From the IMG/VR virus record IMGVR_UViG_3300009413_000109, positions 1-20,990 of that record: 20,990 nucleotides of DNA, one strand, 5' to 3'. The notes under the pieces are model-generated. The model was not told where the DNA came from. It saw only the letters and a list, made by a program, of their open reading frames with translations, and ran no database searches. How positions within the stretch are numbered: position 1 is the stretch's first letter; each line of letters opens with the position of its first letter. Positions 1-20,990 of this stretch are shown here, piece by piece. The stretch comes from a virus. The position numbers and the translations under genes were made by a program.

Positions 1-29
1 ACTGGACCTGAAAAAGTTGTGTTAGCCAT
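1..29 (-). CDS. Partial virion structural gene, 5' end only
   Basis: Only the first nine codons are inside the window (MANTTFSGP, then a partial codon). The ATG at 29-27 is preceded on the minus strand by AGGAGAAACTA, a good ribosome site. The N-terminus resembles the small structural protein that often follows the major capsid gene in marine phages; that is from memory of the family and rests on very few residues. It is co-directional with the capsid gene but lies beyond the capsid terminator, so it may need its own promoter or read-through. Confidence 0.5.
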
Positions 30-76
30 TAGTTTCTCCTGTCTTGGCTAGTGTCTACCAATCGCTTGATAGTCAG

Positions 77-130
77 GAAAAAGAAAAAGGGGCGGGAACG
101 GTGCGAACATAGAACCGTCCCCACCCCTTA
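77..130 (-). terminator. Intrinsic terminator after the major capsid gene
   Basis: On the minus strand a 16-bp stem (arms 129-114 and 102-87, with two or three G-T wobbles) closes an 11-nt loop and is followed by T5-C-T5. It begins about five bases after the capsid stop codon. It probably attenuates transcription after the highly expressed capsid gene rather than ending the operon, because the next structural gene lies just beyond. Confidence 0.88.
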
Positions 131-134
131 TTCA

Positions 135-1070
135 CTACGCTCCGGGCGAACCCCAGATCCCAAGTGGATCGGAGACACCGAAGCTGTACCGCTCGCGAGC
201 CTTGTAGCGAACATTTCCGGTATCGAAATCACCGTCCATGCTCGTTTCAAGTGCCACACGATTAAAATGCTTCATGCCGTTCGGAACATCGGTGAGCAGG
301 AACCACGCATCCGTATCAGTAAGGTAGTGATTCACGACTGTTCCACCCGGAACAACACCCATCGAACGCACTGCATTGATGTCGTTGTCCGCCGTCGCGG
401 GGCGAAGCTCAGATTTCATTACCCGTGTCGCCACAAACTGCAAGTCGGGCGGGATAACGAGCGTCTGGGGACGAGCAGCGATCATCAGACCACGCTCATC
501 GGTCCATTTGCCAATCTGGATTACAGCAGCCTCAAGAGAAGTCTCGTTGAGGTCAACGGCAGTCGCTGGACGGTTGGAGTTCTTGCCACCCGAAACAAGC
601 GGGTGACCGTCACCACCAGTTACGCCATCGCTTGACGCTGTAAAGAGATTTACACCGTCGCCGCTCTGATAAGCGTTGGTAAAACCGTTATTCAAAGGAA
701 CAACAGCCTTAACCTGCTTGGTGTGGGCCATGGCGCGAGCCAAAGCCTTGGTGTAACGAGCCGACAGGGAGTCATAGAGGTTGTCCTCCATGGCCTCTTC
801 CGTGATGGCGAAACCCATCGCAATCGTTTCATGGTTGTACCTAGCCGTGAACGATTCCTGTGCGGCATCATAAGAAATCGCAGACCCCTCATCCTTCACC
901 GGGGCAGCGTCGAAGCCCGAAAGCTTCACTTCTTCTTCAAAAGACCGATCCGAACTTTCTGTCTCATAGATTTCGGTATGCTCGTCGTCATAACGTGCAT
1001 ACTCCATTCCAAAGAGCGCGTTCAGCCCAGGAAGCAGTTCCTTGAGAAGTTGTGCTCGTGAAATAGCCAT
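135..1070 (-). CDS. Major capsid protein
   Basis: 311-aa protein recognised as the major capsid protein of marine-type tailed phages, related to the Mu gpT major head subunit families with an HK97-type fold. Supporting blocks are the N-terminal SRAQLLKELLPGLNALFG, the SFEEEVKLSGF strand, the segment AITEEAMEDNLYDSLSARY (about residues 88-106) and the C-terminal FDTGNVRYKARERYSFG ending in DPLGIWGSPGA. The start ATG at 1070 follows AGGAGA at good spacing. No cleaved N-terminal delta domain is evident; the scaffold is a separate gene upstream in the operon. It is the last gene before a strong terminator, which fits a highly expressed capsid subunit. Family assignment is by pattern recognition, not a search. 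Confidence 0.9.
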   Translation of the reverse strand: MAISRAQLLKELLPGLNALFGMEYARYDDEHTEIYETESSDRSFEEEVKLSGFDAAPVKDEGSAISYDAAQESFTARYNHETIAMGFAITEEAMEDNLYDSLSARYTKALARAMAHTKQVKAVVPLNNGFTNAYQSGDGVNLFTASSDGVTGGDGHPLVSGGKNSNRPATAVDLNETSLEAAVIQIGKWTDERGLMIAARPQTLVIPPDLQFVATRVMKSELRPATADNDINAVRSMGVVPGGTVVNHYLTDTDAWFLLTDVPNGMKHFNRVALETSMDGDFDTGNVRYKARERYSFGVSDPLGIWGSPGA

Positions 1071-1081
1071 TGGTCAGTCTC

Positions 1082-1699
1082 CTATACGCCAGTAGCGTTT
1101 AAATAGGAATGATTAGAAGCTGACCCGCTGGACGCAGCGTTGAACTTCACGATTACATCAGGATATGCATCACTTGCCGTAGTGCCTTTCGGCGGCAAGC
1201 TAGTTGGGCCATCGACAAAATCAATAATGCGAAGAGGCAGCGTGTTCGTTGTTGCTGGAGTGCTGCCGTCAAGCGCATTCTTGGACTTACCGAAAGTAGT
1301 ATTGCCAGCCGTGACGACCACAGACGCATTAAGACCGCGATCTGTAGTGTTTAGTGCCTCGTCAGACTGCATTTGAAATACCACAAAGGGATCGTCCAGC
1401 ACATACGCCATCGCATCAGTGGCCGCATTAGATGCAGGCCAGTAATTAGAAAACGTCTTCTGGCTGGTCGTCGGGTCCGTATAAGAGCAACCCAAAAAGA
1501 TCCCAACTGCGGTCAAAGCAGTAGTACCAGTATCCTTCGCGATAGTACCGTCTGCTGCAACCTTAACAAAATCACCATTAGAGATCTGTGTGCCGTAGGT
1601 AGTAATAATCGGCAAGTGTCTCGTCTGACTGGTGAATGACCCGGAAGCACTAAGAGTGCCAATGGGCCTGGCCCCATATGGAGCCGCTGTAGTAGCCAT
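1082..1699 (-). CDS. Capsid-associated structural protein
   Basis: 205 aa, rich in Ala, Thr, Ser and Gly. Its features (PYGARPIGTLSASGSF at the N-terminus, VGIFLGCSYTDP and NYWPAS in the middle, a C-terminal HSYLNATGV) recur in a conserved protein encoded just before the major capsid gene in many marine phages. The role is probably a head decoration or other capsid-surface protein; that is inference from position and composition. The ATG at 1699 is preferred over a GTG two codons upstream because AGAGGTG lies directly in front of it. It ends 12 bases before the capsid start and is clearly in the same transcript. Confidence 0.75.
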   Translation of the reverse strand: MATTAAPYGARPIGTLSASGSFTSQTRHLPIITTYGTQISNGDFVKVAADGTIAKDTGTTALTAVGIFLGCSYTDPTTSQKTFSNYWPASNAATDAMAYVLDDPFVVFQMQSDEALNTTDRGLNASVVVTAGNTTFGKSKNALDGSTPATTNTLPLRIIDFVDGPTSLPPKGTTASDAYPDVIVKFNAASSGSASNHSYLNATGV

Positions 1700-1727
1700 A
1701 AACACCTCTACTGGTCATGTTGTAGCA

Positions 1728-2198
1728 TCAGCGACCTCCGCCACCGAATGCTACACGAGTTTTACGATCAGGCGCGAGAACTGGCATTCGTGGATCGTTC
1801 TCACGCATATAATTGTTGTCCACTGCTTGCATCTGCGATTCGGCGTGATTCCTGTAATAGGCTCGCCTTTGTTCCACCGTTTCTTCCGGTGCCTTGCAGA
1901 GCAATAACCCACCAACCTCAATGCCACCCTTCGCACCCCATTCCGATTTATGATCGCTCATAATCTTGAGTTCAGGGTGATCTTCGGCACGAACCGGCTC
2001 CCATCCTTCACGAAAACGCTTTGACACGTTCGTATTGTCTGGATTGCCTACCATAGAAGTTCGTATCCATCTGAACACCCATCCATCTTGCGGATTTGGG
2101 TCTGGAAGTATGGAAGCAGGCTCCCAAGATTGTGCCCGAATTTCGTTCTCACGACTTTCGAGTTCTCTAGGTTCCCGTGGGGCGCGTTCTTCAGCCAT
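1728..2198 (-). CDS. Conserved phage protein of the head module
   Basis: 156 aa, charged, with a recognisable conserved core: RWIRTSMVGNPDNTNVSKRFREGWEPV, GGIEVGGLLLCKAPEE, and VDNNYMRENDPRMPVL, then a glycine/arginine-rich tail. The same protein type sits between scaffold and capsid genes in related marine phages, usually unnamed. The start overlaps the scaffold stop as TAATG, so translation is probably coupled. A role in head assembly is inferred only from context. No catalytic motif or membrane segment is visible. Confidence 0.75.
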   Translation of the reverse strand: MAEERAPREPRELESRENEIRAQSWEPASILPDPNPQDGWVFRWIRTSMVGNPDNTNVSKRFREGWEPVRAEDHPELKIMSDHKSEWGAKGGIEVGGLLLCKAPEETVEQRRAYYRNHAESQMQAVDNNYMRENDPRMPVLAPDRKTRVAFGGGGR

Positions 2199-3217
2199 TA
2201 GGCCATCTCCTTCATTACCTGGGCTGCGTATTGCTGGGGGGTAAGCCCCAGACGTTTCGCGAGTCTTACTTGGGTTTCCGTCAATCTGACGGTGCGTGGC
2301 CTGGCTCCGCTATTTCTAGAAGCAGATGCTACCACGGGCTTTTTTCGAGGCGGTGCGGTGTCAACAACCATCGTAGAACTAGTGCGCTGGCTATTACTAC
2401 CGAATTGCGTAGGAAAGACTTCTTTCATACGAGAATCAATCAATTCATAATATTGTTCAGACTCGGGGTCAATACCTTCGTCCATAACCAACTTCTCGTG
2501 TACACCATAAGCAAAACTAGTTAGTTCCTTATCAACACCAAACCAAGGGTTGCGATCTTGCCATTCCATCGCCTTCCCATCCGGCTGAATTGGCTCTGGA
2601 ATATGCTGTTGTTGCTGGCTCGCAACCTGTTGGTCCTCCGCCATCACCTGCTGCTTCCAATTATCGATGATTTTTTGCGAAACCGCAGGAGCATAGGCTT
2701 GAGCAAGCTGCGCGTTGGTCAAATGCTGCTGTGCGATGGTGATTTGTTCGCTATCACCCGATTCATGCGCTCTTTTGTAGTTTTCTTGGGCAATCATGAG
2801 TGAAGCATTTGCCCTAGACTTGCTTTGCTCCGTCAGGGCACCTTGAGAGTCCTGAATAAGCTTCAAAAGACGCTGATTTTCGACTTGCATACTCTGTGTG
2901 TAGCTAACAGCCTCATTTGCGAGGCGCTCTGACGCTTCTTTGGCCCTACGCTCTTCGTGATACTCCCATTTCAGCTTTTTTATGCGTTTTTGGGCACGTT
3001 GACCCAATTGTGCGACCTCTTCGTCCGATGCAGTACCGTCATCATCGCCCATTGCCCCAGAAGAGGCCCTTTGGTCCGCTTCTGGGCGGTCATCCACGAC
3101 TTCAATGTTGACTTCACCGTCATCAACGTCCGTACTTGCATCTTCAGGGGGCTCAATCGTGGTTCTGACGCCCAAAAACTTGTCTTCTTCGCTCATCCTG
3201 CCGATTTCGTCAGACAT
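2198..3217 (-). CDS. Capsid scaffolding protein
   Basis: 339 aa with the layout of an internal scaffold. It has an acidic N-terminus (residues 1-70, many D/E), a long charged coiled-coil region (about 75-205, including QLGQRAQKRIKKLKWEYHEERRAKEASERLANEA), a Gln-rich linker, and a basic C-terminal helical segment (TETQVRLAKRLGLTPQQYAAQVMKEMA) of the kind that binds capsid protein. It starts one base into the stop of the co-chaperonin gene and overlaps the next start, so the three are translationally linked. Bases 2774-2826 are the source of the foldback insertion found 8 kb away at 10993-11053. The gene itself looks intact. Confidence 0.85.
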   Translation of the reverse strand: MSDEIGRMSEEDKFLGVRTTIEPPEDASTDVDDGEVNIEVVDDRPEADQRASSGAMGDDDGTASDEEVAQLGQRAQKRIKKLKWEYHEERRAKEASERLANEAVSYTQSMQVENQRLLKLIQDSQGALTEQSKSRANASLMIAQENYKRAHESGDSEQITIAQQHLTNAQLAQAYAPAVSQKIIDNWKQQVMAEDQQVASQQQQHIPEPIQPDGKAMEWQDRNPWFGVDKELTSFAYGVHEKLVMDEGIDPESEQYYELIDSRMKEVFPTQFGSNSQRTSSTMVVDTAPPRKKPVVASASRNSGARPRTVRLTETQVRLAKRLGLTPQQYAAQVMKEMA

Positions 3218-3627
3218 TATGCTCTCTCCACCCCCCTAGGATCTTCTACAACCGCTTCTACGGTGTCGTCGTTGATTAAACGGAACTCTCTACCACGAAT
3301 TTTCAGTCTAGTACCGCTAAATGCCCGAAAAACCACCCAATCGCCTACCTGACAGTAAGGTCCATTAGGAAATCGGTTGTAATTAACGTAGGCGTCCGGT
3401 CCCATGCTCATCACCCAACCCACAATCGTGGCGATAGACTCCTCATGCTGGGACCGCACCGACTTTATGATGCCACCTTCGGTGGCTTCTTCGACTTCGG
3501 GGAGTGCAATTAAGAGTTTGTAGCCTTTTGGCTCCGGTAATTGCGATGCATAGCGAGGATCTTCTTCTTCAACATCTTCTTCTGGTGACACCATCTCAGC
3601 CAAAACTTCTTTTGCGAGTGTAGCCAT
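3217..3627 (-). CDS. GroES-like co-chaperonin (Cpn10 family)
   Basis: 136 aa, larger than bacterial GroES (about 97 aa) because of an acidic N-terminal extension of about 30 residues. Cpn10-like features are PKGYKLLIALP (33-43), a mobile-loop-like TEGGII (49-54), VGWVMSMGPDAY (69-80), QVGDWVVFRAFSGTRLKIRG (93-112) and INDDTVEAVV. Phage co-chaperonins such as T4 Gp31 partner with host GroEL to fold the capsid protein; here the gene lies in the head operon just before the scaffold gene, consistent with that job. The start follows ACGAGGAGTCGTT, a good ribosome site. Whether it still binds GroEL is inferred, since the loop lacks the canonical IVL triplet. Confidence 0.85.
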   Translation of the reverse strand: MATLAKEVLAEMVSPEEDVEEEDPRYASQLPEPKGYKLLIALPEVEEATEGGIIKSVRSQHEESIATIVGWVMSMGPDAYVNYNRFPNGPYCQVGDWVVFRAFSGTRLKIRGREFRLINDDTVEAVVEDPRGVERA

Positions 3628-3679
3628 AACGACTCCTCGTTGAATTATTGCGTTCCGAACGAACGTTGCGTCCTACAGA

Positions 3680-3868
3680 TCAAAATTCCCTAAGTCTGTC
3701 TTCGATATCTAGAATCTCCCGCTCTGCCCATGCCAATCCTTCGATCATCCCGCACATCTTGCGGTAATCTTCCATATTTTTTGCCGAACCAAGTGAAACC
3801 GAATCTGCTATTTCATTCATTTGCTCTCTTAATTTCTTTTTGATTAACGAAAGAACATCATCACTCAT
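3680..3868 (-). CDS. Small conserved phage protein
   Basis: 62 aa, helical and charged, with a conserved-looking end MIEGLAWAEREILDIEDRLREF. It overlaps the portal stop by eight bases, so it is probably coupled to portal translation. The same kind of small helical protein follows the portal gene in related marine phages; its function is unknown. No domain can be named. An accessory role in portal or head assembly is inference from position. Confidence 0.7.
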   Translation of the reverse strand: MSDDVLSLIKKKLREQMNEIADSVSLGSAKNMEDYRKMCGMIEGLAWAEREILDIEDRLREF

Positions 3869-6464
3869 TCTTATTTTTCTCCGACATATTCAGGCCAAAT
3901 TTCACGCCTTCGGCTTCCTGCTCGGCATCAAACTTTTCCTGTTCCAACCTTAGTTTCACGCTCTCCATCTCCTGTTCGGCATCAAACTTTTCCCGTGCCA
4001 ACGCAGCTTTAACGCCTTCAGTTTCCTGTTCAACTTCAAACTGTTCTTGATCTATCTGAGATTTAAGGAACACCTCCTCGCGCTCTTGTTCCAACGCAGC
4101 AGCATCGGAACGTTCCTTGGAAGCAATCTTCTCACGCTCAAGCTGCTGCTTCTCCTGGCCTGCTTGCTGCGTGACCGCAAGCTTCTGCTGCTCCAACTGT
4201 GATTTGGCCTGGTCTGCCTGCGCTCGACGCTGAACATCCTCGCGTCTGATATCCAATTCCTTTTCACGCTGCTGAACGATAGGATCTTTCTGCATCTTCG
4301 CGTCTTTCTCGGCCTTGGCCTTGGCTTTCTTTTTGCCCAACATCTGGTCAGCCGCATCGGCAACCAATGCACTAAGCCGCTTTTCGATATCTTTAGGCAA
4401 CGGCTGGTCTGTCGGTGGAAGCGGAACGCCAAGCTCTTCTTCGATCTGGTCACGGAAGATGAATGCCAAATGTTCGCGGATATGGGCATCTAAGGCAGCA
4501 TTGATGGCACCGCCCATCTTATTGTTTTGCATCTGCTCCTTAATCTGCGGATCATTCTTGAGCACCATATGCACCCTCATGTGTGCTTCATGGTCTTGGT
4601 ACTCAAACGCCTTCACAGGCTTCAACGTAAGAACATTTTCATTCTCACTAACTGGATCTGTGGGACGGGCCTCATCCGGTTGGGGAACAATCTTATCTAC
4701 GTTCGGGATGCCAATCAATTCCATCATCTCACGATGCAGAAGTGGCATGTCATACAGACCAGGCGATTGTTGTGCCAGTTGCATAGCCGCTTGATACTGC
4801 ATGATCCGTTGGGCCATCGTTGATGCGTTCGGGTCCGAAACCGGGACAACGTCGATGCGGTCATCGAAGTCTTCAAGCTTGATGCCTTCCCCTGATTCGG
4901 TCTCATAAGGATAGTCCGGTGATGTATAGTCGCGGATGACCCCTGAAAGAATTTTATATTCCTGCTTCAGGCTGGCATGAATCCTGGCCTGGATCGCGGA
5001 CTGTACTTTCATGGCCCGCTCCATGATCGCAAGAGTGGTCCCTACCGGAGCCTCTTGGTTCATGTCCGCTACTTTCAGGTCCGCCATCGAAGCAAACCGC
5101 CTGCCCTCTTCCACGATATTGCCCAACAATTGATAAAGAACCGAAGAAGGTTCCTTATAAGGAAGGAAGGTGATATTGTCGCGGATCACCCCTCCCGGCA
5201 CATCAACGTCCCTGAACTCTCCCGGCATAATCGGCGTATCATCGCCTTTGATCCTTAGCCCACGAGTTTTCAATCCTCCCGGTAAATTGGAAAGAGTCCC
5301 CGCATCTACAAGCTGGCGCAGCAGACTAGTCGCTGATTTAGCGAGACCGCCGATCATATGGATCAGACCTAGATTATAGAATCCGATGCCGGGGACATAT
5401 CCGTAATGAACGAAATGTTGTTTCTTTATCCTATGCGGATCATCTTCGGACCAGTTCCTGTAAATCGATAGAATCGTGGAACTGCTCTTGTCGATGGTAA
5501 CGACATAGGGCAACGCAACTCCATCGGGATCTTCAAATCCGGGTACGTCTATGTCACAATGCATTTCAAGGAGTTGATGCCGTTCATTGTTGTCCCACGA
5601 AGGGCTGACGCCACCGATCTCGTTGAATTTGCTTGTAATCGGATTTTCTTCGACATGGGACGCAGTCAATTCAACGTCACGATAGAACCCACTTACCTGA
5701 AGCTTTCTCACCTGATTCGTGCTTCGGTTCATGACATGGGTATAACGCTCGGCGTGCTCTAACTCGGATTCGTTGTACGACACGACAAAATCCTCTGCCG
5801 GTACGAACATCGAAGTCGGTCTGCCCAACGAAGGATCAAAATAGATCTTGCGGAACGCTGAACCAGCTAACGGCAGGCTGAACAGAAGCTTTTCAGTTTC
5901 AGAGCGATATTCGGTCATTACCTCAATAAGCTGGTAATTCATGTACTCCTGAACACGCCGCGCTTGCTGCTCGCGTTCATCAGTCACGACACCCCAAATA
6001 TGCGATTTGACCGGCCCCTTGGCTGGCATGATTTCTTGGATCGTCTGTGCCTGGAATCGTACAACGGCTTCAGAGAGCATCGGATGGAATACGCCACAAG
6101 CTCCAGCCCACGGAGTGGTGCGATCCTCGATTTCCAAGCCTAACTGATCCAGACCTTCTTTGTACGTCGCCTCCCAATCCGAACGACTGCTCTTATCGGA
6201 ATCAAACATCGATATGCAGTCGATTGCCAGCGTGCGAAGCTCGTTGTCTTCGATGTACTCAGCCAGATTGGAATCGAATGGTTCCTCACCGCCACCCATA
6301 AGACTCGACATGGGATCGAAATCGATCTCGACACCGCCATCTGCCAGTTCAGTGAGCATAGAGTCACCGATAGGCATCTCCTCTTCCGCTACAAGGAGTC
6401 CTTCTGGACCCATCTCGAAATCGTCTTGATTAAGTAACCCGTTAAGAGGCTTGTCTATCGCCAT
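3861..6464 (-). CDS. Portal protein with extended coiled-coil tail
   Basis: 867 aa, long for a portal. Residues about 80-650 look like the podovirus-type portal of marine phages: DSDKSSRSDWEATYKEGLDQLGL, TPWAGACGVFHPMLSEAVVRFQAQTIQEIMPAKGPVK, RVQEYMNYQL, and HYGYVPGIGFYNLGLIHMIGGLAKSATSLLRQLVDAGTLSNLPGG. From about residue 712 to the end the chain is a very charged coiled coil rich in E, K and Q, ending in three 18-residue repeats. The portal forms the dodecameric vertex through which DNA enters and leaves. The start ATG 6464 follows GGAGATTTTAG. It is in the operon directly after terL (31-base gap). Fold assignment is by sequence recognition. Confidence 0.9.
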   Translation of the reverse strand: MAIDKPLNGLLNQDDFEMGPEGLLVAEEEMPIGDSMLTELADGGVEIDFDPMSSLMGGGEEPFDSNLAEYIEDNELRTLAIDCISMFDSDKSSRSDWEATYKEGLDQLGLEIEDRTTPWAGACGVFHPMLSEAVVRFQAQTIQEIMPAKGPVKSHIWGVVTDEREQQARRVQEYMNYQLIEVMTEYRSETEKLLFSLPLAGSAFRKIYFDPSLGRPTSMFVPAEDFVVSYNESELEHAERYTHVMNRSTNQVRKLQVSGFYRDVELTASHVEENPITSKFNEIGGVSPSWDNNERHQLLEMHCDIDVPGFEDPDGVALPYVVTIDKSSSTILSIYRNWSEDDPHRIKKQHFVHYGYVPGIGFYNLGLIHMIGGLAKSATSLLRQLVDAGTLSNLPGGLKTRGLRIKGDDTPIMPGEFRDVDVPGGVIRDNITFLPYKEPSSVLYQLLGNIVEEGRRFASMADLKVADMNQEAPVGTTLAIMERAMKVQSAIQARIHASLKQEYKILSGVIRDYTSPDYPYETESGEGIKLEDFDDRIDVVPVSDPNASTMAQRIMQYQAAMQLAQQSPGLYDMPLLHREMMELIGIPNVDKIVPQPDEARPTDPVSENENVLTLKPVKAFEYQDHEAHMRVHMVLKNDPQIKEQMQNNKMGGAINAALDAHIREHLAFIFRDQIEEELGVPLPPTDQPLPKDIEKRLSALVADAADQMLGKKKAKAKAEKDAKMQKDPIVQQREKELDIRREDVQRRAQADQAKSQLEQQKLAVTQQAGQEKQQLEREKIASKERSDAAALEQEREEVFLKSQIDQEQFEVEQETEGVKAALAREKFDAEQEMESVKLRLEQEKFDAEQEAEGVKFGLNMSEKNKNE
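3864..4040 (-). repeat. Three 54-bp in-frame repeats at portal C-terminus
   Basis: Residues 809-826, 827-844 and 845-867 of the portal repeat the 18-residue pattern F(D/E)(A/V)EQE-x-E-(G/S)VK-x-x-L-x-x-EK. Nucleotide identity between copies is high around the FDAEQE and EGVK parts. The unit suits a coiled coil (two and a half heptads). The copies lie at the very end of the gene. Confidence 0.85.
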
Positions 6465-6495
6465 CTAAAATCTCCGTAGCCGTTACATCGCCCAT

Positions 6496-7983
6496 CTAAT
6501 AATAATCCGCTTTACGTCCCGGTAGCAACTCGTCCATCGGATAGTCGCTATGCATACTGATGAATCCGCCCTGCCTGAACCTGAGCAACGCCTGTGTCGA
6601 GGAATCGACTAGATCATCGTGATCGCCAAACGGGAAAGACGCGAATTGCTCCATCACCTCCTCAGCCCAACGGGTTTTCGGAGCGTAAACGTGGCCACTG
6701 AAAAAAAGATCAGATACCGCGTTTACCCTGGCAACTTTGTCCTTCCCCCTGCTCGGTGTGTACTCCGCAACAGGAATCCCCATCCTGCGAAGCTCGAAAA
6801 TCAAAGGACTGCCCGCTGCCTTAGCCTCCACAATGAAAGCGTCAGGCTCGTATTCTTTGTACATCTCGTATGCACGAACCTTCAAGTCAGGAAACTCCAG
6901 ACGCTCCTGTAACGCATCCAGAAGAACAATCTTGGCCTGGCCGTCCTCCGTATAAAAAACACCCCACGTTGTGCAAGCACTATAATCGGCAGTCTCTTTC
7001 GCTAAGAACGCAGTGTCCCAAGACTGAATCACGAACTCGCAGTCTGGTGGCTCCTTCTCCGTCCACTCCTTCCACCACTCGCGCTTGATGAGCGCACCCT
7101 CTTCGGAAGTCGGATCTTGCTGATACTGGGCACTCCACTTTGAAACCGGAAGTTCGGCTTTAAGAGATTCAAGCTGCTCTAATGGCCAAAATCCAGGCCA
7201 TAATGGTTTGCCGCTAGGAAGAATCGCAGGCAGTTCAATGATCTCCCATTCGTCCGCGCCACCCCTTTGGATGGAAGCCTTCAATATGCTGCCCGTTAGA
7301 TCCTTTTTCGACCAACGAGTCATCACTAAACAGATCGCGCCACCAGGCTGTAGCCGCTGACGCGGACCAGATGTGTACCACTCATAAGTCTTGTCGTAGA
7401 TTTTCGGATCGTTTAATGCCGCCTCCTGCTCAGAATGCGGATCATCAACAATCAAAATGTCAGCACCCTTACCAGTAACAGCACCACCAACGCCGATAGC
7501 AAAATAATCGCCGCCCTCGTTCGTGTTCCAACGTCCCGCAGCCTTTGAGTCTGCACTCAAGTCAACACCGGGAAACATCACCGCATACTCAGAAGAACCC
7601 ACGAGGTTACGAACCTTGCGCCCGAAACCAACAGCTAATTCCGCAGTGTGAGCAGTCTGAATCACCTTGCGGTCAGGAAACTTGCCCAGATACCAAGCAG
7701 GAAATAGATGCGAAGCAAATTCGGACTTGGTGTGGCGTGGAGGCATGTTGATGATCAAACGCTTCAAATCGCCACTCGCAATACGATTGAACGCATCTGC
7801 CATCACACGATGATGACTCCCCTCTATGAACGCAGGCCAAGCCTCCCTCACAAATGCCAGGAAATCGCCGCTCGCTTCTTCCCTGACACGAGCATTGGAT
7901 AACTCGTCAAGTAAAGCAAGAATCTCACGCTGCCTGTCAGCAGGTAATGAACCGATCTGGCCCTGTATCGCAGCAATATCCAT
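6496..7983 (-). CDS. terL: Terminase large subunit
   Basis: 495 aa. The ATPase half has the Walker A-like PPRHTKSE (81-88), Walker B ILIVDD (176-181) and a coupling motif MTRW (221-224). The nuclease half has SWDTAF with Asp323, FIVEAKAAGS with Glu386, and GDHDDLVD (453-460), the acidic residues expected of an RNase H-like packaging nuclease. It packages phage DNA through the portal. The ATG at 7983 is used; a TTG two codons upstream is also in frame. There is no recognisable Shine-Dalgarno sequence, but TATAAT lies eight bases before the ATG. The small subunit is not adjacent but 1.8 kb upstream, beyond an opposite-strand gene. Confidence 0.95.
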   Translation of the reverse strand: MDIAAIQGQIGSLPADRQREILALLDELSNARVREEASGDFLAFVREAWPAFIEGSHHRVMADAFNRIASGDLKRLIINMPPRHTKSEFASHLFPAWYLGKFPDRKVIQTAHTAELAVGFGRKVRNLVGSSEYAVMFPGVDLSADSKAAGRWNTNEGGDYFAIGVGGAVTGKGADILIVDDPHSEQEAALNDPKIYDKTYEWYTSGPRQRLQPGGAICLVMTRWSKKDLTGSILKASIQRGGADEWEIIELPAILPSGKPLWPGFWPLEQLESLKAELPVSKWSAQYQQDPTSEEGALIKREWWKEWTEKEPPDCEFVIQSWDTAFLAKETADYSACTTWGVFYTEDGQAKIVLLDALQERLEFPDLKVRAYEMYKEYEPDAFIVEAKAAGSPLIFELRRMGIPVAEYTPSRGKDKVARVNAVSDLFFSGHVYAPKTRWAEEVMEQFASFPFGDHDDLVDSSTQALLRFRQGGFISMHSDYPMDELLPGRKADYY

Positions 7984-7991
7984 TTTCAAAA

Positions 7992-7997
7992 ATTATA
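7992..7997 (-). promoter_or_regulatory. Possible -10 box placed to give a near-leaderless terL mRNA
   Basis: Minus strand TATAAT ends eight bases before the terL ATG. A start point seven bases downstream would fall at or just before the ATG. There is no good -35 box at 16-18 bases. The call is weak and rests on the missing ribosome site. Confidence 0.3.
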
Positions 7998-8014
7998 AGA
8001 AAATTTTCCGCGAG

Positions 8015-8054
8015 AAAAGGGGGGAGCCCTATCCTGAGAAAATACCCCCCCCCC
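8015..8054 (-). terminator. Possible intrinsic terminator upstream of terL
   Basis: On the minus strand a G-run (8054-8045) can pair with CCCCCC (8024-8019) over a loop of about 20 nt, followed by TTTTCTC. The long loop and short T-tract make it a weak candidate. It would stop transcripts arriving from terS. Confidence 0.35.
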
Positions 8055-8065
8055 AACCCCCCTCC

Positions 8066-8083
8066 TATACTAGTACTAGTATA
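8066..8083. promoter_or_regulatory. 18-bp perfect palindrome
   Basis: TATACTAGTACTAGTATA is a perfect 18-bp palindrome, built of two ACTAGT hexamers. It lies 83 bases upstream of terL and abuts the TATACCAGC repeats. It is a plausible dimer-binding operator; no binding protein can be named. Confidence 0.5.
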
Positions 8084-8175
8084 TACCAGCTAGATTAAAC
8101 CAGACCAGATATATACCAACCTCAAAAAACCTAGATTATACCAGCCAAGACTATACCAGCTAAGACTATACCAGC
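8082..8175. repeat. TATACCAGC repeat family, five copies
   Basis: Copies start at 8082, 8112 (TATACCAAC), 8137, 8152 and 8167. The last three form a perfect-period 15-bp tandem of form TATACCAGCYAAGAC. All lie in noncoding DNA upstream of terL. On the minus strand they produce an artificial LAGIV peptide repeat in an ORF that is not considered real. Confidence 0.75.
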
Positions 8176-8250
8176 TAGATAAGACCCAGGCGCTAAAAAA
8201 AACGAAAACAATCTCGAAATTATGAGATAGAACATGCAAAACCGTCTTAT

Positions 8251-8285
8251 CCCCCCGCGCGCAGCGCGGCGCGAAAAGGGGGGGG
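8251..8285. other. GC-rich hairpin
   Basis: CCCCCC (8251-8256) and a G8 run (8278-8285) flank alternating GC sequence that can itself pair (CGCGC arms), with an AAAA bulge. It is a strong potential stem in noncoding DNA between the TATACCAGC repeats and the CCGAA iterons. Its function is unknown. Confidence 0.45.
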
Positions 8286-8307
8286 TCGGGGGCACGGGGT
8301 CCGGCTC

Positions 8308-8439
8308 CCGAACAGAACCCGAAGGGTGGTCGGCCCGAACAGAACCCGAAGAAGCCAGCACCGAACAGAACCCGAAAGGGCCGGTACCGAACAGAACCCG
8401 AAAGGCCAGATTCGGTCTATTACCCGAACAAACCCCGAA
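8308..8439. repeat. CCGAACAGAACCCGAA iterons
   Basis: Four identical 16-mers start at 8308, 8335, 8361 and 8387 (spacing 27, 26, 26). A degenerate copy starts at 8424 and another at 8602-8617, next to the sigma-54 promoter match. Each unit contains two direct CCGAA half-sites 11 bp apart, about one helical turn. An inverted half-site TTCGG lies at 8411. The arrangement fits cooperative binding of a regulator or initiator: either upstream activator sites for the promoter at 8629 or replication-origin iterons. Confidence 0.8.
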
Positions 8440-8628
8440 ATACCCCTCAGAGGGCCTCAGAGGCTTTCTAAGGGCCGTGAGACGGTCGAAGCACTCAGGG
8501 GTAGGGTAGGGGTTGCCACGGCGTTTCTTCAATGGTACCAACGCTTTTTAGGGGTATCCTGAGCAATGGGTGCAATGTGCCCCCCATGGTGGGGGACTCA
8601 CCCGAACAAATCCCGAAGGTCCAGAACG
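8440..8628. other. Noncoding stretch with small repeats
   Basis: No credible gene. It holds a 9-bp direct repeat CCTCAGAGG (about 8445-8464), a CCCCC/GGGGG hairpin around 8580-8595, and the outlying iteron at 8602. ORFs here on both strands come from the iteron composition and lack ribosome sites. Confidence 0.5.
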
Positions 8629-8644
8629 TGGCACGGCGCTTGCA
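8629..8644 (+). promoter_or_regulatory. Sigma-54 (RpoN) promoter match
   Basis: TGGCACGGCGCTTGCA fits the -24/-12 consensus TGGCAC-N5-TTGCA at every fixed position, so the start point would be near 8655, about 145 bases before the gene at 8800. Sigma-54 promoters require an activator bound upstream, and the CCGAA iterons lie upstream at suitable distance. I estimate by composition alone that an 11-base match is expected by chance in roughly one window in a hundred of this size, so position adds weight but does not prove function. Confidence 0.6.
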
Positions 8645-8771
8645 TCTGTCTTCTGTGCTGGTCCGAACGGTAAATCCGCTGACAAAGTTTGGCGAAAGAA
8701 ACCGCGAGATCGTGAGGTCTGCTGAGACGCACCTCCAGTATCTGACCGGCGACCCAGTGGGTGGCTCTCCC

Positions 8772-8793
8772 TTTCTTTGATCAAAGATGGGAG
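8772..8793 (+). promoter_or_regulatory. Hairpin-SD module B, divergent copy
   Basis: TTTCTTTGATCAAAGATGGG followed by AG. It contains the palindrome CTTTGATCAAAG, and GGGAG ends seven bases before the ATG at 8800. It differs at about four positions from the module at 11895 and 14771. The hairpin would leave the ribosome site exposed. Confidence 0.6.
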
Positions 8794-8799
8794 AATCCA

Positions 8800-9585
8800 A
8801 TGCCACAAACGACGATGCAGGACACCGTAACGAATCTGTTGGAAGGTCTAGCAGAGACGTTGCAAGAGGGAACCGAAGCACTAGGAACGGCTCTCTATAA
8901 CCGTTGCCGGATCATGCCCCAAGCGGCGCTAATCGGGAAAACGTGGAACGAGAGCGTGATCGACTTCGTCCGTTGGGGGCTCAGCTTAGACGTTAGCATG
9001 AGCGCTATGTACAGCGTGCTCGCTGACACAATGGCGACCAAGGTCGCCAGAATCGGACGAGACGACGGGCTGGAGGGAGAAGCTCTCTCAGAGCTTCGCG
9101 AGACGGCGGACAACACGATCTCGCAACTGAACGGCCCGTTCTGGCGATGTGCGTTCATCATCGAACACGATGGCCCAGTGAATGGCTTGTTCACGGTCAT
9201 GAACGAAGATGGCGCAACGTGGAGTGCCGTTAACCGGTACGCTACGGACAGGATTGCGGAAATCGCGTACGATCCTTCGCGGCATGATGTGAACGTTTCG
9301 TACACGCCAACCGGTTCAGACCATGCAGTGACGTTCTCCGTCGGACAAGCATCCGACAAGCGAGACGAACGGGATGCAGCACAAGCTGTAGCTGATTCGA
9401 TCAAGACGGACTGGTCGCCCAATTGGCGCGCCGTGCTCCGCGATATCAGAAACGAGAACCCGTGCGGCATGATCGACAAGCGCACAAAAGCGGATCGTGA
9501 CAAAATCGACGCCAAGGTTGGAGCGCATCTCTTGGCTCAGCTTTCGGACGAAGATCTCGCGAAGTATCGGAAAGACCACAGTTAA
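8800..9585 (+). CDS. Unknown protein, candidate moron
   Basis: 261 aa, not recognised. The ATG at 8800 (MPQTTMQDTV) is chosen because GGGAG precedes it; an in-frame GTG at 8761 has no ribosome site. The protein is soluble and acidic-to-neutral, probably helical at residues 1-100 (LLEGLAETLQEGTEALGTALYNRC), with a mixed middle (FWRCAFIIEHDGPVNGLFTVMNEDG) and a charged helical C-terminus (KRTKADRDKIDAKVGAHLLAQLSDEDLAKYRK). It has no membrane segment or signal peptide. It sits alone in plus orientation between terS and terL, with a candidate sigma-54 promoter upstream and a strong terminator 32 bases downstream, the classic layout of a moron. A host-interaction role is inference. Confidence 0.8.
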   Translation: MPQTTMQDTVTNLLEGLAETLQEGTEALGTALYNRCRIMPQAALIGKTWNESVIDFVRWGLSLDVSMSAMYSVLADTMATKVARIGRDDGLEGEALSELRETADNTISQLNGPFWRCAFIIEHDGPVNGLFTVMNEDGATWSAVNRYATDRIAEIAYDPSRHDVNVSYTPTGSDHAVTFSVGQASDKRDERDAAQAVADSIKTDWSPNWRAVLRDIRNENPCGMIDKRTKADRDKIDAKVGAHLLAQLSDEDLAKYRKDHS

Positions 9586-9616
9586 CCCCGTGGGGAGCCA
9601 CTTACTGGGATGTCGG

Positions 9617-9662
9617 AAGGGCCGGGCTCAACCCCGGCCCTTCCCTTTTTTCTACTTTTTTT
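9617..9662 (+). terminator. Intrinsic terminator after the 8800 gene
   Basis: Ten-bp stem AAGGGCCGGG / CCCGGCCCTT (9617-9626 and 9633-9642) with a 6-nt loop, then CCC, T6, CTAC and T7. The stem is strong and GC-rich with a clear T-tract on the plus strand only. Confidence 0.92.
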
Positions 9663-9665
9663 GTA

Positions 9666-9678
9666 GTCCAGGCTGGAC
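9666..9678. other. Short inverted repeat
   Basis: GTCCAG-G-CTGGAC, a 13-bp dyad just after the terminator and before the CAGT repeats. A protein-binding site is possible; nothing more can be said. Confidence 0.3.
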
Positions 9679-9683
9679 ATTAC

Positions 9684-9715
9684 CAGTCAGTCAGTCAGTC
9701 AGTCAGTCAGTCAGT
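9684..9715. repeat. (CAGT)8 tetranucleotide microsatellite
   Basis: Eight perfect CAGT units in the gap between two convergent genes (8800 gene and terS). It is followed directly by the small dyad ATCTTTCACGAAAGAT (about 9716-9731). The tract is noncoding, so copy-number slippage would not change a protein. Confidence 0.95.
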
Positions 9716-9771
9716 ATCTTTCACGAAAGATGTCCGACAGTAGGTCGATCAAGCCTCTTCTTTGGGTGCTA

Positions 9772-10212
9772 TCAGTCAAAGAGTATACTGAGTTTCTCGC
9801 TCAATTCGGCTTCGATCTGGCTGGGTGTGCGGTTCTCTACGACTACTGTGGTTGAGGAGTCAAAGAGTCCGGCACCTTTGCCTAGCAGTTCAAGGGCACG
9901 GACACGGGTGCTGGCGTTGTTGTCCATGTCCAGGGCTTCTTCTTTGAGACGTTCAAGAATCCAAGCTTGGCGGGTATGTTCGTGGGCTTTGGTAGCTGTC
10001 GAGTTGTTTGCTTTCAGCGAATCGACTTGCAGTTTAATGTGGGCCTTTTTCATGAGTTTATGACCTTCGATGCTGATTGCATTGTCGGACATATTCTTAG
10101 CGTTATAGGCTAGGCGATAGGACTGGGTGTAGTTGTTTCCTTTAGCTACGAACCCAGCGAACGCCGATTGTTTTGGAGTTAGGGGCAGGGCCTTAGTCTT
10201 AGAAGTATTCAT
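9772..10212 (-). CDS. terS: Terminase small subunit
   Basis: 146 aa from the ATG at 10212. The N-terminal half fits the Terminase_2 type DNA-binding domain: LTPKQSAFAGFVAKGNNYTQSYRLAYNAKNMSDNAISIEGHKLMKKAHIKLQV. The remainder is a helical oligomerisation part (ARALELLGKGAGLFD-like) and a C-terminal tail that may contact the large subunit. It recognises the packaging site. AAGGA lies about a dozen bases upstream of the start, rather far. Longer in-frame starts exist but have no ribosome site. It is on the same strand as terL but separated from it by the opposite-strand 8800 gene. Confidence 0.85.
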   Translation of the reverse strand: MNTSKTKALPLTPKQSAFAGFVAKGNNYTQSYRLAYNAKNMSDNAISIEGHKLMKKAHIKLQVDSLKANNSTATKAHEHTRQAWILERLKEEALDMDNNASTRVRALELLGKGAGLFDSSTTVVVENRTPSQIEAELSEKLSILFD

Positions 10213-10591
10213 GGCGGTATTTATTCCTTCCAAAGTGGGGGTGATTGTGCGCTTCAACATAGTGCCAAAGAAGCTGGCACTAATCAATCCCAGAGCTTAC
10301 CGGGATGCGCGATTTGCGCGTGCTAGTGACGGCTCAAGATGTCAGATTCGTGCTGACAAGATTATAGCCAGGCACGCTGACGCATTATGGGATCGATTCG
10401 GTGTCCGCTGGGTGGCGGGTTACGACCGGGATTTACGAAGGAATGTTAGGGCCAAGCGTGAGGGCGAGTTTATTGGCGAGTACACACGCAGGGTATCGAA
10501 GGGTGGTTACCGTCGTGGTCATGACGCAATCAGAGATGTAACTGATGCCACTGCGTGGCGCAGGTATGGTATAGCTGGAACGAACAAGTAG
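10211..10591 (+). CDS. Uncertain basic hypothetical protein
   Basis: 126 aa if started at the ATG 10211, which shares the CATG tetramer with the terS start so the two genes diverge from one point. GTG codons at 10235, 10241, 10247 and 10262 are alternatives. The later part (RDARFARASDGSRCQIRADKIIARHADALWDRFGVRW) is basic and looks coding. No family is recognised and the ribosome site is poor. It ends 23 bases before the next gene. It may be a real nucleic-acid-binding protein or a chance open frame. Confidence 0.45.
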   Translation: MAVFIPSKVGVIVRFNIVPKKLALINPRAYRDARFARASDGSRCQIRADKIIARHADALWDRFGVRWVAGYDRDLRRNVRAKREGEFIGEYTRRVSKGGYRRGHDAIRDVTDATAWRRYGIAGTNK

Positions 10592-10614
10592 TCAGTCCCC
10601 CACCGGAGGGAGCG

Positions 10615-10797
10615 ATGAGCACCCGAACCAACACCACAGAGGTACGAGATCCCCGAGATCGACTTCTGATCGCTGAATCAGCGAGACGTTTGATCCGAGA
10701 ATCTTGTCATGTTCCTACGATGGATCAAGCAGCAGCGATTCAGCGAGAGACTCGTGCTATCCTCAACGTCCTTGGGATAGATGAAGAGGAAAGATAA
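10615..10797 (+). CDS. Small hypothetical protein
   Basis: 60 aa, charged, likely helical (DRLLIAESARRLIRESCHVPTMDQAAAIQRETRAILNVLGIDEEER). The ATG 10615 follows GGAGGGAGCG. First clear member of the long plus-strand accessory run. No family recognised. Confidence 0.65.
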   Translation: MSTRTNTTEVRDPRDRLLIAESARRLIRESCHVPTMDQAAAIQRETRAILNVLGIDEEER

Positions 10798-10802
10798 ACC
10801 TG

Positions 10803-10829
10803 TAACTGGGGGAAAATTTCCCCCAAGGA
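10803..10829 (+). promoter_or_regulatory. Hairpin-SD module A, copy 1
   Basis: TAACTGGGGG, AAAATTT, CCCCC, AAGGA: a G5/C5 stem with an A/T-rich loop immediately followed by the ribosome site, ATG at 10837. The same layout recurs at 11138 and 14159. Confidence 0.75.
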
Positions 10830-10836
10830 AAAACGC

Positions 10837-11022
10837 ATGAGCAAGAAGGAACCCATTCGCCTAGAGACAGGCATGATGGATCAGATCATGCTCGTCTATG
10901 GCACCGGACCCGTCGAAACGTGGAGCGTGTTGCGAGTGTGGCCCGCTTCACAACGGGCCGAAGCCGAACACTACCTAGCCGATCTCAAGGCCTTTGTAGT
11001 TTTCTTGGGCAATCATGAGTAA
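10837..11022 (+). CDS. Small hypothetical gene truncated by a foldback insertion
   Basis: 61 aa as it stands. Residues 1-52 (MSKKEPIRLETGMMDQIMLV...AEHYLADLKA) belong to an unrecognised small phage protein. The last nine residues, FVVFLGNHE, are encoded by a copy of antisense scaffold-gene DNA. The stop TAA at 11020-11022 spans the junction of the direct and inverted parts of that insertion. The frame continues open beyond it to a TAG at 11127, so the original gene probably ended there. Translation starts after hairpin-SD module A. Confidence 0.6.
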   Translation: MSKKEPIRLETGMMDQIMLVYGTGPVETWSVLRVWPASQRAEAEHYLADLKAFVVFLGNHE

Positions 11023-11053
11023 AGCAAGTCTAGGGCAAATGCTTCACTCATGA
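10993..11053. repeat. Foldback templated insertion copied from the scaffold gene
   Basis: Bases 10993-11020 are identical to 2774-2801 (28 bp, direct). Bases 11021-11053 are the exact reverse complement of 2794-2826 (33 bp). The two parts share 2794-2801, so the insertion ends carry the inverted octamers TCATGAGT and ACTCATGA and can form a hairpin. Both junctions and the inversion are seen directly. A replication template switch is the likeliest origin; a library or assembly chimera is the alternative. Confidence 0.95.
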
Positions 11054-11127
11054 ACGTGGATTTTGACGGTGGTCCGCAGGAGACCGATGGCTTCACCATC
11101 GGATTCCCTGTACGGCGCAAGACGTAG
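11050..11127 (+). pseudogene. Probable detached 3' end of the 10837 gene
   Basis: From the ATG at 11050 (inside the insertion) the frame reads MNVDFDGGPQETDGFTIGF and ends in VRRKT. It is in the same frame as 10837, and no stop other than the junction TAA separates them. There is no ribosome site, so it is more likely the severed C-terminus than a gene of its own. Confidence 0.45.
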
Positions 11128-11137
11128 TAGTAATCTC

Positions 11138-11166
11138 ATAACCGGGGGAAAACTTCCCCCAAAGGA
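11138..11166 (+). promoter_or_regulatory. Hairpin-SD module A, copy 2
   Basis: ATAACC, GGGGG, AAAACTT, CCCCC, AAAGGA, with ATG at 11173. Stem and SD spacing match copy 1 and most bases are identical. Confidence 0.78.
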
Positions 11167-11172
11167 CGAGCT

Positions 11173-11478
11173 ATGAGCTTCACGGGTGCAGAACTGCGGG
11201 CAGTGCAGGACGAATACGAGAGGGAGACGGGTGAGCGCCCCAGCCTGGCGGTGGCGGAAGTGCTGCTGGACAGGCAGCGCGAGGCCGACAGCTACCGTGA
11301 CGAGTACACCGTGGAGGAATTCAAAGCTGATACGGAGGCAGGGCTATACGACAAGCCGGACCCTGACGCCCAATGCTGGGAGTGCGACAAGCCTGGCGAC
11401 TACTACGACGGCGTATGCTACGAGTGTGCGGCACAGCCCTTCGGCGTGCTTTGGCAGCTAGAGCGGGAGAGTTTCTAG
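11173..11478 (+). CDS. Small zinc-ribbon-like protein
   Basis: 101 aa. The C-terminal half has CWEC (68-71) and CYEC (82-85), a CX2C-X10-CX2C pair that could hold one zinc ion. The N-terminus is acidic and helical and begins MSFTGAELRAVQDE; the AELRAVQDE codons are a DNA repeat also found at 11726 and 11803. It is preceded by hairpin-SD module A. The family is not recognised. A small zinc protein may bind nucleic acid or a host protein, but nothing here decides that. Confidence 0.75.
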   Translation: MSFTGAELRAVQDEYERETGERPSLAVAEVLLDRQREADSYRDEYTVEEFKADTEAGLYDKPDPDAQCWECDKPGDYYDGVCYECAAQPFGVLWQLERESF

Positions 11479-11831
11479 GGCAACCAGTTGTTTCTTTCAC
11501 GGGAGGAGAACTATGAAGCACCGCATTAAATACTTCCTCATCAATCTCATCTTCTACGGTAAGGCATTCGCTTATCTGGCCATGGCAAGGCTCAGACATG
11601 GCGAGTGCTTCGTAGTAGAAAGCGGGTTCTGTTGTGACACTGGACACTTCTCAAATGAGAGGCGTTACACGAACCCGTGGACTGCTATGCGAAGTCTTCA
11701 CGATCTCAATACAGAGCAGAGGACGGAAGCAGAACTGCGGGCAGTGATGGTTGGGATGAACTGCGTAGGGATCGTATGGAGGCAGAGGACGATGAGAGAT
11801 TTGAAGCAGAACTGCGGGCAGTGCAGGACGA
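11188..11831 (+). repeat. Dispersed coding repeat AELRAV(QDE), three copies
   Basis: GCAGAACTGCGGGCAGTG occurs at 11188-11205, 11729-11746 and 11806-11823. Copies 1 and 3 extend to 26 identical bases; copies 2 and 3 extend five.. three bases to the left as GAA and are 77 bp apart. Copy 1 and copy 2 are read as AELRAV in their host genes. Copy 3 is read in a different frame of the 11513 gene but gives AELRAVQDE in the short ORF at 11776. This looks like duplicated small coding DNA. Confidence 0.85.
11487..11508 (+). promoter_or_regulatory. Module B without its 3' stem arm
   Basis: GTTGTTTCTTTCAC is followed directly by GGGAGGAG and, after four bases, the ATG at 11513. The 14-mer is identical to the start of the 14768 copy, but the AAAGAA arm is absent, so no hairpin forms. 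Confidence 0.6.
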
Positions 11832-11866
11832 GAAGAACGGGAGATAAACGAGGGGTGACAGGATAA
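11513..11866 (+). CDS. Small CCDTG protein with possible membrane segment
   Basis: 117 aa from an ATG with a strong ribosome site GGGAGGAG. A hydrophobic segment at about 7-25 (YFLINLIFYGKAFAYLAMA) may be membrane-associated. CCDTG at 40-44 followed by F, RY and W-x-A spacing resembles residues 90-118 of the protein at 12644, suggesting a small paralogous family. After AELRAVM (74-79) the sequence changes character and becomes basic and Cys-containing. This coincides with the repeated DNA, and the C-terminus may be a frame-shifted product of the 77-bp duplication. Unknown function. Confidence 0.65.
   Translation: MKHRIKYFLINLIFYGKAFAYLAMARLRHGECFVVESGFCCDTGHFSNERRYTNPWTAMRSLHDLNTEQRTEAELRAVMVGMNCVGIVWRQRTMRDLKQNCGQCRTRRTGDKRGVTG
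11776..11847 (+). CDS. Possible 23-aa ORF inside the repeat
   Basis: Reads MEAEDDERFEAELRAVQDE then KNGR and stop, in a different frame from the 11513 gene that contains it. GTAGGG lies about five bases upstream. It repeats the AELRAVQDE peptide of the 11173 protein. It may be a real microprotein, or the old C-terminus of a gene before a frameshift. Confidence 0.3.
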   Translation: MEAEDDERFEAELRAVQDEKNGR

Positions 11867-11931
11867 TGATGGACTACGAGAAGGACAGGGGCAGGTTTCT
11901 TTCACCAAAGAAGGGAGGCAGAAGAACATGA
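11866..11931 (+). CDS. Possible 21-aa ORF carrying module B
   Basis: MMDYEKDRGRFLSPKKGGRR then T and stop. It starts in a TAATG overlap with the previous gene and stops in an ATGA overlap with the next, so it bridges the two genes and could couple translation. RFLSPKKGGR is simply the translation of hairpin-SD module B, so the peptide itself may have no role. Confidence 0.35.
   Translation: MMDYEKDRGRFLSPKKGGRRT
11895..11918 (+). promoter_or_regulatory. Hairpin-SD module B, full copy
   Basis: TTCTTT (11897-11902), loop CACC, AAAGAA (11907-11912), then GGGAGG, with ATG at 11928. It has the same stem and loop as the copy at 14772-14787. Confidence 0.72.
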
Positions 11932-12137
11932 ACGTACCAACCTATTATCACCTGAACCGCACTCTAGAGAGGCTGGCGAGGGTCATCAGTCGAGCGCGGT
12001 ACAAAGACGACAGGACGGGCATGATACCGGAAGACGCCATGGTCGAGGTACTGAGGGAGGTATCCGATGCTGTCGCCACACTCACCGATCTGACTAAAGA
12101 CGCAGCAAACTCAAAGGTCTTTGAGAGCCCGGAGTAA
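11928..12137 (+). CDS. Small helical hypothetical protein
   Basis: 69 aa, mostly helical (YYHLNRTLERLARVISRARY, DAMVEVLREVSDAVATLTDLTKDAA). Start ATG 11928 follows module B. No family recognised. It ends five bases before the next gene. Confidence 0.7.
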   Translation: MNVPTYYHLNRTLERLARVISRARYKDDRTGMIPEDAMVEVLREVSDAVATLTDLTKDAANSKVFESPE

Positions 12138-12142
12138 TCATT

Positions 12143-12361
12143 ATGGACGATCTATCTTGGATTCTGGGCGACGGTGAAGATGTTGAGGATGCACTGGAAG
12201 ACTTCAAGGCCGAAGTAGAGAACCCCGCACTACTGAAGGCACGGCACGATGCCATAAGAAAACAGGCGCATGTCTTCACGGCAGAAGAATCGAAAAAGAT
12301 TACCGAAGCATTATGCGCCTGGATAGATGAAGAGGGTGAAGATCTAGGCGGCGATGAATGA
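12143..12361 (+). CDS. Small acidic hypothetical protein
   Basis: 72 aa, strongly acidic at both ends (DGEDVEDALEDFKAEVE and DEEGEDLGGDE) around a helical middle. The ribosome site is weak (GGAGTAATCATT), overlapping the previous stop, so coupled translation is likely. Acidic DNA-mimic-like composition is noted but not evidence of that function. Confidence 0.68.
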   Translation: MDDLSWILGDGEDVEDALEDFKAEVENPALLKARHDAIRKQAHVFTAEESKKITEALCAWIDEEGEDLGGDE

Positions 12362-12380
12362 GACTACAGGAGGAGGAGCT

Positions 12381-12407
12381 ATGATCGTGCCTGGTTCGGT
12401 GCGGTAG
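12381..12407 (+). other. Eight-codon ORF behind a very strong ribosome site
   Basis: GGAGGAGGAGCT precedes ATG and reads MIVPGSVR then TAG. Such a strong site before so short a frame suggests a leader peptide, or a gene whose body was lost or replaced by the tRNA-like sequence that follows at once. Confidence 0.4.
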
Positions 12408-12416
12408 CTCTAGGAC

Positions 12417-12447
12417 GGCTCGCCGGGGTTCGACTCCCCGGCCAGCC
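12417..12447 (+). other. tRNA T-arm-like hairpin
   Basis: GGCT-C-GCCGGGG, loop TTCGACT, CCCCGGC-C-AGCC: an 11-bp stem with one C-C mismatch. The 7-nt loop TTCGACT has the invariant TTC-x-A of a tRNA T-loop. Upstream, GCCTGGT (12389-12395) could pair with GCCAGCC like an acceptor stem at six of seven positions, but only 28 bases lie between, too few for D and anticodon arms. It is read as a tRNA remnant or mimic, not a working tRNA. A weak terminator is another possibility. Confidence 0.4.
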
Positions 12448-12503
12448 CTTTGCGGTATGAACGGGGCAACGGTGCCTACACCACCATTACAAAGGAGCTA
12501 CAT

Positions 12504-12644
12504 ATGCCAAAACGATCCAAGGCGCGGCAAAAGAGCATCGAACGCAAGGCGCGAGCACGGGCCGCAGCCGCTGGAAAGCGTTCGGCCACGCGGTCGAAGT
12601 ACGCGCTGAAGAAAGCTCGACAGGCTTGCGGGAGGGATTCCTAA
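12504..12644 (+). CDS. Small very basic protein
   Basis: 46 aa, about 40 percent Lys and Arg (MPKRSKARQKSIERKARARAA...), helical. The start ATG 12504 has AAAGGAGC upstream; an in-frame ATG at 12450 lacks a site. The composition suggests nucleic-acid binding. It overlaps the next start as TAATG. Confidence 0.65.
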   Translation: MPKRSKARQKSIERKARARAAAAGKRSATRSKYALKKARQACGRDS

Positions 12645-13159
12645 TGAAAGGGCGCTACGAACGTGCGCTCAAGGTATTTGGTTGGCGATTACTCATTACT
12701 CGCAACCGTCTAGGTGACGGTCGTCCCCGTGTATGGGAGCGGGTGCCTTGGGGTTGGCTCCTCACCTGGGGGCCGCTCACGGTATTTCTGGTGCGTTCGA
12801 TGCGCTACGAGAGCACTCGACTGGAGCGATGCATTCGCACCGTGCCGCACCTGTGGCGTCGTGCGCGCCTGTGGGCCACGCCGTGGCCGGTCTACATCGC
12901 TCATCACCGTTACTGCTGTGACACGGGTCCGTTCACGGCCATCCACAGGTACGGGACCGGGCGCGAAGCTTGGGCTGCGACAACGTGGGAGGCGATGTCG
13001 TGGGGAGACGGCCCGGAAAGTTATGCGGTGGTGAGTAGGCAAGACTACGACGATGACTGCGACCGGCCACTCTCCCTAACATGGGATGAGCAGGCAGCTA
13101 ACCGCGAGACAGAGGAGGATGAGCGGCACGAACGGTACATTCGGGAGGTGACATCGTGA
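12644..13159 (+). CDS. Hypothetical CCDTG protein
   Basis: 171 aa from ATG 12644 (site GGGAGGGA). The N-terminal third is basic and Trp-rich with a hydrophobic stretch VPWGWLLTWGPLTVFLV (34-50). YCCDTGPF (90-97) followed by HRY and W-x-A-x-T-x-W-E-A-M matches the 11513 protein in motif and spacing. The C-terminus is acidic (RQDYDDDCDRP, ANRETEEDERHERY). Two consecutive cysteines followed by D-T-G might bind metal; this is inference. No family recognised. It overlaps the next start as GTGA. Confidence 0.7.
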   Translation: MKGRYERALKVFGWRLLITRNRLGDGRPRVWERVPWGWLLTWGPLTVFLVRSMRYESTRLERCIRTVPHLWRRARLWATPWPVYIAHHRYCCDTGPFTAIHRYGTGREAWAATTWEAMSWGDGPESYAVVSRQDYDDDCDRPLSLTWDEQAANRETEEDERHERYIREVTS

Positions 13160-13575
13160 TCGAAACAATCGACCTCACACCGAACACGCAGGGGCTACTG
13201 AATTGGATTCGCCATGTAGCCAAAACTGACCGCCCGTTAGCCATGCGGTTATTGGTCGAGGGCTGGCCGATGACGGAGCAGCAAGCGACTGCGATCCTGC
13301 ACGGCTGGTCCCCGCCACTCGACACTGGACTCCCGTTAAAGGGAGCAGTAGAGCAAGGTAGCCCCGGTAAGCAGAACACGGAGCGGTGGCTCGCTTCGCC
13401 CGATGGGTCCATCGTAATCGGTATTGACGGGCTTGAATACATCAAGGCTGGGGACACCGATCCCCCTTACACATCGGGATTGTCGATGCGGGTAAGGGAT
13501 GGGCACCTTGGACATTTCTCCAACATACCTGGGTGGGAGACGCACATTCTGCCGAATGGCAGGACTTTTCCCTAA
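13156..13575 (+). CDS. Hypothetical protein
   Basis: 139 aa with a GTG start at 13156, supported by CGGGAGGTGACATC upstream and a 4-base GTGA overlap with the previous gene. The N-terminal half is helical (GLLNWIRHVAKTDRPLAMRLLVEGWPMTEQQATAILHGW). The C-terminal half is beta-rich with glycine turns (ASPDGSIVIGIDGLEYIKAGD). The family is not recognised. It is followed by a short gap and a strong ribosome site for the next gene. Confidence 0.7.
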   Translation: MIETIDLTPNTQGLLNWIRHVAKTDRPLAMRLLVEGWPMTEQQATAILHGWSPPLDTGLPLKGAVEQGSPGKQNTERWLASPDGSIVIGIDGLEYIKAGDTDPPYTSGLSMRVRDGHLGHFSNIPGWETHILPNGRTFP

Positions 13576-13588
13576 AGGAGGTGACAGC

Positions 13589-13696
13589 ATGAGAACCTAC
13601 CCTGATTTAGAAGCCCATGTATTCCTTTACCTCGACAGACTTCGGGAGTCGGGCATCACGAATATGTATGGCGCTGGCCCATACGGAGAGGAGTGA
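13589..13696 (+). CDS. Conserved 35-aa phage protein
   Basis: MRTYPDLEAHVFLYLDRLRE followed by SGITNMYGAGPYGEE. The pattern YLD-x-LRESG-x-TNM(Y/F)GAGPY recurs in small uncharacterised proteins of many phages, from memory. The start ATG 13589 follows AAAGGAGGTGACAGC, a near-ideal ribosome site. A longer upstream start is rejected because it overlaps the previous gene and has no such site. Confidence 0.8.
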   Translation: MRTYPDLEAHVFLYLDRLRESGITNMYGAGPYGEE

Positions 13697-13698
13697 GT

Positions 13699-14037
13699 AT
13701 GTACAGCGATATAGAGTGGCGTCGATTACTAGGCATACCACTATCGCAAGCAGAGAGCACCGTAGATGCGATAGCAAGGATCAAGGCTGAGTTTATCCAA
13801 CGAATGTTGGAGGCTGACGACGATACGCATGACGACGCGATGGCAGATTTGATTGAGGAGATGGATGACATTGACCCATTCACTGCCCTGCTGATGCTAT
13901 GGCGCGAGCGGGAGGCATTTGAGAGCAGGTTCGCGTTGCGGAACAATCGTGCGACCGGCCTATCCAAGGTATGGGCTCGCGCAGCAGACGAGCTACAGTC
14001 TGTGCTGGACGAGCCACCGAGCACGGAGACAACGTGA
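13699..14037 (+). CDS. Hypothetical acidic helical protein
   Basis: 112 aa from ATG 13699 (site AGAGGAG); a GTG two codons earlier is possible. It is helical and acidic in the middle (EADDDTHDDAMADLIEEMDDIDPF). The region between residues 60 and 100 (LMLWREREAFESRFALRNNR) is basic. No family recognised. It overlaps the following membrane microprotein by four bases. Confidence 0.7.
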   Translation: MYSDIEWRRLLGIPLSQAESTVDAIARIKAEFIQRMLEADDDTHDDAMADLIEEMDDIDPFTALLMLWREREAFESRFALRNNRATGLSKVWARAADELQSVLDEPPSTETT

Positions 14038-14147
14038 ACCCGTTCTCAGTGGACGCATTTCTAACACAGCAGTGGCAAGCCCCGTTGCTTGTCATTGTCG
14101 TGATCCTTCTCGTCCTCGTCGTGGCTGACTGGATAGATCGTCAGTGA
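14034..14147 (+). CDS. 37-aa single-span membrane protein
   Basis: GTG start overlapping the previous stop as GTGA. It reads MNPFSVDAFLTQQWQ, then the hydrophobic span APLLVIVVILLVLVVA (16-31), then DWIDRQ. One transmembrane helix with a short N-terminal part and a very short acidic tail. Start choice rests on the coupling overlap, not a separate ribosome site. It could be a holin-like or spanin-like accessory peptide, or an unrelated membrane microprotein. No lysis genes are nearby. Confidence 0.6.
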   Translation: MNPFSVDAFLTQQWQAPLLVIVVILLVLVVADWIDRQ

Positions 14148-14158
14148 AAGTATCCTAG

Positions 14159-14185
14159 TAACCGGGGGGAATTCCCCTCAAAGGA
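14159..14185 (+). promoter_or_regulatory. Hairpin-SD module A, copy 3
   Basis: TAACC, GGGGGG, AATT, CCCC, TCAAAGGA, with ATG at 14195. The stem is GGGGAATTCCCC. The loop is shorter than in the other two copies, but the TAACC prefix and AAAGGA suffix are conserved. Confidence 0.72.
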
Positions 14186-14194
14186 AGTTACACG

Positions 14195-14428
14195 ATGACA
14201 GTCTACTATGACGACAACTTCGGACACTGGGAAGATGAGTCCGACGACCCGGAAGAGCGCGAAGCATTCCGCAGACACGTTGAGCAAAACTCAACCGAGA
14301 AACAGTGTCGAGGCTGCGGGCACATGGTGCGTATCATGCCCCACTATGCGTACTGTAATTCATGCGCTACCAAGATCGAACGGGGCGAGGATCTGGATCA
14401 CCTACCAGTTGTGTGGCACGATGAGTAA
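14195..14428 (+). CDS. Small zinc-finger-like protein
   Basis: 77 aa. CRGC (38-41) and CNSC (54-57) form a CX2C-X12-CX2C zinc-ribbon-like pair, with His50 between. The N-terminus is acidic (DDNFGHWEDESDDPEEREAF) and the tail also acidic. The start follows module A with AAAGGAAG. Possibly a nucleic-acid or protein-binding adaptor; family unknown. Confidence 0.75.
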   Translation: MTVYYDDNFGHWEDESDDPEEREAFRRHVEQNSTEKQCRGCGHMVRIMPHYAYCNSCATKIERGEDLDHLPVVWHDE

Positions 14429-14759
14429 ATCCAGATCTGCAAGTTCCTCAAGCTCATGGGCGAGGAGCGAGAAGCGCAGAGCTATCGTCATACGGCTCGC
14501 CACTGAATTTGAACGTGGCCCACTGAAGGAGCACGGCAGCGAAGCGCAGCACGAACACATTGCTACGATCTTGCGAGAGGCGGACGCAACGTTCGCTGAC
14601 TTCCAAGAACTAGATGAGCGATCCGGTCTGTTCACATGCGAGTTCGGATTCAGTTGGTTCGCGAGACTGCGACATGCCCGTAACCACGCTCCGAACTTCT
14701 TCGACAACCTCAAGTTTGCCAGTACGGTTGTTCCCCACGCTAAAAAGGCTGACCGGTAG
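14421..14759 (+). CDS. Hypothetical protein
   Basis: 112 aa, started at ATG 14421, overlapping the previous gene by eight bases. The N-terminus is Ser/Arg-rich and basic (SKSRSASSSSSWARSEKRR). The rest is mixed, with aromatic residues FTCEFGFSWFARLRHARNH near the middle. The longer open frame reaching back to 14208 is a shadow of the zinc-finger gene. No family recognised. Confidence 0.6.
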   Translation: MSKSRSASSSSSWARSEKRRAIVIRLATEFERGPLKEHGSEAQHEHIATILREADATFADFQELDERSGLFTCEFGFSWFARLRHARNHAPNFFDNLKFASTVVPHAKKADR

Positions 14760-14767
14760 ATGGATGG

Positions 14768-14796
14768 TTGTTTCTTTCACCAAAGAAGGAGGAGGT
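14768..14796 (+). promoter_or_regulatory. Hairpin-SD module B, full copy
   Basis: TTCTTT (14772-14777), loop CACC, AAAGAA (14782-14787), then GGAGGAGGT and ATG at 14800. It shares 14 upstream bases with the 11487 copy. Confidence 0.75.
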
Positions 14797-14799
14797 ATC

Positions 14800-15150
14800 A
14801 TGCAAGTCAGTTTCAACGACACGAACAATGGATTCTGGGCTGAATTCGACAACGGCTGGACGATGTCAGTTCAGTGGAGGCCGGGCAACTACGCTGGCGT
14901 AAACACTGTAGAGATCGCTGCATGGGATGAGAAGAAGATTGTGTGGTGGGATTTTAAGACGGGCAAGCCAGCCCCTGTTAATTCATCTGTACTTGGTTGG
15001 GTGACATCCGACAAACTAGGTGGGTATATGGATGACATCGCGTCTATCACCATGGGCAGCACGAAACTACGATTCATTTTATTGATTGGTAGGGTTAAGG
15101 CTGCTTGGAACAGCAGAAACTCACGGTCACACAGCAAGCAGCCCAATTGA
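14800..15150 (+). CDS. Conserved phage protein with NGWTMSVQWRPGNY motif
   Basis: 116 aa, ATG 14800 with strong site GGAGGAGGT. Residues about 15-45 (FDNGWTMSVQWRPGNYAGVNTVEIAAWD) and GWVTSDKLGGYMDDI match a small phage family seen with NGWTVSVQ-x-GPGNYC, recalled from memory and without a known function. The last 30 residues are basic (TKLRFILLIGRVKAAWNSRN) and look unlike the family core; they may be an extension. Confidence 0.72.
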   Translation: MQVSFNDTNNGFWAEFDNGWTMSVQWRPGNYAGVNTVEIAAWDEKKIVWWDFKTGKPAPVNSSVLGWVTSDKLGGYMDDIASITMGSTKLRFILLIGRVKAAWNSRNSRSHSKQPN

Positions 15151-15171
15151 ATAACTTTTTGAGGAGGTAAA

Positions 15172-15453
15172 ATGAAATACCCCACAGCACCGATCCATAT
15201 ACTCGACGCGATCACGGACTACGCTAACAACCACACTCAACATGGGCACTTCGTCACCGCTGTCTTGGAAAACAATTTATCGGAAGCAATCTTCCGCGCA
15301 GATGCTAACAGCCTCGCTGGACTGAAAGACATCGTGCTCTTCATCCATTGGGAGATTCCACATGCCAGCCATGGCTCAGTGGAAAAGGTTACTGCGTGGC
15401 TGGCGCAGGAAGGGCGACGAGAGGGGGAAAGAAATCATGTCACATCCATCTAA
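15172..15453 (+). CDS. Conserved phage protein with FVTAVLENNL motif
   Basis: 93 aa, with GAGGAGGTAAA before the ATG. HFVTAVLENNLSEAIFRADANSLAGL (26-51) and a later SVEKVTAWL fit a widely distributed small phage family with F(V/L)TAVL-x-N-x-L-x-EA-x-x-RAD. The function is unknown. The C-terminal tail is charged. It overlaps the following gene by 17 bases. Confidence 0.78.
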   Translation: MKYPTAPIHILDAITDYANNHTQHGHFVTAVLENNLSEAIFRADANSLAGLKDIVLFIHWEIPHASHGSVEKVTAWLAQEGRREGERNHVTSI

Positions 15454-15646
15454 AAATGATGTGGACAAGTTCATGGATAACATCCGTGTAGCCATCAACT
15501 TGCGGTTGGAGTCTGATCGAATCATTCACTTAAATGCGCTGACGCGAAGGGAGACCGCAGCTAGACTGAGGCAGGAGTCTAATAAGATGCTTAAAGACGC
15601 TGAGTACACGCTGTACGAGTTGATTGATAACGCACTAGACAAATGA
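15437..15646 (+). CDS. Small helical hypothetical protein
   Basis: 69 aa from ATG 15437 with GAGGGGGAAAG upstream. Charged and helical throughout (FMDNIRVAINLRLESDRIIHLNALTRRE, KMLKDAEYTLYELIDNALDK), likely a coiled coil. An in-frame ATG at 15362 has no ribosome site and would lie fully in the previous gene. Unknown family. Confidence 0.65.
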   Translation: MSHPSKNDVDKFMDNIRVAINLRLESDRIIHLNALTRRETAARLRQESNKMLKDAEYTLYELIDNALDK

Positions 15647-15661
15647 CTTAGTGCCGGGTGC

Positions 15662-15727
15662 TATCACCTTCGTACCCGATGTGTTACATTCTGATATCAC
15701 CTAACCACACGGGGCCTATGCGTCCCC
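15662..15727 (+). promoter_or_regulatory. Leader region of the GP88-like gene
   Basis: The gap before the 15749 gene has a direct repeat TATCACCT at 15662 and 15695 (33 bp apart, about three turns). A GGGG/CCCC hairpin lies at 15711-15714 and 15724-15727, followed by AAAAACGGGAGG. The hairpin-then-SD layout is a loose variant of module A. Operator function of the octamers is a guess. Confidence 0.4.
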
Positions 15728-15748
15728 AAAAACGGGAGGGATACAACG

Positions 15749-16453
15749 GTGAAGCTACTAACGAGTAGCGCGAAGACTGTTAAGGGGGAGAGACTAGGGT
15801 ATTTCACCATGGTTCAGTACCTCATGGCAGGGGACAAGTCCGGGTACAACATGTGCCCGATGGCGACTGAAGCGTGCTTGGATCTATGTCTGGGTCACAA
15901 CTCAGGGCGCATGGTGATGAACACCGTCCAACAGGCCCAATACAACCGAACGATCAACTTCATGGAAAATCGTGAAGCTCACATGGATCAGTTGGTTGAC
16001 GAGATTGAAAAAGGCATACGACATGCCAAGAGAAGGGATCTCATCCCGGTAGTCAGACTCAACGGCACCTCAGATCAAAGGTGGGAACGCATTCCCGTCC
16101 AAGGTTATCCCAACTTGATGGCACTGTTTGCCGATTATCAGTTTTACGATTACAGCAAGCTAGAAAACAGACGCAACATCCCAGCCAACTATGACCTGAC
16201 GTTCAGTCGTTCGGAAACCAACTGGCGGGTATGCGAGGAGATGCTCGCTAAAGGCACCAGGGTAGCGGTCTGCGGTACTGCCGATCCCTTCTCAGGGGCA
16301 CCACCATCATGGGGCTACCCCATAGTAGATGGCGACGAACATGACCTGACGTTCTTACAACCTGCCCCGTCGATCATATGGCTCAAGGCCAAGGGCAAGA
16401 AGGCTAAAGAAGACACTTCAGGATTCACGATACACACCATTCCAAGGGACTAA
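15749..16453 (+). CDS. GP88-family phage protein
   Basis: 234 aa with a GTG start after GGGAGGGATACAAC. Matches the phage Gene product 88 family as I recall it: NMCPMATEACLDLCLGHNSG with Cys36, Cys43, Cys47; then VVRLNGTSDQRWE (101-113), QFYDYSK (131-137), DLTFSRSE (149-156), VAVCGTADP, and a C-terminal HDLTFLQPAP and IHTIPRD. The cysteine cluster and repeated beta-strand/loop motifs suggest a metal-binding barrel enzyme; the activity is not established. It starts a new run of tightly packed genes. Confidence 0.8.
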   Translation: MKLLTSSAKTVKGERLGYFTMVQYLMAGDKSGYNMCPMATEACLDLCLGHNSGRMVMNTVQQAQYNRTINFMENREAHMDQLVDEIEKGIRHAKRRDLIPVVRLNGTSDQRWERIPVQGYPNLMALFADYQFYDYSKLENRRNIPANYDLTFSRSETNWRVCEEMLAKGTRVAVCGTADPFSGAPPSWGYPIVDGDEHDLTFLQPAPSIIWLKAKGKKAKEDTSGFTIHTIPRD

Positions 16454-16454
16454 C

Positions 16455-16667
16455 ATGACGACGATAAGAAGCATATACGACGACGACTTCGTGCGGGTGA
16501 AAAAAGGCGTGACCCCTTACAGCGGGCGCAGACTGCGGGTCTCTCGTTGGGGCGACGACAAGCGATACGTCAGCCTGCGCGTCCCCACCCGAACCTTAAG
16601 TGACAACATCCTAATCTACGGTCGGGAAGAGGTCGAGCGCATCAAGCGCATACGCGACAGGAACTAA
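16455..16667 (+). CDS. Small basic hypothetical protein
   Basis: 70 aa, basic, beta-rich (DDFVRVKKGVTPYSGRRLRVSRWGDDKRYVSLRVP) with a helical end. It starts two bases after the previous stop, so translation is coupled. The ribosome site is weak (AAGGGAC). Family unknown. Confidence 0.65.
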   Translation: MTTIRSIYDDDFVRVKKGVTPYSGRRLRVSRWGDDKRYVSLRVPTRTLSDNILIYGREEVERIKRIRDRN

Positions 16668-16668
16668 C

Positions 16669-16941
16669 ATGACAACGATTCCCACGCCTAATCTGGATTG
16701 GCCAGCCTCAGTGCAGAAAGCTGCTCGAAAGTTTCTCGACTTCAACGGAGTCACCCTGTCTGGCGAGGACCAACACGAACTTTGCCGCGTTATCCGAGAC
16801 GTTTACGATCTGTATGTCGAAGACACGGAGGAGCATTCAGTCGAGTATGCGACAAATATTGCGCTTCTCTCATTAGACGTTGCGCTAGAGGCTATGACCG
16901 AGAGGTACTTGTTCGACGCTCCGCGTGAGCGTCACCCATGA
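16669..16941 (+). CDS. Small helical hypothetical protein
   Basis: 90 aa, helical and acidic (VQKAARKFLDFNGVTLSGEDQHELCRVIRDVYDLYVEDTEEHSVEY). It begins MTTI like the gene before it, also two bases after a stop, so the two starts look duplicated. Family unknown. Confidence 0.68.
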   Translation: MTTIPTPNLDWPASVQKAARKFLDFNGVTLSGEDQHELCRVIRDVYDLYVEDTEEHSVEYATNIALLSLDVALEAMTERYLFDAPRERHP

Positions 16942-16956
16942 TCGGAAGAACGAATA

Positions 16957-17577
16957 ATGCTACTCATATACACAAAAAGAGTTTTCTTGGCAGTTCTACT
17001 ACTCCTAGCACTTTCCTTTGCCGGTCTACAGAGACTCAATCATCTGTCCGCTAGGCCGGTTGAATTGAGTGAGTTCTCATGGTTCAACAAGGTGGAAATC
17101 TATACCGCCTATGTGCTCATGAATGTACTGGGTGCTCCACTCTATCCTGAGATAGCAAAAGAAGGCTTGTACATGTTGTTGCCTTCCTCCGAAGGTCAGG
17201 AGATGACATTCGAGTCCGACTTCTTTCTTGAATCCAAATTCATTCAGAATGCATTAGATAATTATTCTGAGCCCGTGCGTTTGGCTTGGCCTCCTAGCGA
17301 CTACCTGCTGGGTAACGCAGAAACCCGGATCGCCTTGGCTTTGAACACGGGGACTTTGCATGTAGAAGATGGCAAAGCAAAAGTATCTGTACCGTGTACT
17401 TGGCCTCAGTATAGTGATTACAGAGATCACTCGTGGACTACTCCACTTGTGAGTATTCGGGGTCTTCCTGAGATAAGGGTTCAAGAAGGGTTGTTCTGGA
17501 TACTAGAACAGGAAGGCTGGATCTATCCGTATACAATGATTTGGGAAACGGATTCACACACTGGAGGTGATAAATGA
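16957..17577 (+). CDS. Membrane-anchored or exported protein, candidate moron
   Basis: 206 aa. A basic start (MLLIYTKR) leads into the hydrophobic segment VFLAVLLLLALSFAGL (9-24), either a signal peptide or a signal anchor. No clear signal peptidase site or lipobox follows, so an anchor is favoured. The remaining 180 residues would then be periplasmic. A second weakly hydrophobic stretch lies at about 47-62 (IYTAYVLMNVLGAPLY). Base and codon use are more AT-rich than the neighbours, suggesting recent transfer. The ribosome site is modest (GGAAG). Surface roles such as superinfection exclusion are possible but not shown. Confidence 0.7.
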   Translation: MLLIYTKRVFLAVLLLLALSFAGLQRLNHLSARPVELSEFSWFNKVEIYTAYVLMNVLGAPLYPEIAKEGLYMLLPSSEGQEMTFESDFFLESKFIQNALDNYSEPVRLAWPPSDYLLGNAETRIALALNTGTLHVEDGKAKVSVPCTWPQYSDYRDHSWTTPLVSIRGLPEIRVQEGLFWILEQEGWIYPYTMIWETDSHTGGDK

Positions 17578-17819
17578 AAACAGTAATTCATGTGAATCAG
17601 CACCACATTAAGTATAATCGCAAGAATCCTGACAACAGGAAACCTGTGTTAACTGTTAAAACTTACAAGTCTAATGATTACACAGATGAAGTTGCCATCA
17701 ATGGACCATCAAAATTGATATACTCACCACTGAAACCACTCTCCTGTGGTGCTGTAGTGTGGATCGAATGTGATTCTGAAGACATTATTTTACATGCGAG
17801 AGAGGAGACATCTATCTAA
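17574..17819 (+). CDS. Conserved small phage or plasmid protein
   Basis: 81 aa, overlapping the previous gene by four bases (ATGA) after GGAGGTGATAA. VIHVNQHHIKYNRK and PVLTVKTYKSNDYTDEVAINGPSKLIYSPLKPLSCGAVVWIE match a conserved small beta-rich protein found in phages and mobile elements, often near DUF932 genes as here. The function is unknown. AT-rich like its neighbour, so the two may have arrived together. Confidence 0.78.
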   Translation: MKTVIHVNQHHIKYNRKNPDNRKPVLTVKTYKSNDYTDEVAINGPSKLIYSPLKPLSCGAVVWIECDSEDIILHAREETSI

Positions 17820-17828
17820 CAATTTCTT

Positions 17829-17845
17829 CTGGGCAAATGGCCCAG
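17829..17845 (+). promoter_or_regulatory. Leader hairpin before the DUF932 gene
   Basis: CTGGGC-AAATG-GCCCAG, a perfect 6-bp stem with a 5-nt loop, 33 bases before the start. A second dyad CCTTATAAGG overlaps the ribosome site AAGGAGGT. It is another hairpin ahead of a strong SD. No T-tract, so it is not a terminator. Confidence 0.5.
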
Positions 17846-17878
17846 GTTCAGCCCACCTACCTTATAAGGAGGTAACTA

Positions 17879-18700
17879 ATGGGCATATTAGGAGCGGGGA
17901 GAAATGAAACCGTGTCAGAGCCAGAAGTATTTCTGACAACTACCCCCGAAGCCACTGAAACCCACTACCCTATCCCACACGGTACACTTATAGAGACCGT
18001 AAGGGATGTGGTAAGGGGGGCACAGTGGAACATCACGGAGACGGACTACGCCCTGTTTCATGATAACAATGAGATGTTTGCCGTATGGCGCATCCAAAAC
18101 GGGCAGTCCCATCCAGACTATGACCTGACTATCGGCTTACGCAATTCGCATAACAAGCTGTTTTCAGCAGGCATGGCAGTCGGATCATACGTCATGGTGT
18201 GCTCCAACTTGGACTTCTCTGGAGAGGTCACGTTTGGACGTAAGCACACACGATACATCATGCGTGATTTGCGTGGATTGGTGGAGAGAGCATTCTCCAA
18301 AGTTCAATCCATGCGAATGCTGCAAGACCGGAGGATTGAGGTGTATAAGGAACGCACCCCATCCGACACTGAGGTGCATGACTTCCTGATTCGTAGCGTG
18401 GATCAGAAGGTCATGGCCAACTCCTACATTCCGAAGGTTCTAAAGGAATACAGGACGCCTCGACACGAAGAGTTCTTCAACGACGGGCATGTTAGAACCG
18501 GATGGACTCTTCTCAACGCCTACACTGAAGTGTTCAAGGGCGTTCACGCACTGACACTGCCCAACCGTACAATCAGGCTGCATAGAATGCTCGACGTTCT
18601 ATGTGATGGTGCTGAGTTGACGTTGGAAAGTGTTAGTCAACCTGAACCTGAGACTGAGCCTGAAGACTATACCTTCACTGAATGGACAGGCTATAACTGA
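17879..18700 (+). CDS. DUF932 family protein
   Basis: 273 aa. The core LTIGLRNSHNKLFSAGMAVGSYVMVCSNLDFSGEVTFGRKHTRY (83-125) is the signature of DUF932 phage/plasmid-like proteins, which are widespread and usually near replication or recombination genes. Upstream, EMFAVWRI (65-72) and downstream LRGLVERAFSKV fit too. The start follows AAGGAGGTAACTA. The C-terminal tail is acidic (SQPEPETEPEDYTF). The biochemical role is unknown for the family. It overlaps the next gene as TGATG. Confidence 0.88.
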   Translation: MGILGAGRNETVSEPEVFLTTTPEATETHYPIPHGTLIETVRDVVRGAQWNITETDYALFHDNNEMFAVWRIQNGQSHPDYDLTIGLRNSHNKLFSAGMAVGSYVMVCSNLDFSGEVTFGRKHTRYIMRDLRGLVERAFSKVQSMRMLQDRRIEVYKERTPSDTEVHDFLIRSVDQKVMANSYIPKVLKEYRTPRHEEFFNDGHVRTGWTLLNAYTEVFKGVHALTLPNRTIRLHRMLDVLCDGAELTLESVSQPEPETEPEDYTFTEWTGYN

Positions 18701-18999
18701 TGCCGGATTGGAGTGAAGGCTCTGTTTTCGTCATACTAGGAATAGCATGTGACGACAAAGAACTAATGCTTGAAGGTTTCAAGTTGATCCACGAAAACGG
18801 CCATAAACTGGCACCAGCTTTGATGTCTATGCTACACAGAAGACTCAAGGAAGCGAAGGTCGTGGAATCAGACGAACCCGAAAGCGAAGAAGAGGTTCTG
18901 AGATGGATAACTTCATGTATCAATGACCTTGAAAGTAGAATCGAAGAGAGTGAGGCCGTTGAAGCATTCCTGGCAGACATATCCCAAGACTACCATTAA
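18700..18999 (+). CDS. Acidic helical hypothetical protein
   Basis: 99 aa, helical, very acidic in the second half (ESDEPESEEEVLRW, ESRIEESEAVEAFLADI). Translation is coupled to the DUF932 gene through a TGATG overlap. The family is not recognised. It may act with the DUF932 protein, by position only. Confidence 0.7.
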   Translation: MPDWSEGSVFVILGIACDDKELMLEGFKLIHENGHKLAPALMSMLHRRLKEAKVVESDEPESEEEVLRWITSCINDLESRIEESEAVEAFLADISQDYH

Positions 19000-19012
19000 C
19001 CCACAACTAAAC

Positions 19013-19243
19013 ATGCGTATAGACGAGAGTGATCTACGTTGGATCACTGATATCCGATTAGAACTCAATAACTTTGCCAACGAACTCGACGGCACGAAAA
19101 CGAAATGCGACTGTTGTTCTCTCATGAAATGGGATGACTTCGATCAAGGCGTACTTCAACTTGCCGCACAGAGTGCTGTCACCAAGGTGGCCAAGCTCAA
19201 GTCATTGATGGAAGATCAGATAAAGGCCCAACCGAAGTTGTAG
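19013..19243 (+). CDS. Small hypothetical protein with CDCC motif
   Basis: 76 aa from ATG 19013, helical, with KCDCCSLMKW (31-40). An ATG at 18923 in frame lies inside the previous gene and has no ribosome site. No clear site precedes 19013 either, so coupling across the 13-base gap is assumed. The clustered cysteines might bind metal. Family unknown. Confidence 0.6.
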   Translation: MRIDESDLRWITDIRLELNNFANELDGTKTKCDCCSLMKWDDFDQGVLQLAAQSAVTKVAKLKSLMEDQIKAQPKL

Positions 19244-19246
19244 TAT

Positions 19247-19269
19247 CCGATAGCGACAAGCGTTATCGG
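19247..19269 (+). other. Intergenic hairpin
   Basis: CCGATAGCG-ACAAG-CGTTATCGG: a 9-bp stem (one G-T pair) with a 5-nt loop in the gap before the 19298 gene. There is no T-tract. It could be an mRNA-stability hairpin or operator. Confidence 0.5.
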
Positions 19270-19297
19270 TCATTTAGCTCCTTAAGGGGGGAGTAAC

Positions 19298-19873
19298 ATG
19301 TTCAAGAATTACGCAGTAACCGTAGAGGGGGTCACCCCACTCATGACCAATCGTTTTGTTGGTGATATTGGGGTGGACGACGGCAACTCTCGCCCAGGTT
19401 TTAGGGGTGAGGAAGGCACTCCAAGAGAGCAGGCTTGGAATACTTTGTATTTCAGTGGTGATGGTGAGACACTCATCATCCCCGGTCCCAACGTATTCGC
19501 CTCTCTTATGGAGGCGGGTAAGTGGTTCAAGATCGGAAGGGTCAAGGTCACGACCGTAAAGACCTCGCTACTTCCAGCCTGTCTACATCTGGAAGAGCTT
19601 GTGTTGCCAATCGAACATAAGGATGAATGGGAAGTTGATAGCCGTCCGGTGAGAATTCCGGCCACGGGTGGGCGCATCATACGACACCGCGCCATTTTCA
19701 ATGACTGGAAACTCAACTTCACCCTTCACCTTGATTCAACGCTACTGGCTCCGAAGATGCTTCGTGAGATCGTGGATGCAGCAGGTAGCCGCATAGGGCT
19801 GGGCGATTTCCGCCCGCAAACCAAGGGACCATTCGGTAAGTATGTTGTCACTAATTGGGAACAGCTTAAGTAA
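19298..19873 (+). CDS. Conserved phage protein, possible RAMP-like fold
   Basis: 191 aa, ATG 19298 after a GGGGGGAG site. Conserved-looking blocks: VEGVTPLMTNRF (9-20), PREQAWNTLYF (42-52), LIIPGPNVFASLMEAGKW (59-76), EVDSRPVRIPATGGRIIRHRAIFNDWKLNFTLHLD (112-146), and SRIGLGDFRPQTKGPFGKYVV (164-184). I recognise it as a conserved phage hypothetical. The IPG-then-helix block and the C-terminal glycine-rich GLGDFRP loop resemble Cas7/RAMP ferredoxin-like proteins; this similarity is inference. RAMP proteins bind single-stranded nucleic acid. Confidence 0.75.
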   Translation: MFKNYAVTVEGVTPLMTNRFVGDIGVDDGNSRPGFRGEEGTPREQAWNTLYFSGDGETLIIPGPNVFASLMEAGKWFKIGRVKVTTVKTSLLPACLHLEELVLPIEHKDEWEVDSRPVRIPATGGRIIRHRAIFNDWKLNFTLHLDSTLLAPKMLREIVDAAGSRIGLGDFRPQTKGPFGKYVVTNWEQLK

Positions 19874-19904
19874 GCTGCGACTGAAAGAGGGAGGACTTAT
19901 AACG

Positions 19905-20171
19905 ATGAGGACTCGTGAAGCTAGGCGCATGAAAAGGCGTGCCTTAAAACGAGTACGAATTTTAGGTCATCGACCTTCATTAATATCAGGTGAAGGTGCA
20001 TTGCATCTGTACGGATGCCTAGAACAAAACTGCTTTCATGTGCTTGAGTGTTGGGATAATCCAACCCAAGCCTGTGGCCAGATGATGCACAGCCCGTGTA
20101 CTCTCGCACTGGAACGCAGTTGGTGGAGGAGGCTTAGGTACAAAGCCTACAAACTCCTATCTGAATATTGA
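19905..20171 (+). CDS. Small basic cysteine-rich protein
   Basis: 88 aa from ATG 19905 (site GAGGGAGGA). Basic N-terminus (RTREARRMKRRALKRVRIL) followed by Cys38, 43, 49, 57 and 65 and His45, 62, enough to hold one zinc ion. It is a possible nucleic-acid-binding protein. The longer open frame back to 19842 overlaps the previous gene and has no site. Confidence 0.65.
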   Translation: MRTREARRMKRRALKRVRILGHRPSLISGEGALHLYGCLEQNCFHVLECWDNPTQACGQMMHSPCTLALERSWWRRLRYKAYKLLSEY

Positions 20172-20181
20172 GGAGACAGAT

Positions 20182-20403
20182 ATGGGATACAAAAGCGAGG
20201 TTCTCGTTAACGGCGAGTGGGGAAGTAACAGTATCGTCTGGCCTGACAGGGCGTCAGCCGAAAAGGCGGCAGCAGATCTCTACTTACGTTGGATGCTGAC
20301 ACTGGGCCACCGTGCCGTTGAAGTTGACGAGAAGCCCAATCGGCCCACTTGGGACGAGTGGGTGGCAGAGCACGGACTACCACCCCGAAGCGTGACGTTA
20401 TAA
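20182..20403 (+). CDS. Conserved small phage protein
   Basis: 73 aa with TGAGGAGACAG before ATG. It fits a common small phage family: a short beta hairpin (YKSEVLVNGEWGSNSI), then FAT/PDRASAEKAAADLYLRWMLTLGHRAVEVDEKPN, where A-x-x-A-x-x-L-x-x-RW and R-x-V-E are typical. The function is unknown. Last gene of the accessory run. Confidence 0.75.
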   Translation: MGYKSEVLVNGEWGSNSIVWPDRASAEKAAADLYLRWMLTLGHRAVEVDEKPNRPTWDEWVAEHGLPPRSVTL

Positions 20404-20420
20404 ACGGACCATACAATAAG

Positions 20421-20466
20421 AAAAACCCCCTGCGCTAATCAAGTTGGATTTGATTAGGGCAGGGGG
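20421..20466 (-). terminator. Intrinsic terminator facing minus-strand transcripts
   Basis: Arms CCCCCTGC-G-CTAATCAA (20426-20442) and TTGATTAG-G-GCAGGGGG (20450-20466) pair over 16 bp with one G-G mismatch and a 7-nt loop. On the minus strand the stem is followed by TTTTTCTTATT; on the plus strand it is followed by AAAAGG. It therefore stops transcription coming from the right, through the pentamer array. Confidence 0.82.
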
Positions 20467-20546
20467 AAAAGGAGTGGGGAAGGGGGGCTAACCCAAACCT
20501 ATTTTTTTTCTCATTGTCCGTTAAAACGATAACACAAAGAGGAGGT

Positions 20547-20660
20547 ATGTGTTACATCGTCATCGCGAACTTAATCACCTATGACATTCATAGCAACAAA
20601 AACATGGCAGGGCGTGGTGGGGCGGGGCAAGGCCCGGTACGGTTCGGTAATGCAAGGTAA
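20547..20660 (+). CDS. Small ORF running into the pentamer array
   Basis: 37 aa: MCYIVIANLITYDIHSNKN followed by MAGRGGAGQGPVRFGNAR. AAAGAGGAGGT precedes the ATG, though spacing from GGAGG is only one base (five from AAAGAGG). The second half is encoded by array pentamers, so the array appears to have replaced or invaded the original 3' part. It could also be a chance frame. Confidence 0.35.
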   Translation: MCYIVIANLITYDIHSNKNMAGRGGAGQGPVRFGNAR

Positions 20661-20990
20661 GGCATAGTAGCGGGGCACGGTCAGGCAGGGCGAGGCGGGG
20701 CAAAGTTCGGCAACGCAACGCAAGGCATAGTAGCAGGGCACGGTCAGGCAAGGCCAAGCTGTGCTTGGCGCGGTCGGGCGCGGCAAGGCAAGGCATAGTA
20801 GCAAGGCGTGGTGCAGTGGGGCTGGGTCAGGCGGGGCGGGGCACGGCTGGGCGTGGCGAGGCAAGGCATAGTAGCGGGGCCAGGCAAAGCAAGGCGGGGC
20901 GCGGCAGGGCTGGGTTAGGCCAAGCTTGGCCCGGCATGGCAAGGCGGGGCGTGGCCCGGCCAGGCAAAGCAGCGCAAGGCATAGTAGCAC
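20604..20990. repeat. NNNGY pentamer array punctuated by AAGGCATAGTAGC
   Basis: Five blocks of consecutive pentamers, 12, 11, 12, 13 and 21 units, each ending AAGGC and followed by the octamer ATAGTAGC (20664, 20727, 20795, 20868, 20981). All 69 pentamers read end in G then C or T; 58 end in GGC or GGT, with the first two bases free. The plus strand is G-rich. Phase is kept without a single slip. The array continues past the window edge. No gene in either strand looks real through it. Confidence 0.95.

Follow-up and report, generated by a model that had tools for sequence, protein, structure and literature searches.

VIPR (Viral Interference Programmable Repeat) is described, in a preprint of April/June 2026, as a CRISPR-like, non-contiguous RNA-guided weapon of phages against one another (PMC13142463). 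According to the preprint, its protein, Vipr, belongs to the RAMP superfamily, is ancestral-like with respect to CRISPR effectors, and has an RRM core and a G-loop. The guides (vrRNAs) consist of 9-16 alternating GGY/NN (YNNGG) units with hypervariable NN, and are encoded, for the most part in phages, between the genes of the vipr locus; pairing with double-stranded DNA is through the NN dinucleotides, and a single base is skipped from one dinucleotide to the next (PMC13142463). The vrRNA has an invariable 3′ tail of conserved secondary structure, which forms a pseudoknot in the SUSP1 clade. Array architecture is reported to vary between the seven types, staggered arrays being among them, and the loci also carry an accessory gene, vap. 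The experiments described were performed with Escherichia phage SUSP1 and a Pseudomonas fulva prophage (PMC13142463).

The DNA analyzed here (the window) is the entire 20,990-base IMG/VR fragment IMGVR_UViG_3300009413_000109, so that the pentamer array at its right end is cut off by the end of the contig. The array had been noticed from the sequence alone, and we compare it below with the VIPR loci.

Layout of the array

By direct parsing, the array begins at position 20604 and comprises 69 NNNGY units in five blocks (12, 11, 12, 13, and 21 units), every one of which ends in AAGGC and is followed by the octamer ATAGTAGC (Table 1). The octamers are spaced 63, 68, 73, and 113 bases apart, and there is no further copy within the whole window. 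All of these values agreed exactly with those of the original prediction, as did its statement that the G at position 4 and the pyrimidine at position 5 are without exception (57/57 each for the 57 units of blocks 2-5), while position 3 is G in only 47 of the 57. The longest NNNGY run is 23 units in the array versus 4-5 units elsewhere in the window, and never exceeded 6 in 2000 base shuffles of the array sequence. The pattern GGCATAGTAGC was matched five times, versus 0.28 expected from shuffles. We likewise uphold the earlier view that the array is not slippage of one unit. An Rfam search of the array returned no family.

Table 1. Features of the locus at the right end of the window
Feature	Position	Strand	Remarks
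vipr gene	19298..19873	+	191 aa Vipr/RAMP-family protein, from homology and predicted fold
Small gene between vipr and array	19905..20171	+	88 aa
G/C-rich hairpin then TTTTT	20426..20466	-	From sequence; conserved in L049, L050, and L220; unflagged by a simple scan
Conserved leader, hairpin to array	20467..20603	+	From alignment of window, L049, L050, and array-less L220
Putative vrRNA guide 1	20604..20663	+	12 units: AT AG GT GG GG AA CC AC TC AA AA AA
Octamer ATAGTAGC, putative guide boundary	20664..20671	+	Unit ATAGT plus 3-nt AGC
Putative vrRNA guide 2	20672..20726	+	11 units: GG AC CA AG GA GG AA TC AA AA AA
Octamer	20727..20734	+	
Putative vrRNA guide 3	20735..20794	+	12 units: AG AC CA AA CA TG TT GC CG GC AA AA
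Octamer	20795..20802	+	
Putative vrRNA guide 4	20803..20867	+	13 units: AA GT GC GG TG CA GG GG AC TG GT GA AA
Octamer	20868..20875	+	
Putative vrRNA guide 5	20876..20980	+	21 units, above the 9-16 described
Octamer	20981..20988	+	Array goes on past contig end

A Vipr-like protein is encoded beside the array

Attention was drawn to the gene 730 bases upstream of the array by a more distant phage (L026/L097), in which a degenerate array with octamer variants immediately follows the gene for a homologue of its product (53% identity). The protein has no Pfam family, and matches phrog_4652 (unknown function), which was also found in 18/18 relatives. A phmmer search of solved structures identified PDB entry 36pp, "SUSP1 Vipr protein" (E=9.7e-6), and a profile of the 18 relatives matched the same entry over the full length (profile residues 3-183; E=1.1e-12). 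The protein shares little sequence identity with SUSP1 Vipr, recognition coming from the profile rather than from close similarity, and the motif GxRIGLGDFRPxxKGPFGKF is conserved across the 18 relatives. An AF2 model made from 4 sequences only was poor (pLDDT 43), and the model from the 18-sequence alignment (pLDDT 82, pTM 0.79) was used instead. The matches to this model listed by Foldseek at E<=1e-3 were CRISPR RAMPs of the Csm3/Cas7 type (best E=3.5e-5, TM about 0.5), and the model also matched a predicted viral "Cas system-associated RAMP". Pfam scans of ten proteins and a PADLOC scan of Vipr gave no cas family.

From these homologies and the predicted fold, together with the linkage, guide turnover, and decoding described below, we consider it very probable (about 0.93) that the array supplies the vrRNA guides of a VIPR system encoded by the phage, with the neighboring gene as its Vipr gene. 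A repetitive noncoding RNA, one of the options named originally, fits such an array. The accompanying statement that no described phage element has such a design no longer holds, as GGY/NN vrRNAs beside a Vipr gene are described in PMC13142463, and the array is very probably a further case of that system. The original prediction had left the array unconnected with the gene at 19298-19873, on which its explanation turns. Its octamer-separated layout may be new, or may already be among the seven types of the preprint.

The array would be transcribed rightward, with the G-rich strand as RNA, which would be split into vrRNAs of about 11-21 NN-GGY units, each split lying at an AAGGC-ATAGTAGC or immediately 3′ of it. 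By analogy with the published system, small Cas7/Csm3-like RAMP Vipr subunits would then coat the vrRNA, one per 5-nt unit, with the constant GGY bound by protein and the NN pairing with double-stranded DNA, one target base being skipped between dinucleotides. Such binding would repress transcription at the bound site, which as a rule would belong to a related phage in competition with the carrier, and the octamer, by breaking the 5-nt register, would end one guide and start the next. We infer RNA processing, RNP formation, DNA binding, and repression from PMC13142463, and the role of the octamer as a boundary signal from the present analysis only.

The array sits between convergent genes, with vipr on the rightward side and a leftward primase gene opposite. 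The hairpin upstream of the array is a probable terminator of the leftward (primase-side) transcripts, and rightward vrRNA transcription would cross, or start in, the conserved leader. A leader peptide before the array (MCYIVIANLITYDIH) is conserved in three phages, but is probably not a gene, because its start ATG reads ATA in the array-less relative L220. The small gene that follows vipr has a homologue in L220, itself without vipr, and is therefore unlikely to be a VIPR accessory gene; it probably belongs to the ordinary gene set of these phages. We recognized no accessory (vap) gene and no conserved partner gene beside vipr. Elsewhere in the window, an Rfam Mu-gpT-DE RNA (RF03012; 50.3 bits) lies at 27-78 on the minus strand, adjoining the major head protein gene, and tandem repeats at 8133-8177, 8308-8409, and 9684-9715 (15 bp x3, 26 bp x3.9, and (CAGT)8, respectively) fall between the terminase and the rightward genes.

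Related phages with and without the array

The original prediction had proposed searching contigs for the octamer flanked by 5-nt-periodic units, and counting the blocks past the contig end. Scanning IMG/VR for GGCATAGTAGCNNGGC identified two contigs with true arrays, L049 and L050, which come from two other metagenomes, have conserved flanks, and share the vipr-array arrangement of the window. The array of L049 is complete and answers the second question in a relative: it comprises 14 blocks (1.17 kb) and extends from the conserved leader to the 3′ end of the convergent primase-helicase gene. That of L050 has at least 7 full blocks. A close relative, the 51.8-kb phage L220, has an 86% identical primase and the same flanks, and lacks both vipr and the array; its leader is kept and runs directly into the primase gene.

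Beyond this group, NNGGY tracts lie immediately upstream or downstream of vipr in most of the Vipr relatives that we fetched (L087-L105). More distant Vipr homologues were found in mycobacteriophages, Felixounavirus phages, and Gordonia phages, and those of Mycobacterium phage Donkeykong, E. coli phage Alf5 (SUSP1-type), and Gordonia phage MakoManhole lie beside NNGGY tracts. The only match in a Vipr scan of cellular genome contigs was a homologue with 49% identity, accompanied by NNGGY tracts, at 8001-8561 of the Planctomycetota MAG contig JACCZE010000187.1 (L105), which is likely to be a prophage or a misbinned phage contig.

Pooling the window, L049, and L050 gave 368 units in 26 blocks, of which 306 have G at position 3, 360 have G at position 4, and 366 have a pyrimidine at position 5. 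Inside the guides (from the fourth unit inwards) the entropy of NN is 3.2-3.6 of 4 bits, and it drops, over the two units that precede the octamer, to 1.9 and then 0.8 bits. The notion that positions 1-2 vary freely thus held inside the guides, but not for the last one or two units, which are nearly constant AA (22/26 and 17/26 blocks). Given this fall in entropy, AACGC/AAGGC-ATAGTAGC is, on sequence grounds, the constant 3′ end of the guides. Block length ranges from 10 to 22 units, with 8 of the 26 blocks longer than 16; guide 5 of the window (21 units) is among these, and is possibly two guides whose boundary was lost.

Between the window and L049, the vipr DNA is 97.7% identical and the flank 95% identical, and almost all of the guides differ. 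Only one of the five window guides has a long NN string in common with L049, and guide 4 has 7 NN in common with guides 2 and 3 of L049. Aligning related phages, as had been suggested, therefore revealed turnover of the pentamers while the gene, flanks, and constant 3′ end were kept. We know of no mechanism for the acquisition or turnover of VIPR guides. The window, L049, L050, and the empty site of L220 form a natural series in which guides change while gene and flanks are nearly identical, and which opens both processes to comparison.

Putative boundaries between guides

The octamer consists of a normal-looking unit, ATAGT, and a 3-nt step, AGC, such that the 5-nt register is broken; the reset of the register at each octamer, as originally noted, is real and meaningful. 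Folding revealed no common hairpin, and the 8-nt separator leaves no space for a pseudoknot. Other arrays are divided differently. In Alf5, the tracts are separated by a structured tail of about 72 nt, and in Donkeykong and cyanophage Cy-LDV1 the blocks are split by a -1 slip, GGCAGGC, which is a 4-nt step. The L096 array (4330-5131), with 12 vrRNA-like guides, lies directly upstream of vipr and has a 12-nt separator, AAGGATTTTAG[TC]. The tracts of Cy-LDV1 (L007), at 1701-1882 and 2508-2640, are intergenic, and the adjoining gene is not Vipr by alignment. MakoManhole (L262) carries three near-identical ~41-nt copies of GCTCGGATGGTCGCAGGTGGGGTTCGACTCCCCACCCGAGC, at about 1650-1692, 2985-3026, and 3105-3142, beside the NNGGY tracts near its Vipr homologue. 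These copies resemble a tRNA half (an acceptor-stem and T-arm minihelix), are not called as tRNA by ARAGORN or Rfam, and may serve in vrRNA processing as a tRNA-like signal.

The octamers seem to lie where one guide gives way to the next. One could instead suppose that the whole 1.2 kb is a single long VIPR transcript, acting as a scaffold or sponge, and that the octamer binds something else; the wide variation in block length (10-22 units) and the lack of a structured tail or known ribozyme at the octamers (Rfam, folds) would agree with this. We nevertheless consider it unlikely, as the constant AA-GGC lies just 5′ of the octamer and variable units just 3′ of it, as at a 3′ end, single guides in other members of the clade have 9-18 units, and register breaks of other kinds divide unrelated arrays, too, into blocks of about 8-15 units. 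It is possible, if somewhat short of probable, that tail-less VIPR arrays in general encode their guide boundaries as short phase-breaking elements (8-mer, 12-mer, or -1 slip). If so, the phase shift would stop Vipr filaments, which would be built in 5-nt steps, from crossing into the next guide, and the layout would be distinct from the arrays with structured tails and hammerheads in the main text of PMC13142463.

The original prediction had likened the array to immunoglobulin switch repeats, and R-loop- or G-quadruplex-forming DNA for replication priming would account for the strong G bias of one strand, on which GG every 5 bases could give two-quartet G4s. However, about 17% of units have another base in place of the first G while keeping GY, which fits recognition of the unit and not of G tracts, L220 replicates without an array, and the link between array and vipr is seen in unrelated phages as well. 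We found no evidence for such priming, which we regard as highly improbable, nor for the packaging signal that had also been suggested. TRAP-like ring binding and a G4 function were considered too, and were superseded by the Vipr finding. Much the same small likelihood attaches to a Rho utilization site in C-rich minus-strand RNA between convergent operons, or a simple bidirectional terminator: the position of the array between convergent genes and the C-rich minus-strand transcript would suit either, but the strict 5-nt phase, register-resetting octamers, hypervariable NN, and vipr linkage would be left unexplained, and the leftward transcripts are already served by the hairpin and U-tract, which are kept in L220. 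Scarcely credible at all is a protein-coding repeat (the minus strand at 20571-20990 is open for 139 codons, and for up to 309 in L049) or an assembly artefact, as the octamer spacings keep no reading frame, the missing stops are explained by the C-rich composition, and the array, with conserved flanks, recurs in two independent contigs from other metagenomes, which rules out the artefact.

Decoding of the guides and candidate targets

Guides were decoded with the published 1-nt skip rule (PMC13142463), using stretches of 8 units and a cut-off of >=15/16. When 39 guides of the wider clade were compared with 0.48 Mb of clade phage DNA, 5/39 reached >=15/16 with the 1-nt skip, versus 1.5 for shuffled guides; with skips of 0, 2, or 3, only 0-1 of the same guides did so. 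Within the SF2 helicase of L094, guide L98.3 has a 20/20-base match (YLCNVNVLTT) and guide L93.3 a match to the Walker A region, and guides L92.1 and L93.1 match one small gene, DUF669-like by eye, just upstream of vipr. In these matches, to the helicase and the DUF669-like gene, the skipped base is the wobble position. By these matches, the relatives' guides would address replication genes of related phages.

Among the window guides, guide 3 has 8 consecutive NN that match 16/16 with the 1-nt skip in L155, L175, L212, and L218, which represent one related species (portal 73% and terminase 85% identical to those of the window phage). The matched site, ACcCAaAAaCAtTGtTTtGCtCGt, is promoter-like and lies in the intergenic stretch that separates divergent genes, a position at which repression would be effective. 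The chance expectation of such a match, in the same pool, is 0.019 for all window guides and rises to 0.11 when the guides of the entire window group are counted, and we regard this candidate target in a related phage as suggestive.

No convincing target was found for guides 1, 2, 4, and 5 in scans of IMG/VR and related phages, and guides of the window group showed no enrichment against 1.2 Mb of related phages (1 guide at >=15/16 versus 4.3 for shuffled guides). For guide 5, a core of 18 bases had no match in IMG/VR, and one of 16 bases matched 7 IMG/VR contigs, none of which extends. The core of guide 4 matched 24 IMG/VR contigs, about the chance number. Its best match (L187; 25/26) is at a gene start, in a contig without visible relation to the window phage, and is ambiguous. 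A second candidate for guide 4, a terminase-like motif (FVAGWQGGTW) in 12 contigs, was rejected, as no match extended beyond the core plus one unit.

Comparison with known systems

The locus resembles VIPR in its RAMP-fold Vipr protein of about 20 kDa, in phage-borne tandem NN-GGY pentamers with hypervariable NN beside vipr, and in clade guides that match related phages with a 1-nt skip placed on the wobble base. Unlike the SUSP1-type Alf5, the group has guides arranged head to tail (at least 14 in L049), with the 8-nt ATAGTAGC in place of the ~72-nt structured tail. It also differs from described VIPR in the length of its blocks (10-22 units versus 9-16) and in that no vap gene was recognized. 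Contiguous blocks, of 8-12 units, are also found in the tracts of Donkeykong, where they adjoin a Vipr homologue (gene 49), and of Cy-LDV1, but there the 4-nt step GGCAGGC stands where the window has the octamer.

With CRISPR Class 1 (Csm3/Cas7), the locus shares the RAMP fold and arrays of programmable guides with constant separators. In contrast to CRISPR, the guide letters are non-contiguous within pentamers, there are no identical ~30-nt repeats, and no Cas genes were seen in the window. It lacks the make-up of a CRISPR array: only the 8-13 nt punctuation is constant, and the "spacers" are pentamer tracts. The comparison places a compact, multi-guide form of VIPR in marine phages related by their portal protein to Pelagibacter phages HTVC023P and HTVC027P, with an array that, at 14 or more guides in L049, is among the larger guide arrays in this analysis, and with a candidate register-break rule for guide boundaries that is directly testable.
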